A stretch of DNA of 64,000 nucleotides. Origin: Blastococcus litoris. GTDB lineage: Bacteria; Actinomycetota; Actinomycetes; Mycobacteriales; Geodermatophilaceae. The stretch spans positions 682,001-746,000 of the forward strand of contig NZ_QCZF01000001.1 in assembly GCF_003075095.1 (NCBI RefSeq), given 5' to 3'. The translations under genes and the position numbers were made by a program. This document shows positions 1 to 64,000 of this stretch, in pieces (positions within the stretch are counted from its first letter, which is position 1; the number at the start of each line of letters is the position of its first letter). The notes under the pieces were generated by a model. The model searched no databases. It saw only the letters and a list, made by a program, of their open reading frames with translations, and was not told the DNA's origin.

Positions 1-906
1 CTCTTCGGGTCCCAGAAGATCATCCCGGCGACGGTGTCGTTCGTCGACATCGCCGGCATCGTGCGCGGCGCCTCCGAGGGTGCCGGCCTGGGCAACAAGT
101 TCCTGGCCAACATCCGCGAGAGCGACGCGATCTGCCAGGTCATCCGGGTCTTCACCGACCCCGACGTCGTGCACGTCGACGGCAAGGTCAGCCCGTCCGA
201 CGACATCGAGACCATCAACACCGAACTCCTCCTGGCCGACCTGCAGACCCTCGAGAAGGCGATCCCGCGGCTCGAGAAGGAGATGCGCAAGGACAAGGAG
301 AAGGCCGAGCTGCACAGGGCGGCCGTCGAGGCGCAGCAGGTCCTGAACGAGGGCAGGACCTTGTTCGCCGCCGGCATCGACCCGGCGCCCCTGCGCGAGC
401 TCGGCCTGATGACCACCAAGCCGTTCCTCTACGTCTTCAACGTCGACGAGGAGGAGCTCGGCAACGAGGAGCTGATCGCCGAGCTGCGCGGCCTCGTGGC
501 ACCGGCCGAGGCGATCCTCATGGACGCCAAGATCGAGTCGGAGCTGGCCGAGCTCCCCGCCGAGGAGGCCGCCGAGCTGCTGGCCGGCATCGGGCAGGAC
601 GAGCCCGGTCTCGACCAGCTCGCCCGCGTCGGCTTCGCCACCCTGGGCCTGCAGACCTACCTGACAGCGGGCCCCAAGGAAGCGCGCGCCTGGACCATCC
701 CCGTCGGCGCGACCGCCCCGCAGGCGGCCGGAGTCATCCACACCGACTTCCAGCGCGGCTTCATCAAGGCCGAGATCGTCTCCTTCGACCAGCTCGTCGA
801 GGCAGGCTCCATGACCGAGGCCAAGTCCAAGGGCTGGGTCCGCATGGAGGGCAAGGACTACGTCATGCAGGACGGCGACGTCGTGGAGTTCCGCTTCAAC
901 GTCTGA
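1..906 (+). CDS. ychF: Redox-regulated ATPase YchF (5' end missing)
   Basis: C-terminal about 300 residues of the Obg-related GTPase/ATPase YchF (OLA1 family), a cytosolic ribosome-associated ATPase with a role in stress responses. The frame is open from base 1, beginning inside the P-loop domain. The switch region is visible ([21 protein letters not shown]), followed by the coiled-coil segment rich in Glu/Lys and the C-terminal TGS domain, which ends in the typical VEFRFNV. The first 60 to 70 residues with the Walker A motif lie outside the window. The gene ends with TGA, 14 nt before a convergent gene. Identification is firm from the family-specific motifs. Confidence 0.96.
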
Positions 907-919
907 CCGGGGCTCGGCG

Positions 920-2104
920 TCACACCCGGCCGCGCAGGATGCGGCGCCAGTAGACCTGCGGCAGCCCGTAGCGGTCGAAGAACCACTGCCAGCGGCGGGG
1001 CACGAACGGGTCGAGGAACGGCACCGACGGGCTCGGCCGGCCGTCGCGGTCGACCTCGTTCAGCATCAGCTTCCGCCGCCCGACGGTGATCGGCATGACC
1101 GTGTAGCCGTCGTACCGGTGGAGCTCCTTCCCCTTCTGCGCGGCCGCGAGGTTCTTGGACAGCACGTTCACCTGCTTGCGCAGTGCGCCGCCCGAGGGGC
1201 GGGTGGCGAGGTCCGCCGCGTCGCCGATCGCCCACACCGACGGGTGCCGGCGGGAGCGCAGCGTCTCCGGGTCGACGTCCACCAGGCCGGGGGAGGAGTC
1301 GGCCGCCAGACCGGCCTCGGCGATCCATGCCGGCGCCCGGTAGTGCGGCACCGCGTGCGCGAAGGTGACGTCCTCGAGCACGCGCCGTCCTGCGGGGGAA
1401 GCGACCGTCAGGGCGTGGGTGTCCCAGTCCACCCGCTCGACCCGCGCCTCGCGGAGCACGTCGACGCCGTATCCGGCGAAGGTCTCCTCCAGGTAGCGGT
1501 CGGCCTCCGGGATCCCCGTCGCGGTCGCCGCCGGCAGGACGAGCCGCACGTCGAGGTCGGCCAGCACCCCGGCCCGCCGCCAGTGGTCGCACGCCATGAG
1601 CAGCGGCTTCAGCGCCGTCGGCGCGCACGACGCCGGCTCCGGCGGCACCGTGAACACGACGGTCCCGCTGCGGAGGGGTGCCAGCCGCTGCCACACCACC
1701 GGCGTGCTGCCCGGGACGTACGAGGAGGCCGCCCAGCCGTCGGCGTACGCCTGCTGCAGGCCCGGCGTCGCGTCCCAGTCCTCGACCAGCCCCGGGCAGA
1801 GGACCAGCGTCGAGCAGCCCAGCGTCCGGCCACCCCGCGTGCGGACGGTCAGCGCGTCGGCGTCGACGGCCACCACGCTGTCGCGGACCCAGGTGCACCC
1901 GTCGGGCACCACCTCTGCCATGGGGCGTTCCAGGTCGGTCATCGACGCCTCGCCGCCGGCGACGTAGTTCAGCAGCGGCTTGTACCGGTGCACCGGCTGG
2001 GGAGCCACCACGGTGACGTCCCGGACGCCGTCGCGCAGCAACCGCGCGGCCAACGAGATCCCCGCGTTGCCCCCGCCGACGATCAGCACCTCTGCACGTC
2101 CCAC
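920..2104 (-). CDS. SQR-like FAD-dependent NAD(P)/quinone oxidoreductase
   Basis: 394-residue flavoprotein of the sulfide:quinone oxidoreductase / type II NADH dehydrogenase fold. The N-terminal dinucleotide-binding motif (VLIVGGGNAGIS) lies at residues 5-16. A segment with CAPTALKPLLMACDHW in the middle resembles the cysteine-bearing region of SQRs, and the second FAD motif (WAIGDAADLA) is near the C-terminus. The GTG start at 2104 is chosen because AGGGGA lies 7 nt upstream and the FAD motif follows at once; the open frame upstream is a shadow of the sigma-factor gene. It is the third gene of a minus-strand group behind an ECF41 sigma factor, where oxidoreductases are common partners. The substrate is not known, and sulfide oxidation is only one possibility. 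Confidence 0.8.
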   Translation of the reverse strand: MGRAEVLIVGGGNAGISLAARLLRDGVRDVTVVAPQPVHRYKPLLNYVAGGEASMTDLERPMAEVVPDGCTWVRDSVVAVDADALTVRTRGGRTLGCSTLVLCPGLVEDWDATPGLQQAYADGWAASSYVPGSTPVVWQRLAPLRSGTVVFTVPPEPASCAPTALKPLLMACDHWRRAGVLADLDVRLVLPAATATGIPEADRYLEETFAGYGVDVLREARVERVDWDTHALTVASPAGRRVLEDVTFAHAVPHYRAPAWIAEAGLAADSSPGLVDVDPETLRSRRHPSVWAIGDAADLATRPSGGALRKQVNVLSKNLAAAQKGKELHRYDGYTVMPITVGRRKLMLNEVDRDGRPSPSVPFLDPFVPRRWQWFFDRYGLPQVYWRRILRGRV

Positions 2105-2136
2105 ATCCGCTCCCCTGGAGAGGGCCACGGACTCCG

Positions 2137-3006
2137 TCAACGCCGCAGCTCGGCCACCTCGTCCAGCCTGCCCAGCTTCTGCGGGTTCCGCATGGCGTAC
2201 ATCCGGGTGATCCGGCCGCCCTCCACGACGAACGTGATCGCGGTGTCGAACTCGCCGCCGGGGTCGATCCGGGCGGCGACGGCTCCGTTGACCAGCGGCG
2301 TGGTGATCTCCACCCGGGGCACTAGCTCCGCGAACCGGGACAGCGCGTTGACCACCCGCGCCCGGCCGGTGAACGGCCGCAGCGCGGCAGGGGCCAGCCC
2401 GCCACCGTCCGCGACGACGACGACGTCGGGCGCCAGCACGTCCAGCAGCCCCTGCACGTCGCCGGCGGTGAGCGCGGCGAGGAACCGGTCCACGACCTGC
2501 TGCTGCTCGGCCCGGCTCACCACCATCCGGGGACGCCGCGCCGCCACGTGGCCACGCGCCCGGTGCGCGATCTGCCGCACCGCCGCGCCCGACTTGCCGA
2601 CGGCCTCGGCGATCTCGTCGTACGGCACGTCGAACACCTCGTGCAGCACGAGCACGGCCCGCTCGGTCGGGGCCAGCGTCTCCAGCACCGTCAGCATCGC
2701 GATCGAGACGCTCTCCGCCAGCTCGACGTCCTCGGCGACGTCGGGACTGGTCAGCAGCGGCTCGGGCAGCCACTCGCCCACGTAGTCCTCCCGGCGCCGC
2801 GCCACGGTGCGCAGCCGGTTGAGCGCCTGCCGCGTGACGATGCGCACCAGGTAGGCCCGCGGGTCCCGCACCACCGACCGGTCCGCCTCGGCCCACCGCA
2901 GCCAGGTCTCCTGCACCACGTCGTCGGCATCGGCGGCGGAGCCGAGCATCTCGTAGGCGACGGTGAACAGCAGGCTGCGGTGGGCCAGGAACGGGTCGTC
3001 GGTCAT
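2137..3006 (-). CDS. ECF41-family RNA polymerase sigma factor with SnoaL-like C-terminal domain
   Basis: 289-residue extracytoplasmic-function sigma factor. Residues 1-75 form region 2 (ADADDVVQETWLRW), about 110-165 form region 4 (LAPTERAVLVLHEVFDVPYDEIA), and the rest is a SnoaL/NTF2-like extension. Three ECF41 hallmarks are visible: WLPEPL in the linker, DGGG in the extension, and NPQKL near the C-terminus (NPDKL-type). In this family the extension takes over the anti-sigma role and modulates activity, so no separate anti-sigma factor is expected. The ATG at 3006 overlaps the stop of the upstream AhpD-like gene (ATGA), implying co-transcription. Its own target promoter is probably the ECF41 motif in front of that gene, making it autoregulated. 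Confidence 0.93.
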   Translation of the reverse strand: MTDDPFLAHRSLLFTVAYEMLGSAADADDVVQETWLRWAEADRSVVRDPRAYLVRIVTRQALNRLRTVARRREDYVGEWLPEPLLTSPDVAEDVELAESVSIAMLTVLETLAPTERAVLVLHEVFDVPYDEIAEAVGKSGAAVRQIAHRARGHVAARRPRMVVSRAEQQQVVDRFLAALTAGDVQGLLDVLAPDVVVVADGGGLAPAALRPFTGRARVVNALSRFAELVPRVEITTPLVNGAVAARIDPGGEFDTAITFVVEGGRITRMYAMRNPQKLGRLDEVAELRR

Positions 3007-3596
3007 GCCGAGGCGACGCCGTCCGACGTCCGGGCGGCGAGCGGCGGCAGACCGCAGGACGCCGCGAACTCCTGCGACCGGATGCCGAGTGCGACGTTCC
3101 CCCGGGCGCTGGAGTTCATGAAGCCGACCCTGCCGGTCAGCTCCACGAGCGCGGCGGGGCCCAGGTCCTCGAGCAGCGCTGCCGTCATCTCGTCGGTCAC
3201 GGCCGGCGGCGTCCGGCTCATCGCCTCGGCGTACTCCATCACCCGCCGCTCCACGGGCGTGAAGACGGTCGACTGCCGCCACCGCGGCACCTCCCGGGCC
3301 TTGGCCTCGTCCAGCCCGCGGTCGTGGGTCATGAAGTAGTGCAGGTCGAGGCAGAAGCTGCAGCCGATCGCGCCGGCGGCGGCCATCGACGCGAACGACG
3401 CCAGGTTCGGGTCCAGCCGGTTCCACGAGTCGACCTTGCGCCCGAACGACATCGAGTCCTTCAGGACGGCGGGGTAGTGCCACAGCACGCCGGCGCCGTC
3501 GGGCACCTGGCCGAGCATCTTCTTGCTGATCGCCGTGAGCAGGGCCCCGTAGACGCCGGTGATCCGGGTCGGGGGTACCCGGGTGCTGTTCGCCAT
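3003..3596 (-). CDS. Carboxymuconolactone decarboxylase / AhpD-like protein (ECF41 partner)
   Basis: 197-residue AhpD-fold protein with the redox-type CxxCxxxH motif (GCSFCLDLHYF, residues about 80-90) typical of peroxidase-related members. Carboxymuconolactone decarboxylase-like proteins are the classical genomic partners and direct targets of ECF41 sigma factors (the COE genes: carboxymuconolactone decarboxylase, oxidoreductase, epimerase). The ATG at 3596 has a strong GGAGGA 4 nt upstream. The 3' end overlaps the sigma-factor start by 4 nt. It is preceded by an ECF41-type promoter. A role in thiol-peroxide or quinone stress defence is inferred; the real substrate is unknown. Confidence 0.9.
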   Translation of the reverse strand: MANSTRVPPTRITGVYGALLTAISKKMLGQVPDGAGVLWHYPAVLKDSMSFGRKVDSWNRLDPNLASFASMAAAGAIGCSFCLDLHYFMTHDRGLDEAKAREVPRWRQSTVFTPVERRVMEYAEAMSRTPPAVTDEMTAALLEDLGPAALVELTGRVGFMNSSARGNVALGIRSQEFAASCGLPPLAARTSDGVASA

Positions 3597-3631
3597 GTCT
3601 CCTCCAGGTCGGTCGGTGCGTTCGACATGGA

Positions 3632-3658
3632 GACACCGGCCGGTGCCCGGGTGTGACA
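3632..3658 (-). promoter_or_regulatory. ECF41-type promoter (TGTCACA-N16-TGTC)
   Basis: On the minus strand TGTCACA (3658-3652) is followed, after exactly 16 nt, by TGTC (3635-3632). This is close to the published ECF41 target consensus (TGTCACA, 16 nt, CGTC), with one mismatch in the -10 element. The inferred start site near 3625 leaves a short leader containing the GGAGGA ribosome site of the AhpD-like gene at 3596. Position and direction fit autoregulation of the AhpD-sigma-SQR operon. Confidence 0.75.
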
Positions 3659-3667
3659 CCCGCCTGG

Positions 3668-4222
3668 TCAGACCGACCCGAGGAAGCGGCCGACGATCGC
3701 CGCCCACCGCTCGCGCGCTGCCTCGTTCAGCTCCGGCGTCGCCAGGCCCATGTGCTGCACCACGAGCGATGCCGTCCCGTTCTTCTTCGGCTCGCCGATG
3801 ACGACGACCGCGGAGCCGTCCCTGGCCTTGGCCCGCCAGCTGATCCGGCGCTCGGTCCCGCTGACCCGGGGCGCCTCCCCGACGATCGCGAGCACCTCCT
3901 CGTCGCCGGCGGCGAAGGACTCCCACCGGTCCACCAGCTCGCGCATGCCGAGCGACGTCGACCGGCTGACGCTGGTCTGGAAGGTCCCGTCGGGCCGCTG
4001 CCCGGGGATCCGCCGGCCGATGTGCTGCTCGTAGGCGACGGTGACCGCCTGGGTCCACCAGCCGCGCTGGTCGAGCGTCGGGCCGATCTCCTCGTAGACC
4101 TGGAGCGCGATGGCCTTGTGGTCGAGGTGCTCCGCCCCGATGCGGTCCATGAACGCGAGCCACTCGTCCCACGTCCGGTTGGTGGCCCGCTCGACGGGCT
4201 TGATCCGCGCGTTCTCCGCCAC
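3668..4222 (-). CDS. DUF4287-type conserved protein with SRPBCC-like C-terminal part
   Basis: 184-residue cytosolic protein. Residues 10-80 match the DUF4287-type pattern (TWDEWLAFMDRIGAEHLDHK..., WWTQAVTVAYEQHIGRR). The remainder, with alternating beta-like segments, looks like a small AHSA1/SRPBCC domain. The GTG start at 4222 lies 3 nt after the stop of the upstream MORN-repeat gene, so the two are probably co-transcribed. No catalytic residues can be assigned. The TGTCACA promoter of the next operon begins 9 nt after its stop. Function unknown. Confidence 0.75.
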   Translation of the reverse strand: MAENARIKPVERATNRTWDEWLAFMDRIGAEHLDHKAIALQVYEEIGPTLDQRGWWTQAVTVAYEQHIGRRIPGQRPDGTFQTSVSRSTSLGMRELVDRWESFAAGDEEVLAIVGEAPRVSGTERRISWRAKARDGSAVVVIGEPKKNGTASLVVQHMGLATPELNEAARERWAAIVGRFLGSV

Positions 4223-4225
4223 GTC

Positions 4226-4456
4226 TCAGTCCGCCATCGTCGTGGTCTTGTACGGGGCGCCCGACCGGTCGTAGGTCGTCCACTCCCCGGTCTGCCGGCC
4301 CCGGTCGAACGAGCCCGAGCGCAGCATGGTGCCGTCGAGCCGGAACCACTCCCAGTAGCCGTGCGGCTGACCGTCCAGCACGGGCCCGCGGGCGCGGATC
4401 GAGCCGTCGCGGTGCCGCTCGACGTGGTCGCCGTCGGTGAAGTCGGCCTGAGGCAT
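4226..4456 (-). CDS. Small MORN-repeat (YwqK-like) protein
   Basis: 76-residue protein built from short MORN-type repeats: G-x-Y/W-E-W-F/Y units such as GYWEWFRLDGTMLRSG and GEWTTYDRSG. Such proteins are often annotated as YwqK-family antitoxin components, but no toxin partner is visible here and that label is weak. The ATG at 4456 is the first possible start. It is separated by 3 nt from the downstream DUF4287-type gene. It is divergent from the PspC-domain gene; the 116 nt between them must hold both promoters. Confidence 0.7.
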   Translation of the reverse strand: MPQADFTDGDHVERHRDGSIRARGPVLDGQPHGYWEWFRLDGTMLRSGSFDRGRQTGEWTTYDRSGAPYKTTTMAD

Positions 4457-4572
4457 GCGGAGATGAGAGCACGGGCCGCTGACGGAGGGCCACCACCCTG
4501 ACCTGGGAACCAGGGTCGGATCCGGGGGTCACCTGATGTCCCCGCGACGCCCCCCGCGGCAGGCTCGTGGCC

Positions 4573-4914
4573 ATGACGAACGCAGTCCCGCCCACCCCGC
4601 CCATCGACCAGCCCGCGCCGGAGCAGCCCCGCCCGGCCCGGCCCCAGCTCAGCCGCAGCGGTACCGACCGCATGGTCGGCGGCGTCGCCGGCGGCCTCGC
4701 CGAGTACAGCGGCATCGACGCCGTCCTCTGGCGGGTCGGCTTCGTCGGCCTCACCGTCGCGGGCGGTGCCGGCGTCCTGATCTACCTGCTGCTGTGGGTG
4801 CTCATGCCCTCCGGCCCGATGCGCCCGGGGGAAGAGCCCAGCCCGCTCGAGCAGCTCGTGGCCCGGATCCACGCCCGGCTCTCGGGAGCGCGCGCGAGCA
4901 CCCCCGGCGCCTGA
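4573..4914 (+). CDS. PspC-domain membrane protein
   Basis: 113-residue protein: a Pro-rich cytosolic N-terminus (residues 1-30), then a PspC domain (RMVGGVAGGLAEYSGIDAVLWRVGFV) with a hydrophobic segment at about 58-78 (VGLTVAGGAGVLIYLLLWVLMPS), and a short charged tail. PspC domains occur in envelope-stress proteins of the phage-shock system; here it stands alone without PspA. ATG 4573 is preferred over GTG 4567 because the GGCAGG-like site sits 9 nt upstream of the ATG and only 3 nt from the GTG. Role in membrane stress is inferred. Confidence 0.85.
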   Translation: MTNAVPPTPPIDQPAPEQPRPARPQLSRSGTDRMVGGVAGGLAEYSGIDAVLWRVGFVGLTVAGGAGVLIYLLLWVLMPSGPMRPGEEPSPLEQLVARIHARLSGARASTPGA

Positions 4915-5004
4915 CGGGCAGCAGCGATGAGTAGCCGGTGGGACCGCAGTCCTCCTCCCGAGAGCCCGTGCGCAGCGCCCGTCGGGGCGCCGGAGGAGGA
5001 CGAC

Positions 5005-5634
5005 ATGGCGGACGCCGGGATCGCCGCGGCGGTCGGGGCCGAGCGACGTGCGCAGGTGCACCTCTACTCCTCGCTGTCGGAGGAGGAGTGGGACAGCCCG
5101 AGCCTGTGCGCCGGCTGGCGGGTCCGGGAGGTGCTCGCGCACGTCACGATGCCCTTCCGGTACTCGCTGCGCCGGGTCGGCTGGGAGCTCGCCAAGGCTC
5201 GGGGGAGCTTCGACCGCATGGCCGACCGCCGGGCACGCATCGACGCCCGCCAGCTGTCCAGCGCCCAGCTGTGGGAGTCGCTGCGCGACAACGTCGAGCA
5301 CCCCTGGACCCCGCCTGGCGGCGGACCCCTCGGCGCGCTGTCCCACGACGTCATCCACGGCCTGGACGTGTCCACCCCCCTGGGCCGGGACGACGTCGTC
5401 TCCCCGCAACGCGTCCGCCTGGTGCTCGGTGGGCTCCGCCCGAGGCAGGTCGCCTTCTTCGGCGTCGACCTCGACGGCGTGCAGCTCCGCGCCGACGACG
5501 TCGACTGGAGCCACGGCAGCGGCGAACCGGTCGAGGGGCGGGCGCAGGACCTGCTGCTGCTCGTGTGCGGGCGGCGCCTCCCCGCCGGGCGGCTGCGCGG
5601 ACCCGGGTCGGCGCGCTTCGCGCCGGTCGGCTGA
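5005..5634 (+). CDS. Maleylpyruvate isomerase N-terminal-domain (mycothiol-dependent, DinB-like) family protein
   Basis: 209-residue protein with the DinB-like four-helix MDMPI domain, recognisable from the segment LCAGWRVREVLAHVTMPFRY (residues 37-56) and the later GALSHDVIHGLDV with conserved His. The family includes mycothiol-dependent isomerases and transferases that coordinate metal by three histidines (H51, H115 and H119 are candidates). The start at 5005 is preferred over 4927 because GGAGGAGGA lies immediately upstream. The substrate cannot be told from sequence. mshB, for mycothiol synthesis, lies elsewhere in this window, consistent with the cofactor being available. Confidence 0.8.
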   Translation: MADAGIAAAVGAERRAQVHLYSSLSEEEWDSPSLCAGWRVREVLAHVTMPFRYSLRRVGWELAKARGSFDRMADRRARIDARQLSSAQLWESLRDNVEHPWTPPGGGPLGALSHDVIHGLDVSTPLGRDDVVSPQRVRLVLGGLRPRQVAFFGVDLDGVQLRADDVDWSHGSGEPVEGRAQDLLLLVCGRRLPAGRLRGPGSARFAPVG

Positions 5635-5710
5635 GCGCACCGCGGCCGAAACCCTCCCCGAACCGGCCCCCGATCCGCGAGACTCCGCGTCGACCACCGG
5701 GAGGACGTGG

Positions 5711-6294
5711 ATGACCGGCAACAGCAACTACGTCGCCGAGCTGCAGTTCGGGGCGCCGAAGATCGACGAGGACGCCTTCGTGGCGCCCACCGCGGTGGTG
5801 GTCGGCGCCGTCACCCTCGGCTCGCGCGCCAGCATCTGGTACGGCGCCATCGCCCGCGCCGACGAGGAGGTGATCGTCATCGGGCCGGACTCCAACATCC
5901 AGGACGGCTGCAGCCTGCACTCCGACCCGGCTCCCCGCTGCTGGTCGGCCGCGGGGTCACCGTGGGGCACCGGGTCGTGCTGCACGGGGCCCGGGTCGAC
6001 GACGACGTCCTCGTCGGCATGGGCAGCGTCGTGATGAACGGCGCGCACATCGGCGCGGGCTCGATCGTCGCCGCCGGCGCGGTCGTCACGCCGGGCACGA
6101 CGGTGCCGCCCGGCCCGGTCGTGGCAGGCGTCCCGGCGAAGGTCGTCCGGCAGGCCACGGACGACGACCTCGCGCACATCCGCGCCAACGCGGAGAGCTA
6201 CACCTCACGCCTGCCCGCCGCGCGGAAGGTCCGGCCGGTCGTCCGCCGTCCGCTGCCCCCGGCGGGCACCTTCTTCGGCGACGGCATGCCGTGA
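5711..6294 (+). pseudogene. Gamma-carbonic-anhydrase-family protein gene with a -1 frameshift
   Basis: The frame starting at ATG 5711 (GGGAGGAC upstream) encodes the first half of a left-handed beta-helix gamma-carbonic anhydrase-like protein (VAPTAVVVGAVTLG, SIWYGAIARAD, SNIQDGCSLHSDP). The second half (GVTVGHRVVLHGARVDDDVLVGMGS..., VAGVPAKVVRQ) is in a different frame up to 6294. The switch falls at the CCC run 5926-5928, where one extra C would restore a continuous ORF of about 195 residues with all three zinc-ligand His. It is either a recent inactivating deletion or a base-calling error in a homopolymer. The GTGA overlap with the next gene is intact. Confidence 0.85.
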
Positions 6295-6506
6295 CCGGTC
6301 CCCGCCCCTCCGAGGAGGACGTCGACCCCGACGACGCGCAGGCGCTGTCGCGGGCCACGGGCGGCGGCCCGAGCGACGAACCCGACGCCGGCGCCACCAC
6401 GGGCACCGGCGAGTCGGAGATGTTCGTCGGCCGGGTGGCCGGTCAGGACGTCGGCTACGCGGGCGAGACCGGCGCCGAGCGACGGGCCGCGGCTCAGGAG
6501 GACTGA
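6291..6506 (+). CDS. Small acidic hypothetical protein
   Basis: 71-residue hydrophilic, acidic protein rich in Gly, Glu, Asp and Ala (EEDVDPDDAQAL, MFVGRVAGQDVGYAG) with no signal peptide or membrane segment. It starts at GTG 6291, overlapping the stop of the carbonic anhydrase-like gene by 4 nt, so it is translationally coupled to it. Its 3' end overlaps a convergent MFS gene by 13 nt. I do not recognise a family. Intact coupling and codon usage similar to neighbours support it being real. Confidence 0.6.
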   Translation: MTGPRPSEEDVDPDDAQALSRATGGGPSDEPDAGATTGTGESEMFVGRVAGQDVGYAGETGAERRAAAQED

Positions 6507-7729
6507 GCCGCCGCGCGGTCCACCGGCCGCATGGCCAGGGCAGCCGCGAGGCCGGCAGCCAGCACGCCCGCGGTCACGGCGAAGGCCACCTGGTACGAGG
6601 CCACGTCGGTCAGCCACCCGGCGACCAGCGGCCCGCCGATCGCCCCCAGGTCCGCCGACATCTGGAAGACCGCGACCACCCGGCCCCCACGCGCCGGGCT
6701 GACATCCCCCACCAGCGCGGCGGGTGCGCTGGCCAGCAGCGACGCCGCCAGCCCGAACAGCGCCATGGAGAACAGGAACGCCCCGATCGCCGGGGGCAGC
6801 ACGAGGACGGCGATCGAGGCGGTCGCCGTCGCCGAGCCCAGCACCAGCGACGGTCGCCGTCCCCAGCCGTCGACCAGCCGGCCCGACCGGAGCAGGCCCA
6901 GCGCCTGGGCCAGGGAGCCGGCCAGCAGGCCGGCGCCCGCCCAGGCCACGGTGCGCCCCAGCTCCTCGGTCACGTAGAGGGGCACCAGCGAGTTGCGGAC
7001 GCCGAAGAGCACCCAGCCGACGCCGAAGTTCGCGACCAGCGCCGCGACGTAGGCACGGGAACGCAGCGCCGTGCGGAGCCCGACGGGGCCGGCGTCCAGG
7101 TCGGGGCCGGCCGCCACCGGGTCCGCTCCCGGATCGGTGGCGGAAGGCACCGTCCGCAGCATGGCGACGGCTACCGCGCCGGCCACCAGGAGGAACCCGG
7201 CGTACAGGAAGAACGGCAGCCGCGGGGAGAGCTCGGCGAGCAGCCCCCCGGCCGCCGGCCCCGCGATGCCGCCGAGGATGAAGCCCCCCTGCCAGGTCGC
7301 TGCCGCCCGGCCCCGGTGGGTGCGGGGCGCGACCCGCAGGAGCAGGGAGAGCGCCGAGACGGTGAACATTGCGCTGCCGACCCCGCCCGCGGCACGCAGG
7401 GCGAGGAACACCGGGAAGTTGCCGGCCAGCCCGGCCAGCCCGGTGGTGACGGCGACGATCAGCAGGCCGGCTGCGAGCACCAGCCGCTCACCGAACCGCT
7501 CGACCAGCGTGCCGCCGCTGAACGCCGACACGAAGCGGAAGAACGCGAAGGCGCTGACGGCCAGCCCGACCGCCGTCGTCCCCACCCCGAACGCCCGGGC
7601 GAACAGGGGGATGGCCGGGGCCACGATGCCGAAGCCGAGGGCCACCACGAACGCGATGACGGCGAGCACCCCGACCTCGCGCGGCAGCTCACCCCGCCCG
7701 AGAAGTCGCACGGGGAGCGATCCTCGCAC
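6494..7729 (-). CDS. MFS transporter
   Basis: 411-residue major facilitator superfamily protein with about 12 hydrophobic segments (for example VGVLAVIAFVVALGFGIVAPAIPLF near the N-terminus, consistent with TM1) and an MFS loop 2-3 region (GGTLVERFGERLVLAAG). Most similar in style to DHA1-type drug exporters; the substrate is unknown. It lies 12 nt after the stop of the succinate dehydrogenase iron-sulfur gene on the same strand and may be read through from that operon. Start is uncertain: GTG 7729 gives the longest form, GTG 7711 has an AGGA 9 nt upstream. Confidence 0.88.
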   Translation of the reverse strand: MRGSLPVRLLGRGELPREVGVLAVIAFVVALGFGIVAPAIPLFARAFGVGTTAVGLAVSAFAFFRFVSAFSGGTLVERFGERLVLAAGLLIVAVTTGLAGLAGNFPVFLALRAAGGVGSAMFTVSALSLLLRVAPRTHRGRAAATWQGGFILGGIAGPAAGGLLAELSPRLPFFLYAGFLLVAGAVAVAMLRTVPSATDPGADPVAAGPDLDAGPVGLRTALRSRAYVAALVANFGVGWVLFGVRNSLVPLYVTEELGRTVAWAGAGLLAGSLAQALGLLRSGRLVDGWGRRPSLVLGSATATASIAVLVLPPAIGAFLFSMALFGLAASLLASAPAALVGDVSPARGGRVVAVFQMSADLGAIGGPLVAGWLTDVASYQVAFAVTAGVLAAGLAAALAMRPVDRAAAQSS

Positions 7730-7741
7730 CCCGGCGGGAGG

Positions 7742-8497
7742 TCACTCCCGGGGGCGTCGGCCGATCTTCGACCCGAGCCAGGTGAGCGGGTCGAACCGGC
7801 GGTCCACCACCCGTTCCTTGAGCGGGATGATGCCGTTGTCGGTGAGGTGGATGCCCTCCGGGCAGACCTCGCTGCAGCACTTGGTGATGTTGCAGTAGCC
7901 CAGGCCGAACTCGTCCTGCGCCGCGTTGCGCCGGTCGGTCACGTCCAGCGGGTGCATGTCGAGCTCCGCCAGCCGGATGAGGAAGCGCGGGCCGGCGAAC
8001 GCCGCCTTGTTGCCCTCGTGGTCACGGATGACGTGGCAGGTGTCCTGGCAGAGGTAGCACTCGATGCACTTGCGGAACTCCTGGGACCGCTCGACGTCGA
8101 CCTGCTGCATGCGGTGGCTGCCGTCCTCCTCCCGTGGCCGGGGGGTGAAGGCCGGGATGCGCGAGGCCACCTCGTAGTTGAAGGACACGTCGGTGACCAG
8201 GTCGCGGATGACGGGGAACGCCCGCAGCGGCGTGACGGTGACCGTCTCGTCCTCGGCGAAGGTCCCCATCCGGGTCATGCACATCAGCCGCGGCCGGCCG
8301 TTGATCTCCGCGCTGCAGGAGCCGCACTTCCCGGCCTTGCAGTTCCACCGGACGGCGAGGTCGCCGGCCTGGGTCGCCTGCAGCCGGTGGATGATGTCGA
8401 GGACGACCTCGCCCTCGTTGACCTGCACGGTGAAGTCCTGCAGGTCGCCGCCGGTGGCGTCCCCGCGCCACACCCGGAACCTCGCGTCGTAGCTCAC
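7742..8497 (-). CDS. sdhB: Succinate dehydrogenase/fumarate reductase iron-sulfur subunit (Sdh1-type)
   Basis: 251-residue SdhB. The N-terminal ferredoxin domain has 2Fe-2S ligands in WNCKAGKCGSC and LMC; the C-terminal domain has CIECYLCQDTC and CNITKCCSEVCPEG for the 4Fe-4S and 3Fe-4S clusters. It passes electrons from the flavoprotein to the membrane anchor. GTG 8497 overlaps the stop of sdhA by 4 nt. Gene order C-A-B and the sequence style resemble the mycobacterial Sdh1 complex (Rv0249c-0247c type) rather than the second set in this window. Confidence 0.96.
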   Translation of the reverse strand: MSYDARFRVWRGDATGGDLQDFTVQVNEGEVVLDIIHRLQATQAGDLAVRWNCKAGKCGSCSAEINGRPRLMCMTRMGTFAEDETVTVTPLRAFPVIRDLVTDVSFNYEVASRIPAFTPRPREEDGSHRMQQVDVERSQEFRKCIECYLCQDTCHVIRDHEGNKAAFAGPRFLIRLAELDMHPLDVTDRRNAAQDEFGLGYCNITKCCSEVCPEGIHLTDNGIIPLKERVVDRRFDPLTWLGSKIGRRPRE

Positions 8498-10293
8498 GAG
8501 GCCACCTCCTCGAAGATCCCGGCGAGCTCGGACGGCATCTGGGGGAGCGGTTGCCGGGTCAGCGCCACCGAGCCGTCCGGCGCACGCGAGCAGATGAGGT
8601 TGGTCCGTGCCCACTCGGCGTCGGTGGCCGGGAAGTCGTCGCGGGTGTGCCCGCCGCGGCTCTCCTGGCGCTCCAGCGCCGCGCGGGCGATGCACTCGCT
8701 GACGACGAGCATGTGCGGCAGGTCGAGGGCCAGGTGCCACCCGGGGTTGTACTGGCGGTGCCCCTCGACCGACAGGTTCGCCACCCGCTCCCGCAGCGCG
8801 GCGATCCGCTCCAGGGCCTGCTCCATCTCCGGCGCCGTCCGGATGATCCCGACCAGGTCGTGCATCGTCTGCTGCAGGTCGTGCTGCACCGTGTACGGGT
8901 TCTCCCCGCCCTCCCGGTCGAAGGGCGCCAGGGCGGCGCGCGCGGCATCGGTCAGTGCCTCCTCGGCGAGCGCGACCCGGTCGATCCGCGTGAGGGCGTG
9001 CTCGGCGGCTGCCAGCCCCGCGCGGCGGCCGAACACCAGCAGGTCCGACAGCGAGTTGCCGCCCAGCCGGTTCGAGCCGTGCATGCCGCCGGCCACCTCG
9101 CCGGCCGCGAACAGGCCGGGCACGCGGGCGGCCTCGGTGTCCGGGTCCACCTCCACCCCGCCCATCACGTAGTGGCAGGTGGGCCCGACCTCCATCGGCT
9201 CGGCGGTGATGTCGACCTCCGCCAGCTCCTTGAACTGGTGGTACATCGAGGGCAGCCGCTTGCGGATGTACTCGGCCGACCGCCGCGAGGCGATGTCGAG
9301 GTAGACGCCGCCGTGCGGCGTGCCCCGGCCGGCCTTGACCTCGCTGTTGATGGCGCGGGCGACCTCGTCGCGGGGGAGCAGCTCGGGCGGTCGCCGGTTG
9401 TTCTTCTTGTCCTCGTACCAGCGGTCGGCCTCGGCCTCGGTCTCCGCCGTCTCCTTGCGGAAGAAGTCGGGGATGTAGTCGAACATGAACCGGTTGCCGG
9501 CGGAGTTCTTCAGGATCCCGCCGTCGCCGCGGACGCTCTCGGTCACCAGGATCCCGCGCACCGACGGCGGCCAGACCATCCCGGTCGGGTGGAACTGGAC
9601 GAACTCCATGTTCACCAGCGTCGCGCCGGCCTGCAGCGCCAGGGAGTGGCCGTCGCCGGTGTACTCCCACGAGTTCGACGTCACCTTGTAGCTCTTGCCG
9701 ATCCCACCGGTCGCGAGCACCACCGACGGCGCCTGCCACGCGACGAAGCGGCCCGACTCGCGCCAGTAGCCGAAGGCGCCGGTGATCCCCTCGTCGTCGG
9801 TCATCAGCCGGGTGACGGTGCACTCCATGTACACGTCGATGCCGAGGGCGACCGTGCGCTGCTGCAGGGTGCGGATCAGCTCGAGCCCGGTGCGGTCACC
9901 GACGTGCGCGAGGCGGGCGTAGCGGTGGCCGCCGAAGTCGCGCTGGCTGATCAGGCCGTCCGCCGTCCGGTCGAACAGCGCACCCCAGTCCTCGAGCTCG
10001 CGGACCCGGTCGGGCGCCTCCTGCGCGTGCAGCTGGGCCATCCGCCAGTGGTTGAGCATCTTCCCGCCGCGCATGGTGTCGCGGAAGTGCACCCGCCAGT
10101 TGTCCTCCGGGTACAGGTTGGCCATCGCCGCCGCGATCCCGCCCTCGGCCATCACGGTGTGCGCCTTGCCGAGCAGCGACTTGCACACGACCGCCGTGCG
10201 GGCGCCGTTCTCGTGGGCTTCGATGGCGGCCCGCAGGCCCGCACCCCCCGCCCCGACGACGACGACGTCGTACTCGTGCCTCTCGAGTTCCAT
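8494..10293 (-). CDS. sdhA: Succinate dehydrogenase/fumarate reductase flavoprotein subunit (Sdh1-type)
   Basis: 599-residue catalytic subunit oxidising succinate to fumarate. The FAD dinucleotide motif (VVVGAGGAGLRAA) is at residues 11-23. His45 within AHTVMAEGGIAAA is the expected covalent FAD attachment residue. The substrate-binding capping domain and conserved HGSNRLGGNSL follow. ATG 10293 shares one base with the stop of the anchor gene (TGATG), and its own stop overlaps sdhB by 4 nt, so the three genes form a tightly coupled operon. Length is normal for the Sdh1 type, which is shorter than the 648-residue SdhA encoded at 20-22 kb. Confidence 0.96.
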   Translation of the reverse strand: MELERHEYDVVVVGAGGAGLRAAIEAHENGARTAVVCKSLLGKAHTVMAEGGIAAAMANLYPEDNWRVHFRDTMRGGKMLNHWRMAQLHAQEAPDRVRELEDWGALFDRTADGLISQRDFGGHRYARLAHVGDRTGLELIRTLQQRTVALGIDVYMECTVTRLMTDDEGITGAFGYWRESGRFVAWQAPSVVLATGGIGKSYKVTSNSWEYTGDGHSLALQAGATLVNMEFVQFHPTGMVWPPSVRGILVTESVRGDGGILKNSAGNRFMFDYIPDFFRKETAETEAEADRWYEDKKNNRRPPELLPRDEVARAINSEVKAGRGTPHGGVYLDIASRRSAEYIRKRLPSMYHQFKELAEVDITAEPMEVGPTCHYVMGGVEVDPDTEAARVPGLFAAGEVAGGMHGSNRLGGNSLSDLLVFGRRAGLAAAEHALTRIDRVALAEEALTDAARAALAPFDREGGENPYTVQHDLQQTMHDLVGIIRTAPEMEQALERIAALRERVANLSVEGHRQYNPGWHLALDLPHMLVVSECIARAALERQESRGGHTRDDFPATDAEWARTNLICSRAPDGSVALTRQPLPQMPSELAGIFEEVAS

Positions 10294-11123
10294 CAGAAGA
10301 ACCTCAGGTCGGAGATCGTGCCGGTGGCGAGCAGGAAGACGTAGGCGTCGGCGATGGCGACGCTGAACAGGGACAGCCAGGCGAACTTCGCGTGGTGGGC
10401 GTTGAGCCTCGAGGCCTGGGTCCAGAGCTTGTAGCGCAGCGGGTGCTTCGAGAAGTGGTTGAGCCGGCCGCCGACGATGTGCCGGCACGAGTGGCAGGAC
10501 AGCGAGTAGAGCCACAGCAGGGCGGCGTTGGCCAGCAGCACGAGCGTGCCCAGACCCATGTGGCCCCACGCGCCGGTCTCATCGCGGAACGCCAGGACGG
10601 CGTCGTAGGTGAGGATCACGTTGAAGACCAGGGCGCCGTAGAGCGCGTAGCGGTGCAGGTTCTGGATCAGCAGCGGCGGCCGGGACTCACCCGTGTAGCG
10701 CCGGTGCGGCTCCCCGACGGCGCACGCCGGGGGCGAGAGCCAGAACGACCGGTAGTAGGCCTTCCGGTAGTAGTAGCAGGTCGCCCGGAGGCCCAGCGGG
10801 ATCACCAGGATGTAGATCGCCGGCGAGATGAACGACGGCCCGGTGATGAACTCCGGGAAGGTGTCGCCCTCGCACTGCGTCGTGATGCACGGCGAGTAGA
10901 AGGGCGAGATGTAGGGCTCGGCGAAGTAGTAGGCGTTCTGGAACGCCCGGAAGGTCGAGTAGACGACGAAGGACAGCAGCACCACGACGGTGACCAGCGG
11001 CTGGACCCACCACCGGTCCGTGCGCAGGTGCCGTGGGGCGATCGCCGCGCGCCTGGGGGCCGGTCCGCCGTCGCCCCGCCCCGGGGTGACCGCTCCAGTC
11101 CCGCGGGGAGCCGTGGTCGTCAC
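10293..11123 (-). CDS. sdhC: Succinate dehydrogenase membrane anchor, single-subunit cytochrome b-type (Sdh1-type)
   Basis: 276-residue integral membrane protein with about five hydrophobic segments: VQPLVTVVVLLSFVVYSTF, SPAIYILVIPLGL, ALYGALVFNVILTY, LGTLVLLANAALLWLYSL, AWLSLFSVAIADAYVFLL. It carries His residues in NLHRYAL, SCHSCRH and NAHH that could ligate heme or interact with quinone. The length and Cys/His pattern match the one-piece anchor of actinobacterial Sdh1. GTG 11123 is chosen as the only plausible start before the first membrane segment; no clear ribosome site is seen, so the transcript may be leaderless. It heads the operon. Confidence 0.88.
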   Translation of the reverse strand: MTTTAPRGTGAVTPGRGDGGPAPRRAAIAPRHLRTDRWWVQPLVTVVVLLSFVVYSTFRAFQNAYYFAEPYISPFYSPCITTQCEGDTFPEFITGPSFISPAIYILVIPLGLRATCYYYRKAYYRSFWLSPPACAVGEPHRRYTGESRPPLLIQNLHRYALYGALVFNVILTYDAVLAFRDETGAWGHMGLGTLVLLANAALLWLYSLSCHSCRHIVGGRLNHFSKHPLRYKLWTQASRLNAHHAKFAWLSLFSVAIADAYVFLLATGTISDLRFF

Positions 11124-11308
11124 GGTGTCGCGTGGTGGGGCTCGGAGCCGGTCGGAGGAGCTGCTTCGTCTGGCACCACCGGCATCGCTGCCTCCAGCCT
11201 CGTCGCTGACGCCGCCCCGCGCGGCGGAGGAGCGCAGTGGATCACGGACCCCGGACGCTGAGAAGGGCTTTGACGGCGCGTCCTCGGGGGCGCGCCGGAC
11301 GGGAGGCC

Positions 11309-11533
11309 TCAGCCCGCGAGGCGGGCGCACTCCTCGCAGCGGTCGCCGGACCACGCCGTCGCCCAGTCCTCCGAGGCCGAGACGGTGACCAGCTGTCCGC
11401 AGAGCGACGCGTCGAGGCCGTCGACCACGGGCCGCGCGACGGCGTGGGCGGTGGCCCCCGACCGGCCGAGCGCAGGTCGGGCGGCGCGCGGGTCACGTCC
11501 CGTCGAGCCGGCCAGGAGAGGGGACGCCGTCAT
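11309..11533 (-). CDS. Small Cys-containing hypothetical protein
   Basis: 74-residue protein with ATG at 11533. The C-terminal half reads as a genuine small domain: HAVARP-VDGLDASLCGQLVTV-W-DRCEECARLAG, a Cys in CGQ plus an R-C-x-x-C-x-R-L-A ending that is common among short actinobacterial proteins thought to bind metal. The N-terminal 30 residues are low-complexity. It sits between sdhC (same strand) and a divergent LURP-one-like gene. No function can be given. A purine run directly before the ATG is a weak ribosome site. Confidence 0.5.
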   Translation of the reverse strand: MTASPLLAGSTGRDPRAARPALGRSGATAHAVARPVVDGLDASLCGQLVTVSASEDWATAWSGDRCEECARLAG

Positions 11534-11653
11534 CCCCCGAGCATGGGTGCCGGAGGTGTCGCCCCGGTGACGGGCGCCGGAACACCTGGGGAGCGGTCCG
11601 CCGGCCTGCCAGGATGGGCGCCCGCGCCGCGACCAGGACAGGAGCACCGCCCC

Positions 11654-12274
11654 GTGACCGTGCCATCGGAACAGCACCCGCCCGCCGCCATGGTGGTTCC
11701 GCGGTTCTTCGTGAAGCAGCGCATCACGGTGATGGTGAACCGCTACGAGGTCCGCGCCGCGGCTCCCGACGGCGCCGAGGGCCACCTGCTCGCCTTCGCC
11801 GAGCAGAAGCGGATGAAGCTCAAGGAGGAGATCACCTTCTACGCCGACGAGAGCCGCAGCCGCGCGGTCTTCTCGTTCACGGCGCGCCAGCGCCTCGACG
11901 TGCACGCCCAGCACGACGTCTTCGACGAGTACGGCACCGTCATCGGCTGCTTCAGCAAGCAGTTCGGCGCGAGCCTGCTGCGCTCCACCTGGAACCTGTC
12001 CGCGCCGGGGTTGGAGTCGGTGGGCCGGGAACGCCGTCCGGTCATCGCGATCCTGCGCCGGATCTGGGAGCTGATCCCGTACCTCGGCGACGTCTGGGTG
12101 CCGTTCGTCTTCCACTTCGACTTCGTCGACACCGCCACCGGTGCGACCGTCATGGTGAGCGAGCGGCAGAAGGCCATCCGCGACCGCTACGAGGTCACCG
12201 TGCCCGACCCGCGCCTGGACTTCCGGGTGGCGGCGTCGATGGCCGTCGCCCTGGACGCCCTGCAGAGCCGCTGA
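11654..12274 (+). CDS. LURP-one-related / phospholipid-scramblase-like family protein
   Basis: 206-residue cytosolic protein whose pattern fits the tubby-like LURP-one/scramblase beta-barrel family: FFVKQRITVMVNRYEV, LLAFAEQKRMKLKEEITFYADESRSRAVFSFTAR, DVFDEYGTVIGCFSKQF. GTG 11654 is preferred because AGGAG lies 9 nt upstream; the alternative ATG 11690 would shorten the protein by 12 residues. Bacterial members have no firmly known role; lipid binding is a possibility. A stand-alone gene. Confidence 0.75.
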   Translation: MTVPSEQHPPAAMVVPRFFVKQRITVMVNRYEVRAAAPDGAEGHLLAFAEQKRMKLKEEITFYADESRSRAVFSFTARQRLDVHAQHDVFDEYGTVIGCFSKQFGASLLRSTWNLSAPGLESVGRERRPVIAILRRIWELIPYLGDVWVPFVFHFDFVDTATGATVMVSERQKAIRDRYEVTVPDPRLDFRVAASMAVALDALQSR

Positions 12275-12340
12275 CGCCCCGGGGGAAGCCCTGCCCGGCC
12301 CGCCGCGTTGCAGAGGGCAACGACGGAAAGGCTCTCCTCC

Positions 12341-13321
12341 ATGCGCATCCCGGTATCCATCCTCGACCTGGCCCCCATCGCCCGCGGTGAGACGGCGGGC
12401 AGCAGCATCGCGGCCAGCGTCGCGCTCGCGCAGCGCGCCGAGGAGCACGGCTACCGCCGGGTCTGGTACGCCGAGCACCACAACATGCCCTCGATCGCCT
12501 CGTCGGCGACCAGCGTCCTCATCTCGCACGTCGGCGCGCACACGACGAGCATCCGGCTCGGCGCCGGCGGCGTGATGCTGCCCAACCACTCGCCGCTCAC
12601 GATCGCCGAGCAGTTCGGCACCCTCGACGCGATGTACCCCGGCCGGATCGACCTGGGCCTCGGTCGAGCGCCCGGCTCCGACCAGAACACGATGTACGCG
12701 CTGCGCCGCGACCCGAACTCCGCAGACCGGTTCCCGCAGGACGTGCTCGAGCTCCAGGCGTACCTGGCGGGCGAGACCCGCGTGCCCGGCGTCGACGCCG
12801 TCCCGGGCAAGGGCTCGAACGTCCCGCTCTACGTCCTCGGGTCGTCGATGTTCGGTGCGACGCTGGCCGCCGCGCTCGGCCTGCCCTACGCCTTCGCCTC
12901 GCACTTCGCGCCGCAGATGCTCGAGCCCGCGGTCGCCGCCTACCGCCGCGAGTTCCGGCCCTCCGAGCAGCTCGCGGAGCCCCACGTCATCGCCGGCGCG
13001 AACGTCGTCGCCGCCGACACCGCGGAGGAGGCCCACCGGAACCTCCGGGCGGTCAAGCGCAACCTCGCCGTCGGGCTCTTCGGCCGGGGCCAGCAGCTCG
13101 ACGACGCGCAGGCCGACCAGCTGCTCACCCAGGGCGCCGGCATGCACGTCGAGACGATGCTCACCCACACCGCGGTGGGCACCCGCGACGAGGTGGGGGA
13201 CTACCTCGAGCGCTTCCTCAAGGCGGCCGACGCCGACGAGCTCATCGTGGCCCACCAGGCGCCCAGCACCGAGGCGCGCCTCCGGTCGGTCACCCTGCTC
13301 GCCGAGGCGCTCGAGGACTGA
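12341..13321 (+). CDS. LLM-class (luciferase-like) flavin-dependent oxidoreductase
   Basis: 326-residue member of the bacterial luciferase-like monooxygenase superfamily, MsnO8/YhbW branch: an N-terminal start [68 protein letters not shown]. It would use reduced FMN (or F420 in some relatives) to oxidise an unknown small molecule in the cytosol. ATG 12341 follows a purine-rich stretch and starts exactly where family members begin. It is monocistronic; a tiny lipoprotein gene follows 42 nt downstream. Confidence 0.92.
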
Positions 13322-13363
13322 CCGCCGGTCAGCGGGACCACGCCGGCCCGCTTACCGTCGGGC

Positions 13364-13528
13364 ATGCGCATCCGACGCTCGATCGCGACCCTCGTCGCCG
13401 TCACGGCGATCTTCTCCGGCGGGACGGCGACGCTGACCGCCTGCGGCTCCGACACGGCCGAGGACACCGTCGAGAACGACACCGACAACGACGTCGAGGA
13501 GGACGAGGGCAGCGAGGACGACGACTGA
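13364..13528 (+). CDS. Tiny acidic lipoprotein
   Basis: 54-residue protein: a positively charged N-terminus (MRIRRS), a hydrophobic core, a lipobox LTAC with Cys27, and a mature part of only 28 residues that is almost entirely Asp, Glu, Asn and Thr (ending EDEGSEDDD). The lipobox implies export and lipid anchoring on the outer face of the membrane. A TANNNT-type -10 (TACCGT, 13353-13358) lies just before the ATG. I do not recognise a family. The signal-plus-lipobox architecture is hard to obtain by chance, supporting a true gene. Confidence 0.7.
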   Translation: MRIRRSIATLVAVTAIFSGGTATLTACGSDTAEDTVENDTDNDVEEDEGSEDDD

Positions 13529-13569
13529 CTGACCGGGTTCACCGCGCGGGCCGCGGGTAGGCCGGTCGG

Positions 13570-14469
13570 GTGACCTACTCGATCGTCGCCCGAGACCCCG
13601 ACACCGGTGAGATGGGTGTCGCCACCCAGTCGCAGGCCTTCGCCGTCGGCAACAGCGTGCCCTTCGCGCTGCCCGGGCACGGCGTCATCGCGACCCAGTC
13701 GATGGCCGAGCCCATGTACGGCCAGGTCGGTCTCGACCTGCTGCAGGGCGGCTTCACCGCCCAGGAGGTGCTGACGGCGCTCAGCAGCGTCGACCCCCAC
13801 CCGGGACGGCGCCAGGTCGCCGTCCTCGGGGTGAACGGCGACCTCGCCGCCTACACCGGGCACCAGTGCGTCGACGCGGCCGGGCACCTGCAGGGCGAGA
13901 CCTGCGTGGCGCTGGCCAACATGGCCACCTGCGACCGGGTGTGGCCGGCCATGGTCGAGTCGTTCGAGAACTCGGCCGGCCCGCTGGCCCAGCGGCTGCT
14001 GACGGCGCTGCAGGCGGGGGAGGAGGCCGGCGGCGACTTCCGGGGGCGCCGCTCCGCGGCGATCATGGTCATCCGGGCGACGACGACCGGTCGCCCCTGG
14101 CACGACACCGTGGTCGACCTCCGGGTCGACGACTCCACCGACCCGATCGCGGCGCTGGGGGACCTGCTGATCACGAAGGTCCGGTATCAGGACGTCGTCC
14201 GCTACTTCCAGCAGGCGATAGACGGTGACCCCGTCACGGCCGACCGGGAGCTCGAGTTGCTGCGCCCGATGGACCCGCGCACCGAGCCCGACCAGCTGAT
14301 GTGGCGGGCCGTGGTCGCCGCGCTCGCCGGCCGGGAGGACGACGCCCGCGACATGCTCGGCGAGCTGGCCGGCACCGCGCCGCAGTTCCTCGAGGCGGCG
14401 CGGCGCTTCGGCAAGGCCGGGCTCATGCCGGCCGACGTCGTCGAGCGGATCCTGCCCGCGGGGGCCTGA
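13570..14469 (+). CDS. DUF1028 domain-containing protein
   Basis: 299-residue protein beginning with the DUF1028 signature (MTYSIVARDPDTGEMGVATQSQAFAVGN), a family with an Ntn-hydrolase-like fold. The family N-terminus (TYSIVARDP) matches GTG 13570 as the true start. The C-terminal 80 residues form a helical extension with a putative peptidoglycan-binding or TPR-like role in relatives. Cytosolic, no signal peptide. It ends 12 nt before the convergent MmcQ/YjbR pair. Biochemical function is unknown. Confidence 0.88.
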   Translation: MTYSIVARDPDTGEMGVATQSQAFAVGNSVPFALPGHGVIATQSMAEPMYGQVGLDLLQGGFTAQEVLTALSSVDPHPGRRQVAVLGVNGDLAAYTGHQCVDAAGHLQGETCVALANMATCDRVWPAMVESFENSAGPLAQRLLTALQAGEEAGGDFRGRRSAAIMVIRATTTGRPWHDTVVDLRVDDSTDPIAALGDLLITKVRYQDVVRYFQQAIDGDPVTADRELELLRPMDPRTEPDQLMWRAVVAALAGREDDARDMLGELAGTAPQFLEAARRFGKAGLMPADVVERILPAGA

Positions 14470-14481
14470 CCCGGCCGGCGG

Positions 14482-14871
14482 TCAGGTGCTGCCCGGCGGG
14501 TGCTCGGCCAGCAGGCGGCGCGGCGCCCGGCAGGCCCATGCCTCGGCCGCCAGCTCGGTGAGCGACTCCTGGTCCAGCTCGTCGAGCCGGCAGAGCACGA
14601 TCGGGTAGCCGTCGAAGTGCGACGTCGTGAAGTAGACGTCCGGCTCCTCGGCGATCAGCGCCTGCTTGGCCCCCTCGTCGGGGACGTAGGCGGCGAGCAC
14701 CGGCCCCTCCGGTGCGGCGGCGCCCAGCTCGGCGGTGTCCTTCCTGCCGAGCGGCCGCTCCCAGACGAAGCCCTTCCGCTGCACGAGCCACTGCCGCCAG
14801 CCGCGGGTCGTCCCCTCGGTGGCGGCCGGCAGCGCCAGGCAGGTGCGCGCGACGTCGTCCCAGCTCGCCAC
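14482..14871 (-). CDS. MmcQ/YjbR family DNA-binding-like protein (paralogue 2)
   Basis: 129-residue protein of the MmcQ/YjbR (CyaY-like fold) family: WDDVARTCLALPAATEGTTRGWRQWLVQRKGFVWERPL..., DVYFTTSHFDGYPIVLCRLDELD. The family has a double-wing fold and is of uncertain function. It starts at GTG 14871, a single base after the stop of an upstream paralogue with which it shares the whole domain plan, indicating a tandem duplication and co-transcription. It ends convergently with the DUF1028 gene. Confidence 0.88.
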   Translation of the reverse strand: MASWDDVARTCLALPAATEGTTRGWRQWLVQRKGFVWERPLGRKDTAELGAAAPEGPVLAAYVPDEGAKQALIAEEPDVYFTTSHFDGYPIVLCRLDELDQESLTELAAEAWACRAPRRLLAEHPPGST

Positions 14872-14872
14872 G

Positions 14873-15259
14873 TCAGACCTCCTGGTGGTCGAGGACCAGC
14901 CGCCGGGGTGCGCGCGCGGCCCACGCCTCGCCGGCGAGCTCGCTCAGCGCCGTCCCGTCGAGCCGGTCGAGCCGGCAGAGGACGGCGGCCCACCCGTCGA
15001 AGTGCGACGTCGTGAAGTAGACGTCCGGATCCGCGGCGAGCAGGGCCGCCTTCGCCCCCTCGTCGGGCACCGAGGCCACCATGACCGGGCCCGCCGGCGC
15101 GTCCGGGCCCAGCTCGTCGAGGTCCTTGCGGTGCAGCGGCCGCTCGCGCAGGAACGTCTTCCCCCGCACCAGCCAGCGTCGGCGACCGCTCGCCGACCGC
15201 GCCTCCGCGGTCCCGGGCAGCGCCAGCGCGACGCGTGCCACGTCGTCCCAGTCGGCCAC
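14873..15259 (-). CDS. MmcQ/YjbR family DNA-binding-like protein (paralogue 1)
   Basis: 128-residue MmcQ/YjbR-family protein: ADWDDVARVALALPGTAEARSASGRRRWLVRGKTFLRERPLHRKDLDELG, then DPDVYFTTSHFDGWAAVLCRLDRLDG. GTG 15259 is chosen because the family motif WDDVARxxLALP follows immediately. It is the first of two adjacent copies; the second begins 1 nt after its stop. Shared blocks (DEGAK, EPDVYFTTSHFDG-like, LCRLD, APRRL) show they derive from one ancestor. Confidence 0.88.
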   Translation of the reverse strand: MADWDDVARVALALPGTAEARSASGRRRWLVRGKTFLRERPLHRKDLDELGPDAPAGPVMVASVPDEGAKAALLAADPDVYFTTSHFDGWAAVLCRLDRLDGTALSELAGEAWAARAPRRLVLDHQEV

Positions 15260-15376
15260 GGGCGCACAGTACGGGCGGCTGGGCGGAACGGCGCGTTGCT
15301 CCCTCGTGCGGGGGGTCTCCCGGGACGACGGCCGCGAGAGATTACAGAGCCGCCGTGCACCGGCCGATAGGGCTGC

Positions 15377-17680
15377 ATGCGCACGAAGCGGCCGCACGAC
15401 GCCCAGGGCACGGATGCCCGGGTGCGCGGCAGCGACCGTCTCCTGCGGGTGGCGCGCGTCCTGGCCGCGGTGTTCGGCGGCACGTGGCTGCTCGCCCTCA
15501 CCGCGGGCTCGCTCGGTGCCACGGGCATCGGGGCGCTGGTCGCCTCCTCGGGCAAGCTCGTCTTCTTCGTCGGTCTCGTCGCGGTCCTCGTCGTCCGCGG
15601 CTTCGCCGCCGCCGAGGACAGGGCCGCGTGGTGGCTGCTCGCCGGCGCCGTCGGCTCCTACTTCGCCGGTGCGCTGGCCTACGAGCTCTACTACCGCGGC
15701 CTGTCCGTCGCGCCGCGCCCGTCGTGGTCGGACGTCGGCTACATGGGCTTCTACCCGCTCGCGTGCGCCGCCCTGCTCCTCATGCTCCGCTCCCGGGTCC
15801 GCCGGCTGACCGCGGCCACCTGGCTCGACTGCGTGATCACCGGGCTCACCGCCTCGGCGTTCGCCGCGGCCGTCGCCCTGGGTGCCCTCGTCCGCGAGGC
15901 CGACGGCGGGCTCGCCGTGGTGGTCACGAGCGTCGCCTACCCGATCGCCGACCTGGTGCTGCTCAGCCTGCTGGCGGGCGCGCTGGTCGTCATCGGCCGC
16001 GGTGCCGGGGCGGCGTGGTGGTGGCCGGCCGGTGGCGTGGCCCTCTTCGTCGTGACCGACACCGTGTACGCCTACCAGGTCGTGAACGGCACGTACCAGG
16101 TCGGCGGCCCGCTCGACATCGGCTGGAGCGCTGCCTTCACCTGCGTCGGCATGGCCGCGTGCATGCGCATCCGCACCGGTATCCCGGGCCGGGCCGAGGG
16201 GCGGCTGGTCCTCGTCGTCCCCGCGGCGTGCGCGCTGGCCGCGGTCGGCCTGCTCTTCTGGGGCTACCTGGGGGAGGGGGACCCGGTCGCCGGTGTGCTC
16301 GCCCTCGGCGCGGTCCTGGCCGCACTGGCCCGGACCGGGCTCACCTTCCGCGACGTCCGGGCCCTGGCCGACAGCCGCCGGCAGGCCCGCACCGACGAGC
16401 TGACCGGCCTGCCCAACCGGCGGTCGGTGTTCGAGGCGCTGGAGGCCGCGGACGACCGCCTCGCGACCGGCGCCGGCGTGGCCGTCCTGGTCCTGGACCT
16501 CGACCGCTTCAAGGAGATCAACGACTCCCTCGGCCACGCCGTGGGCGACGCCCTGCTGCGGCAGGTCGGGCCCCGGCTGTCCCGCGAGCTGCGCGGGGAG
16601 GACCTGCTCGCACGCCTGGGCGGGGACGAGTTCGTCGTCCTGGCCGCCGACGTGGACGGCACCGACGCGATGACGCTGGCCGCGCGCCTGCGCACGCAGC
16701 TCCAGCAGCCGTTCCGGATCGGCGGGATGAGCCTGACCATCGACGCGAGCGTCGGTGTGGCGATCGGCCCCGAGCACTCCGCGACCGCCGAGGAGCTGCT
16801 CCAGCTCGCGGACCTGGCGATGTACTCCGCGAAGGCCGGCCGCACAGGTGTCGCCGTGTACGACGACGCGCGCGACGGCCACGGCCGCCACCGGCTGGAG
16901 GCGGTCGAGCAGCTGCGGACCGGCATCACCGGCGGTCAGCTCGTCCTGCACTACCAGCCCAAGCTCGCCCTGGCGACGGGTGAGGTGGAGGGCGTCGAGG
17001 CGCTGGTCCGCTGGCAGCACCCGACCCGCGGGCTGCTCTTCCCCGACGCGTTCATCGACCTCGCCGAGTCGGCCGGGCTGATGAGCCGGCTGACCTCGAC
17101 GGTGATCGACATGGCGCTGGCCCAGGCGCGGTCCTGGGCCGACGACGGCTGCCTGCTCACCGTGTCGGTCAACGTCAGCCCCTCCAACCTGGTCGACGAG
17201 GAGTTCCCCGACGAGGTCGCCGAGACGCTGGCGCGGTACGGGCTGCCCGCCGCCGCGCTCGTCCTGGAGGTCACCGAGAGCATCCTCATGGAGGACCGCG
17301 AGCGGGCCGTCGGCGTGCTCTCGCGGCTCCGGGACGCCGGAGTCGGCGTCTCGATCGACGACTACGGCACCGGCTACTCCAGCCTGGCCTACCTGGCGGC
17401 GCTGCCGGTCACCGAGCTGAAGCTCGACCGGGTGTTCGTCGGGGCGATGACCGGCAGCCCGCGGGCCGCCTCGATCGTCACCTCGACCCTGCAGCTGGCC
17501 CACGCCCTCGACCTGACGCTGGTCGCCGAGGGCGCCGAGGACCAGGCCACGGTCGACGCCCTGGCCAGCCTCGGCTGCGACGTCGTCCAGGGCTACCACC
17601 TGAGCCGCCCGCTGCCGCCGGAGCAGCTGTGGTCGTGGCTGCAGGACCGGCCGCCGGCGACGGTGCGCTCGCTGGCCTGA
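15377..17680 (+). CDS. Membrane GGDEF-EAL protein (cyclic-di-GMP synthesis/hydrolysis)
   Basis: 767 residues. Residues 20-340 hold about ten hydrophobic segments (VLAAVFGGTWLLALTAG, LVFFVGLVAVLVVRG and so on), an integral membrane sensory part. A GGDEF domain follows (DELTGLPNRRS, intact RLGGDEF at about 412-418), then an EAL domain (EALVRW at about 541, SVNVSPSNL, DDYGTGYSSL, KLDRVFV, QGYHLSRPLP). Both catalytic signatures look complete, so it could make and degrade c-di-GMP; one domain may dominate in the cell. ATG 15377 precedes a short basic cytosolic segment. It ends 3 nt before the convergent thioesterase gene. Confidence 0.95.
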   Translation: MRTKRPHDAQGTDARVRGSDRLLRVARVLAAVFGGTWLLALTAGSLGATGIGALVASSGKLVFFVGLVAVLVVRGFAAAEDRAAWWLLAGAVGSYFAGALAYELYYRGLSVAPRPSWSDVGYMGFYPLACAALLLMLRSRVRRLTAATWLDCVITGLTASAFAAAVALGALVREADGGLAVVVTSVAYPIADLVLLSLLAGALVVIGRGAGAAWWWPAGGVALFVVTDTVYAYQVVNGTYQVGGPLDIGWSAAFTCVGMAACMRIRTGIPGRAEGRLVLVVPAACALAAVGLLFWGYLGEGDPVAGVLALGAVLAALARTGLTFRDVRALADSRRQARTDELTGLPNRRSVFEALEAADDRLATGAGVAVLVLDLDRFKEINDSLGHAVGDALLRQVGPRLSRELRGEDLLARLGGDEFVVLAADVDGTDAMTLAARLRTQLQQPFRIGGMSLTIDASVGVAIGPEHSATAEELLQLADLAMYSAKAGRTGVAVYDDARDGHGRHRLEAVEQLRTGITGGQLVLHYQPKLALATGEVEGVEALVRWQHPTRGLLFPDAFIDLAESAGLMSRLTSTVIDMALAQARSWADDGCLLTVSVNVSPSNLVDEEFPDEVAETLARYGLPAAALVLEVTESILMEDRERAVGVLSRLRDAGVGVSIDDYGTGYSSLAYLAALPVTELKLDRVFVGAMTGSPRAASIVTSTLQLAHALDLTLVAEGAEDQATVDALASLGCDVVQGYHLSRPLPPEQLWSWLQDRPPATVRSLA

Positions 17681-17683
17681 CGC

Positions 17684-18223
17684 TCAGCTCGCGGGGACCG
17701 GGAACACCAGCAGCGAGCTGGACGCGGTGGCCACGGTCGTGCCGGCCGCGTCGAGGACCTCGCCCTCGGCGAAGGCCACCCGCCGTCCCGGCTTGACCAC
17801 CCGGCCGATGGCGGTGAGCGGGCCGCTGCTCGCGTGCACTGCGCGCAGGTAGCTCACCTTCAGCTCGATCGACGTGTAGGCGACACCCGCGGGCAGCGTC
17901 GTGTGCACCGCGCACCCGGCGACGGTGTCGAGCATCGTGCAGACCAGGCCGCCGTGGACGACGCCGATCGGGTTGTAGACCGACTCGTCGACGTCGCAGG
18001 TGAACTCGACGCGGCCCTCCTCGAGGGCGGTGATGCCCATCTGCACCAGCTTCGCGATGGGGGGAGGGGGCAGGACGCCGTCCCGGATGGCCTGCATGGT
18101 CTCCAGGCCCGATCGCTCCAGGGCGCCGGCGGCGGTGACGAGCGGGTCGTGCCACTCGACGGTGCGGGTGCGGGGCGGCCCCCAGGAGGCGGGGGTGGTC
18201 GGGGTGGTCAGCTCAGCCGTCAT
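17684..18223 (-). CDS. PaaI-family (hotdog-fold) thioesterase
   Basis: 179-residue protein with the hotdog thioesterase signature: NPIGVVHGGLVCTMLDTVAGCAVHTTLP (catalytic-type VHGG followed by D) and YTSIELKVSYLRAV. Predicted to hydrolyse an acyl- or aryl-CoA thioester in the cytosol. An N-terminal extension of about 60 residues precedes the core. ATG 18223 is chosen as the first start giving a soluble N-terminus; an upstream in-frame ATG would add 12 residues. Monocistronic, convergent with the GGDEF-EAL gene. Confidence 0.85.
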   Translation of the reverse strand: MTAELTTPTTPASWGPPRTRTVEWHDPLVTAAGALERSGLETMQAIRDGVLPPPPIAKLVQMGITALEEGRVEFTCDVDESVYNPIGVVHGGLVCTMLDTVAGCAVHTTLPAGVAYTSIELKVSYLRAVHASSGPLTAIGRVVKPGRRVAFAEGEVLDAAGTTVATASSSLLVFPVPAS

Positions 18224-18266
18224 GGGGCTAGGTTCGCACACTGAACCCAGCAGGGGCACCCGGGTG

Positions 18267-19214
18267 TCACCAGCCCGGGGGCAGCCCCTCGTCGAGCCAG
18301 GTGTCGTACTCGGCGTCGGTCATGGGCCGGGACGCGGCCAGCGCCTCCTCGAGCACCCTGCGCGGGACGGTCGGGGCGGCGGTGACACCCACCCGCACCT
18401 CCGGGCCGAAGCGGGCGAGCTCCTGCCAGGTGGCCGAGGTCCGGAGCCACGTGCCGTCGCCGAGCGGTGTGCAGCCGGTCAGGGGCTGGTCGCCGCCGGG
18501 GGTCCAGAGGGAGGTGGCCGCGCACGGGTCGCTGGTGGTGGTGTCGACGGCCTGGTCGCGGAAGAGCCACAGCACGGAGCCGGGCCGGCCGTCCGCCGCC
18601 TCGAGCCGGGTCCACACCAGCGGGCTGCCGGTGACCTGCGAGTCGGACAGGGTGTACCCCTCGACCTCGGACACCCAGGGCTTCTCCGTCGTGCCCACCT
18701 CGGTCGCGATGCGCTCCGTGCGGCTCTCGCCTCCCGCCTGGACGGCGCCGACGACGACCACGGCGGCGGCGCCGGACACCAGCGCGACGGCCGTGGCGTT
18801 CCGGAGGAAGCCCGGCCACTGCAGCGCGGCGAGGACGGCGAACGGGACGGCGACGGCCGCGTAGCGCAGCGGCACGGGGAGCACGTCGGCGAGGTCGGTG
18901 CGCAGCGCCAGGAGCGCGAGCCCGATCGCGGCCGCCGAGCCGAGCCCCCCGACGACGAAGCCGCGGGCGCCCGAGCCGGCCCGGCCGAGGGCGCCCGGGC
19001 CCACGGCGCCGTCCAGGGCGAACGCGAGGACGCTGCCGACCGCGATCACGACGACGACGCCCAGCAGCATCCCCAGCACCCCGCCGAACAGCGAGGCGAC
19101 GAGCACCGGCGTGCCCAGGTAGGCCACGAGCACGCCCAGGACGCCCGCGAGGACCACGTGCCGGAGCGCCCGGACCGCCGTCGGGACGAGGCGCTCGGTC
19201 GCGGGGGCGGTCAC
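18267..19214 (-). CDS. Hypothetical polytopic membrane protein with extracytoplasmic C-terminal domain
   Basis: 315 residues. The first 165 contain about five hydrophobic segments (VVLAGVLGVLVAYLGTPVLVASLF, GMLLGVVVVIAVGSVLAFAL, GFVVGGLGSAAAIGLALLAL, YAAVAVPFAVLAALQWP, AVALVSGAAAVVVVGAVQAG). The rest is a soluble domain with many Trp and a Cys pair (DPCAATS, LTGCTPLG) that could form a disulfide outside the cell. Starts at GTG 19214. No family recognised. It is separated from the sdh2 operon by a strong hairpin. Confidence 0.7.
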   Translation of the reverse strand: MTAPATERLVPTAVRALRHVVLAGVLGVLVAYLGTPVLVASLFGGVLGMLLGVVVVIAVGSVLAFALDGAVGPGALGRAGSGARGFVVGGLGSAAAIGLALLALRTDLADVLPVPLRYAAVAVPFAVLAALQWPGFLRNATAVALVSGAAAVVVVGAVQAGGESRTERIATEVGTTEKPWVSEVEGYTLSDSQVTGSPLVWTRLEAADGRPGSVLWLFRDQAVDTTTSDPCAATSLWTPGGDQPLTGCTPLGDGTWLRTSATWQELARFGPEVRVGVTAAPTVPRRVLEEALAASRPMTDAEYDTWLDEGLPPGW

Positions 19215-19281
19215 GGCGGCAGTGTGGCAGGACGCGGGCCCGTTGCTGAACAGGCCGGTCCGGCGCCGTGCCGGGAACGCA

Positions 19282-19316
19282 GGAGCCCCGCACCGGTCGG
19301 ACCGGTGCGGGGCTCC
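19282..19316 (-). terminator. Strong hairpin terminator after the second sdh operon
   Basis: Perfect 16-bp inverted repeat: GGAGCCCCGCACCGGT (19282-19297), loop CGG, and its complement (19301-19316). It lies 13 nt beyond the stop of the second sdhB. There is no T-run, as is usual for high-GC actinomycetes. Symmetric, so it could act on either strand, but it is placed to end the sdhCAB2 transcript. Confidence 0.8.
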
Positions 19317-19329
19317 CGTGCGGCTGCGC

Positions 19330-20141
19330 CTAGCTCTTGGGTCGGGCCCCCGCGCGCAGGGCGCCGAGCAGGTCGTGGTTGAGCCGCGAGATGGTCTCCA
19401 TCGAGATGCCCTTGGGGCAGGCGTGCGAGCACTCGCCGATGTTGGTGCAGCCGCCGAAGCCCTCGAGGTCCTGCTGGGCGACCATGTTGACCACGCGGTC
19501 GTTGCGCTCCGGCTGGCCCTGCGGCATCAGCCCGAGGTGGGTGACCTTGGCCGCCGTGAACAGCATCGAGGAGCCGTTCGGGCAGGCGGCGACGCAGGCG
19601 CCGCAGCCGATGCAGGTCGCCGCGTCGAACGCGGCGTCCGAGTCCTTCTTCGGCACCGGGGTCGAGTGCGCCTCGGGGGCGGTGCCGGTCGGGACCGAGA
19701 TGTAGCCGCCGGCCTGGATGATCCGGTCGAACGCGCGCCGGTCGACGGCGAGGTCCTTGATCACCGGGAACGGGCTGGCCCGCCACGGCTCGATGTCGAT
19801 CGAGTCGCCGTCCTCGAACGAGCGCATGTGCAACTGGCACGTGGTGGTCTGCTGCGGTCCGTGCGCCTCGCCGTTGATCATCAGACCGCACATGCCGCAG
19901 ATGCCCTCGCGGCAGTCGTGGTCGAAGGCGACCGGGTCGTCGCCCTGCATGATCAGCTGCTCGTTGAGCACGTCGAGCATCTCGAGGAACGACATGTCCG
20001 GCGAGATGTCGGTGACCTTGTAGGTCACCATCTTGCCCTTCACGGACGGGTCCTTCTGCCGCCACACGCGCAGCGTCAGGTTCATGCCGCGCTTCTCGGA
20101 CGTGCCGCCGGGAGTCGAGTGCGGCCCCTGCTCGGTGATGG

Positions 20142-20145
<4 letters not shown>
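19330..20145 (-). CDS. sdhB: Succinate dehydrogenase/fumarate reductase iron-sulfur subunit (second complex)
   Basis: 271-residue iron-sulfur subunit with 2Fe-2S ligands ([18 protein letters not shown]) and the [12 protein letters not shown] and [14 protein letters not shown] clusters. The sequence style (RVWRQ..., [14 protein letters not shown]) matches the actinobacterial/Corynebacterium SdhCAB type. GTG 20145 overlaps the sdhA stop (GTGA) and has GGAGC 7 nt upstream. An internal ATG at 20085 ([10 protein letters not shown]) is where many homologues begin and has GAGAAG upstream, so the true protein may be 251 residues. Last gene of the operon, followed by a strong hairpin. Confidence 0.95.
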
Positions 20146-22088
<1,943 letters not shown>

Positions 22089-22107
22089 GTGGAGTGCGTT
22101 CCTGTCC

Positions 22108-22812
22108 TTAGTCCACGAGCCCGAAGACGACGGCCGCCGGGACCACGAGGTAGCCGGCGATGAGGAGGGTGGCGAAGCCGAACGCGAAGGCGTTGACGGT
22201 GCGCTCGCGGCGCCGGTTGCTCTGTCCCAGCGTCTGGGTGGCGCTCCAGATCCCGTGCCGTAGGTGCATCCCGAGCAGGATCAGCGTGACGACGTAGACC
22301 GTCGTGGCGATCGGGTTCTGGAAGCTCGCGACCAGCCGGTCGTAGGGCGTGGAGTCGGTGCCGTCCGGGTTCGCGACGCCGAAGGTGAGGTCGAGGATGT
22401 GGTAGACGATGAAGCCGCCGATGATCACGCCGCCCCAGCGCATGGTGCGCGACGCGTAGCTCTGGGCCACCGACTTCTTCGTGACGTAGGACTGCGGCCG
22501 GGCGCGCTTGGCCTGCCGCCACAGCGCGACGGCCGCCCAGATGTGCGCGATCACCGAGACCAGCAGCACGACCTCGAGGCCGGTCAGGAAGGTGCGCGGC
22601 GGGAGGGCCGGCTCACCGAAGGACCGCAGCCATTCGGAGTAGTCGTTGAACGACTCCGCACCCTGGAAGACGTGCAGGTTCCCGACCATGTGCGCGATCA
22701 GGAACAAGATCATGATGATGCCCGTCACGGCCATCACGATCTTCTTGAAGACCGAGCTGGTCTTCGCCGCCTTGGGCGTCCTACGGACGCTCGTGTCTGT
22801 CACCGTCACCAC
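22108..22812 (-). CDS. sdhC: Succinate dehydrogenase cytochrome b subunit (B-type anchor, second complex)
   Basis: 234-residue anchor with five hydrophobic segments: [110 protein letters not shown]. Conserved His ([30 protein letters not shown]) fit a diheme B-type succinate:menaquinone reductase. Possible starts are GTG 22812, 22809 and 22803. No ribosome site is seen, and a TAACTT -10 ends 7 nt before 22812, suggesting a leaderless transcript. First gene of the operon. Confidence 0.93.
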
Positions 22813-22819
22813 AGCACAC

Positions 22820-22825
22820 AAGTTA
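22820..22825 (-). promoter_or_regulatory. Candidate -10 element of the sdhCAB2 operon
   Basis: On the minus strand TAACTT (TANNNT class) is followed by 7 nt and then the first GTG of sdhC at 22812. Transcription would start at or next to the start codon, giving a leaderless mRNA. No good -35 is seen at the usual spacing. The divergent molybdopterin oxidoreductase gene begins about 155 nt away. Confidence 0.45.
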
Positions 22826-22968
22826 GGCCGCCCGCGTCTGCGCTGCGAGGTAAACACAGGGTGACACGGCTCATGTAAGGCTGCCCTCACCTGCATCTCA
22901 GGCCCTAGGGTCGGGCGGTGCGGACGGGGGCCGCATGGCCGCGACCACCCTGGGGAGAGGACGACGCC

Positions 22969-23574
22969 GTGCCCGGAGCAACCAGAGGCTTCCTCGGCCG
23001 CCGCGCGCGTGACCCGCGGCTGCCACCCGGCCAGTACGACGTCGGCCGGGACTGGCCGGTGCTGACGGCCGAGCCCACCCCGCGGATCGCGCCCGAGACG
23101 TGGAGCATCACCGTCGACGGCCTCGTGGAGTCGCCGACCACCTGGACGTGGGACGAGGCGCACCAGCTGCCGCCGTCGGACTACCGCGGCGACATCCACT
23201 GCGTCACCACGTGGTCGAAGTTCGACACCCACTTCTCCGGCGTCAGCGTCGACACGCTGCTCGAGGCCGCGCGCCCCACGCCCGACGCGCACTTCGTCAT
23301 GGCGACGTCGAAGACCGGCTACACCACCAACCTGCCGCTCGAGGACGTCACGGGGGGCAAGGCGTGGGTGGTCTGGGAGTTCGACGGCAAGCCGCTGCCC
23401 GTCGAGCACGGCGGACCCGTGCGCATGCTCGTGCCGCACCTCTACTTCTGGAAGAGCGCCAAGTGGATCAGCCGGATCACCCTGCGCGAGCGGGACAGCC
23501 CCGGGTTCTGGGAGCAGAACGGCTACCACGACCGCGGCGACCCGTGGCGCGAGCAGCGCTACCAGGGTGACTGA
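22969..23574 (+). CDS. Sulfite-oxidase-like molybdopterin-dependent oxidoreductase
   Basis: 201-residue protein with the SUOX-type molybdopterin fold: DPRLPPGQYDVGRDWPVLTAEPTP, WSITVDGLVESP, and the Cys-bearing HCVTTWSKFD, where Cys is the probable Mo ligand; GGPVRMLVPHLYFWKSAKWI follows. No Tat signal is visible, so it is cytosolic, unlike MsrP/YedY. GTG 22969 is preferred because GGAGAGGA lies 8 nt upstream and the next residues start a typical N-terminus. Its stop overlaps the following ferredoxin-reductase-like gene by 8 nt, which probably supplies electrons. The physiological substrate is unknown. Confidence 0.9.
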   Translation: MPGATRGFLGRRARDPRLPPGQYDVGRDWPVLTAEPTPRIAPETWSITVDGLVESPTTWTWDEAHQLPPSDYRGDIHCVTTWSKFDTHFSGVSVDTLLEAARPTPDAHFVMATSKTGYTTNLPLEDVTGGKAWVVWEFDGKPLPVEHGGPVRMLVPHLYFWKSAKWISRITLRERDSPGFWEQNGYHDRGDPWREQRYQGD

Positions 23575-24298
23575 GGTGCTGGGGCAGGGCGCCCCCGACG
23601 CGCCCCGCGGAGGCTGGCGCACGGCGACCGTCTCCCGCGTGCGGCGGCCGATGCCGCGATCGGTGGAACTGCGCCTCGACGTCCTCGACCGGATCGACCA
23701 CATGCCCGGTCAGCACTACGTCGTCCGCCTCACCGCCGAGGACGGCTACACCGCGCAGCGGTCGTACTCGGTCGCCTCGGCGCCGAGCGACTCCCTCGTC
23801 GAGCTTCTCGTCGAACGACTGGAGGATGGCGAGGTGTCGACCTACCTGGCCGACGTCGTGGAGCCCGGTGACCAGCTGGAGGTGCGCGGGCCGATCGGTG
23901 GCTGGTTCGTCTGGGACGGCGAGACGCCCGCGCTGCTCGTGGCCGGTGGCTACGGCGTCGTCCCCTTCATCGCGATGATCCGGCACGCCCGCGAGCTCGG
24001 GCGGCTCGACCTGCTGCGGGTGGCGGTGTCCAGCCGCACGCTCGCCGAGTTGCCCTACGCCGACGAGCTCATGGAGGCGGGGGCGCTGATCGTGCTGACC
24101 CGCGAGGCGCACGGCATCCGCCCGGCCGCCCGGCTGACCGCCGTCGACCTGCTGCCGCTGTGGGAGCCGGACCAGACCGCTTTCGTCTGCGGGTCGGCCG
24201 CTTTCGCCGAGGCGGCCAGCCAGCTGCTGGTGGGGATGGGCGTCCCGGCCCCGCACATCCGGGTCGAGCGCTTCGGTCCCACCGGCGCCCCCGGCTGA
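23567..24298 (+). CDS. Ferredoxin-reductase-fold flavin oxidoreductase
   Basis: 243-residue FNR-type protein: an FAD-binding barrel with HYVVRLTAEDGYTAQRSYSVASAP (RxYS motif), an NAD(P)-binding half starting VAGGYGVVPFIAMIRHA, and a terminal FVCGSAAFAEAASQLL, VERFG. There is no 2Fe-2S ferredoxin domain, so it is the minimal NAD(P)H-to-partner electron module. It starts at GTG 23567 inside the end of the molybdopterin gene (8-nt overlap), strongly suggesting a two-protein complex. Such Moco/FNR pairs recur in actinobacteria. Confidence 0.9.
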   Translation: MTEVLGQGAPDAPRGGWRTATVSRVRRPMPRSVELRLDVLDRIDHMPGQHYVVRLTAEDGYTAQRSYSVASAPSDSLVELLVERLEDGEVSTYLADVVEPGDQLEVRGPIGGWFVWDGETPALLVAGGYGVVPFIAMIRHARELGRLDLLRVAVSSRTLAELPYADELMEAGALIVLTREAHGIRPAARLTAVDLLPLWEPDQTAFVCGSAAFAEAASQLLVGMGVPAPHIRVERFGPTGAPG

Positions 24299-24406
24299 CG
24301 TCCCCCGTCGGACCGTGAGCCGGCGGGCGGGTGTCGCCGGGGGAGCGGCAGGGGTAGGGGGGCGGCGACCGTGCGCCGTGGGCGCCGGCGTCCCCGAGGA
24401 GCAACC

Positions 24407-25228
24407 GTGGAGCTGGACGAGAAGCGCGCCGAGCTGGGCGAGACCGACGCCCCCGCCGAGGACGAGGTGGCGACGGCGTTCGACCGGATCGTCGACGAGG
24501 GCGCCCAGCGGCTGCACCGCTCGTGGCGGGAGGTCCTGACCACCGGGCTGGCCGGCGGGCTGGAGGTCTCGATGGGGGTGCTCGCGCTGCTGGTGGTCTA
24601 CGCGGAGACCGGCAGCCACCTGCTGGCCGGCATCGCCTTCGCCATCGGCTTCATCGCCCTGCTGCTGGCCCGGAGCGAGCTGTTCACCGAGGGATTCCTC
24701 GTCCCGGTGACCGCGGTCGTGGCCGGCCGGGCCGGGGTCGCGCAGCTGGCCAAGCTGTGGGGCGGCACGCTGGTGGCCAACCTGGTCGGCGGCTGGCTGG
24801 TGATGTGGGTCGTCGTGCACGCCCTGCCGGAGGCCGGCGCGACGGCGGTCGAGTCGTCGCTGGACTTCGTGGACGCGCCCCTGGACCTGCAGTCGGCCTG
24901 CCTGGCGTTCCTCGCGGGCAGCGCCATCACCCTCATGACCCGGATGCAGCACGGCGCCGACACCGAGGGGGCGAAGATCGTGGCGGCGGTGGCCGGCGCC
25001 TTCGTCCTGGCCGGGTTCGTGCTCTTCCACTCGATCCTGGACTCGCTGATCATCTTCGGGGCATTGCACGCCGGGGCCCCGTTCGGGTACGGCGACTGGC
25101 TGGCCTGGTTCTGGTACGTGACGCTGCTGAACATGGCCGGCGGGCTGCTCGTCGTCACCCTGCTCCGCCTCGTCCGGAGCAAGGAGCTGATCGAGCAGGA
25201 ACGGGCCGAGGTGGACGCCGGGCGCTGA
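24407..25228 (+). CDS. Formate/nitrite transporter (FNT) family protein
   Basis: 273-residue FNT-family channel protein: a hydrophilic N-terminus of about 40 residues, then six hydrophobic segments (GLEVSMGVLALLVVYAET, LLAGIAFAIGFIALLLARSELFTEGFLVPV, GGTLVANLVGGWLVMWVVV, LAFLAGSAITLMTRM, IVAAVAGAFVLAGFVLFHSILDSLIIFGAL, WFWYVTLLNMAGGLLVVTLLR). It belongs to the divergent actinobacterial branch of FNT, so formate or nitrite specificity is not certain. GTG 24407 follows GAGGAGC at a 5- to 6-nt distance. It lies 108 nt after the flavin oxidoreductase gene on the same strand. Confidence 0.85.
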   Translation: MELDEKRAELGETDAPAEDEVATAFDRIVDEGAQRLHRSWREVLTTGLAGGLEVSMGVLALLVVYAETGSHLLAGIAFAIGFIALLLARSELFTEGFLVPVTAVVAGRAGVAQLAKLWGGTLVANLVGGWLVMWVVVHALPEAGATAVESSLDFVDAPLDLQSACLAFLAGSAITLMTRMQHGADTEGAKIVAAVAGAFVLAGFVLFHSILDSLIIFGALHAGAPFGYGDWLAWFWYVTLLNMAGGLLVVTLLRLVRSKELIEQERAEVDAGR

Positions 25229-25274
25229 GGCGCGCCGCACCGGGCCCGCGGACCGGTTCGGCCATGCTGGCCCC

Positions 25275-26177
25275 GTGATCGAGCTCGACGGGCTGACCAA
25301 GCGGTACCGGTCGCGCGTCGCCGTCGACGACCTCACGGTCACCGTCGAACCGGGCCGGGTGACCGGCTTCCTGGGCCCCAACGGCTCGGGCAAGACCACC
25401 ACGATGCGCTGCATCCTCGGCCTCACCCGGCCGACCTCGGGGACGGCGCGGGTCCTCGGCCGCCCCTACCGGGAGCTGGCCCGGCCGATGCGCCGCGTGG
25501 GTGCCCTCCTCGACCCCCGTGCGCGCCACCCGAACCGCACCGCCCACGCGCACCTGCTCGCGCTGGCGCAGAGCAACGCGCTGCCGCGGCACCGGGTCGA
25601 CGACGTCATCGGCATGGTCGGGCTGGAGCCGGTCGCCCACGAGCGCGTCCGCGGCTTCTCCCTCGGCATGGGGCAGCGGCTGGGGATCGCGGCGGCGCTG
25701 CTCGGCGACCCCGACGTCCTGCTGCTCGACGAGCCGGTCAACGGACTGGACCCCGAGGGGATCCGCTGGGTGCGGGAGCTGCTGCGCGGGCTGGCCGACG
25801 AGGGCCGCACGGTGCTCGTCTCCAGCCACCTGATGAGCGAGATGGAGGACACCGCGGACCACCTCGTCGTCCTCGGCCGCGGACGGCTCCTGGCCGACGC
25901 GCCGATGGACGAGCTGCTCGGTGCGCACGCCACGGTCCGCGTCAGCAGCCCGCAGGTGCGACTGCTCGCCCCGGCGCTGCAGCGGGCCGGCGGGACGGTC
26001 GGCGTGGAGGGCGACGGCGCGCTCCGGGTCGAGGGGCTCGGCCTCGCCGACGTCGGGGACGTCGCCTTCGAGGTCGGCGCCCGCGTGCACGAGCTCCGCC
26101 GGGTGACCGCCTCGCTGGAAGCTGCCTACCTGGCGCTCACCGGCGACGACGTGGAGTACCGGGCGGTCGCGCCGTGA
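25275..26177 (+). CDS. ABC transporter ATP-binding protein
   Basis: 300-residue ATPase. Walker A GPNGSGKTT (about residues 35-43), an unusual signature FSLGMGQRLG in place of LSGGQ, Walker B VLLLDEPVNGLDPEG, and the H-loop VSSHLMSEME. The family is the DrrA/CcmA-type with a C-terminal tail, as in ABC-2 exporters. GTG 25275 is the first residue of the VIELDGLTKRY start. The stop overlaps the following permease by 4 nt. The substrate is unknown; an export role is suggested by the class. Confidence 0.92.
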   Translation: MIELDGLTKRYRSRVAVDDLTVTVEPGRVTGFLGPNGSGKTTTMRCILGLTRPTSGTARVLGRPYRELARPMRRVGALLDPRARHPNRTAHAHLLALAQSNALPRHRVDDVIGMVGLEPVAHERVRGFSLGMGQRLGIAAALLGDPDVLLLDEPVNGLDPEGIRWVRELLRGLADEGRTVLVSSHLMSEMEDTADHLVVLGRGRLLADAPMDELLGAHATVRVSSPQVRLLAPALQRAGGTVGVEGDGALRVEGLGLADVGDVAFEVGARVHELRRVTASLEAAYLALTGDDVEYRAVAP

Positions 26178-26923
26178 GCCGCCCGGTCCCGTTCTCCGCG
26201 CTGCTGCGCAGCGAGTGGACGAAGCTGCGTTCGGTCCGCGCCACGTGGTGGTGCAGCGGCCTGTACCTGCTGGCCGTCGGGGGGACGGGGTGGCTGGCGG
26301 CCGCCAGCACCGACAGCTCCGCACGGGCCGGCATCGCGGTGCAGACGGCGCTGACCGGGTTCGGCTTCGGCCAGCTGCTGCTCGTCGTCCTCGGTGTGCT
26401 GGCGGTGAGCGCGGAGTTCGCCTCCGGCAGCGTCCTCGTCTCGCTGACCGCCGTGCCCCGCCGGACGCGGTGGCTGGCCGCGAAGACGGTGGTGGTCACT
26501 GCCTGGTGCCTCGCGCTGAGTGCGGTCCTGGCGGTCGTGTGCGCTCTCGCCGCGCGGACGCTCACCGCGGTGCCCGGCGGGGTGCAGGCCACCGACCCCG
26601 AGGTCCTGCGCATCCTCGGCCTCCAGGTGGCGTCGGCCGGGCTGGTCGGCGTCCTGTCCGTCGCGCTCGGGGTGGCGCTGCGCTCGACCGCCGGGGCCGT
26701 CGGCCTGGGCGCCGGCCTCACCTTCGTCCTGCCGCCGGTCCTGGCCCTGGCCGGGGGTGCCATCGCCTCGCGCGTCTCGCAGGGGCTGCCCGCCCTGCGG
26801 GTGGGGCAGGACGCCTTCCTCGCGGCCAGCACCACCTGGCCGGTGGGCATGGCGGTCCTCGGCGCGTGGGCGGTGGGCACCTGGGCCGCCGGCGCCGCGC
26901 TGCTCGAGCGACGGGACGTCTGA
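26174..26923 (+). CDS. ABC-2-type transporter permease
   Basis: 249-residue membrane protein with about six hydrophobic segments. The N-terminal FSALLRSEWTKLRSVRATWW is typical of ABC-2 permeases, and a periplasmic-side region separates the first two helices. GTG 26174 overlaps the ATPase stop (GTGA), so the two form one exporter. It ends 6 nt before the convergent Thr-rich gene. Substrate unknown. Confidence 0.9.
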   Translation: MSRPVPFSALLRSEWTKLRSVRATWWCSGLYLLAVGGTGWLAAASTDSSARAGIAVQTALTGFGFGQLLLVVLGVLAVSAEFASGSVLVSLTAVPRRTRWLAAKTVVVTAWCLALSAVLAVVCALAARTLTAVPGGVQATDPEVLRILGLQVASAGLVGVLSVALGVALRSTAGAVGLGAGLTFVLPPVLALAGGAIASRVSQGLPALRVGQDAFLAASTTWPVGMAVLGAWAVGTWAAGAALLERRDV

Positions 26924-26929
26924 CCGCCG

Positions 26930-27607
26930 TCAGCCGGCGGGGGTGTCGGCGGTCGTCTCCGTCGGCGTGGTGGTCTCCGACGAGGTCGTCTCGGTGGGCG
27001 TCGTGGTCTCGGTCGGTGTGGTGGTCTCGGTGGGCGTCGACGTCTCCGTCGGTGCCGTGGTCGTCGTCTCGACGGGCGTCGAGGTGTCGACAGCGGTCGT
27101 CGCCTCGGCCACGACCGGTGGCGTCGGGGCGACGACGGGGGGCGGGGGAGGGGCGGACGTCCGCGGGGTGGTCCGCGGGGTGGTCCGTGCCGGCGTGCGC
27201 GAGGGCGTCACGCGGGCGACACCGCGCGACGACGCGCCGGCCACGGCCGGGCGGGCGGCGCTGTCGGCGACCGGCACCGCGGCCGGCGGCCCGGGCGTCG
27301 GGGGTGCCCCCGTGTAGACCGGGCCGGCGACCCACGCGTCGGAGATGCCGGCGTCGTCGGGTGCCGACTCGCCGTCGTCGACCGCCGTGGTGCTGGTGCT
27401 GTCGTCGGCGAGCACCGCGTCCGGAGCGCGGTCGGCGGCCGCCGGGATCGTCACGAGGACGAGCCAGGCGATGCCCGCCACCAGCACGAAGACGACGACC
27501 GCATCGAGGGGGCGGCGCCACCCCGGCAGTTCGAGCCACTGGGCAGCGGTGCGAGCGCGGTTGGCTCGCGTCCGGGGATTGCCCCGCCCCGCAGGCGTGT
27601 GTGCCAC
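26930..27607 (-). CDS. Membrane-anchored Thr/Pro-rich surface protein
   Basis: 225-residue protein: a basic cytosolic N-terminus with a WLELPGWRRPLD segment, one transmembrane helix at about 35-55 (AVVVFVLVAGIAWLVLVTIP), then an extracytoplasmic low-complexity region. Its last 60 residues are imperfect TETTTPT / PTETT repeats. Such stalks are usually flexible, probably O-glycosylated spacers crossing the cell wall. GTG 27607 is chosen for the GGGAGGAA just upstream. No globular domain is seen. Repeat copy number may vary between strains. Confidence 0.7.
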   Translation of the reverse strand: MAHTPAGRGNPRTRANRARTAAQWLELPGWRRPLDAVVVFVLVAGIAWLVLVTIPAAADRAPDAVLADDSTSTTAVDDGESAPDDAGISDAWVAGPVYTGAPPTPGPPAAVPVADSAARPAVAGASSRGVARVTPSRTPARTTPRTTPRTSAPPPPPVVAPTPPVVAEATTAVDTSTPVETTTTAPTETSTPTETTTPTETTTPTETTSSETTTPTETTADTPAG

Positions 27608-27775
27608 GGGTTCCTCCCACGATCGGTCCGGTCGAGCACGTCGGGGGCATCCCGCCACAGCCGGGACCGTGCACGGGGAGTCACCGTCGCCGCGGGATCG
27701 TCGCCCGGTCGCCGTCACGGCGCGTCACCACCGAGCGCCACCGTGGCGCACCGGTGCGTCGACCGCCCGGGCCGG

Positions 27776-28321
27776 TCAGCCTCGCGCGGCCCGGCGGATG
27801 GCGGCGACGTACCTGGCCGTCGCCAGGCGCTGGAGGACCAGGCCCAGCGGACCGGCCAGCCGGGCCGCCGGGGAGGCGAGGCGGAAGAACACCCGGATCT
27901 CGTAGACCACCTCACCGGCCGGCGTCAGCCGGACGAGGAAGCACTCCTCGCCGCTCTCGGGGTGGCCGGGCAGGGTGCCGTAGGCGAAGCCGCGCTCGTC
28001 GCCCCCGGTCCGCGCCCACACCACGCGGCAGGGGATGTCGTACCCGAGCCGGGGAGACCCGGCGGTGAGGACGACGACCGTTCCCGGCTCGCTGCTCGGA
28101 CCGGTGGCGCGCACCCGCAGGCCGGCGCCGCGCTGCGCCCGCCAGTCGAGGACCGCGGCGGCGGCCCGCTCGAAGTCCGCCCGGCCCGACCCCACGACGG
28201 CGCTGACGGAGCGGCCGCGGAACCCGTCGGGCACGACCCCCGCGCACGCCGCGCCTACGGCCTCGTAGGTGAGCGGCGCGTCGACGAGGGAGGTCGGGTC
28301 GAGAGCCGAGAACAGCCCCAT
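27776..28321 (-). CDS. DUF1990 family protein
   Basis: 181-residue protein with the DUF1990 plan: PLTYEAVGAACAGVVPDGFRG, FERAAAAVLDWRAQRGAGLRV, PGTVVVLTAGSPRLGYDIPCRVVW, FAYGTLPGHPESGEECFLVRLTP. No catalytic residues are known for the family, which often occurs near lipid or desiccation-related genes. ATG 28321 starts MGLFSALD. It is divergent from the SDR gene with 58 nt between. No signal peptide or transmembrane helix before the last 40 residues. Confidence 0.82.
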   Translation of the reverse strand: MGLFSALDPTSLVDAPLTYEAVGAACAGVVPDGFRGRSVSAVVGSGRADFERAAAAVLDWRAQRGAGLRVRATGPSSEPGTVVVLTAGSPRLGYDIPCRVVWARTGGDERGFAYGTLPGHPESGEECFLVRLTPAGEVVYEIRVFFRLASPAARLAGPLGLVLQRLATARYVAAIRRAARG

Positions 28322-28379
28322 CAGCGAGCCCTGCCTGCCACAGCGGTCAGTCTGGGGGTGTGCGGGGTAGGGCCGCGCG

Positions 28380-29051
28380 GTGGACGGCACGAGGACGGCG
28401 CTGGTCGTCGGTGCGAGCAGCGACATCGGAGCCGCGATCGCGCATGGCCTGACCGCCGACGGGTTCGACTGCCTGCTGTGGGGGAGGGACCGCGACCGGC
28501 TGTCGGCGGTCGGAGCCCGGTGGGACGCGGTGGACCTGCGCGATCCGGGCGACGTCCGCGACGCCCTCGGCCGGCTGCCGGACCGGCTGTCGGCGGTCGT
28601 CTACGCCGCCGGCCGCTTCGACTGGGCGCCGGCCGACACCGGGGACCCGGACGCGTGGGACGACCTCGTCGCCGTGAACCTCTCCGCCGCGATGCGGGTG
28701 ACCCGCGGGGTGCTCCCGGCGTTGCTCGCGGCGGCGCCGTCCTCGCTGGTGCTGCTCGGGTCCGGCGCCGCGCGGTCGGCCTTCCCCGGCAACCCCGCGT
28801 ACGTGGCCAGCAAGCACGGGCTGGCGGGCTTCGCCCGGTCGGTGTTCCTCGACGTCCGCGACCGGGACGTCGCCGTCACCCTGCTGTCGCCCGGGCTCGT
28901 CGCGGCCGGTGCCGGCCTCCGCGCACCGGGCGTGCGGCCCGGGGAGCTGCTCCAGCCGGACGACGTCGCGGCGGCCGTGCGGTGGGTGGTCGGCACGCCG
29001 GCGCACGTCTGCCCGGTGGAGGTCGAGCTGCAACCGCAGCGGACCCCGTAG
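28380..29051 (+). CDS. SDR-family oxidoreductase
   Basis: 223-residue short-chain dehydrogenase: N-terminal cofactor motif GASSDIGAAIA (residues 11-21), NAG-type motif altered to YAAGRFDW, catalytic Ser in LLGSGAARS, and YVASKHG supplying Tyr and Lys. Short C-terminus. GTG 28380 precedes the Rossmann strand directly. The gene is 12 nt upstream of the HipA-like gene; a -10-like TAGGTT sits near the junction, so the downstream pair may also have its own promoter. Substrate unknown. Confidence 0.88.
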   Translation: MDGTRTALVVGASSDIGAAIAHGLTADGFDCLLWGRDRDRLSAVGARWDAVDLRDPGDVRDALGRLPDRLSAVVYAAGRFDWAPADTGDPDAWDDLVAVNLSAAMRVTRGVLPALLAAAPSSLVLLGSGAARSAFPGNPAYVASKHGLAGFARSVFLDVRDRDVAVTLLSPGLVAAGAGLRAPGVRPGELLQPDDVAAAVRWVVGTPAHVCPVEVELQPQRTP

Positions 29052-29063
29052 GTTGTCGGCACT

Positions 29064-29906
29064 GTGCTGCCCGCCGTCACCGCCACCCGCTACGTCACCC
29101 CGCTGCGCGAGGGTGGCTCGCTGCCGGGGCTCATGGAGGCCGACGACCTCGGCACCTACGTGGTCAAGTGGCGGGCCGCCGGCCAGGGCGTGAAGGTGCT
29201 CGTCGCCGAGGTGATCTGCGCCGAACTGGCCCGCGGCCTGGACCTCCCCGTGCCGGCGCTGGTGACCGTCGACGTCGTCCCGGAGCTCGCCGTGGGGGAG
29301 CCCGACCACGAGGTGCAGGAGCTGCTGCAGCGCTCCGCCGGCCGCAACCTGGGGCTGGACTACCTGCCGGGTGCGCTGGACTTCGAGGCCGGTGCCGACG
29401 GCGTCGACCCGGAGCTGGCCGGGCGCGTGCTGTGGTTCGACGCGCTGATCGGCAACGTCGACAGGTCGTGGCGCAACCCGAACATGCTGTTCTGGCACGG
29501 CCGGCTGCAGCTGATCGACCACGGCGCCGCGCTCACGTTCCACCACCACTGGCCCGGTGCGGAGGCCGCGGTCACCCGCCCCTACGACGCCTCGGCCCAC
29601 GCGCTGCTGGAGTGCGACCCGCGGGTGGCCGACGCCGACGCGGCGCTGGGCGGGCGGGTCACCCGGCCCCTGCTGGAGAGGGTGCTGGCGCAGGTCCCCG
29701 ACGAGTGGCTCGAGGACGAGCCGGACGCGCTGCGCATCCGCTACGTCGACCAGCTGCTCGCCCGGCTGGGCGCGCGCGACGCGTGGCTGCCCGGCCTGGT
29801 CGCGGCCGCGCGGGCGGGTGGCGGGGCGCGCCGCCGGGCGCCGCGCGGGAAGAACCGGCCCTCGTGGCTGGGCCCGCCGCCGCCGGAGGGAGTGACGCAG
29901 CGATGA
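29064..29906 (+). CDS. HipA-like kinase-fold protein
   Basis: 280-residue protein of the HipA-like family (HipA_2 type). Kinase-type motifs are visible: NVDRSWRNPNM with catalytic Asp and Asn, and LIDHGAAL as a DFG-like metal site. It is shorter than HipA toxins and lacks the HipB partner, so a classic toxin-antitoxin role is not supported. The stop overlaps the following DUF3037 gene (ATGA); this pairing is conserved in many bacteria. GTG 29064 is chosen as the first start after the SDR stop. It probably acts together with the DUF3037 protein; the target is unknown. Confidence 0.85.
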   Translation: MLPAVTATRYVTPLREGGSLPGLMEADDLGTYVVKWRAAGQGVKVLVAEVICAELARGLDLPVPALVTVDVVPELAVGEPDHEVQELLQRSAGRNLGLDYLPGALDFEAGADGVDPELAGRVLWFDALIGNVDRSWRNPNMLFWHGRLQLIDHGAALTFHHHWPGAEAAVTRPYDASAHALLECDPRVADADAALGGRVTRPLLERVLAQVPDEWLEDEPDALRIRYVDQLLARLGARDAWLPGLVAAARAGGGARRRAPRGKNRPSWLGPPPPEGVTQR

Positions 29907-30301
29907 GCGGCACCAGGGACACCTTCGAGTACGCGGTGCTGCGCGTCGTCCCGCGGGTCGAGCGCGGGGAGGCGCTGAACGCCGGCGTGCTCGTCTACTG
30001 CCGCCGGCGCGACTACCTCGGCTCGCGGGTGCACCTCGACGTCGCCCGGCTGCACGCCCTCGACCCGACCGCGGATGCGGAGGCGATCGGCCGGGCGCTG
30101 CAGGCGGCCACCGACGTGTGCTCGGCCGACCCGGGGGCCGGCGCGGCGGGCCGCGAGGCTCTGGGGTCCCGGTTCCGCTGGCTCACCGCCCCGCGCAGCA
30201 CCGTGATCCAGCCCGGCCCGGTGCACACGGGGCTCACCGACGACCCCGACGCGGAGGCCGACCGGCTGCTCCGGCTGCTGGTGCTGCCCGTCGAGGGCTG
30301 A
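29903..30301 (+). CDS. DUF3037 domain-containing protein
   Basis: 132-residue protein with the DUF3037 signature (YAVLRVVPRVERGEALNAGVLVYCRRRDYLGSRVHLD) and a C-terminal helical part. ATG 29903 overlaps the stop of the HipA-like gene by 4 nt, indicating translational coupling. The family is nearly always found next to HipA-like proteins, which suggests a partner or regulator role. No catalytic residues known. Confidence 0.88.
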   Translation: MSGTRDTFEYAVLRVVPRVERGEALNAGVLVYCRRRDYLGSRVHLDVARLHALDPTADAEAIGRALQAATDVCSADPGAGAAGREALGSRFRWLTAPRSTVIQPGPVHTGLTDDPDAEADRLLRLLVLPVEG

Positions 30302-30339
30302 CGGCGGGAAGTGTCGGGGGCAGCGGGTAGACCGGCTCC

Positions 30340-30723
30340 ATGACCATCTACGCAGTGGCTGTGAGCGCGACCGACCTGCCCCGCGCGCGGGCCTTCTACG
30401 AGCTGCTGGGCTTCCGCTTCCCGGAGGCCGGCGGGGACGACCCGCACCTCGAGGCGGAGGACGGCTCCGGCGTCAAGCTGATGATCGACGACGCGGGATT
30501 CATGACCGACCTGTACGGGGAGGCGCCGCGGCCGGGCACCGTCGCCGGCTTCGCGCTGGTCCAGGAGTCGCCGGCCGGCGTCGACGAGACGGTCGGGCGG
30601 ATCCGGTCGGCCGGCCACGCGGTGGTGAAGGAGCCCTACGACGCCCCGTGGGGGCAGCGCTACGCGACCGTGGCCGACCCGGACGGCTACCGGGTCGACG
30701 TCTTCTGCCCCCTGCCCTCCTGA
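30340..30723 (+). CDS. VOC-family (glyoxalase-like) protein
   Basis: 127-residue vicinal-oxygen-chelate protein: an N-terminal beta strand and helix (VAVSATDLPRARAFYELLGFRF) and a C-terminal repeat with Glu and Asp near the end (YATVADPDGYRVDVF). Family members bind a divalent metal and act as isomerases, dioxygenases or resistance proteins; this one cannot be assigned. ATG 30340 follows the stop of DUF3037 by 38 nt. It ends 27 nt before the convergent pterin dehydratase gene. Confidence 0.85.
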   Translation: MTIYAVAVSATDLPRARAFYELLGFRFPEAGGDDPHLEAEDGSGVKLMIDDAGFMTDLYGEAPRPGTVAGFALVQESPAGVDETVGRIRSAGHAVVKEPYDAPWGQRYATVADPDGYRVDVFCPLPS

Positions 30724-30750
30724 GACGACCGGCCCGCCGGGCCTTGGCCG

Positions 30751-31044
30751 TCAGCCGGGGAGGAGCGCGTCGACCCGCCGGGCGAGCTCGACGTCGAGCT
30801 CGGTCACACCGCCGGCCGAGTGGGTGACGACGGCGATGTGCAGCGTCCGCCAGCGCAGGTCGATGTCGGGGTGGTGGTCCATCTCCTCGGCGACGTCGGC
30901 GATCGACACGATCGCGGCGACGGCGTCGCGGAAGCTCGGCAGCTGCACCGACCGGCGGATGCCGTCGGCGTCCCCGGACCAGTGCGGCAGCCCGCGGAGG
31001 GCAGCGGTGGTCTCGGCGGGGGAGAGGCGCGGTGGACGGGGCAC
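30751..31044 (-). CDS. 4a-hydroxytetrahydrobiopterin dehydratase (PCD-like)
   Basis: 97-residue protein of the pterin-4a-carbinolamine dehydratase family: the active-site block EEMDHHPDIDLRWRTLHIAVVTHSAGG has the characteristic histidines. It regenerates oxidised pterin cofactor; in bacteria without aromatic amino acid hydroxylases it may serve molybdopterin or other pterin pathways. GTG 31044 begins 24 nt after the cysH stop on the same strand, so it may be read with the sulfur operon, though functionally unrelated. Confidence 0.9.
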   Translation of the reverse strand: MPRPPRLSPAETTAALRGLPHWSGDADGIRRSVQLPSFRDAVAAIVSIADVAEEMDHHPDIDLRWRTLHIAVVTHSAGGVTELDVELARRVDALLPG

Positions 31045-31068
31045 CCGTCCATGGTGCCGCTCAGCGGC

Positions 31069-31779
31069 TCAGGTGTGCAGACCGCACTCGATCTTGTTCT
31101 TGCCCGCCCAGCGGCCGGCGCGCGCGTCCTCGCCCGGCGCGACCGGCCGGGTGCAGGGCTCGCACCCGATCGACCCGTAGCCGAGCTCGAACAGGGGGTT
31201 GACCGGCACCTGGTGCTCGGCGATGTAGCCGTCCACGACGTCCTGGGTCCAGGCGGCGATCGGGTTCACCTTGACCATCCCGCGCTTGGCGTCCCAGTCG
31301 ACCAGCCTGGTGCCGGCCCGCGTGGGGGACTCGTCGCGGCGGATGCCCGAGCCCCAGGCCACGTAGCCGGCCAGGGCCTCGGCGAGCGGCTGCACCTTGC
31401 GCAGCGAGCAGCACAGGTCGGGGTCGCGGTCGTGCAGCCGCGGCCCGTGCTCGGCGTCCTGCTCGGCCACCGTCGTCGGCGGGGTGACGTCGACCAGCGT
31501 GATCGGCAGGACCGACGTGATCCAGTCGCGGGTGCCGATCGTCTCGGCGAAGTGGTAGCCGGTGTCGAGGAAGACGACGTCCACCCCGGGGACCGCCCGG
31601 CCGGCCAGATGGGCGAGCAGCCCGTCGGCCATGGACGAGGTGATCGCGAACCCGTCGCCGAAGGTGTCCCCGGCCCACCGGAGGACCGCGAGGGCCTGCT
31701 CCACCGGGTCGGCGATGCCCTCGAACCGCGCGTCGGCCGCGGCGGCCAGTTCCGGCGTGGGCCGGATGGCGATCGTCAC
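31069..31779 (-). CDS. cysH: Adenylylsulfate (APS) reductase
   Basis: 236-residue thioredoxin-dependent reductase that reduces adenylylsulfate to sulfite. The four cysteines of the 4Fe-4S cluster are present (DLCCSLRK and CEPCTR), which marks the APS-specific type, and the catalytic Cys lies in the terminal ECGLHT. GTG 31779 overlaps the stop of the zinc-ribbon gene by 4 nt. It is the last sulfur gene of the operon; sulfite made here is the substrate of the sulfite reductase two genes upstream. Confidence 0.95.
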   Translation of the reverse strand: MTIAIRPTPELAAAADARFEGIADPVEQALAVLRWAGDTFGDGFAITSSMADGLLAHLAGRAVPGVDVVFLDTGYHFAETIGTRDWITSVLPITLVDVTPPTTVAEQDAEHGPRLHDRDPDLCCSLRKVQPLAEALAGYVAWGSGIRRDESPTRAGTRLVDWDAKRGMVKVNPIAAWTQDVVDGYIAEHQVPVNPLFELGYGSIGCEPCTRPVAPGEDARAGRWAGKNKIECGLHT

Positions 31780-31949
31780 TCCGTCACTCCCGTCGCGATC
31801 AGCCGGACCGAGAAGGCCCGGAGGCAGGCACCGCAGCGCCAGCCGTCCGCCGACTCCCCCTCGTAGGGGGTCAGCTCCTCGTCCCCGCAGTACGGGCAGT
31901 GGAACACCGGCAGCTGCCGGCTCCTTCCCGTGCCCGCCTGCTCGCTCAC
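31776..31949 (-). CDS. Zinc-ribbon microprotein between sir and cysH
   Basis: 57-residue protein with two Cys pairs, FHCPYCGDEEL and GWRCGACLRAF, that together form a zinc-ribbon (or metal-binding knuckle). GTG 31949 overlaps the sir stop by 4 nt and its own stop overlaps cysH by 4 nt, so it is fully embedded in the operon. From memory, small Cys-rich proteins occupy the same slot in Streptomyces sulfate-reduction operons; its role there is unknown. It could be an assembly factor for the neighbouring Fe-S enzymes or a regulator. Confidence 0.85.
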   Translation of the reverse strand: MSEQAGTGRSRQLPVFHCPYCGDEELTPYEGESADGWRCGACLRAFSVRLIATGVTE

Positions 31950-33619
31950 AGCAGCCAGTCCTCCTCGGCCCGGGAGACGTAGTGGGCGAACGACTCGCCG
32001 GGCTCGCGCCGCTGCTGGAAGCCGCGCAGCACCCGCTCGCAGTAGTCGGCGGTCTCGGCCTTGGTGACCTTGTGACCGCGGAACTTGCGGCCGAAGGTGG
32101 CTTCCACGCCGAGGTGCCCGCCCAGGTGCACCTGGAAGCCCTCGACCATCTCGCCGTTCGCGTCGCGGACCATCGAGCCCTTGAACCCGATGTCGGCGGT
32201 CTGGAAGCGCGCGCAGCTGTTCGGGCACCCGTTGACGTTGATGCCGATCGGCACGTCGAAGTCGGGCAGGCGCTTCTCCAGCTCCGCGTAGAGGTCCTGC
32301 GCGTGCTGCTTGGTCTCGACGATCGCCAGCTTGCAGAACTCCAGGCCCGTGCAGGCCATCGTGCCGCGGCGGAAGGCGCTGGGCCGCACCTGCAGGTCGT
32401 GGGCGGCGAGGGCCTCGACCAGCCCCTCCACGCGCTCGTCCGGCACGTCGAGGATGACCAGCTTCTGCTGCGTCGTCGTCCTGATCCGGCCCTGCCCGTA
32501 CTCGTCGGCCAGGTCGGCGATCGTGGTCAGCAGCGAGCCGCTGATCCGGCCGGAGCGCAGGGCGAAGCCGACCGCGTTGGCGCCGTCCTTCTGGCGGGCC
32601 ACGCCGACGTGGTCGCGCTGGTCGTGCTTGGCCGGCGCGGGGGCTGGGCCGTCCGGCAGCGCCTCGTGCAGGTACTCGTCCTGCAGCACCTGGCGGAACT
32701 TGTCCGGGCCCCAGTCGGCCATGAGGAACTTGATTCGTGCGCGGTTGCGCTGCCGCCGGTAGCCGTAGTCGCGGAAGACCGAGGTGCAGGCGGCCCACAC
32801 GTCGGTGACCTGGTCGGGCCGGACGAAGACGCCGACCCGCTGGGCGAACATCGGGTTGGTCGACAGGCCGCCGCCGACCCACAGGTCGTAGCCGGCCTCG
32901 CCCGCCTCGTTCACGACACCGACGAAGGAGACGTCGTCGATCTCCGGCTCGGTGCAGTGGTCGACGCAGCCCGACATCGAGGTCTTCCACTTGCGGGGCA
33001 GGTTGCTGAACTCGGGGCTGCCGACGTACTTGGCGACCGTGTCGGCGATGACGCCGGTGGCGTCGATGACCTCGTCCTCGAGGATGCCGGCCAGCGGGCA
33101 GCCGAGCATCACGCGCGGCACGTCGCCGCAGGCCTCGGTGGACGAGAGCCCGACCGACTCCAGGCGCCGCCAGATCTCGGGCACGTCCTCCACCCGGATC
33201 CAGTGGTACTGGACGTTCTGCCGGTCGGTCACGTCGGCGACGTCCCGGCCGAACTCGGTGCTGATGCCGCCGATGACGCGCAGCGCGTCGCTGGTCAGCT
33301 GCCCGCCGTCGATGCGCACGCGCATCATGAAGTACGAGTCCTCGAGCTCCTCCGGCTCCAGGACGGCGGTCTTGCCGCCGGGGATGCCCGGCGCCCGCTG
33401 GGTGTAGAGGCCCATCCAGCGCATGCGGCCGCGGAGGTCACCCGGGTCGATCGAGTCGAAACCGGCCTTCGAGTAGATGTCGAGGATCCGCTGGCGCACC
33501 TCGAGCCCGTCGGAGTCCTTCTTCATCCGCTCGTTGGGGTTGAGCGGCTCCCGGTAGCCCAGGGCCCACTGGCCCTGCCCGCGCTGCGGGCGGTTGCTCG
33601 TGCGGGGAGGAGTGGTCAC
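31946..33619 (-). CDS. sir: Assimilatory sulfite reductase, ferredoxin-type siroheme protein
   Basis: 557-residue siroheme/4Fe-4S enzyme reducing sulfite to sulfide. Cluster ligands are visible as CTGLEFC and NGCPNSC in the C-terminal third. A Tyr-Cys pair of the NirA type may be present (MGLYTQRAP and MLGCPLAG). The sequence is close in plan to the actinobacterial ferredoxin-dependent Sir/NirA; a nitrite reductase is less likely given the flanking cysC and cysH. GTG 33619 begins downstream of a 28-codon leader peptide and a hairpin. The following small zinc-ribbon gene overlaps by 4 nt. Confidence 0.95.
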   Translation of the reverse strand: MTTPPRTSNRPQRGQGQWALGYREPLNPNERMKKDSDGLEVRQRILDIYSKAGFDSIDPGDLRGRMRWMGLYTQRAPGIPGGKTAVLEPEELEDSYFMMRVRIDGGQLTSDALRVIGGISTEFGRDVADVTDRQNVQYHWIRVEDVPEIWRRLESVGLSSTEACGDVPRVMLGCPLAGILEDEVIDATGVIADTVAKYVGSPEFSNLPRKWKTSMSGCVDHCTEPEIDDVSFVGVVNEAGEAGYDLWVGGGLSTNPMFAQRVGVFVRPDQVTDVWAACTSVFRDYGYRRQRNRARIKFLMADWGPDKFRQVLQDEYLHEALPDGPAPAPAKHDQRDHVGVARQKDGANAVGFALRSGRISGSLLTTIADLADEYGQGRIRTTTQQKLVILDVPDERVEGLVEALAAHDLQVRPSAFRRGTMACTGLEFCKLAIVETKQHAQDLYAELEKRLPDFDVPIGINVNGCPNSCARFQTADIGFKGSMVRDANGEMVEGFQVHLGGHLGVEATFGRKFRGHKVTKAETADYCERVLRGFQQRREPGESFAHYVSRAEEDWLL

Positions 33620-33713
33620 GTCGTGCTTCTTCCTGCGCTCACCGGCCCGCGGCGCTCGGCCTGACGGGAGGGGCGCTGCAGATCGGGTGCGCAGGGATGC
33701 GCGGGAACCGTTG

Positions 33714-33800
33714 TCAGCGCTGGACGCGACACGCGGCGCTGGAGACGAGCGCCAGATCGATGTGCAGACGCGCGACGAGCAGGCTGCCGCGGTCGGTCAT
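33714..33800 (-). CDS. Cysteine-type leader peptide (28 residues) upstream of sir
   Basis: A 28-codon reading frame, ATG at 33800 with GGGAGGA 8 nt upstream, TGA at 33714. It carries a pattern typical of actinobacterial leader peptides found in front of sulfur genes: MTDRGSLLVAR, then LHIDLALVSSAACRVQR with one Cys near the end (residue 24). It lies between cysC and sir. Ribosome slowing at the Cys codon when charged tRNA-Cys is scarce would alter folding of the 94-nt spacer, which contains the hairpin GCGCA-TCCC-TGCGC (33689-33702). It was overlooked by ordinary size limits. I am fairly sure it is translated; the mechanism is inferred. Confidence 0.8.
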   Translation of the reverse strand: MTDRGSLLVARLHIDLALVSSAACRVQR

Positions 33801-33842
33801 GGGGGCGATCCTCCCACAACCCGGACCGGACAGGTGTGTGAG

Positions 33843-34379
33843 TCAGCCGACGGGGTCCATGGCGGCCCGGATGCGGGCCACCGACTCCTCGAGCGGCGTC
33901 TGCGACGTGTCGATCGTCAGCTCCGCCCGCGACGGCTCCTCGTACGGGTCGCTGATGCCGGTGAACTGCGGGATCTCCCCGGCCCGGGCCCGGGCGTAGA
34001 GGCCCTTGACGTCGCGCTGCTCGACGACCTCCAGCGGGGTGGAGACGTGGACCAGCAGGAACCGGCCGTGCTCCTCCACCAGCGCGCGGGCCTCCTCGCG
34101 GGCGGCGTCGTACGGGGCGATGGCCGCCACGACGACCGTGCCGCCGTGCTTCACCACCTCACCCGCGACCCACCCGATGCGGCGGATGTTGAGGTCGCGG
34201 TGCTCCTTGGAGAAGTCCAGCTCGCTGGACAGGTGGGTCCGCACGACGTCGCCGTCCAGGACGGTGACCGCCCGCCCCTCCGCCTCGAGCTGGGCGACCA
34301 GCGCATCGGCGATGGTGGACTTGCCCGCGCCGGAGAGGCCGGTGAGGAACACGGTCACGCCGGGCTGCGGTGGGGACAT
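33843..34379 (-). CDS. cysC: Adenylylsulfate kinase
   Basis: 178-residue APS kinase: Walker A GLSGAGKST (residues 14-22), the DGD motif (LDGDVVRTHL), and FSKEHRDLNIRRIG. It makes PAPS from APS and ATP. The co-located reductase is the APS-specific type, so PAPS is not needed for it; CysC may supply PAPS for sulfonation. ATP sulfurylase genes (cysD/cysN) are not in the window. ATG 34379 follows the Rrf2 gene by 27 nt. It ends 42 nt before the leader peptide. Confidence 0.93.
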   Translation of the reverse strand: MSPPQPGVTVFLTGLSGAGKSTIADALVAQLEAEGRAVTVLDGDVVRTHLSSELDFSKEHRDLNIRRIGWVAGEVVKHGGTVVVAAIAPYDAAREEARALVEEHGRFLLVHVSTPLEVVEQRDVKGLYARARAGEIPQFTGISDPYEEPSRAELTIDTSQTPLEESVARIRAAMDPVG

Positions 34380-34406
34380 GGCTGCCAGTGTCCCGGAGCG
34401 GTTCGG

Positions 34407-34880
34407 TCAGGCGCCGGGGGCGTCGCCGAACGAGCGCCAGGCGTCCTCCAGCGCGACCAGCTCGGCGGCGTGCGCGGGCAGCTTCCCGGCGACGACGTCG
34501 GCGAGCGTGACCTCCTCGAGGACCCTGCGGTAGCCCTCGCGGGCGGCCACCCAGACCGAGGCCAGGGTCGCGGCGGCGCCGGGGTACTCGACGTCCTCGG
34601 GGCGCTTGCCGTGCACCTCGGCGAGGAAGCCCTGCTCGACGCGCATCACGCGGGCGATGGAGATCTCCGACGGCGGGAGGGCGAGGCGGTAGCCGCCCTC
34701 GCGGCCGCGCTGGCTGTTGACCAGCCGGGCGTGCTGCAGGTCGCCGAGGATCGTCTGCAGGAAGCGTGCCGGGATGCCCTGGGTCGTGGCGATGCGCTCG
34801 GCGGTCAGCGCCTCGGGGGCCACGGCGGCCAGTTCGAGGGCTGCGCGGACGGCGTAGTCCACGCGGGCGGTGATGCGCAC
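34407..34880 (-). CDS. Rrf2-family transcriptional regulator
   Basis: 157-residue winged-helix regulator: RITARVDYAVRAALELA, AERIATTQGIPARFLQTILGDLQHARLVNSQRGREGGYRLA. There are no Cys residues, so it cannot hold an Fe-S cluster like IscR or NsrR; that makes it resemble CymR, the cysteine-metabolism repressor of Firmicutes. Position directly before cysC-sir-cysH on the same strand agrees. GTG 34880 follows AAGGAG. The divergent NUDIX gene starts 82 nt away, and this gap is the likely operator region. Confidence 0.88.
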   Translation of the reverse strand: MRITARVDYAVRAALELAAVAPEALTAERIATTQGIPARFLQTILGDLQHARLVNSQRGREGGYRLALPPSEISIARVMRVEQGFLAEVHGKRPEDVEYPGAAATLASVWVAAREGYRRVLEEVTLADVVAGKLPAHAAELVALEDAWRSFGDAPGA

Positions 34881-34962
34881 ACTTCTCCTTCTGCCGGGTC
34901 CCGCAGCGTCGCTGCTGCCTGGGCCTGCCGGTCCATCCTGCCGGTTCTGGGAGGCTGGGTCC

Positions 34963-35709
34963 GTGTTCCGGCTGCGTTTCACCACCATGGTGGAGGCGCC
35001 CCTCACCGTCGCCTTCGACGTGGCGCGGGTCCTCGGGCGCCCCTGGGGCACGCCGCTGGAGGAGGTCGTCTCCGTCCGTCCCGAGCGCGACGTGCACGCG
35101 GCGCGACTCGGCCGGGGCTGGGTGACCCATTCCCGGCGGTTCTCCGCCACCGGCGCCGGCACGGTGGTCGACGAGCAGGTGGACTGGGAGACCGGGGCTC
35201 CCGGTCGTCTCGGCGGCCTCGTCGACCGGCTGGTGCTCCGCCGCCGCATCACCCGCGCCATGCAGGCGCACCTCGACGCCTACGCCGCAGCTGCGGCGCG
35301 ACGGGCGCTGGACGTGCTCCAGGTGGTCGGCGCGGCGATCGTGGACGACGGCCGCGTGCTGGTGGCCCGCCGGTCCGGTGGCCCCTACGACGGGTTGTGG
35401 GAGTTCCCGGGCGGCAAGGTCGAGCCGGGGGAGTCGGACCTGTCGGCGCTGGTCCGCGAGTGCGCCGAGGAGCTGGGCGTCGAGATCGTGCCGCAGGCGT
35501 TCGTCGGCGAGGTCCTGCTGGACGGCGTCGTGGGCGGCGGGGAGCCGGGCGCCTCCACCCTGCGGGTGTGGTGGGCCCGGACGACGGGTGCGGAACCGGT
35601 CGCGCACGAGCACGCCGAGATCCGGTGGGTGGGCGCGGACGAGCTGGAGGCCCTCGACTGGATCCCGGCGGACCGCCCCCTCATCCCCGCGGTGAGAGCG
35701 CTCCTGTAG
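34963..35709 (+). CDS. SRPBCC-NUDIX fusion hydrolase
   Basis: 248 residues. The first about 110 form an SRPBCC/START-like domain (FRLRFTTMVEAPLTVAFDVAR). Residues 118-248 form a NUDIX hydrolase with a complete box: G151-x5-E157-x7-R165-E166-x2-E169-E170-x-G172. The second domain is MutT-like (VLQVVGAAIVDDGRVLVARR, YDGLWEFPGGK), so hydrolysis of an oxidised or unusual nucleotide is expected. GTG 34963 has GGGAGG upstream; no stop separates the two parts. The fusion is unusual. Divergent from the Rrf2 gene. Confidence 0.8.
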   Translation: MFRLRFTTMVEAPLTVAFDVARVLGRPWGTPLEEVVSVRPERDVHAARLGRGWVTHSRRFSATGAGTVVDEQVDWETGAPGRLGGLVDRLVLRRRITRAMQAHLDAYAAAAARRALDVLQVVGAAIVDDGRVLVARRSGGPYDGLWEFPGGKVEPGESDLSALVRECAEELGVEIVPQAFVGEVLLDGVVGGGEPGASTLRVWWARTTGAEPVAHEHAEIRWVGADELEALDWIPADRPLIPAVRALL

Positions 35710-35844
35710 GTCGGTCAGCAGATCCGCCGCGACGACGCGCGTCACGCTCGGCTCGTGGCGGCCGGCTGGAGGGTCATCCGGCTCAGTGCGGCGGACCTGC
35801 GCGATCTGGACGGGGTCGCCGCCCGGCTCGCCGCCGCCCCGGGA
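35710..35844 (+). pseudogene. Fragment resembling the C-terminus of a DUF559/Vsr-like endonuclease
   Basis: Right after the NUDIX stop and in the same frame, about 45 codons read like the last part of a DUF559-type endonuclease: QQIRRDDARHARLVAAGWRVIRL, then SAADLRDLDGVAARLAA (basic residues, AAGWRVIR strand, final helix). No start codon or catalytic N-terminal portion is present, and the homology stops at a terminator hairpin. It looks like the decayed tail of a gene cut off during rearrangement. The match is by pattern recognition only. Confidence 0.5.
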
Positions 35845-35867
35845 CTACCGCAGCGCGCAGGCCGAGA

Positions 35868-35909
35868 CGACGTCGTCCCGGTCCTCTGCGGAGGGCCGGG
35901 ACGACGTCG
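35868..35909. terminator. Bidirectional hairpin terminator
   Basis: Arms 35868-35886 and 35891-35909 form a 19-bp stem with one G-T type mismatch and a TGCG loop. A second small hairpin (GCTTTC-GGTGCA-GAAAGC) follows at 35911-35930. Placed between the plus-strand NUDIX region and the minus-strand CsbD-like gene, it can stop transcription from both sides. Confidence 0.75.
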
Positions 35910-35941
35910 GCAGCTTTCGGTGCAGAAAGCCGGAGCAGGGG

Positions 35942-36115
35942 TCAGGACTTGAAGGCGTCCTTGATGTTCTCGACGCCCTGCTTGAGGTTGCTCTTCGTCT
36001 CTTCCTTCTGGCCCTCGGCCTGGAGGTCACGGTTGTCGGTGGCGTCGCCGACGGCCTGCTTGCCCTTGCCGGAGACCTCTTCGATCTTGTTCGTCAGCTT
36101 GTCGGTGCCGCTCAT
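35942..36115 (-). CDS. CsbD-like small stress protein
   Basis: 57-residue very hydrophilic protein with CsbD-family composition: MSGTDKLTNKIEEVSGKGKQ, then AVGDATDNRDLQAEGQ and KEETKSNLKQGVENIKDAF. CsbD-like proteins are abundant general-stress proteins of unknown mechanism in soil bacteria. ATG 36115 has AGGAGCG upstream at a suitable distance. Monocistronic, ended by the bidirectional hairpin. It is too short for usual gene-length cutoffs. Confidence 0.88.
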   Translation of the reverse strand: MSGTDKLTNKIEEVSGKGKQAVGDATDNRDLQAEGQKEETKSNLKQGVENIKDAFKS

Positions 36116-36324
36116 GGGTTCCGCGCTCCTCTTCTCGATGTCCGTTCCGAACTGCGGATACCCCCGGCTGCCGGGCGCCGAACATGCCGCTGGCCACAGG
36201 CCGCAAGGCGTCCGGCGAACGGGCGGGGGGAGCGGGAAACAGTGGCCGCCGGAGGGCCCTGGAGGTGTCGAAGTTACGGTTGAGGCGCAGATCGTGAGCC
36301 CAGGTCACAACTCGATGACGTCCG

Positions 36325-36354
36325 TGGACACCCTCTCCGGGGCGTGCCTAGGGT
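36325..36354 (+). promoter_or_regulatory. Candidate promoter of the peptide-importer operon
   Basis: TGGACA (36325-36330), 18-nt spacer, TAGGGT (36349-36354): five of six matches to the vegetative -35 and a TANNNT -10. A start near 36361 would leave a leader of about 130 nt containing a small hairpin GGGAGGT-CT-ACCTCCC (36371-36386). The surrounding 375-nt gap (36116-36490) otherwise holds the leader of the CsbD-like gene at its left end and shows no other gene. Confidence 0.45.
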
Positions 36355-36490
36355 CCACCCGTCGTACTGGGGAGGTCTACCTCCCGGGTGCGTTTCGCTC
36401 GTGACCAATCAGTCGTCCGACGGCCCCACTGCGGCCGTGGACCGACCTGTCCGTTCCCCCCGCGCACGCGGGACGAGGGAGGCCTTGCAC

Positions 36491-38146
36491 GTGAAGTTGA
36501 GCAACCGGAGCAGTTCGCTCGTCGCGACGGCCATCGCAGCTGCGCTGCTGATGACCGCCTGCGGCGGTAGCGACGAGGGCGGCGAGGAGGGCGGCACCGG
36601 CGACGGTGGCGGCACCTTCAGCATGTACATCGGTGAGCCCCAGAACCCGCTGGTTCCGGGCAACACCACCGAGAGCGAGGGCGACCAGGTCGTCAACTCC
36701 CTCTGGACCGGCCTCGTGACGTACGCCGAGGACGGCGCGGTCACCTACGACGGTGTCGCCGAGTCGATCGAGTCCGACGACAACACCACGTGGACGGTCA
36801 AGCTCAAGGACGGTTGGACCTTCCACGACGGCTCGCCGGTCGACGCGCAGTCCTTCGTCGACGCGTGGAACTACACCGCCTACAGCCCGAACGCCCAGGG
36901 TGGCTCCGGCTACCTGTCGCGCATCGCCGGCTACGGCGACCTGCAGGCCCCCGTGGACGAGGCGACCGGCGAGCCCGCCGGTGAGCCCGCCGCCACCGAG
37001 ATGAGCGGTCTGGAGGTCGTGGACGACACCACCTTCACGATCACCCTGGGCTCGCCCTTCGCCCAGTGGCCGGCGGTCGTCGGGTATAACCCGTTCTACC
37101 CGCTGCCCCCGGCCTTCTTCGACGACCCCGAGGGCTTCGGCGCCCAGCCGATCGGCAACGGCCCGTTCAAGGCCGACGGCGAGTTCGTCCCCGGCGAGGG
37201 CATCACCCTGAGCCGCTACGACGACTACGCCGGCGACAACAAGGCCCAGGCCGAGGGCGTCGAGTACCGCGTCTACGCCGAGGTGGGCACCGCCTACACC
37301 GACGTGCAGGACGGCAACCTCGACATCGTCGACGTCATCCCGCCCGACGCCCTGGCGACGGCCGAGGACGAGTTCGGTGACCGGTTCATCCGCACCGAGT
37401 CCTCGCAGATCACCTACATCGGGTTCCCGACCTACGACGAGCGCTACGCCGACCCGCGGGTCCGCCAGGCCATCTCGATGGCGATCGACCGGGAGGCCAT
37501 CTCCCAGGCGATCTTCGAGGGCACCCGCACCCCGGCCGACTCGTTCATCGCGCCGGTCGTCGACGGCTACCGCGAGGGCGCCTGCGAGTACTGCGCCCTC
37601 GACGTGGAGCGGGCCAACGACCTGCTCGACGAGGCGGGCTTCGACCGCAGCCAGCCGGTCGAGCTGTGGTTCAACTCCGGCGCCGGCCACGACGCGTGGA
37701 TGGAGGCCGTGGGCAACCAGCTGCGCGAGAACCTCGGTGTCGAGTTCGTCCTCCAGGGCAACCTCGACTTCTCGGAGTACCTGCCGCTCGGTGAGAACAA
37801 GGGCTTCACCGGCCCCTACCGCTACGGCTGGAGCTTCGACTACCCGAGCGCCGACAGCTACCTGACCCCGCTGCTCATCCCGGCCTCGCAGCCGCCGGCG
37901 GGTTCGAACTACAGCTTCTACGACAACCCCGAGGTCACCGCTCTGCTGCTGCAGGGTGACCAGGCGTCCAGCCCCGACGACGCCATCGAGGCGTACCAGG
38001 CGGCCGAGGACCTCGTGGTCCAGGACATGCCGATGGCTCCGCTGTTCTTCACGGAGATCCAGTCGGTCACCTCGGAGAACGTCGAGAACGTCACGCTGGA
38101 CCTCTTCCAGCGCGTCCGCGTCGAGGACGTCACCGTCGTCGGCTGA
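36491..38146 (+). CDS. Peptide-type ABC transporter substrate-binding lipoprotein
   Basis: 551-residue SBP of the OppA/DppA family (SBP_bac_5). An N-terminal signal is followed by the lipobox LMTAC (Cys24) and a Gly/Glu-rich linker. The mature part shows family blocks (GLVTYAEDGAVTYDGVAESIESD, WTVKLKDGWTFHDGSPVDAQSFVDAWNY, YADPRVRQAISMAIDREAI). GTG 36491 is 9 nt after GAGGGAGG. It is the first gene of a five-gene importer; a long hairpin follows before the permeases. The ligand is unknown; oligopeptides are the family default. Confidence 0.93.
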   Translation: MKLSNRSSSLVATAIAAALLMTACGGSDEGGEEGGTGDGGGTFSMYIGEPQNPLVPGNTTESEGDQVVNSLWTGLVTYAEDGAVTYDGVAESIESDDNTTWTVKLKDGWTFHDGSPVDAQSFVDAWNYTAYSPNAQGGSGYLSRIAGYGDLQAPVDEATGEPAGEPAATEMSGLEVVDDTTFTITLGSPFAQWPAVVGYNPFYPLPPAFFDDPEGFGAQPIGNGPFKADGEFVPGEGITLSRYDDYAGDNKAQAEGVEYRVYAEVGTAYTDVQDGNLDIVDVIPPDALATAEDEFGDRFIRTESSQITYIGFPTYDERYADPRVRQAISMAIDREAISQAIFEGTRTPADSFIAPVVDGYREGACEYCALDVERANDLLDEAGFDRSQPVELWFNSGAGHDAWMEAVGNQLRENLGVEFVLQGNLDFSEYLPLGENKGFTGPYRYGWSFDYPSADSYLTPLLIPASQPPAGSNYSFYDNPEVTALLLQGDQASSPDDAIEAYQAAEDLVVQDMPMAPLFFTEIQSVTSENVENVTLDLFQRVRVEDVTVVG

Positions 38147-38166
38147 CCCAGCACCACCCGCACCAC

Positions 38167-38208
38167 CCGCCGGGGGCGCTGTCTGACCCAGACAGCCGCC
38201 CCCGGCGG
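38167..38208 (+). terminator. Intercistronic hairpin between SBP and permease genes
   Basis: CCGCCGGGGGCG-CTGTCTG (38167-38185) pairs with CAGACAG-C-CGCCCCCGGCGG (38189-38208), a 19-bp stem with a single bulged C and a loop of ACC. It sits 20 nt after the SBP stop and 113 nt before the first permease. Such elements in ABC operons partly terminate or protect the upstream mRNA, giving more binding protein than membrane parts. Confidence 0.75.
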
Positions 38209-38321
38209 CGCGCGTGGCCCCGGACGGGGGCACGATGTATCCCGGCGCGACCGCCGACCGTGGTCGCGCATCTACGGCGCGACCCGCTGATCGCGGGCGC
38301 GACACTCACCTGAGGGGGAAC

Positions 38322-39245
38322 ATGGGCCGCTACGTGGCGCGCCGCCTCTTGCTCACGATCCCGGTCCTGCTCGGCGCATCGTTCCTGATCTTCGCGATGG
38401 TCTACGCGCTGCCCGGCGACCCCATCCGCGCCCTCGCCGGCGACCGGCCGCTCTCGCCGGCCGTCGTCGCCCAGCTGCGCGACGACTTCAACCTCAACGA
38501 CCCCTTGGGCGTGCAGTACCTGAAGTACATCGGCGACCTGCTCCAGGGCGACCTCGGCACCGACTTCAGCGGGCGCGCGGTCATCGACACGATCGCGCGG
38601 ACCTTGCCGGTGACGGTCAAGCTCGCCGCCGTCGCGGTCTTCTTCGAGGTCGTCATCGGCATCGTCGCCGGCGTCTTCGCCGGCATCCGCCGCAACGGCT
38701 TCTTCGACAACCTGGTGCTGGTCTCGACCACGCTGATCGTGTCCATCCCGATCCTCGTGCTCGCCTTCCTGTCCCAGTACGTCTTCGGTCTCCAGCTGGG
38801 GTGGTTCCCGATCGCCGGCACGCGGGAGGGGCTCTACAGCTACATCCTCCCGGGCCTGGTCCTCGCCTCGGGATCGCTGGCCTACGTCGCCCGGCTGACG
38901 CGGACCAGCCTGGCGGAGAACCTGCGGGCGGACTACGTCCGGACGGCCCGGGCGAAGGGCCTGCCGAACCGGACGGTCATCGTGCGGCACACCCTCCGCA
39001 ACAGCCTGATCCCGGTCGTCACCTTCATCGGCGCCGACATCGGTGCGCTGCTCGGCGGCGCGATCGTCACGGAGTCCGTCTTCAACCTGCCCGGCATCGG
39101 CCGCGAGGTCTACGACGCCATCCGCCAGCAGGAGGGCGCGGTGGTGGTCGGGATCGTGACCCTGCTCGTCTTCTTCTTCATCTTCTTCAACCTGGTCGTG
39201 GACGTGCTCTACGCCGTCCTCGACCCGAGGATCCGCTATGACTGA
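38322..39245 (+). CDS. ABC transporter permease, OppB/DppB type
   Basis: 307 residues, starting YVARRLLLTIPVLLGASFLIF as in OppB, with six hydrophobic segments and the EAA loop (RTARAKGLPNRTVIVRHTLRNSLIPVVT). ATG 38322 is preceded by GAGGGGGAAC. The coding sequence overlaps the next permease by 8 nt. It forms the membrane channel with the second permease. Confidence 0.94.
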   Translation: MGRYVARRLLLTIPVLLGASFLIFAMVYALPGDPIRALAGDRPLSPAVVAQLRDDFNLNDPLGVQYLKYIGDLLQGDLGTDFSGRAVIDTIARTLPVTVKLAAVAVFFEVVIGIVAGVFAGIRRNGFFDNLVLVSTTLIVSIPILVLAFLSQYVFGLQLGWFPIAGTREGLYSYILPGLVLASGSLAYVARLTRTSLAENLRADYVRTARAKGLPNRTVIVRHTLRNSLIPVVTFIGADIGALLGGAIVTESVFNLPGIGREVYDAIRQQEGAVVVGIVTLLVFFFIFFNLVVDVLYAVLDPRIRYD

Positions 39246-40212
39246 CCCGCAGCAGCAGCAGGACCTCCGCCACGACGAGGTGCTGGCCGGTACCACGACC
39301 GGCCTCGCGGAGCCGTCGCTCGACGTCACCGACGAGCGCCAGAACAGCCTCTGGAGCGACGCCTGGAAGACGCTCAAGCGCAACCCGCTCTTCTGGATCG
39401 GCGCGGTCTTCGGGCTGATCTTCACGCTCATGGCCATCGCGCCGCAGTGGTTCGCGCGGGGCGCCGACCCGCGCTCCTGCAGCCTGTCCAACTCGCGCCA
39501 GACGCCGTCGGCCGAGCACTGGTTCGGCTTCGACCAGCAGGGCTGCGACTACCTGGCCAACGTGGTCTACGGGGCGCGCAGCTCGCTGATCATCGGCGTC
39601 ACCGCCGTCCTGGTGGTGCTGCTGCTCGGCATCGTCGTCGGCGCGATCGCCGGCTACTTCGGCGGCTTCACCGACGGCCTGCTCGCCCGCATCGCCGACA
39701 TCTTCTACGGCCTGCCCCTGATCCTCGGCGCGCTGGTGCTGCTGCGGGTCGGCCCGTCGACCGACATCCCGATCATCAACACCCGCGGACCGGGAGCGGT
39801 GGCGCTCGCGCTCGCGCTGTTCGGCTGGATGACCGCCATGCGGCTGGTCCGGTCGCAGGTCATCGCGGTCAAGAGCTCGGACTACGTGGCGGCCGCCCGG
39901 GCCATGGGTGCGTCGAGCCCACGTATCCTCGTGAGGCACATCCTCCCGAACGCCGTCGCGCCGGTGCTGGTCTACGCGACCATCACCATCGGTGTGCTGA
40001 TCGCCGCCGAGGCCACGCTGACCTACCTCGGCGTGGGGCTGCAGCGGCCGGCCATCTCGTGGGGCCTGCAGATCGACGCGGGACAGGACCTGCTGCGCAC
40101 CGCGCCGCACCTGGTGCTGTTCCCGAGCCTGATCCTGACCCTGACGGTGATGGCGTTCATCATGATGGGCGACGCCCTGCGCGACGCCCTCGACCCGAGG
40201 CAGCGCGCATGA
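39238..40212 (+). CDS. ABC transporter permease, OppC/DppC type
   Basis: 324 residues. An N-terminal hydrophilic stretch (OppC_N-like, WSDAWKTLKRNPLFWIGAVFGLIF) is followed by six hydrophobic segments and an EAA loop (AARAMGASSPRILVRHILPNAVAPVLV). ATG 39238 overlaps the first permease by 8 nt; the stop overlaps the ATPase by 4 nt. A loop with two Cys (RSCSLS, QQGCDY) between the first helices is an odd detail and could be an extracytoplasmic disulfide. Confidence 0.94.
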   Translation: MTDPQQQQDLRHDEVLAGTTTGLAEPSLDVTDERQNSLWSDAWKTLKRNPLFWIGAVFGLIFTLMAIAPQWFARGADPRSCSLSNSRQTPSAEHWFGFDQQGCDYLANVVYGARSSLIIGVTAVLVVLLLGIVVGAIAGYFGGFTDGLLARIADIFYGLPLILGALVLLRVGPSTDIPIINTRGPGAVALALALFGWMTAMRLVRSQVIAVKSSDYVAAARAMGASSPRILVRHILPNAVAPVLVYATITIGVLIAAEATLTYLGVGLQRPAISWGLQIDAGQDLLRTAPHLVLFPSLILTLTVMAFIMMGDALRDALDPRQRA

Positions 40213-41261
40213 CCACTCTTCCCAGCTCCGCCTCGTCCGTCCGCGACGGCGGCGGCTCGGCGCCGATCCTCTCCGTCGAGGATCTCTTCGTCGAGTTCCG
40301 CACCCGCGAGAGCACCGTCAACGCCGTCAACGGCATCAGCTACACCGTGTCGGCGGGGGAGACCCTGGCGATCCTGGGGGAGTCCGGGTCCGGCAAGTCG
40401 GTCTCGGCCCAGGCGATCATGGGCATCCTCGACTCGCCGCCCGCGGTCGTCCCCCACGGCGAGATCTGGTTCGAGGGCAGGAACCTGCTCACGGAGTCGG
40501 CCGAGGAACAGCGCAAGGTGCGGGGCCCGGGGATCTCGATGATCTTCCAGGACGCGCTGTCGTCGCTGAACCCCGTCTACAGCGTCGGCTACCAGATCGG
40601 CGAGATGTTCCGCGCGCACCGCGGCCTGTCCAAGAAGGAGGCCAAGCAGCGCGCGGTCGAGCTCATGGACCGCGTCCGCATCCCGGCCGCCGCCCAGCGG
40701 GTGGACGACTACCCGCACCAGTTCTCCGGCGGCATGCGCCAGCGCGTCATGATCGCCATGGCGATCGCCCTCGACCCGAAGATCCTGATCGCGGACGAGC
40801 CGACCACCGCCCTCGACGTCACGGTCCAGGCGCAGGTCATGGACCTGCTCAAGGACCTGCAGCGGGAGACCGGGATGGGCCTCGTGCTCATCACCCACGA
40901 CCTCGGCGTCGTCAACGAGGTCGCCGACAACGTGGCGGTCATGTACGCCGGCCGCATCGTCGAGCGGGGCACCGTCGACGACGTCTTCACCAACCCGGCG
41001 CACCCGTACACCGAGGGCCTGATGAAGTCGGTCCCGAACGTCGAGTACAAGGGCGGCCGGCTCGAGCCGATCACCGGCCAGCCCCCGAACCTGGCGAAGA
41101 TCCCGACCGGCTGCCCCTTCCACCCGCGCTGCGCCCGCCGCCGCCTCGGCGCCGAGGCGCTCCCCGGCCGCGACTGCGCCGGTGACGTCCCGCCGCTGCG
41201 GCTGGTCGTGCCGGGTCGCGAGGCCGCCTGCCACTACAGCGAGGAGGTGCTCGGTGTCTGA
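40209..41261 (+). CDS. ABC transporter ATP-binding protein, OppD/DppD type
   Basis: 350-residue ATPase. Walker [10 protein letters not shown], signature FSGGMRQRV, Walker [14 protein letters not shown], and the C-terminal oligopeptide-type tail ([13 protein letters not shown], with another Cys further on, ACHYSEE) that binds an Fe-S cluster in some members. ATG 40209 overlaps the previous stop (ATGA). It works with the second ATPase as a heterodimer. Confidence 0.94.
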
Positions 41262-42330
41262 GCCCACCGGAGCCACTGCCGCGTCCGCCGTCCCCGGTGG
41301 GACCGAGGCGGCGCTGCCGCCCGGGGCGCCGCTGCTGGAGATGCGGGGCCTGAAGAAGCACTTCCCGCTCACCCAGGGCATCGTCTTCAAGCGGACCATC
41401 GGCCACGTCCGGGCGGTCGACGGCGTCGACCTCACCCTGCGACGGGGTGAGACGCTGGGCCTGGTCGGCGAGTCCGGCTGCGGCAAGTCCACCGTCTCGA
41501 AGCTGCTGGTCGCGCTGGAGAAGCCGACCGACGGCTCGATCCTCTACAAGGGCCAGGACGTCGCCACGATGGGCGGCCGCGCGCTCAAGCAGTACCGGCG
41601 CGAGGTCCAGATCATCTTCCAGGACCCCTACGCGTCCCTGAACCCGCGGATGACCGTCGGTGACATCGTCGCCGAGGGCTGGTCCGTGCACGCCGACATC
41701 GCGCCCCGCAAGGGCCGGCTGAAGCGGACGCAGGAGCTCATGGACCGGGTCGGCCTGAACCCCGACTTCGTCAACCGCTACCCGCACCAGTTCTCCGGCG
41801 GTCAGCGCCAGCGCATCGGCATCGCCCGCGCCCTGGCCCTCCAGCCGGAGATCATCGTGTGCGACGAGCCGGTGTCGGCCCTCGACGTCTCGGTCCAGGC
41901 GCAGGTGGTCAACCTGCTCGAGGACCTGCAGAACGACTTCGGGCTGTCCTACCTGTTCATCGCCCACGACCTGTCGGTGGTGCGCCACATCTCCGACCGC
42001 GTGGCCGTGATGTACCTCGGCAGCGTCGTCGAGGAGGGCACCGACGCCCAGGTGTACGGCACGCCGTCGCACCCCTACACGCAGGCGCTGCTGTCCTCGG
42101 TCCCGCTGCACGAGCCGGCGCTGCGCGGGCAGAAGGACCGGATCCTGCTGCAGGGCGACGTCCCGAGCCCGGCGAACCCGCCGTCGGGGTGCCGGTTCCG
42201 CACGCGCTGCTGGAAGGCGCAGGACATCTGCGCCGTCGAGCCGCCGCCGCTGGTCGACCACGGCCAGGGCCACCCGGCCGCGTGCCACTTCGCCGAGGCC
42301 CGCGAGGTCGTACCGATCGACGTCGACTGA
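41254..42330 (+). CDS. ABC transporter ATP-binding protein, OppF/DppF type
   Basis: 358-residue ATPase: Walker [10 protein letters not shown], signature FSGGQRQRI, Walker [14 protein letters not shown], and a C-terminal [17 protein letters not shown] tail. GTG 41254 is placed 8 nt inside the end of the first ATPase gene with GGAGG upstream; an earlier start would be a shadow. Last gene of the operon, ended by a perfect 15-bp hairpin that reaches into mshB. Confidence 0.94.
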
Positions 42331-42334
42331 GGTC

Positions 42335-42368
42335 GTCACGGGGCGATCCGGCAGGATCGCCCCGTGAC
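42335..42368 (+). terminator. Hairpin ending the importer operon and overlapping the mshB start
   Basis: GTCACGGGGCGATCC (42335-42349), loop GGCA, GGATCGCCCCGTGAC (42354-42368): a perfect 15-bp stem. The right arm includes the GTG start codon of mshB (42364). Read-through mRNA would have that start buried in the stem, whereas a transcript beginning at the GTG would not, so it can both terminate and insulate. Confidence 0.7.
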
Positions 42369-43263
42369 CACGCCAGATCGACGCATGCTCCTCGTGCACG
42401 CCCACCCCGACGACGAGACGATCAACAACGGGGCCACGATGGCCCGGTACGTCGCCGAGGGGGCGCAGGTCACCCTGCTCACCTGCACGCTGGGCGAGGA
42501 GGGCGAGATCCTCGTGCCCGAGCTCGAGCAGCTCGCCGCGGATCAGGCCGACCAGCTGGGCGGCTACCGCATCTGGGAGCTGCGCGCGGCGATGGAGGCG
42601 CTCGGTGTCACCGACATCCGCTTCCTCGGCGGCGCCGGCCGGTACCGCGACTCCGGGATGATGGGCGTCCCCTCGAACGAGAAGCCGCGCGCCTTCTGGA
42701 ACGCCGACCTGGACGAGGCCGTCGGGCACGCCGTCGCCGTGGTCCGCGAGGTGCGGCCGCAGGTCGTGGTGACCTACGACGAGAACGGCGGCTACGGCCA
42801 CCCCGACCACATCCAGGCCCACCGGGTCGCGATGGGCGCGGTCGCGGCCGCCGCCGACCCCGCCTACCGACCGGACCTCGGGGAGGCCTGGTCGGTGTCG
42901 AAGGTCTACTGGAACTGCATGCCGCGCTCGGTGCTCCAGCAGGGCATCGAGGCCATGGCGGCGGCCGGTGACGACACGTTCTTCGAGGGCGTCACCAGCG
43001 CCGACGACCTGCCGTTCGCCGTCCCGGACGAGGTCGTGACCGCCGCTGTCGACGCGTCGGCCTTCGGCCGGCACAAGGACGCCGCCATGCGGGCGCACCC
43101 GACGCAGATCCTGGTCGACGGCCCGTTCTTCGCCCTGTCCAACAACCTGGGGCTCGAGGTGCTCGGCGTCGAGTACTACCGCCTCGTCCAGGGCGAGCGG
43201 GGACCGGCGGGCCCCGCACCGGAGGGCTGGGAGGACGACCTGTTCGCCGGGCTGCCCGGGTGA
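42364..43263 (+). CDS. mshB: N-acetyl-GlcN-Ins deacetylase, mycothiol biosynthesis
   Basis: 299-residue zinc deacetylase that removes acetyl from GlcNAc-inositol, the second committed step to mycothiol. AHPDDE (about residues 13-18) and the later HPDH (about 142-145) give the zinc site; [13 protein letters not shown] is typical of the family. GTG 42364 sits in a hairpin and has no ribosome site, consistent with a leaderless start (CAGGAT lies 6 nt upstream). The following membrane-protein gene overlaps by 4 nt. Confidence 0.94.
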
Positions 43264-43706
43264 GACAGGTCGGGCGGCTGGGCTGGGCGCTCGCCGCGGT
43301 CGTCCTCGGCGCGTGGCTCGCCCTGGTGGAGGTGTTCTGGCTGCCGCTGCGGGTGGGCGGTGTCCTCGTCCCGCTGTCGATCGTCGTCGCCGTCGTCGGC
43401 AACCTGCTGCTGCCCGCGGCGGCGCTGCGCTGGTCGGGCAGCCGGCTGGTCGCCGTCCTGCCCGCGGTGGCCTGGCTCGTGATCGCCGTCGGCGCCATGG
43501 TCCGCAGGCCGGAGGGCGACCTCGTCATGACCGGCGGCGGGACGACCGGCGTGGTCAACCTGGCTTTCCTGATGATCGGTGTGCTCGCCGCCGCGTTCTC
43601 CGTCGGGCGGGTCCTCGCCGGCCCGCGCCGGGGGGCGACGGCGGTCAGCCCGGGGACCGCTCCGGCTCCGGACCCAGCCGGTAGTGGTACCGGTGGTGCT
43701 CGGTGA
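43260..43706 (+). CDS. Four-helix membrane protein coupled to mshB
   Basis: 148 residues with four hydrophobic segments ([84 protein letters not shown]) and a Pro/Gly/Ala-rich tail. GTG 43260 overlaps the mshB stop (GTGA). A similar small membrane protein follows mshB in other actinobacteria (DUF6113 type), so the link is conserved, but its role is unknown. The 3' 62 nt overlap a convergent GNAT gene. Confidence 0.82.
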
Positions 43707-44418
43707 AGCCCAGCCGCTCGTAGAGCGCCAGCGCCCCGGCGTTGGTCCCGGCGACCTGCAGCAGGCAGGAGTGGCCGCCGCGCCCGCGTGCCCAGGCGCC
43801 CAGCGCCGCCATGACCGCGGTCGCCAGGCCCTGCCGGCGCGCGCCCTCGTCCACGGTCACGGCGGTGACGACCAGCCAGCCGTCGGTCACCACACCGCGG
43901 GCGACGGCGGCCGGTGGGGCGGGCGCCGGAGCGGTGCGGACGGCGGCGAAGACCGGCTCGTCGGCCGCGACCAGGACCTGCAGCGCCACCGGGGGCAGCG
44001 GCGTGCCGCGGTACCGGTAGCCGCGCAGCCACGCCTCGTCCGGCTCCGGCGCCAGCTCGACCGGCACCGACGGTTCCCCCCAGCCGTCGAGCGACGCGGT
44101 GAGCACCAGGTTGTCGTCGTCGCGGGTCCAGCCGGCGGCGGCGAGGGCCTCGTCCGCCGCCTCCGCCCCGGGCAGCGGCACCTGGGCGCGCGGCCGCAGG
44201 CCGCGGGCGGCGTACCAGCCGGCCACCGCGGTGACGGCGGCGGCCAGCTCGGTGGGCGGGTTCCCCGCGACCAGGACGGAGTTGGCCCGCCCGGTGAAGC
44301 CCCCGCCGGCACGCAGCAGCCAGCCGCCGAGGCGTTCCTGCTCGAGGCCCCGCCAGGTGCGGGCGGCCAGCCGCTCGAGCTCGAACACGTCACGCACCTC
44401 GGCCACGCCGGTGATCAT
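43645..44418 (-). CDS. GNAT-family N-acetyltransferase
   Basis: 257-residue protein with a C-terminal GNAT domain: VTAVTVDEGARRQGLATAVMAAL (acetyl-CoA loop RRQGLA) and [22 protein letters not shown]. The N-terminal half looks like a degenerate second GNAT repeat. A mycothiol-synthase-like role is tempting because mshB is next door, but the orientation is opposite and the sequence is shorter than MshD; unproven. ATG 44418 begins MITGVAEVRDVFELERLAARTW. It overlaps the convergent membrane-protein gene by 62 nt. Confidence 0.85.
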   Translation of the reverse strand: MITGVAEVRDVFELERLAARTWRGLEQERLGGWLLRAGGGFTGRANSVLVAGNPPTELAAAVTAVAGWYAARGLRPRAQVPLPGAEAADEALAAAGWTRDDDNLVLTASLDGWGEPSVPVELAPEPDEAWLRGYRYRGTPLPPVALQVLVAADEPVFAAVRTAPAPAPPAAVARGVVTDGWLVVTAVTVDEGARRQGLATAVMAALGAWARGRGGHSCLLQVAGTNAGALALYERLGFTEHHRYHYRLGPEPERSPG

Positions 44419-44436
44419 GCCGGGGGCGCCGGACGG

Positions 44437-47277
44437 TCAGGACGGCTGGTGGACCCCGCCCACGGCGGCGCGCGGAACGGGCGCCGGCTGCTGGGCCAGC
44501 CAGGCGAGGAACCGCTCGGCCGGCATGGGCCGGGCGATGTGGTAGCCCTGCGCGTAGTCGCAGCCCCAGGCGCGGAGCGCGGCGAGCGTCGCGGCGTCCT
44601 CGACGCCTTCGACCACCATGGTCATGCCCAGGTCCGTGCTCAGCTGCAGGGTGCTGCGGACGATCGCGGCTGCGCGCTCGTCCGAGGTCAGGTTGCTCAC
44701 GAAGCTGCGGTCGAGCTTGAGCTCGTCCACGGGCAGCGCCCGCAGGTAGGACAGCGACGAGTAGCCGGTGCCGTAGTCGTCGATCGACAGCCGGACGCCG
44801 AGCCGCCGCAGCCCCGCCATGACCTGCTGGCTCCGGGCCGCGTCGGCCATGAGGACGTCCTCGGTGATCTCGAGGATCAGCGCGTCCGCGGGCACGTCGA
44901 AGGAGTCGAGCAGCATCTCGACCTGCTCGGGCAGCGCGACGTCCTGGAGGTTGGAGACCGACAGGTTCACCGCGACCGTGAGGTCCAGCCCTGCTGCCCG
45001 CCAGTCGCGCACGTCACGCAGCGACCGCTCCAGGACCCGCAGGGCCAGCCGGCGCATCAGGCCGGCCTGCTCGGCGAGCGGGAGGAACACGTCGGGGTAG
45101 AGCAGCCCGCGCTCGGGGTGGTTCCAGCGCACCAGCGCCTCCACCCCGATCACGCCGCCGGTCCGCAGGTCCAGCTTCGGCTGGTAGTGGACGTCGAGCT
45201 GGTCGGTGTCCAGGGCCGTACGGAGCTGCTCGAGGGTCTCGAGGCGGTCGCGGGAGGCGGTCGACCCGTCGGGCGCCCAGATCTCGTAGCCGTTGCGGCC
45301 GCGCTTGGCCGCGTACATCGCGGTGTCCGCGCGGGCCAGCAGCAGCGAACGGTCCCGGCCGTGCTCCGGGCAGAGCGCGACGCCGATGCTGGCGTCGACG
45401 TGCAGGGGCATGCCGTCGAGCACGAACGCGTCGCGCAGCGCGGCGATGAGCCGGCCGGCCACCTCCTCGGCGCGGGCGGCGTCGGCGCCGGGCAGCAGGA
45501 CGGCGAACTCGTCACCGCCCATCCGCGCCAGCAGGTCACCCGGCTCCAGCGCGCGCTCCAACCGCGGCCCCACCAGGCAGAGCAGGTCGTCGCCCACGCT
45601 GTGCCCGAAGCTGTCGTTGATCTCCTTGAAGCGGTCGAGGTCGATCATGAGGACCGCGCAGTCGGCCTGGGAGCCGTAGACGGTCGCCTCCACCTGCTCG
45701 ATGAACCGGCGGCGGTTGGCCAGCCCGGTCAGCGGGTCGTGGTGGGCCTCGGTGGCCAGCTGCTCGAGGCGCAGCTTCTCGACGGCGCGCAGGGCGGCGT
45801 TCTCCACGACCAGGGAGCCCTCGAGGGTCACCTGGCGGACCGCCTCGCGGACCTCCGCGGACCACGTGCGCGACTGCGACACCGAGCCGCTGACGACCAG
45901 CCCGAGCAGCCGGTCGCCCGAGAGCAGGGGCACGCTCACGTACGAGGCCAGGTCGATCGCCCGGGTCAGCCGCGGGTCGAGCAGGGCGTCGTGCGGCGCG
46001 TCCTCGACGAACACCGGCAGCTTCTGCTCGGCGGTCAGCCGCCAGAGGGGGACGTCGGCGGCGGGGCGCCCGACGAGCTGGGTCGCGATGACCTGCTCGT
46101 GCTCCCGGGGCCAGTCCACGTGCCGGACCTCGCCGATGGTGCCGTCGTCGGCGATCAGGTAGGCCGCGCTGCGGTCGGTGCCGGCCAGGCGCTGGACGGC
46201 GCGGGCGAGCACCTCCGCGGCCTCGGACACGCCGGTGGCCCCGGCGCCGTCGACCAGCATCTGCCGGACGGCGCGGGCGGTGGTGAGCGAGGCGGCGCGG
46301 GCCTCGCTGGTGCGGGCCTGCTCGATCACGCCACCGAGGTGGGCTCCGGCGGCCGCGGCGAGCCGGCGGACGTCCTCGGAGAAGGGCCGCACGACCGTGC
46401 TGTCCAGCGTGAGGACGCCGGCCAGGTGGGGGCTGCGCCCGATCGGGACGGCGAGGCCGGAGGCGACCCCGAACTTCTCCACCCACCAGCCCGAGAGCAG
46501 GCCGGAGTCCCGGTCGGCGGTCATCGGCCGGCCGGTGCGCAGCACCGTCTCGGCCAGGTGCATCCCGACGGGGGCGTTGCGGAACTGCTCCCAGGTGGCC
46601 ACGTCGCGGCGGCCGTCGGCGTAGGCGGCCATGCGCGGCACGAGGCGGCCGTCCTCGAGCAGGAAGATGCAGGCCCGCTCCACCTCGCCGAGCTCGGCGA
46701 GCTGGCGGCAGGCGGAGCCGAGCAGGTGGTCCATCGACTGCGCCTTGGAGGCGGACTCGATCAGGCCGAGCAGCACCTCGACCTGGGCGGTCCGCCGCTT
46801 CTCGGACCGGCGGGTCCAGGCCTCGGAGAGGGCGACGGCGAGCCGGGGGGCCACCTGGCGGAGCAGGTGGGGCGCGGCCGCGGCGGCCGGCTCGATGGTC
46901 AGGATGCCGACCACCTGGCCGTCGACGACCAGCGGCTCGCCGTGCGCGGACCGGACGCCGCGCTCGGCGAGCTCCTTGTCCGACAGCCGGCGGCCGTCGG
47001 CCTTGGCGACGAGGGACTTGCGGCTGCGGACGATCGCGGCCATGAAGGGCGAGCTGGAGAGCGTCACGGCAGTGCGGGGGGTCGCAGCAGCGGTGGCGTC
47101 CGCCGGGTCGGCGACGGCCTGACGGAACGGCACGACCATCTCGGTCGAGGCCTCGTGCACCCACACCGACACCCGGGTGGCGCCGGCGGACGCGCGCAGA
47201 CGGGCGAGGAGGCTCTCCACCGCCGCCTGGGCGTCGTACGGCGACGCCGGCACCCCGTGGTGCGTCTGCTCTGACAC
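44437..47277 (-). CDS. GAF-GGDEF-EAL cyclic-di-GMP protein
   Basis: 946-residue soluble protein: three GAF-like segments in the first 540 residues (for example VSVWVHEASTEMVVPFRQA, ACIFLLEDGRLVPRMAAYADG, DRSAAYLIADDGTIGEVRH), a GGDEF domain (DPLTGLANRRR, ARMGGDEF at about 585), then an EAL domain (VEALVRWNHP at about 712, AVNLSVSNL, DDYGTGYSSL, DELKLDRSF, GYHIARPMP). Both catalytic sets look intact. GTG 47277 is chosen because the first GAF follows; anything upstream is antisense to fdxA. The ligand of the GAF domains is unknown. Confidence 0.94.
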   Translation of the reverse strand: MSEQTHHGVPASPYDAQAAVESLLARLRASAGATRVSVWVHEASTEMVVPFRQAVADPADATAAATPRTAVTLSSSPFMAAIVRSRKSLVAKADGRRLSDKELAERGVRSAHGEPLVVDGQVVGILTIEPAAAAAPHLLRQVAPRLAVALSEAWTRRSEKRRTAQVEVLLGLIESASKAQSMDHLLGSACRQLAELGEVERACIFLLEDGRLVPRMAAYADGRRDVATWEQFRNAPVGMHLAETVLRTGRPMTADRDSGLLSGWWVEKFGVASGLAVPIGRSPHLAGVLTLDSTVVRPFSEDVRRLAAAAGAHLGGVIEQARTSEARAASLTTARAVRQMLVDGAGATGVSEAAEVLARAVQRLAGTDRSAAYLIADDGTIGEVRHVDWPREHEQVIATQLVGRPAADVPLWRLTAEQKLPVFVEDAPHDALLDPRLTRAIDLASYVSVPLLSGDRLLGLVVSGSVSQSRTWSAEVREAVRQVTLEGSLVVENAALRAVEKLRLEQLATEAHHDPLTGLANRRRFIEQVEATVYGSQADCAVLMIDLDRFKEINDSFGHSVGDDLLCLVGPRLERALEPGDLLARMGGDEFAVLLPGADAARAEEVAGRLIAALRDAFVLDGMPLHVDASIGVALCPEHGRDRSLLLARADTAMYAAKRGRNGYEIWAPDGSTASRDRLETLEQLRTALDTDQLDVHYQPKLDLRTGGVIGVEALVRWNHPERGLLYPDVFLPLAEQAGLMRRLALRVLERSLRDVRDWRAAGLDLTVAVNLSVSNLQDVALPEQVEMLLDSFDVPADALILEITEDVLMADAARSQQVMAGLRRLGVRLSIDDYGTGYSSLSYLRALPVDELKLDRSFVSNLTSDERAAAIVRSTLQLSTDLGMTMVVEGVEDAATLAALRAWGCDYAQGYHIARPMPAERFLAWLAQQPAPVPRAAVGGVHQPS

Positions 47278-47481
47278 GGCATCAAGATCGGCAGGCAGCC
47301 GGATTGCTTGAGCCGCGGTCCGCACCCACCCCCGTCGGGGTGAGGGCCGTTCCGGGTCGGGGTCCACCCCGATCGGGCACCCGTCGCGCCCGGGTGCGCG
47401 GCCGCGCGGCATACTGATCGCGATCGATCGACCCTGGCCCCGACCAGGGATCGTGCTCCGCGCCCCCGGGAGGGAACCACC

Positions 47482-47808
47482 GTGACCTACGTCATCACAC
47501 AGGCCTGCGTCGACGTCCTCGACAAGGCGTGCATCGACGAGTGCCCGGTGGACTGCATCTACGAGGGCGACCGGATGCTCTACATCCACCCCGACGAGTG
47601 CGTGGACTGCGGCGCCTGCGAGCCGGTCTGCCCGGTGGAGGCCATCTACTACGAGGACGACGTCCCGGACAAGTGGAAGGACTTCTACAACGCCAACGTG
47701 GAGTTCTTCTCCGACCTCGGCAGCCCCGGGGGCGCGGCGAAGACCGGCAAGATCGGCAAGGACCACCCGCTGGTCGCCGCGCTGCCGCCGCAGGGCGAAG
47801 GGCACTGA
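47482..47808 (+). CDS. fdxA: 7Fe ferredoxin
   Basis: 108-residue ferredoxin with a CxxxxxxxCxxxC-CP cluster and CVDCGACEPVCP giving a 3Fe-4S and a 4Fe-4S centre, as in FdxA of mycobacteria and streptomycetes. It carries electrons to cytochrome P450s or nitrogen/sulfur enzymes such as ferredoxin-dependent Sir. GTG 47482 follows GGGAGGGAA. The 204-nt upstream gap contains a -10-like CATACT (47410-47415). dapC follows 8 nt later and is probably co-transcribed. Confidence 0.94.
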   Translation: MTYVITQACVDVLDKACIDECPVDCIYEGDRMLYIHPDECVDCGACEPVCPVEAIYYEDDVPDKWKDFYNANVEFFSDLGSPGGAAKTGKIGKDHPLVAALPPQGEGH

Positions 47809-47816
47809 CGGCCCCG

Positions 47817-48938
47817 TTGGCCGGCGACCCCGACCCGGGGACGTCCCGCTCGCTCCCGGACTTCCCCTGGGACGCCCTGACCGGGGCCCGCAGCCGCGCG
47901 GCCGAGCACCCGGGCGGGGTGGTCGACCTCTCGATCGGCACGCCGGTCGACGACACCCCCGCCCTGCTGACCGAGGCGCTGGCCGCCGCGGGCAACGCCC
48001 CCGGCTATCCGACGGCCCTGGGTACGCCGGAGCTGCGCACGGCCGCGGCGGGCTGGCTGCGTCGCCGGCTCGGCGTGCAGATCGCCGACCCGCAGGCCGC
48101 CGACGGGCCCGCGCTGGTGCCCACGGTCGGGTCCAAGGAGCTGGTCGCGCTCCTGCCGACCCTGCTGGGCCTGCGCAGCGGCACCGTCCTCGTGCCGGAG
48201 GTCGCCTACCCGACCTACGAGGTGGGCGCCGTGCTCGCCGGGCTGGCCGTCCGCCGCACCGACACCCCGCCGCCGGACGCGGCCGGTGTCGTGCTGGTGT
48301 GGCTGAACTCGCCGGGCAACCCGCACGGCCGGGTGCTCACCGACGACCAGCTGCGGGCCTGGGTCGCGTGGGGCCGGGCGCACGGCGTCCCCGTCGTCGC
48401 CGACGAGTGCTACGTGACGCTGGGCTGGGACGTCGAGACCCGCTCGCTGCTGCACCCCGCGATCGCCGGGGAGGACCACACCGGTCTGCTGGCGGTGCAC
48501 TCGCTGTCCAAGCAGTCGACGGCGGCCGGCTACCGGGCGGGCCTGCTCTCCGGCGACCCGGCCCTCGTCCGCCCGGTCTGGGAGGTCCGGCGCCACCTCG
48601 GCCTGCTGGTGCCCGGCCCGGTGCAGGCCGCGATGGCGGCGGCCCTGGACGACGACGCGCACGTCGAGGCCCAGCGCGAGCGGTACCGCGCCCGCCGTGA
48701 GGTGCTGGCCGCCGCCGTCCGGGATGCCGGGATGCGCATCGACCACTCCGAGGCGGGCCTCTACCTGTGGGCGACGCGCGACGAGGACTGCTGGACGACG
48801 ATCGACCGGCTCGCCGGCCTGGGCATCGTCGCCGCGCCCGGGAGCTTCTACGGCCCGGCCGGCGCACGGCACGTCCGGCTCGCGCTGACCGCGACCGACG
48901 AGCGGATCGCCGCGGCGGCGGAGCGGCTGGGCGGCTGA
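47817..48938 (+). CDS. dapC: N-succinyldiaminopimelate aminotransferase
   Basis: 373-residue class I PLP aminotransferase: PTVGSKELVALLPTLLGL, LNSPGNPHGRVL, and SLSKQSTAAGYRAG with the PLP Lys. The arrangement ferredoxin-dapC is conserved in actinobacteria and supports the succinylase-pathway assignment (with dapD and dapE nearby). The start is uncertain: TTG 47817 gives the expected N-terminus (SLPDFPWDALTGAR), and no ATG or GTG fits. Direct evidence of function is indirect because aminotransferases look alike. Confidence 0.88.
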   Translation: MAGDPDPGTSRSLPDFPWDALTGARSRAAEHPGGVVDLSIGTPVDDTPALLTEALAAAGNAPGYPTALGTPELRTAAAGWLRRRLGVQIADPQAADGPALVPTVGSKELVALLPTLLGLRSGTVLVPEVAYPTYEVGAVLAGLAVRRTDTPPPDAAGVVLVWLNSPGNPHGRVLTDDQLRAWVAWGRAHGVPVVADECYVTLGWDVETRSLLHPAIAGEDHTGLLAVHSLSKQSTAAGYRAGLLSGDPALVRPVWEVRRHLGLLVPGPVQAAMAAALDDDAHVEAQRERYRARREVLAAAVRDAGMRIDHSEAGLYLWATRDEDCWTTIDRLAGLGIVAAPGSFYGPAGARHVRLALTATDERIAAAAERLGG

Positions 48939-48950
48939 GCTCTCAGCCGG

Positions 48951-49445
48951 TCACTGCGGCTCGCGGTACCGGATCACGGTGCCGGCGCCGACCCGGCGGG
49001 CCGCGGTCAGGCTGAGCAGCGCCCGGCGCAGCACCTCCGGGGCGTCGGTGTCGGCCAGGGGCGCGATCCCCGCCGCGGCGGTGAGCCCCGGGATCCCGAG
49101 CGTGGGGACGGCGGCCACGAGCCGCGCCGCAGCCGTCTCCGCCGCGGCGACCGGACCGCCGAGCACGACGGCGAACTCGCCGGGCCCGGACTTGCCGAGG
49201 AAGTCGTCGCCGCGCAGCGAGCTCGCGAGCAGGGCGGTGACCTGCGCGAGGGTGCTCTGCGCGGTGGGCCAGCCGTCGTCGCGGCGCAGCAGGCCGATCA
49301 CCATGAGGGTGGCGGTGCCGCCGGCCGCCCGCTGCTCGGCGATGCGGCCGAGGACGGCGTCTCGCGAGGGCAGCAGGCTGGTCACGTCGGAGACCGCTGT
49401 CTCGGGCGCGGCCACGAGGGGAGTGGTGTCGTGTGCGGTCGTCAT
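48951..49445 (-). CDS. Stand-alone degenerate GGDEF-domain protein
   Basis: 164-residue protein corresponding to a GGDEF domain only: SLLPSRDAVLGRIAEQRAAGG, TLMVIGLLRRDDGW, FLGKSGPGEFAVVLGGP, LGIPGLTAAAGIAP. The catalytic GGDEF is replaced by GPGEF, so cyclase activity is unlikely and a c-di-GMP- or partner-binding role is more plausible. No membrane or sensor domain. ATG 49445 is the first start. It lies between dapC (convergent) and a transglycosylase-like gene. Confidence 0.78.
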   Translation of the reverse strand: MTTAHDTTPLVAAPETAVSDVTSLLPSRDAVLGRIAEQRAAGGTATLMVIGLLRRDDGWPTAQSTLAQVTALLASSLRGDDFLGKSGPGEFAVVLGGPVAAAETAAARLVAAVPTLGIPGLTAAAGIAPLADTDAPEVLRRALLSLTAARRVGAGTVIRYREPQ

Positions 49446-49519
49446 GGCACACCTGTCGGCGTCGCGGCGTCCCGCATTGAGGGTCCGACCGGCCGGTTCC
49501 CCCTGGCGGGGCACGGCGG

Positions 49520-50143
49520 TCAGACCTCCGCGCAGGGCGTACGGCCCTGCTGGAGGGCCGCCGTGAGCTCCACGGCCATGCCCTCGTGCTGCTGGTAGAG
49601 CTCCGGGAAGCCGCTGCGCTGGACGGCCTGTGCGACGTCGGTGAGCCGGCCGGTGTCCCAGCCGGGGACCTGGACGAGGCGGTCGTAGAAGATGCCGGCC
49701 GCGTAGACGGGGTCCTGCACCTGGTCCTCGGACCCCCAACCCTGCGAGGGGCGCTGCTGGAAGAGGCCCAGGGAGTCGCGGTCGCCGTGGTCGAGGTTGC
49801 GCAGCCGCGACTCCTGCTGCGCCGTCGCGAGCGCGATCACGATGGCGCGGTCGGGCAACCCGCGGTCCCGGCCGACCTGGGCGATGGTCTGCGCGTTGCC
49901 GATCTGCTCCGCGGTCAGCGTCACCCCGGAGGCGGGCAGCCGGCAGCCGTCTCCTGCCATGTCGCTCCTCGAGTCCCAGGCCACGCCGACGAGGACGGCC
50001 GCGGCGACGAGCAGGGCGGGCCACCACGTCCGCGCGAGCTGCTCGAGCGGGCGGCGACGACGCGACGGCCGGCGGCTGACCTTCCTGCGGCGCTGCCCCT
50101 TCCGCCCCGGCGCGGGACGTCCGGAGCTGTGCAGGGTGGCCAT
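49520..50143 (-). CDS. Membrane-anchored lytic-transglycosylase-like protein
   Basis: 207 residues: a strongly basic N-terminus (RKGQRRRKVSRRPSRRRRP), one transmembrane helix at about 42-55 (WWPALLVAAAVLVGVAW), then a domain with LTAEQIGNAQTIAQVGRDRGLPDRAIVIALATAQQESRLRNLDHGDRDSLGLFQQRP, like the soluble lytic transglycosylase fold (Glu in QQESR as possible catalytic residue). Homologues are often misnamed heavy-metal transporters. A peptidoglycan target is inferred. ATG 50143. Confidence 0.78.
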   Translation of the reverse strand: MATLHSSGRPAPGRKGQRRRKVSRRPSRRRRPLEQLARTWWPALLVAAAVLVGVAWDSRSDMAGDGCRLPASGVTLTAEQIGNAQTIAQVGRDRGLPDRAIVIALATAQQESRLRNLDHGDRDSLGLFQQRPSQGWGSEDQVQDPVYAAGIFYDRLVQVPGWDTGRLTDVAQAVQRSGFPELYQQHEGMAVELTAALQQGRTPCAEV

Positions 50144-50197
50144 CGCGGTCGACTGTATGTCCCGTTCCTGGACGTTCCCTGGAACCGCGCGGCGGCG

Positions 50198-51172
50198 TCA
50201 GTTCGCGTGCAGCTCCGCGTTGAGCGCGCCCCAGTCGCCGTCGCGGGGGAGGGCCTCCAGCGCCCCGCTGACGCTGTTGCGGCGGAACAGCAGGCCGTCG
50301 CGCCCGGACAGCTCGCGGGCCTTGACCACCGAACCGTCGGGCAGGGTCACCCGGGACCCCCCGGTGACGTAGCAGCCCGCCTCGACGACGCACCCGTCGC
50401 CCAGCGAGATGCCGATGCCGGCGTTGGCGCCGAGCAGGCAGCCCTTGCCGATCGAGATGGTCTCCTTGCCGCCGCCGGACAGCGTGCCCATGATCGAGGC
50501 GCCGCCGCCGATGTCGCTGTCGGCGTCCACGACCACGCCGGCGCTGATCCGGCCCTCGACCATCGACGGGCCGAGCGTCCCGGCGTTGTAGTTCACGAAG
50601 CCCTCGTGCATGACCGTGGTGCCCTCGGCGAGGTGCGCGCCGAGGCGCACGCGGTCGCCGTCGGCGATGCGGACGCCGGAGGGGATGACGTAGTCGACCA
50701 TCCGCGGGAACTTGTCGACGCCGAACACGGTCACGTTGCCGACGGCGGCCCGCAGCCGGTGGGCGTTGAACCCGGCGGCCTCCACCGGGCCGGCGCTGGT
50801 CCACGCGACGTTGGTGAGCAGGCCGAAGATGCCGGTGAGGTCGGCCCCGCGCGGGCGGATCAGCCGGTGCGAGAGCAGGTGCAGCCGCAGCCAGACGTCG
50901 TGGGTGTCGACCGGCGGCTGCGACAGGTCGGGGATGACCGTGCGCACGGCGATGATCTCGACCCCGCGCGCCTCGTCGCGGCGCACGAGGCCCCCGTAGT
51001 CGGGGCCGAGCTCGCCGGAGAGCTCCAGCGCGCCGAGCCGGGTGGTGCCGGGCTTGGCGTCGTCAGGAGCCCCGAGGCGCGGTTCGGGGAACCAGGTGTC
51101 GAGGACCGTCCCTGCGGGGGTCACGGTGGCCAGCCCGGCGGCGACGGCGGAGGTCGGGGCAGCGTCAGTCAC
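50198..51172 (-). CDS. dapD: Tetrahydrodipicolinate N-succinyltransferase
   Basis: 324-residue acyltransferase of the actinobacterial DapD type: an N-terminal domain followed by a left-handed beta-helix hexapeptide region ([61 protein letters not shown]). It succinylates tetrahydrodipicolinate, one step before DapC. GTG 51172 lies 73 nt from the divergent dapE start. Closest recognisable type is the mycobacterial enzyme. Confidence 0.95.
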
Positions 51173-51245
51173 GGCGGGAACGCTACCGAGCGGCGCCGGT
51201 GCCGGGGCGGACCGGGCCGGGCCCCGCCCCCTAGGCTCGGCAGTC

Positions 51246-52364
51246 GTGACCGACCTCCCGCCCCTCGACCTCACCGCCGACGTCCTCGCGCTCACGCGGG
51301 CGCTGGTCGACGCGCCGTCGGTCTCCGGGTCCGAGGCGCCGCTCGCCGACGCCGTCGAGGCGGCGCTGCGCGACCTGGGTGGCCTCGAGGTCGAGCGCGT
51401 GGGCGACAGCGTGCTGGCGCGGACCAACCTCGGGCGCGCCTCCCGGGTCGTGCTCGCCGGGCACCTCGACACCGTGCCGATCGCCGACAACGTCCCCTCC
51501 GACCTGCGGGAAGTCGACGGGGTACAGCGGCTGTACGGATGTGGCACCAGTGACATGAAGGCCGGTGACGCGGTGATGCTGCGGCTGGCCGGGCGGTTCG
51601 GCGTCCCCGGCGCGCAGCCCGCGCACGACCTCACCTTCGTCTTCTACGACAACGAGGAGGTCGAGCACGCGAAGAACGGCCTGGGCCGGGTGGCGCGGGA
51701 GAAGCGCGGCTGGCTCTACGGCGACCTCGCCGTCCTCATGGAGCCGACGGACGGCGAGATCGAGGCCGGCTGCCAGGGCACGCTGCGCGCCGTCCTCGAG
51801 GTGACCGGCCGGCGGGCGCACAGCGCGCGCAGCTGGCTCGGGGTCAACGCCGTCCACGGCGCCGCCGGCATCCTCGCGACGCTGGCCGGGTACGAGGCGC
51901 GCGAGGTGGAGATCGACGGCTGCACCTACCGGGAGGGCCTCAACGCCGTCGGGATCGAGGGCGGCGTGGCCGGCAACGTGATCCCCGACGAGTGCCGGGT
52001 GACCGTCAACTTCCGCTACGCCCCCGACCGGGACGAGGACGCCGCCGAGGCCCACGTGCGCGAGGTGTTCGCCGACGCGGTGGCCGGCGGCGTGACGCTG
52101 ACCGTGGTCGACAACGCCGGGGGAGCGCTGCCCGGGCTCTCCGAGCCGGCCGCCGCCGACTTCGTGGCCGCGGTGGGCCGCCCGGCCCGGGCCAAGCTGG
52201 GGTGGACCGACGTCGCCCGGTTCGCCGCTTTCGGCATCCCGGCGGTGAACTACGGGCCGGGGGATCCGCAGCTGGCCCACACCCGCGAGGAGCACGTCCG
52301 CGTGGACCGGCTCCAGCCGGCCGAGGACGCCCTGATCGCCTACCTGTCCGGGAGCCCCGCATGA
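51246..52364 (+). CDS. dapE: Succinyl-diaminopimelate desuccinylase
   Basis: 372-residue M20-family metallohydrolase with AGHLDTVP (first zinc His), [12 protein letters not shown], and DNEEVE (Glu pair). It removes succinate to give LL-diaminopimelate. GTG 51246 follows a TAGGCT -10 at 51232-51237 after 8 nt, with no ribosome site, so it may be leaderless. It is divergent from dapD. The LOG gene follows 13 nt later with its own AGGAG. Confidence 0.94.
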
Positions 52365-52377
52365 CCAGGAGTGCCGC

Positions 52378-53222
<845 letters not shown>

Positions 53223-53223
<1 letters not shown>

Positions 53224-53597
53224 TGCTCTCGTTCATCGCCTTCGTCGTCGGCGTGCTGGTGGTCGGTGCGCTGCTGTTCCTGGGTGCCTCGCTCCTGCTC
53301 GGCCGCGGCGAGACCCGGCCCCCGGCGGAGGCCGACCGCTCGCCGGTCGCGCTGCCGGGCGACCGGCCGGTGACGGCGGACGACGTCCGGAGCCTGCAGC
53401 TGTCGGTGAACGTCCGCGGGTACCGGATGACGGAGGTCGACTGGCTGCTCGACCAGTTCGCCGCCGTCCTCGAGGAACGCGACGACGAGATCGCCGCGCT
53501 GCGCGCGCGGCTGCATCCGGCACCCGCGGCCGCCGCGAAGGAGGAGCAGCCGCCGGACCACGGCGCGGCCGACGAGGAGGAACCCCCACGTGCCTGA
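53223..53597 (+). CDS. DivIVA-domain membrane protein
   Basis: 124 residues: an N-terminal transmembrane helix (SFIAFVVGVLVVGALLFLGASLLL), a linker, and a DivIVA-type domain signature (VTADDVRSLQLSVNVRGYRMTEVDWLLDQFAAVLEERDDEIAALRARL), followed by an acidic-Pro tail. DivIVA domains recruit proteins to poles or septa. ATG 53223 uses the TGATG overlap with LOG, and the stop overlaps the SRPBCC gene by 8 nt. Confidence 0.82.
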
Positions 53598-54042
53598 CCT
53601 GGTGGAGCGGATCGACGTCGACGCACCGCCCGAGCGGGTGTGGGCGCTGCTGACCGACTGGGAGCGGCAGGGCGACTGGATGCTGCTCACCGACGTCCGC
53701 ACGGTGGGCGACAGCGCGCAGCGGCTGCACGGGCGGCTGGCCGCGCGGACCGGGCTGCCGCTGCCCGGGAGGCGGCGGATCGGCGTCCTCGACACGATGA
53801 TCATCACGACGTGGGACCCGCCTCGGCTGGTCGAGGTGCAGCACACCGGCCGGATCGTGCGCGGCCCCGGCACGTTCGAGGTGCTGCCCAGGGGCGCGCA
53901 CTCGACCGTCGTCGTCAGCGAGACCTGGTACCTGCCCTACGGCTACCTCGGGGTGGCCGGCTGGTTCCTGTCCCGGCCCCTGGTGCTCTGGGGGCTGCGG
54001 CGCTCGCTGCAGCGGCTGGCGGCCCTCGCCGAGCGGGGCTGA
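53590..54042 (+). CDS. SRPBCC-family protein
   Basis: 150-residue START/SRPBCC-fold protein: VERIDVDAPPERVWALLTDWERQGDWMLLTDVRTVG, IITTWDPPRLVEVQHTGRIVRGPGTFEVLP. Such proteins bind hydrophobic ligands; no specific function is assigned. GTG 53590 overlaps the DivIVA gene by 8 nt. A single base separates its stop from the convergent TfoX-like gene. Confidence 0.85.
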   Translation: MPDLVERIDVDAPPERVWALLTDWERQGDWMLLTDVRTVGDSAQRLHGRLAARTGLPLPGRRRIGVLDTMIITTWDPPRLVEVQHTGRIVRGPGTFEVLPRGAHSTVVVSETWYLPYGYLGVAGWFLSRPLVLWGLRRSLQRLAALAERG

Positions 54043-54043
54043 G

Positions 54044-54373
54044 TCACCGGCCGGAACGCACGTGCGCGAGCGCCTCGCGCGCGAGGTCGAGGTCGGCCGC
54101 CGGGTCGGTGATCGCCGCCCACTCCCTCATCGGGCTGCCCCTGCCGTTGGCGGAGGGCGCGCAGGTGCCGTCGCCGACCAGCTCGGCCACGCGGGCGGCG
54201 GGGAGCTTCACCACCACCCCGTCCTGCACCTGCATCGCGAAGATCGAGCCGTCCACCTTCAGCGCCTCCGAGCCGAAGGTGCGGCGACCGCCCCCGGCGG
54301 GAGGTGCGACGCCCGGTGCGCCCGTGAAGGCGTCGACGAGCACGGCGAAGCGTCCGGCGGCGTCCACGCGCAC
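54044..54373 (-). CDS. TfoX/Sxy N-terminal-domain-like small protein
   Basis: 109-residue protein with TFGSEALKVDGSIFAMQVQDGVVVKLPAARVAELVGDG, resembling the TfoX N-terminal domain pattern, ending in an amphipathic helix. The start is ambiguous: GTG 54373 or an ATG at 54409 that adds 12 residues; neither has a clear ribosome site. Its neighbours are unrelated to competence, so only a domain-level name is justified. Confidence 0.6.
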   Translation of the reverse strand: MRVDAAGRFAVLVDAFTGAPGVAPPAGGGRRTFGSEALKVDGSIFAMQVQDGVVVKLPAARVAELVGDGTCAPSANGRGSPMREWAAITDPAADLDLAREALAHVRSGR

Positions 54374-54457
54374 ATCCCAGCCCTGCCGACGGTCGCCCCG
54401 CAAGCACATCGGGGCCGTGGGCGAGGATGCTGCCGTGACGACGACGCAGGACCGGCC

Positions 54458-55363
54458 GTGAGCCGCCGCGGGTGGGCGCTGTTCCTGACCATGTCGGTGA
54501 TCTGGGGCATCCCGTACCTGCTCATCAAGGTGGCCGTGGACGAGGTCTCTCCGGAGATGCTCGTGTTCGTCCGCTGCGTGGTGGGCGCGGCCCTGCTGCT
54601 GCCGTGGACGGTCGCGACGGGCCGGCTGCGGCCGGCACTGCGCCACTGGCGTGCGCTGCTGCTGTTCACGGTGCTGGAGATGGCCGGGCCCTGGTTCCTC
54701 ATCGCCTACGCGGAGGGGACGCTGTCGAGCTCCCTGACCGGGCTCCTCGTCGCGGGCGTTCCCTTCGTCGCCGCCCTGGCCGCGCGTGCGGCCGGGGAGG
54801 AGGAGCGGCTCACCCCGGTCCGGATCCTGGGCATGGCGATCGGCGTCGCCGGGATCGCCGTCCTGCTCGGGCTGGACTTCCACGGTGCCCAGCTGCTGCC
54901 GCTGCTCGCGATCGGGCTGGTCCTGATCGGCTACGCCACCGGCCCGCTCGTCGTCACCCGGGCGCTCCCGGACGTCTCCGGCGTGGCTGCCAGCTCCATC
55001 GCCCTCTTCGTCACCGCGGTGGTCTACGCGCCGTTCGCGCTGCCGGACGCCGGCGGGCTGGCGGAGGTGTCGGCCCCAGCGTGGTCGTCGCTGATCGGCC
55101 TCGGCGTCGTCTGCACGGCGCTGGCGCTGGCACTGTTCTTCGCCCTGATCCGCGAGGTCGGCCCGCAGCGGGCGCTGGTCATCACGTTCGTCAACCCGGC
55201 GGTGGCGGTCCTGCTGGGCGTCGTCCTGCTGGACGAGCCCTTCACCCTCGGCATCGCGCTGGGCCTGCCGCTGGTGCTGGTGGGCTGCGTCCTCGCCACC
55301 CGTCGCAGCCCGGTGCCGTCCCGGCCGTCCGAGCTGTGCGACGTGGACAGCGCCGTGCCCTGA
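54458..55363 (+). CDS. EamA-family (DMT) transporter
   Basis: 301-residue membrane protein with ten predicted helices in two EamA repeats (WALFLTMSVIWGIPYLLIKVAV, ..., [60 protein letters not shown]). Family members export amino acids and metabolites. GTG 54458 begins VSRRGWALFLTM. Monocistronic. Substrate unknown. Confidence 0.9.
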   Translation: MSRRGWALFLTMSVIWGIPYLLIKVAVDEVSPEMLVFVRCVVGAALLLPWTVATGRLRPALRHWRALLLFTVLEMAGPWFLIAYAEGTLSSSLTGLLVAGVPFVAALAARAAGEEERLTPVRILGMAIGVAGIAVLLGLDFHGAQLLPLLAIGLVLIGYATGPLVVTRALPDVSGVAASSIALFVTAVVYAPFALPDAGGLAEVSAPAWSSLIGLGVVCTALALALFFALIREVGPQRALVITFVNPAVAVLLGVVLLDEPFTLGIALGLPLVLVGCVLATRRSPVPSRPSELCDVDSAVP

Positions 55364-55385
55364 ACCCGACCGGAACTGTCAGAGG

Positions 55386-55401
55386 TCGAACATACGATCG
55401 A
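55386..55401 (+). promoter_or_regulatory. LexA-type SOS box in front of the DUF222-HNH gene
   Basis: TCGAACATACGATCGA matches the actinobacterial SOS box TCGAAC-N4-GTTCGA at 11 of 12 fixed positions (one mismatch in the second half-site). It lies only 4 nt before the ATG at 55406, so LexA bound here would block a transcript starting close to the start codon. REP13E12/DUF222 genes of mycobacteria are known LexA targets, which makes this placement meaningful. Confidence 0.7.
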
Positions 55402-55405
55402 CTGC

Positions 55406-57391
55406 ATGACGGAGCGGTGCACCGGATCGGGGGAGGACCCGGGCGCGCCCACGGTCGGCTGGGCGTCGGGTCCGCTGGGAGCCGTGCAGAGGGCTGATCG
55501 GGTGATCGGCCGCAGCACGGCGGCACGGGCCCGGGCGGTGGCCGCCTTCGCGGCCGAGCGGCCGGCGTCGGTGGACCGGCCCGCCGGTCAGCGCGGGGCG
55601 ATGGGCGCGGCACGTCGGAGCGCCCGCCCGCAGGTGCTGGCGGACGTGAGCGAGTGGGCAGCGCCGGAACTGGTCGTCGCCCTGTCGATCAGCCAGCGCG
55701 CCGCCGAGCAGCTGCTCGAACGGTCCCTCACCCTGGTGCACCGCCTGCCCCGGACGCTCGTCGCGCTGGAACGCGGTGCGGTGAACACCGGGCACGTGTG
55801 GCCGCTGCTGGAGCACGTGGCGCCCATCGCGGATGACGGCCTGCGTGCCGAGGTGGAGGCCGAGCTGCTGGCGTGGGTGGCGGATCGGTCGGTCACCACC
55901 GGCGCCCAGCTCGGGGCGAAGGCGCGGAGGGTCGTGCTGGCGCGTGACGTCCGGGCCGCCGCCAGGCGGCTGACCGCCGCGCTCAGGGGCCGCGGGGTGA
56001 CCTGCCGCCCCGGGACCACGGAGGGGACGGCGGTGGTCTCGGCCCTGCTGACCGTCCCGGAGGCCCAGGCGGTGATGGACGCGCTCGGGCGGTACGTCGA
56101 CGCCGTGGACGACGACCCCGAGGACACCCGCACCCGCGAGGCGAAGATGGCCGACTGCCTGCTCGACCTCGTGCTGCGCCCCGGCGAGACAGGGCTGCCG
56201 CCGGTGCAGGCGCAGGTCACCCTGGTCGCGAGCCTCTCCACCATGGCGGGCGGGGACGAGCCAGGCGAGATCGGGGGCGAGCCGGTTCCGGCGGAGATGG
56301 TCCGAGCACTTGCGCGCGCCCTCGGCCTCATCCCCGACGTCGCGGAGCCCGGGGCCACGATGCCTGAGGTCACGGAGCCCGAGGACACCGAGCCCGAGGA
56401 CACCGAGCCCGGGGACACCGAGCCCGAGGACACCGAGCCCGAGGGCACGGAGCACGGGAGCGGGCGCCCCTGGGAGGGCGAGGACCCGACGGGCGAGCAG
56501 CGGGCACTGGAGGACTGGTGGGCGGCCACCGAAAGGCGCGTTCTGGCCGAGGGCTGGCGGGGCGCGGAGGCCCCGCCGCCGGCCGAGCAGGAGCGCTGGT
56601 GGGCCGAGCAGGCGCGTCTGGACGCGATGCCGACGGCGGCGGACCTGTGGGATCCGGGGGAGAGCCCGCGGGCTGCGGTCCTCGACCCGGCACCGGTCCC
56701 GATCGCGGTCGGGACCGGGACGAGTTCCTGGGCTGCGGCCGACAGTGCCGTCGACACGGCGGGGCTGGCCCTGCTCGATCTCGACCGCGCTCTGGGTCGG
56801 GCGCGCACCGCGGTCGCCCGGGCCGAACGCGCGGACGCCCTGGACGAGGAGGCCTGGCAGGGCTCGCCCGGAGGTCGGCTCTCCGGTGCAGCCGACTCGC
56901 TGGAAGCGCTGGCAGCGATGAGCAGTGAGCAGCGCGAGGCGCTGGCGGACCTGCTCACCCGCACCTCCGGAGGAGGACTCGTCGACCGGCCGCGCGTTGC
57001 AGTCCGCAACGCAGTCACGGGGGCCCTGCTGGCGCTCACGGACCTTCCGGGATTGCGCCGCGCTGCTCGCTCCAGCAGGGGCTTGGGCCCGCCACCGGAC
57101 ACTCCCGGCTACCGGCCGGGAGCGCGACTGGATCGGTTCCTGCGGGCCAGGGATCGGCGCTGCCGATTCCCCGGCTGCCGTGCCCCGGTGCCGCGCGGCG
57201 GAGAACTCGACCACGACCGCCCCTACCCCGACGGCGCCACGAGCGCGACCAACCTGGCCGGCTACTGCACCTCGCACCACCGGGGCAAGCACCAGGCGCC
57301 CGGTCTCCGGCACGAGCTGGCGCGCGACGGGACGCTCACCGTCACCACTGCCAGCGGACTCGTCGCGGTCACCACCCCGCCGCCGTTCTGA
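55406..57391 (+). CDS. DUF222-HNH endonuclease protein (13E12-repeat family)
   Basis: 661 residues. The N-terminal half is DUF222 (VALSISQRAAEQLLERSLTLVHRLP, GAVNTGHVWPLLEH). A low-complexity linker of five EPxxT units follows, and the C-terminal HNH domain (CRFPGCRAPVPRGGELDHDRPYPDGATSATNLAGYCTSHHRGKH) has intact Cys and His ligands. The biological role of this abundant actinobacterial family is unresolved; nuclease activity is expected and SOS control is suggested by the box before it. ATG 55406. Convergent with the glycosyltransferase gene. Confidence 0.9.
   Translation: MTERCTGSGEDPGAPTVGWASGPLGAVQRADRVIGRSTAARARAVAAFAAERPASVDRPAGQRGAMGAARRSARPQVLADVSEWAAPELVVALSISQRAAEQLLERSLTLVHRLPRTLVALERGAVNTGHVWPLLEHVAPIADDGLRAEVEAELLAWVADRSVTTGAQLGAKARRVVLARDVRAAARRLTAALRGRGVTCRPGTTEGTAVVSALLTVPEAQAVMDALGRYVDAVDDDPEDTRTREAKMADCLLDLVLRPGETGLPPVQAQVTLVASLSTMAGGDEPGEIGGEPVPAEMVRALARALGLIPDVAEPGATMPEVTEPEDTEPEDTEPGDTEPEDTEPEGTEHGSGRPWEGEDPTGEQRALEDWWAATERRVLAEGWRGAEAPPPAEQERWWAEQARLDAMPTAADLWDPGESPRAAVLDPAPVPIAVGTGTSSWAAADSAVDTAGLALLDLDRALGRARTAVARAERADALDEEAWQGSPGGRLSGAADSLEALAAMSSEQREALADLLTRTSGGGLVDRPRVAVRNAVTGALLALTDLPGLRRAARSSRGLGPPPDTPGYRPGARLDRFLRARDRRCRFPGCRAPVPRGGELDHDRPYPDGATSATNLAGYCTSHHRGKHQAPGLRHELARDGTLTVTTASGLVAVTTPPPF
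56375..56449 (+). repeat. Five 15-bp tandem repeats coding for EPEDT units
   Basis: GAGCCCGAGGACACC is repeated five times with a few changes, encoding EPEDT, EPEDT, EPGDT, EPEDT, EPEGT. It lies between the DUF222 and HNH parts of the nuclease. Because the unit is a multiple of three, slippage can lengthen or shorten the linker without breaking the frame. Confidence 0.9.
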
Positions 57392-57415
57392 GCGGCGCGC
57401 TGCCGACCGGGACGC

Positions 57416-58906
57416 TCAGCCGAGCCGGCGCAGCTCCGGCCAGATCTCCGCCCAGGTGGCGGTCCGGCTGCTGGCGATCCACACCTGCGTGCCCTGCTCG
57501 TCGTTGTCCAGCCCCACCCCGTTGTCGATCACGGCTGCGCGTTGCACCGTGCCGAACCACCGGTGCAGCTGGTCCTCCGACAGGCCGACGACGACGGCGG
57601 TGTCGACGTCCTCGGGCGGGGGTCCCCAGGTCCAGTAGGAGTTGTGGCCGCTGTAGGCCGGTGCCAGCCGGGGTGCGAACCGGTCGATCGCACCGGCCTC
57701 GCCGTAGTTCTGCGTGAGGACGACGAACGGTGTGTCGAGGAGGTCGATGCTGGCGCGCTCGACCGTGGCCGCCAGGCGGGGCCAGCCGACCTGCTCCCCG
57801 GCGTCGTAGCTGATGTCGGGTATCGGCGTGTCCCCCAGCCGGTCCGCCGGGACGATCGGCAGCCCCAGGAGGGCGCTGACGGCGAGGCTGAGGGCGAGGG
57901 CGACGGCGAGCAGGCCGGTCCGGAGCCGTGCTGCCCCGTGCCGCGCCCAGTCGACGACCGGGCCGGCGCCGGCAGCCAGCAGGACCGGGTACATCCCTGC
58001 CAGGTAGTACGGCTTGCCGCCCGTGAGCAGGAAGACGACCAGGAGCACGACGTAGGCGACGGCGAAGGCGCGCCAGGTGCGCAGGGCGGGGTCCCGGGCC
58101 AGCCGCCACCAGCCGGCCACCCAGACCGGGACCAGCAGCGGGCTGACCAGGACCAGCTGGAACGGCACGAACAGGTACCAGGGCTCGCTCGTCCCGGAGC
58201 TGCCGCCGGCGATGGCCTCGGCGAGCTCCAGCTGCGGCCAGCCGTTGGCCGCCTGCCAGACCAGGTTGGGCGCCCAGACGGCGAGCGCCACCAGACCGCC
58301 CAGCCACGGCCAGGGGGAGCGCAGGGCCGGTCGCGGCCCGGCCACCAGCACACCGAGCACGACGGCGGCCACGAGGAACGCCGGCTGCACCTTGTTCTGC
58401 AGCGCCACGCCCGCGACCGCGCCGGTCAGCAGCCAGAGCGGTCCGCCGTCCCGGATCGCCCGCACCAGCAGCCAGGACAGGGCCGTCCACGCGAGGAGGT
58501 CGGGCGTGGTCGTCGAGAGCAGGTGGCCGACGATGAGCAGGACGGAGGAGACGGCCATGCAGGCCGCGGCCAGCGCCTGCGCCGTCCGTCCCGCGCCGAA
58601 CTCGCGCGCGATGAGGCCGGTGACCAGCACCAGCAGCCCTGCGGCGAGCGCGGACGGCAGCCGCAGCCCCACCAGCGAGCCCGGGAACAGCTCGTCCATC
58701 GCGCGCGCCAGCAGGGGCGTCAGCGGGGGCTGGTCGACGTAGCCGAACGCGAGCTCCCGGCCGGCCCGGAGGAAGTACAGCTCGTCGCGGTGGTAGCCGT
58801 ACCGGCCGGCGAACGCCAGCAGCAGGACCGCGACGGCGGCCGCCAGGGACACCAGCGGGACCCAGGCGACCGGAGTCCGGCGGACGACTGCCTCGGGAGG
58901 GGCCAC
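57416..58906 (-). CDS. GT39-type membrane glycosyltransferase (ArnT/PMT-like)
   Basis: 496-residue protein with about 10 hydrophobic segments and the family first-loop motif GYHRDELYFLRAGRELAFGYVDQPPLTPLLAR (acidic residues in the first extracytoplasmic loop). This is the ArnT/PMT-like group that transfers sugars from polyprenyl carriers to lipids or proteins outside the membrane. GTG 58906. It is divergent from tag with 60 nt between. Acceptor and donor are not known. Confidence 0.88.
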   Translation of the reverse strand: MAPPEAVVRRTPVAWVPLVSLAAAVAVLLLAFAGRYGYHRDELYFLRAGRELAFGYVDQPPLTPLLARAMDELFPGSLVGLRLPSALAAGLLVLVTGLIAREFGAGRTAQALAAACMAVSSVLLIVGHLLSTTTPDLLAWTALSWLLVRAIRDGGPLWLLTGAVAGVALQNKVQPAFLVAAVVLGVLVAGPRPALRSPWPWLGGLVALAVWAPNLVWQAANGWPQLELAEAIAGGSSGTSEPWYLFVPFQLVLVSPLLVPVWVAGWWRLARDPALRTWRAFAVAYVVLLVVFLLTGGKPYYLAGMYPVLLAAGAGPVVDWARHGAARLRTGLLAVALALSLAVSALLGLPIVPADRLGDTPIPDISYDAGEQVGWPRLAATVERASIDLLDTPFVVLTQNYGEAGAIDRFAPRLAPAYSGHNSYWTWGPPPEDVDTAVVVGLSEDQLHRWFGTVQRAAVIDNGVGLDNDEQGTQVWIASSRTATWAEIWPELRRLG

Positions 58907-58966
58907 GGCCGGACCGTAACGGGCCGCGCGGCGGGCGTGTCGGACGCGCCCGTTAGCGTCGGCGGC

Positions 58967-59527
58967 GTGGCAGACGAGCGGTCCCGCTGCGCGTGGGCGA
59001 CCAGCACGCCGGACTACGTCCGGTACCACGACGAGGAGTGGGGCACGCCCCTGCACGGGGACGACGCGCTGTTCGAGCGGCTGTGCCTCGAGGCGTTCCA
59101 GTCCGGCCTGTCCTGGATCACGATCCTGCGCAAGCGGCCGGCGTTCCGGTCGGCGTTCGCCGGCTTCTCCATCGACGCCGTCGCGGAGTTCACCGAGCAG
59201 GACGAGGCGCGGCTGATGGCCGACGCCGGCATCGTCCGGAACCGGGCGAAGATCGCCGCCGCGGTGCGCAACGCGCGGGCCGCCCAGCAGCTGCCGGACG
59301 GGCTGTCGGCGCTGCTGTGGTCGTTCGCCCCGGCCGGTCCGCGGCCCCACCCGGCGACGCTCGCGGACGTGCCGGCGACCAGCCCGGAATCGGTCGCCAT
59401 GGCCAAGGAGCTGAAGCGGCGCGGCTTCGCCTTCGTCGGCCCGACGACCGCCTACGCCCTCATGCAGGCCACCGGGATGGTCGACGACCACGTCGCCGAC
59501 TGCTTCCGCGCCGACGCGGCCGGGTGA
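58967..59527 (+). CDS. tag: DNA-3-methyladenine glycosylase I
   Basis: 186-residue Tag: the family start CAWATSTPDYVRYHDEEWGTPLHGDDALFERLCLEAFQSGLSWITILRKR, then FVGPTTAYALMQATGMVDDHVADCF. Zinc-binding Cys and His at both ends are present (the first C and DDHVADC). It removes 3-methyladenine from alkylated DNA. GTG 58967 lies 7 nt after TAGCGT (58954-58959), a TANNNT -10, so the mRNA may be leaderless. Confidence 0.95.
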   Translation: MADERSRCAWATSTPDYVRYHDEEWGTPLHGDDALFERLCLEAFQSGLSWITILRKRPAFRSAFAGFSIDAVAEFTEQDEARLMADAGIVRNRAKIAAAVRNARAAQQLPDGLSALLWSFAPAGPRPHPATLADVPATSPESVAMAKELKRRGFAFVGPTTAYALMQATGMVDDHVADCFRADAAG

Positions 59528-59650
59528 CCCGGGGGGGCTCGTGTTGGACGAGAGCGGCTCATACGGGATCATTGGTGCAGAGCGCACAGCAGCGACGGAC
59601 GCCCACGCTCCTGCCCCGGCAGGATCGGTGGGCCGATGAAGGAGGCACGC

Positions 59651-59818
59651 ATGGCGGCCATGAAGCCGCGCACGGGTGAAGGTCCCCTCGAGGTCACCAA
59701 GGAGGGGCGCGGCCTGGTCATGCGCGTTCCGCTCGAGGGAGGCGGTCGCCTGGTCGTCGAGCTGTCTCCCGACGAGGCGGCGGCGCTGTCGGAGGCACTG
59801 AAGGGCGCGACCAGCTGA
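59651..59818 (+). CDS. DUF3117 family protein
   Basis: 55-residue protein nearly identical in plan to the highly conserved actinobacterial DUF3117: MAAMKPRTGEGPLEVTKEGR, then GLVMRVPLEGGGRLVVELSPDEAAALSEAL. The length of 55 and the MAAMKPRTG start fix ATG 59651, with AAGGAGG upstream; an earlier in-frame ATG at 59636 is rejected. Function unknown despite strong conservation. pepA follows after an 86-nt gap containing hairpins. Confidence 0.95.
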   Translation: MAAMKPRTGEGPLEVTKEGRGLVMRVPLEGGGRLVVELSPDEAAALSEALKGATS

Positions 59819-59860
59819 ACACCTCCGCGAGCCTGCCCCCGGGCAGCCCCGCGAACGACT

Positions 59861-59899
59861 CGGCCCCGGCCGTCGGCAGCTCGCCGGCGACCGGGGCCG
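59861..59899 (+). terminator. Inverted repeat before pepA
   Basis: CGGCCCCGG (59861-59869) and CCGGGGCCG (59891-59899) can pair around a 21-nt loop. A smaller CTGCCC-CC-GGGCAG hairpin lies at 59833-59846. Together they occupy the gap after DUF3117 and may terminate it or shape the pepA leader. They also argue against reading the region as protein-coding for PepA. Confidence 0.5.
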
Positions 59900-59904
59900 C
59901 GCCG

Positions 59905-61422
59905 TTGCCGCGGGTCGAGATCGTGTCCGCCGTGCCGACGCTCGGCCCCGAGGACGTCCTCGCCGTCCCGGTCGGGGCCGGCGGGACCCTCCCCTCGTGG
60001 CTCGACGGCGCCGCCGCCCCTCCGGTCAGCCCCGAGCTGCTGACCGGCGCCCTGGCCGACACGGGCAACCGGGGCAGGGCGGGAACCGTCACCAACATCC
60101 CGGTCGCCGGACGGCGGCCGCGCAGCGTCGTCGCCGTCGGGGTGGGGGAGGGCGCGCTGCCCGACCTCCGCGGGTACGTGGCCACCGCGGTGCGCCGCGC
60201 CCAGACGCTGGCCGAGCACGGGGCCCGCCGGCTCGTGCTGCCCGTGGACACCACGGTCGCGCCGGCCGGGGCCGTCGAGGTGCGCGCCGCCGTCGAGGCC
60301 GCGCTCCTGTCGGGTTACCGCTTCCGCGAGCTGTCCACGCCGCACCTGCCGCGGCTGGCGACCGTCACCGTGGTCGCCGCCGACGCCGACGACCCGGCGG
60401 TGGCCGCCGCGGTCGAGGCCGGCCGCACCACCGCCGGAGCCGTCGCCTGGGCGCGCGACCTGATCAACACCCCCAGCAACGTGAAGAACCCTCCGTGGCT
60501 GGCCGAGCAGGCCGTCGACCGGCTCTCCGGCCTGCCCCACGTCACCGTCACCGTCCTCGGTCCGGACGAGCTGCGGGCCGGCGGCTTCGGCGGCGTGCTG
60601 GCCGTCGGGGGTGGGTCGGCGACCCCGCCCCGCGTGGTTGTCGCCGCCTACCGGCCCCCATCGGCGGGCGCCGGGCACCCGGTGCTGGTCGGCAAGGGCA
60701 TCACGTTCGACACCGGCGGTCTCTCCATCAAGCCCAACGCGGGCATGCGCGAGATGAAGACCGACATGGCCGGGGGAGCCGCCGTGCTCGCGGTGGTCGA
60801 CGCCGCCGCCCGGCTGGAGCTGCCGGTGGCCGTGACGGCGGTCGTCCCGGCGGCCGAGAACGCCGTCTCCGGCTCCTCCTACCGCCCGGCCGACGTCGTC
60901 CGGCACGTGGGCGGGCGCACGACCGAGGTGCTCAACACCGACGCCGAGGGGCGCATGGTGCTCGCCGACGGGCTGGCCCACGCCCGCCTGGAGCTGGGCG
61001 CGACCGTGCTGGTCGACGTCGCCACGCTCACCGGGGCGATGAAGGTGGCGCTCGGCACGAAGACGGCGGGCCTGTTCGCCACCACCGACGGCCTCGCCGA
61101 CGCGCTGCGCACGGCAGGGGCGCAGGCGGGGGAGGCGTCGTGGCGGATGCCGCTGCTCGAGGAGCACCGCGACCTGCTCGACAGCGCCGTCGCCGACGCC
61201 AACAACGCCCCGGGCAACCCCGGCGGCACCACCGCCGCGCTGTTCCTGCAGCCGTTCGCCGGTGACCTGCCGTGGGCGCACCTCGACGTGGCCGGGCCGG
61301 CGCGGGCCGGCTCCGACGACGCCGAGGTGGTCAAGGGCGGGACCGGTTTCGGTGTCCGGACGCTCCTGCACTGGCTGGAGGCAGGGGCGCCGGTCGAGCA
61401 GGCGGAGACGGTCCTCGACTGA
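59905..61422 (+). CDS. pepA: Leucyl aminopeptidase (M17)
   Basis: 505-residue M17 metallopeptidase with the family active site VGKGITFDTGGLSIKP (Lys and Asp metal ligands) and NTDAEGRMVLADGLAHA (Asp, Glu, Arg). It releases N-terminal amino acids from peptides in the cytosol. TTG 59905 is used because the upstream open frame carries hairpins and low-complexity sequence; a start at CTG 59815 overlapping the DUF3117 stop is the main alternative. Length agrees with family norm of about 500. Confidence 0.93.
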   Translation: MPRVEIVSAVPTLGPEDVLAVPVGAGGTLPSWLDGAAAPPVSPELLTGALADTGNRGRAGTVTNIPVAGRRPRSVVAVGVGEGALPDLRGYVATAVRRAQTLAEHGARRLVLPVDTTVAPAGAVEVRAAVEAALLSGYRFRELSTPHLPRLATVTVVAADADDPAVAAAVEAGRTTAGAVAWARDLINTPSNVKNPPWLAEQAVDRLSGLPHVTVTVLGPDELRAGGFGGVLAVGGGSATPPRVVVAAYRPPSAGAGHPVLVGKGITFDTGGLSIKPNAGMREMKTDMAGGAAVLAVVDAAARLELPVAVTAVVPAAENAVSGSSYRPADVVRHVGGRTTEVLNTDAEGRMVLADGLAHARLELGATVLVDVATLTGAMKVALGTKTAGLFATTDGLADALRTAGAQAGEASWRMPLLEEHRDLLDSAVADANNAPGNPGGTTAALFLQPFAGDLPWAHLDVAGPARAGSDDAEVVKGGTGFGVRTLLHWLEAGAPVEQAETVLD

Positions 61423-61440
61423 GCGGCGGCCCGGCCGGCG

Positions 61441-61953
61441 CTACTCGCCGGTCGAGCCGTCGATCGCCTCGCGCAGCAGGTCGGCGTGCCCGGCGTGCCG
61501 CGCGGTCTCCTCGATCATGTGCAGCAGCACCCAGCGCAGGTCCCACCGGTTCCCGGTCCGCCGCGAGGTCCCGACCGACAGGTCGTCCAGGCTCGCCGTG
61601 GCGGCGACCACCTCCCGGCTGCGGGCGCACGCGTCGACGTAGCGGGCCCGCAGCTCGGCCGGCTCGAGGTCCGTCGCGGTGCGGAACTCGAAGTCGGGGT
61701 CGGCGTCCCAGTCGATGCCGGCCCACGGCTCGCGCTCGGGGCGGCCGGCGAAGCGCTCGTCGAACCACGAGTCCTCCACCAGGGCCAGGTGGTTGAGCAG
61801 GCCGGCCAGCGTCAGCGACGACGACGGGATGGTCCGCGCCAGCTGCTCGGCGGTCAGCCCCTCGGTCTTGAGGAGCACCGTCTCGCGCTGGTAGTCGAGG
61901 AAGGCGGACAGCAGGTCGCGTTCGGAGCCGGAGTCCGGTGGGTCGGTGCGCAC
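61441..61953 (-). CDS. DinB-family (DUF664) mycothiol-transferase-like protein
   Basis: 170-residue DinB/DUF664 four-helix protein: LLSAFLDYQRETVLLKTEGLTAEQLARTIPSSSLTLAGLLNHLALVEDSWF, then RWVLLHMIEETARHAGHADLLRE. Its three His (LNHLA, ARHAGHAD) match the metal site of the family, several members of which are mycothiol S-transferases. GTG 61953. Convergent with pepA, divergent from the drrAB-like exporter. The target electrophile is unknown. Confidence 0.88.
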   Translation of the reverse strand: MRTDPPDSGSERDLLSAFLDYQRETVLLKTEGLTAEQLARTIPSSSLTLAGLLNHLALVEDSWFDERFAGRPEREPWAGIDWDADPDFEFRTATDLEPAELRARYVDACARSREVVAATASLDDLSVGTSRRTGNRWDLRWVLLHMIEETARHAGHADLLREAIDGSTGE

Positions 61954-61981
61954 CGCGACACCTTCTCAGGTGGGGACGACG

Positions 61982-62024
61982 GCCGTGTGCGCCCGTGTCA
62001 GCGCCGTGTGCGCGCCCGGTCAGC
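61982..62024. repeat. Imperfect tandem repeat in front of the drrAB-like operon
   Basis: GCCGTGTGCGCCCGTGTCAGC (61982-62002) is followed directly by a near copy, GCCGTGTGCGCGCCC, GGTCAGC (62003-62024). The pair is placed 39 nt before the exporter ATPase start and 29 nt from the divergent DinB start. Such tandem repeats often are operator sites for a dimeric repressor. Confidence 0.7.
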
Positions 62025-62062
62025 GGGCTGCCCCATCGTCGGCGGCGACGAAAGGGGAGAAC

Positions 62063-63019
62063 ATGACCTACGCGATCGAGGCCGAGGGCCTCACCAAGCG
62101 CTTCGGCACCACCCAGGCGCTCGCCGGGGTGGACCTGGCCGCCCGCCAGGGCACCGTGCTGGGCGTCCTCGGCCCCAACGGCGCCGGGAAGACGACGGCG
62201 GTCCGGGTGCTCGCCACGCTGCTCCGGCCCGACTCGGGGACCGCCCGCGTCGCCGGCTCCGACGTCCTGGCCGACCCGGCCCGGGTGCGCGCGCGGATCG
62301 GGCTGACCGGTCAGTACGCGTCCGTCGACGAGGACCTGACCGGCACCCAGAACCTGCTGCTCATCGGCCAGCTGCTCGGGCTGCGGACCCGCGAGGCACG
62401 GGCCCGCGCCGACCAGCTGCTGGAGTGGTTCGACCTCGGCGAGGCCGCCGGCCGGACGGCGAAGACCTACAGCGGCGGCATGCGCCGGCGGCTGGACCTC
62501 GCCGCCAGCCTGGTCGGCCGGCCATCGGTGATCTTCCTCGACGAGCCGACCACCGGGCTGGACCCGGCCAAGCGGGAGGAGATGTGGGAGGTCGTGCGGC
62601 GGGTCGTGGCCGACGGCGCCACGGTGCTGCTGACGACGCAGTACCTGGAGGAGGCCGACGCGCTGGCGGACGAGATCAGCGTGATCGACCGCGGCCGGGT
62701 CATCGCCCACGACACCCCGGACGGCCTCAAGCACCACATCGGCGGCCAGCGGCTGCGCGTGCGGCCGGTGGACCCGTCTCGGACCGGTGAGGTCGCCGCG
62801 CTGCTCGGTGACTTCACCCGGTCGGCCCCGCTGTCGAACGACCGCGGTGAGCTCAGCTGCCGCGTCGACGACGACTCGCTGCTGCCCGGGCTCACCGAGC
62901 GGCTCCGCAGCGCCGGCATCTCGGTGAGCGAGCTGTCCCTGCACCTGCCGAGCCTCGACGAGGTCTTCATGACCCTGACGGGCCGGCCCACCGACGAGAC
63001 CACCGAGGAGGCGGCATGA
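62063..63019 (+). CDS. DrrA-type ABC exporter ATP-binding protein
   Basis: 318-residue ATPase of the daunorubicin-resistance DrrA family: Walker A GPNGAGKTT (residues 36-44), signature YSGGMRRRL, Walker B VIFLDEPTTGLDPAKREEMW, H-loop LLTTQYLEEAD, and the family C-terminal tail ending VSELSLHLPSLDEVFMTLTG. ATG 62063 has AAAGGGGAG upstream. The stop overlaps the permease by 4 nt. Drug export is a family-level inference; no antibiotic genes are next to it in the window. Confidence 0.94.
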   Translation: MTYAIEAEGLTKRFGTTQALAGVDLAARQGTVLGVLGPNGAGKTTAVRVLATLLRPDSGTARVAGSDVLADPARVRARIGLTGQYASVDEDLTGTQNLLLIGQLLGLRTREARARADQLLEWFDLGEAAGRTAKTYSGGMRRRLDLAASLVGRPSVIFLDEPTTGLDPAKREEMWEVVRRVVADGATVLLTTQYLEEADALADEISVIDRGRVIAHDTPDGLKHHIGGQRLRVRPVDPSRTGEVAALLGDFTRSAPLSNDRGELSCRVDDDSLLPGLTERLRSAGISVSELSLHLPSLDEVFMTLTGRPTDETTEEAA

Positions 63020-63834
63020 CCACCACGCTCACCGCACGCGACCTGCCCGTCGACGTCGACCTGCCCGAGGGGTCGGGCAGCTCGCCCTGGCGCCAGGCGC
63101 AGGTCCTGGCCCGGCGCAGCCTGATCAAGACCTGGCGCACGCCCGAGGCGCTGATCGACGTCACCCTGCAGCCGATCATCTTCCTGGCCCTGTTCACCTA
63201 CGTGTTAGGCGGCGCGATCGCGGGCGGCTCGCAGCAGCAGTACCTGCAGTTCCTGCTGCCGGGGCTGCTCGGCCAGACGATCGCCATGGCGAGCGTCTCG
63301 CTCGGGCAGAACCTCAACGCCGACATCGAGAAGGGTGTCTTCGACAGGTTCCGTTCCCTGCCGATCTCGCGCTCCGCACCTCTGGTCGGGGCCGTGCTGG
63401 CCGACCTGGTCCGCTACGTGATCCTGTTCGCGGTCATGATCAGCGTCGGCACCCTCATGGGCTTCGACCCGGTGAGCGCGGGTGGCGTTCTCGCCGCGCT
63501 GGCGCTGTCGATGGCCTTCGCGCTCTGCTTCGGCTGGATCTCGGTGTACGTCGGCATGCTCGTCCGGACCCCGGGAGCGGTGCAGGGGATCATGTTCCTG
63601 CTGATCTTCCCGCTGGCCTTCGGCAGCAACGTGTTCGTGTCGACCGAGACCATGCCCGGCTGGCTGCAGGCGTTCGTGGACGTCAACCCGATCAGCCACC
63701 TGGTGAGCGCCGTCCGCGGGCTGATGACCGGGGGACCGGTGGCCGGCCACGTCGGCTGGACCCTGGTCTGGATGGCGGTGCTGCTGGTGGTCTTCGCACC
63801 GCTGGCGGTGCGGGCCTACCGCAGGCGGGCCTAG
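63016..63834 (+). CDS. DrrB-type ABC-2 exporter permease
   Basis: 272-residue membrane protein: a hydrophilic N-terminus, then six hydrophobic segments (LQPIIFLALFTYVLGGAI, FLLPGLLGQTIAMAS, YVILFAVMISVGTLMGF, ALALSMAFALCFGWISVYVGMLV, GIMFLLIFPLAFGSNVFV, LVWMAVLLVVFAPLAVRA) and the DrrB-type LPGLLGQ and VDVNPISHLVSAVRGLM motifs. ATG 63016 overlaps the ATPase stop. It ends in TAG shared with the convergent partial gene. Confidence 0.94.
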   Translation: MTTTLTARDLPVDVDLPEGSGSSPWRQAQVLARRSLIKTWRTPEALIDVTLQPIIFLALFTYVLGGAIAGGSQQQYLQFLLPGLLGQTIAMASVSLGQNLNADIEKGVFDRFRSLPISRSAPLVGAVLADLVRYVILFAVMISVGTLMGFDPVSAGGVLAALALSMAFALCFGWISVYVGMLVRTPGAVQGIMFLLIFPLAFGSNVFVSTETMPGWLQAFVDVNPISHLVSAVRGLMTGGPVAGHVGWTLVWMAVLLVVFAPLAVRAYRRRA

Positions 63835-64000
63835 CCGGCCCCGTCGGTCGTCGCCCGCTCGGCCCCCGGGTCGATGCGGGCGACCGCCTCGTCCGGGTCG
63901 AGCGCGCGGCCCTCCGCGAAGGCGGCGTCGTACCCGTCGTCCAGCGTTGCGCGGAGGGCGGCGACGAGCTCGGCCGTCGAGGGGTCGGTCGGGTCCTCGG
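63831..64000 (-). CDS. C-terminal end of an unidentified gene (truncated by the window)
   Basis: An open frame enters the window at 64000 and stops at TAG 63831, giving 55 residues: TAELVAALRATLDDGYDAAFAEGRALDPDEAVARI, then an acidic tail. The pattern Y-x-A-A-F-A-E-G-R-A-L-x-x-D-E-A-V-A resembles the C-terminal segment of large LuxR-type or AfsR-type ATPase regulators, which would suit a regulator next to an exporter. The fragment is too short to be sure. The stop overlaps that of the permease (CTAG). Confidence 0.5.
   Translation of the reverse strand, partial: EDPTDPSTAELVAALRATLDDGYDAAFAEGRALDPDEAVARIDPGAERATTDGAG

Follow-up and report, generated by a model that had tools for sequence, protein, structure and literature searches.

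Ms4527A and Ms5788A of Mycobacterium, on which Canestrari and colleagues wrote in 2020, are reportedly polycysteine leaderless sORFs. Candidate leader peptides of cys operons are also listed for Mycobacterium, P. acnes, and B. longum, and the sections of that study that deal with them proposed in 2005, from the pyrimidine-rich spacers, that Rho is involved (PMC1262725).

Here, we analyzed a window of 64,000 nt from the genome of Blastococcus litoris (Geodermatophilaceae), in which a 28-codon frame had been predicted between cysC and sir and is indeed present exactly at 33800..33714 on the minus strand. Judged from its sequence conservation, this frame is a genuine, conserved leader peptide of the actinobacterial type, and it adds the sir–cysH operon of Geodermatophilaceae to the settings in which actinobacterial cysteine leaders are known. 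As a leader it is an ordinary member of a known family; the unexpected regularity is the lock of its conserved Cys codon on UGU, a near-invariant synonymous choice made at the presumed sensing codon in genomes that otherwise use UGC.

The Leader Locus and Its Neighboring Genes

The frame lies 94 nt before sir on the same strand with cysH next, which places it just ahead of a sulfur operon (table 1). The original prediction took LLVARLHIDL as the start and AACR as the end of the peptide; both strings are present, but LLVARLHIDL comprises residues 7–16 rather than the start, and three more residues, VQR, come after AACR. Upstream of cysC and on the same strand, an Rrf2-family regulator (PF02082) is encoded at 34410-34889 (minus strand), with TIGR00738 as its best NCBIfam model and a CymR score (54 bits) far below the cut-off of 195; it may regulate the sulfur genes as well.

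Table 1. Features of the leader locus, in window coordinates
Feature	Position	Strand	Remarks
cysC, adenylyl-sulfate kinase, upstream of the leader	33843..34379	−	PF01583 and TIGR00455 above cut-off
Extended −10-like promoter element, TGTGGGAGGAT	33808..33818	−	−10 hexamer GAGGAT (33808-33813); the leader ATG follows after 7 nt
Leader peptide ORF, MTDRGSLLVARLHIDLALVSSAACRVQR	33714..33800	−	ATG, 28 codons plus TGA
Cys codon (codon 24, the single one), UGU; presumed stall/sensing codon	33729..33731	−	UGU in relatives
Leader–sir spacer (stop to start codon); presumed expression platform	33620..33713	−	94 nt; C 39, G 30, A 16, T 9
AGGAAG, likely Shine–Dalgarno (SD) of sir	33629..33634	−	sequence
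sir, ferredoxin-type nitrite/sulfite reductase family protein; presumed regulated gene	31946..33619	−	GTG start; PF01077, PF03460
cysH, APS/PAPS reductase, after sir	31069..31779	−	PF01507 and NF002537 above cut-off

Distribution and Family Assignment

Using the sir protein as a query, we collected 80 loci, mainly from Geodermatophilaceae (Blastococcus, Geodermatophilus, Modestobacter, Klenkia, and kin), and 30 further loci. The comparison of this slot in related genomes, which had been named as a check, revealed a similar peptide: an HxDL leader precedes sir in 62 of the 80 loci (L011-L071 and L076), all of them of Geodermatophilaceae type, and one candidate leader precedes sir in Nocardiopsis (L084). 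No HxDL frame was found within 700 nt before sir in the remaining 17 of the 80 loci, all non-Geodermatophilaceae (Nocardiopsis, Actinomadura, Glycomyces, and others). The window, these 62 loci, and 9 from the 30-locus set make up a detailed set of 72 distinct sir regions, 71 of Geodermatophilaceae type and one (L118) from another family of the order; all were selected for having a leader, and a count of 72 of 72 does not tell how often one is present.

In profile searches, the window peptide fell short of two family thresholds, with 22 bits for NF042934 (putative leader peptide; cut-off 27) and 20.8 bits for NF042936, the Ms4527A leader family (cut-off 45). Three of six Geodermatophilaceae orthologs exceed the NF042934 cut-off (32.1, 33.2, and 30.1 bits) and three do not (22.8, 24.9, and 23.8 bits), and the cut-off is also passed by three paralogs of the leader from the same genome; together these bear out the predicted match to the actinobacterial leader peptides of sulfur genes, here of the NF042934/Ms4527A type. 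NF042934 matched 10 of 149 genomes phylum-wide and 158 of 246 class-wide at E ≤ 2e-4. The 14 control genomes gave 0 matches in both samplings, and at E ≤ 10, 10 of the 14 had chance matches, none above the cut-off. From the matches listed we took the best 130 loci as a class-wide set and kept 126 leaders, leaving out L133, which had no pattern match, and L129, L152, and L163, which were off-center; inspection of left-out loci found UGU in L152 (which has two leaders) and in L163 as well, and no leader in L129. The 126 leaders reduce to 77 distinct 13-residue cores, 76 of which have UGU; because many of the leaders are closely related, p-values do not come from independent events.

The association with sulfur genes, also part of the original prediction, holds beyond sir: the genome has three more frames of this kind in front of sulfur or redox genes, namely a cysteine dioxygenase gene (PF05995) with a rhodanese gene, a TauE/SafE permease gene, and a DUF4395 gene, and all three have UGU at the aligned Cys. 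The UGU leader before the cysteine dioxygenase and rhodanese genes (L002, 450-1594, minus strand) is odd in that a catabolic gene stands behind a leader presumably induced by starvation, and the cysteine dioxygenase does not fit simple starvation induction. The start of the frame before the DUF4395 gene (L001, 1034-2072) lies close to where a thioredoxin gene ends, and a −10-like TACTCT stands 6 nt before the GTG of the frame.

Conservation of the Peptide

Numbering positions from the conserved Cys codon, we find that R-x-H-[IV]-D-L-x7-C is kept across the 72 sir regions, a set picked for the leader; the invariance of H, D, L, and C is partly by construction because these residues were part of the search patterns, and the HMM used to find leaders favors the conserved core residues. 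The first search pattern did not include Arg −13, Ser −3, or Leu −16. Class-wide, among the matches listed, Arg −13 and Arg −6 are present in 126 of 126 leaders and Leu −16 in 123 of 126; position −6 in Geodermatophilaceae is split between Arg (38) and Leu (34), the latter being the residue of the window peptide. For the 16 codons that precede the Cys codon, dN/dS is 0.28 when read in the frame but 2.78 and 1.32 when the frame is shifted; selection acts on the leader as a peptide. Synonymous codons are free to vary at invariant residues in the 72 regions: four codons are used for the invariant Arg −13, and the invariant Asp −9 is GAC in 47 regions and GAT in 25.

A Cys Codon Locked on UGU

The conserved Cys codon is UGU in all 72 sir regions, compared with a background of 1.3% UGU among the 1091 Cys codons that the sir, cysC, and cysH genes of these loci contain; the other Cys codons of these leaders (17 at −20 and 3 at −4) are UGC. 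Class-wide, among the matches listed, the aligned Cys is UGU in 125 of 126 leaders, including 34 of 34 that have a single Cys, and the one exception (L128) has several adjacent Cys codons. Cys codons elsewhere in the same leaders are UGC in 164 cases and UGU in 41; directly after DL they are UGC in 58 and UGU in 3 (3/61), and the coding background of the class loci is 34 UGU and 309 UGC. The codon comparison found no other invariant leader residue whose codon is fixed to the same degree. In polycysteine leaders (L121, L122, L148, L149, L151, and similar ones) UGU and UGC are mixed along the run with UGU kept at the aligned position, L128 again excepted.

All 47 tRNA matches in the genome were inspected, and they include only one tRNA-Cys, with anticodon GCA; UGU must therefore be decoded by G-U wobble. 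In the portion of the report on alphaproteobacterial cysS leaders that describes their codons, UGC predominates (PMC8632094), so UGU is no general rule of Cys leaders. In the parts of earlier reports covered by a literature search, no description of the UGU lock was found. A rather doubtful reading is that across the class Actinomycetes the leader acts as a dedicated decoder of one wobble codon, not as a simple counter of cysteine codons. If this were true, the fixed UGU, which follows the Asp of the conserved nascent chain by 9 codons and its Arg by 13, would report the efficiency of G-U wobble reading by the single tRNA-Cys(GCA), the charging of tRNA-Cys or a sulfur-dependent tRNA modification (ms2i6A37 is an example of the latter) could be sensed, and UGC at the aligned position would blind the sensor. 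A silent change of UGU to UGC in the leader is predicted to alter control of the sulfur genes.

Predicted Promoter and Operon Setting

A ribosome site GGGAGGA had been assigned to the leader, and this sequence is found at 33815-33809, 8 nt before the ATG, where it overlaps TGTGGGAGGAT. That element belongs to a motif, T[GA]TGnnAnnnT, which in 71 of 72 regions ends 6–7 nt ahead of the start codon (shuffles: mean 0.15, maximum 2 of 300), L118 being the sole region without it. An in-frame start was not found for 2 of the 126 class leaders; a strict TANNNT occurs 6–8 nt before an in-frame start in 67 of the other 124, among the matches listed, versus 5.4 in shuffles. According to the parts of a study of Streptomyces lividans that treat leaderless promoters, the −10 element has A at its second and T at its last position in over 90% and T at its first in 64%, with a mean of 6.3 nt to the start site (PMC8079986), and the promoter layout of the leader agrees with that description. 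SD-like 4-mers precede the leader in 22 of 72 regions (shuffle mean 8, maximum 17), an excess partly due to overlap with the promoter motif. Because GGGAGGA coincides with the conserved −10-like element, a leaderless start of translation appears likelier than SD-led initiation; the assigned sequence stands, its SD role probably does not, and SD pairing may still contribute in some species, that of the window included. A sigma-70 scan of the locus gave no match, using a consensus that does not cover the TGn-extended leaderless promoter type.

From the same leaderless-promoter layout, the leader is predicted to head its own sir–cysH mRNA, which would shift the point of control. The gene directly upstream is cysC in 45 of 72 regions and is not cysC in 27, and sir is followed by cysH in 71 of 72, the remaining region having less than 700 nt of downstream sequence; the leader therefore belongs with sir–cysH. 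This retains the proposed tie to sir–cysH, whereas the description of the leader as internal to an operon becomes doubtful because the leader seems to be served by a promoter of its own and because cysC does not directly precede it in 27 of 72 regions.

The Spacer as a Candidate Expression Platform

Searches for known regulatory elements were negative: there is no intrinsic terminator (G+C-rich hairpin plus U run) in 33500-35000, where the spacer has just 9 T in 94 nt, and no Rfam family model matches at E ≤ 1 in 30500-35500. Leader and spacer together fold no better than shuffles (MFE z −0.02; spacer alone z −1.08), and RNAalifold on 30 of the 72 rows found changes on both sides in only 3 of 24 consensus pairs; in this 30-row alignment GCGCAGGAAGAAG is mostly kept around the sir SD. 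Across the 72 regions sir starts 23 to 149 nt after the leader stop (L017 and L066 are among the loci noted), and an expression platform in the spacer would thus not be of fixed size.

The composition of the spacer is more regular. C exceeds G in 69 of 69 spacers of relatives that are 40 nt or longer, with the last 20 nt excluded. Class-wide, among the matches listed, the 60 nt after the leader stop have C 0.44 and G 0.28 with C above G in 120 of 126; after long frames, used as a control, the values are 0.36 and 0.34 with C above G in 95 of 187. C is above G on average upstream of the promoter too (0.425 vs. 0.352). A C-rich, G-poor spacer, as in a tna-like Rho-dependent attenuator, favors readout by Rho, and this composition weakly supports Rho-dependent termination in the spacer, which we prefer over SD unmasking. 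It is a point against Rho, besides the C excess upstream of the promoter, that a ribosome on the UGU covers the RNA only to about the stop codon and leaves most of the spacer bare.

Proposed Control and Alternative Explanations

We infer the sensing of cysteine, the stall, and the direction of control from the anatomy of the locus and from what parts of earlier reports on the family describe (PMC4633059, PMC9031893, PMC13236596). The TGn-extended −10-like promoter in the gap between cysC and the leader would give an mRNA whose predicted 5′ end is at the ATG or within 1 nt of it, and ribosomes would load on it without a leader sequence. A ribosome would translate R-x-H-[IV]-D-L and about nine codons on reach the lone UGU, which tRNA-Cys GCA would read by wobble. 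With plentiful Cys-tRNA it would pass the UGU, terminate four codons on, and depart, and sir–cysH would presumably stay low; with scarce Cys-tRNA it would be held at the UGU, perhaps aided by the nascent chain, and sir–cysH would be expressed. In the readout we prefer, the held ribosome would relieve Rho-dependent termination in the C-rich, G-poor spacer. One Cys codon, almost always UGU, probably senses cysteine shortage in this arrangement; a single Cys codon alone is a weak sensor. We consider the proposal as a whole, a cis-acting leader peptide of sir–cysH with a leaderless promoter and a stall at UGU that turns sir–cysH on, to be probable.

Translation attenuation as in M. smegmatis, in which leader and spacer RNA would hide the sir SD until a ribosome stalled at Cys exposes it, is possible but not probable here. 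Such hiding is described for homologous mycobacterial leaders in parts of two reports (PMC13236596, PMC9031893), a CCUGCGC:GCGCAGG stem can mask the SD region when the spacer of the window is folded alone, and the predicted accessibility of the SD with a stalled ribosome goes up in 29 of 72 loci and down in 6. SD unmasking as the switch is nevertheless not supported, as the gain in accessibility is the same with dinucleotide-shuffled leaders (0.056 vs. 0.042; 34/70; p 0.48), SD-pairing strength is hardly above that of shuffles (17.3 vs. 16.2; 42/70), and the 30 of 72 rows that were aligned contain little covariation.

The remaining alternatives concern what is read from the leader itself. It is somewhat unlikely that the signal is sensed by the nascent R-x-H-x-D-L chain within the exit tunnel, rather than by the Cys codon alone, in the manner of an arrest peptide, for which TnaC is the comparison system: residues 8–13 positions before the Cys codon are invariant while their codons vary, and the two Arg residues and Leu −16 are kept class-wide, but the HMM favors these very residues, H, D, L, and C were also required by the search patterns, and position −6 is almost evenly Arg and Leu in Geodermatophilaceae. 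Distinctly unlikely is a UGU fixed by pairing of its third base with another part of the RNA instead of by decoding. Nearby codons are biased too (AGC at −3 in 70/72, CGC at +4 in 63/63 Arg codons, and GCG at −7 in 58/62 Ala codons), and the third-base U is predicted to be paired on average (0.61 class-wide, 0.55 in the 72 regions), more often with A than with G; the predicted partner, however, lies at scattered distances on both sides, the following codon is variable, and UGU is fixed across leaders with unrelated flanks. That the frame has no function and owes its conservation to a DNA or RNA element is highly improbable: strong nucleotide conservation at SSAAC and the stop would suit such an element, yet the in-frame dN/dS contrasts with the shifted frames, the promoter motif and the conserved start codon are a fixed distance apart, and homologous peptides precede other genes. 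A cis-acting leader with a stall at UGU remains our preferred reading.

Comparison with Known Leaders

The window peptide shares its core, position, and gene setting with NF042934 (Actinobacteria, cis_reg_atten); it differs in scoring below the cut-off of that family and in having Leu at −6, a position occupied by Arg in every one of the 126 class leaders sampled. Like Ms4527A and Ms5788A of Mycobacterium it is a short frame before sulfur genes with a Cys near the stop, a homologous core, and a leaderless start, the last predicted here; unlike them it has a single Cys codon in place of a Cys run, and SD sequestration is unsupported at this locus. The cys-operon leaders, in the sections of the study that cover them, also have no visible terminator, but they have runs of Cys codons and belong to another genus and operon (PMC1262725). 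A further comparison is uORFC-8-2, the Cys leader of alphaproteobacterial cysS, which in the part of its description that bears on this likewise works by attenuation at Cys codons; there, two tandem Cys codons, mostly UGC, are combined with an intrinsic terminator, whereas the leader of the window has one UGU and no terminator (PMC8632094).
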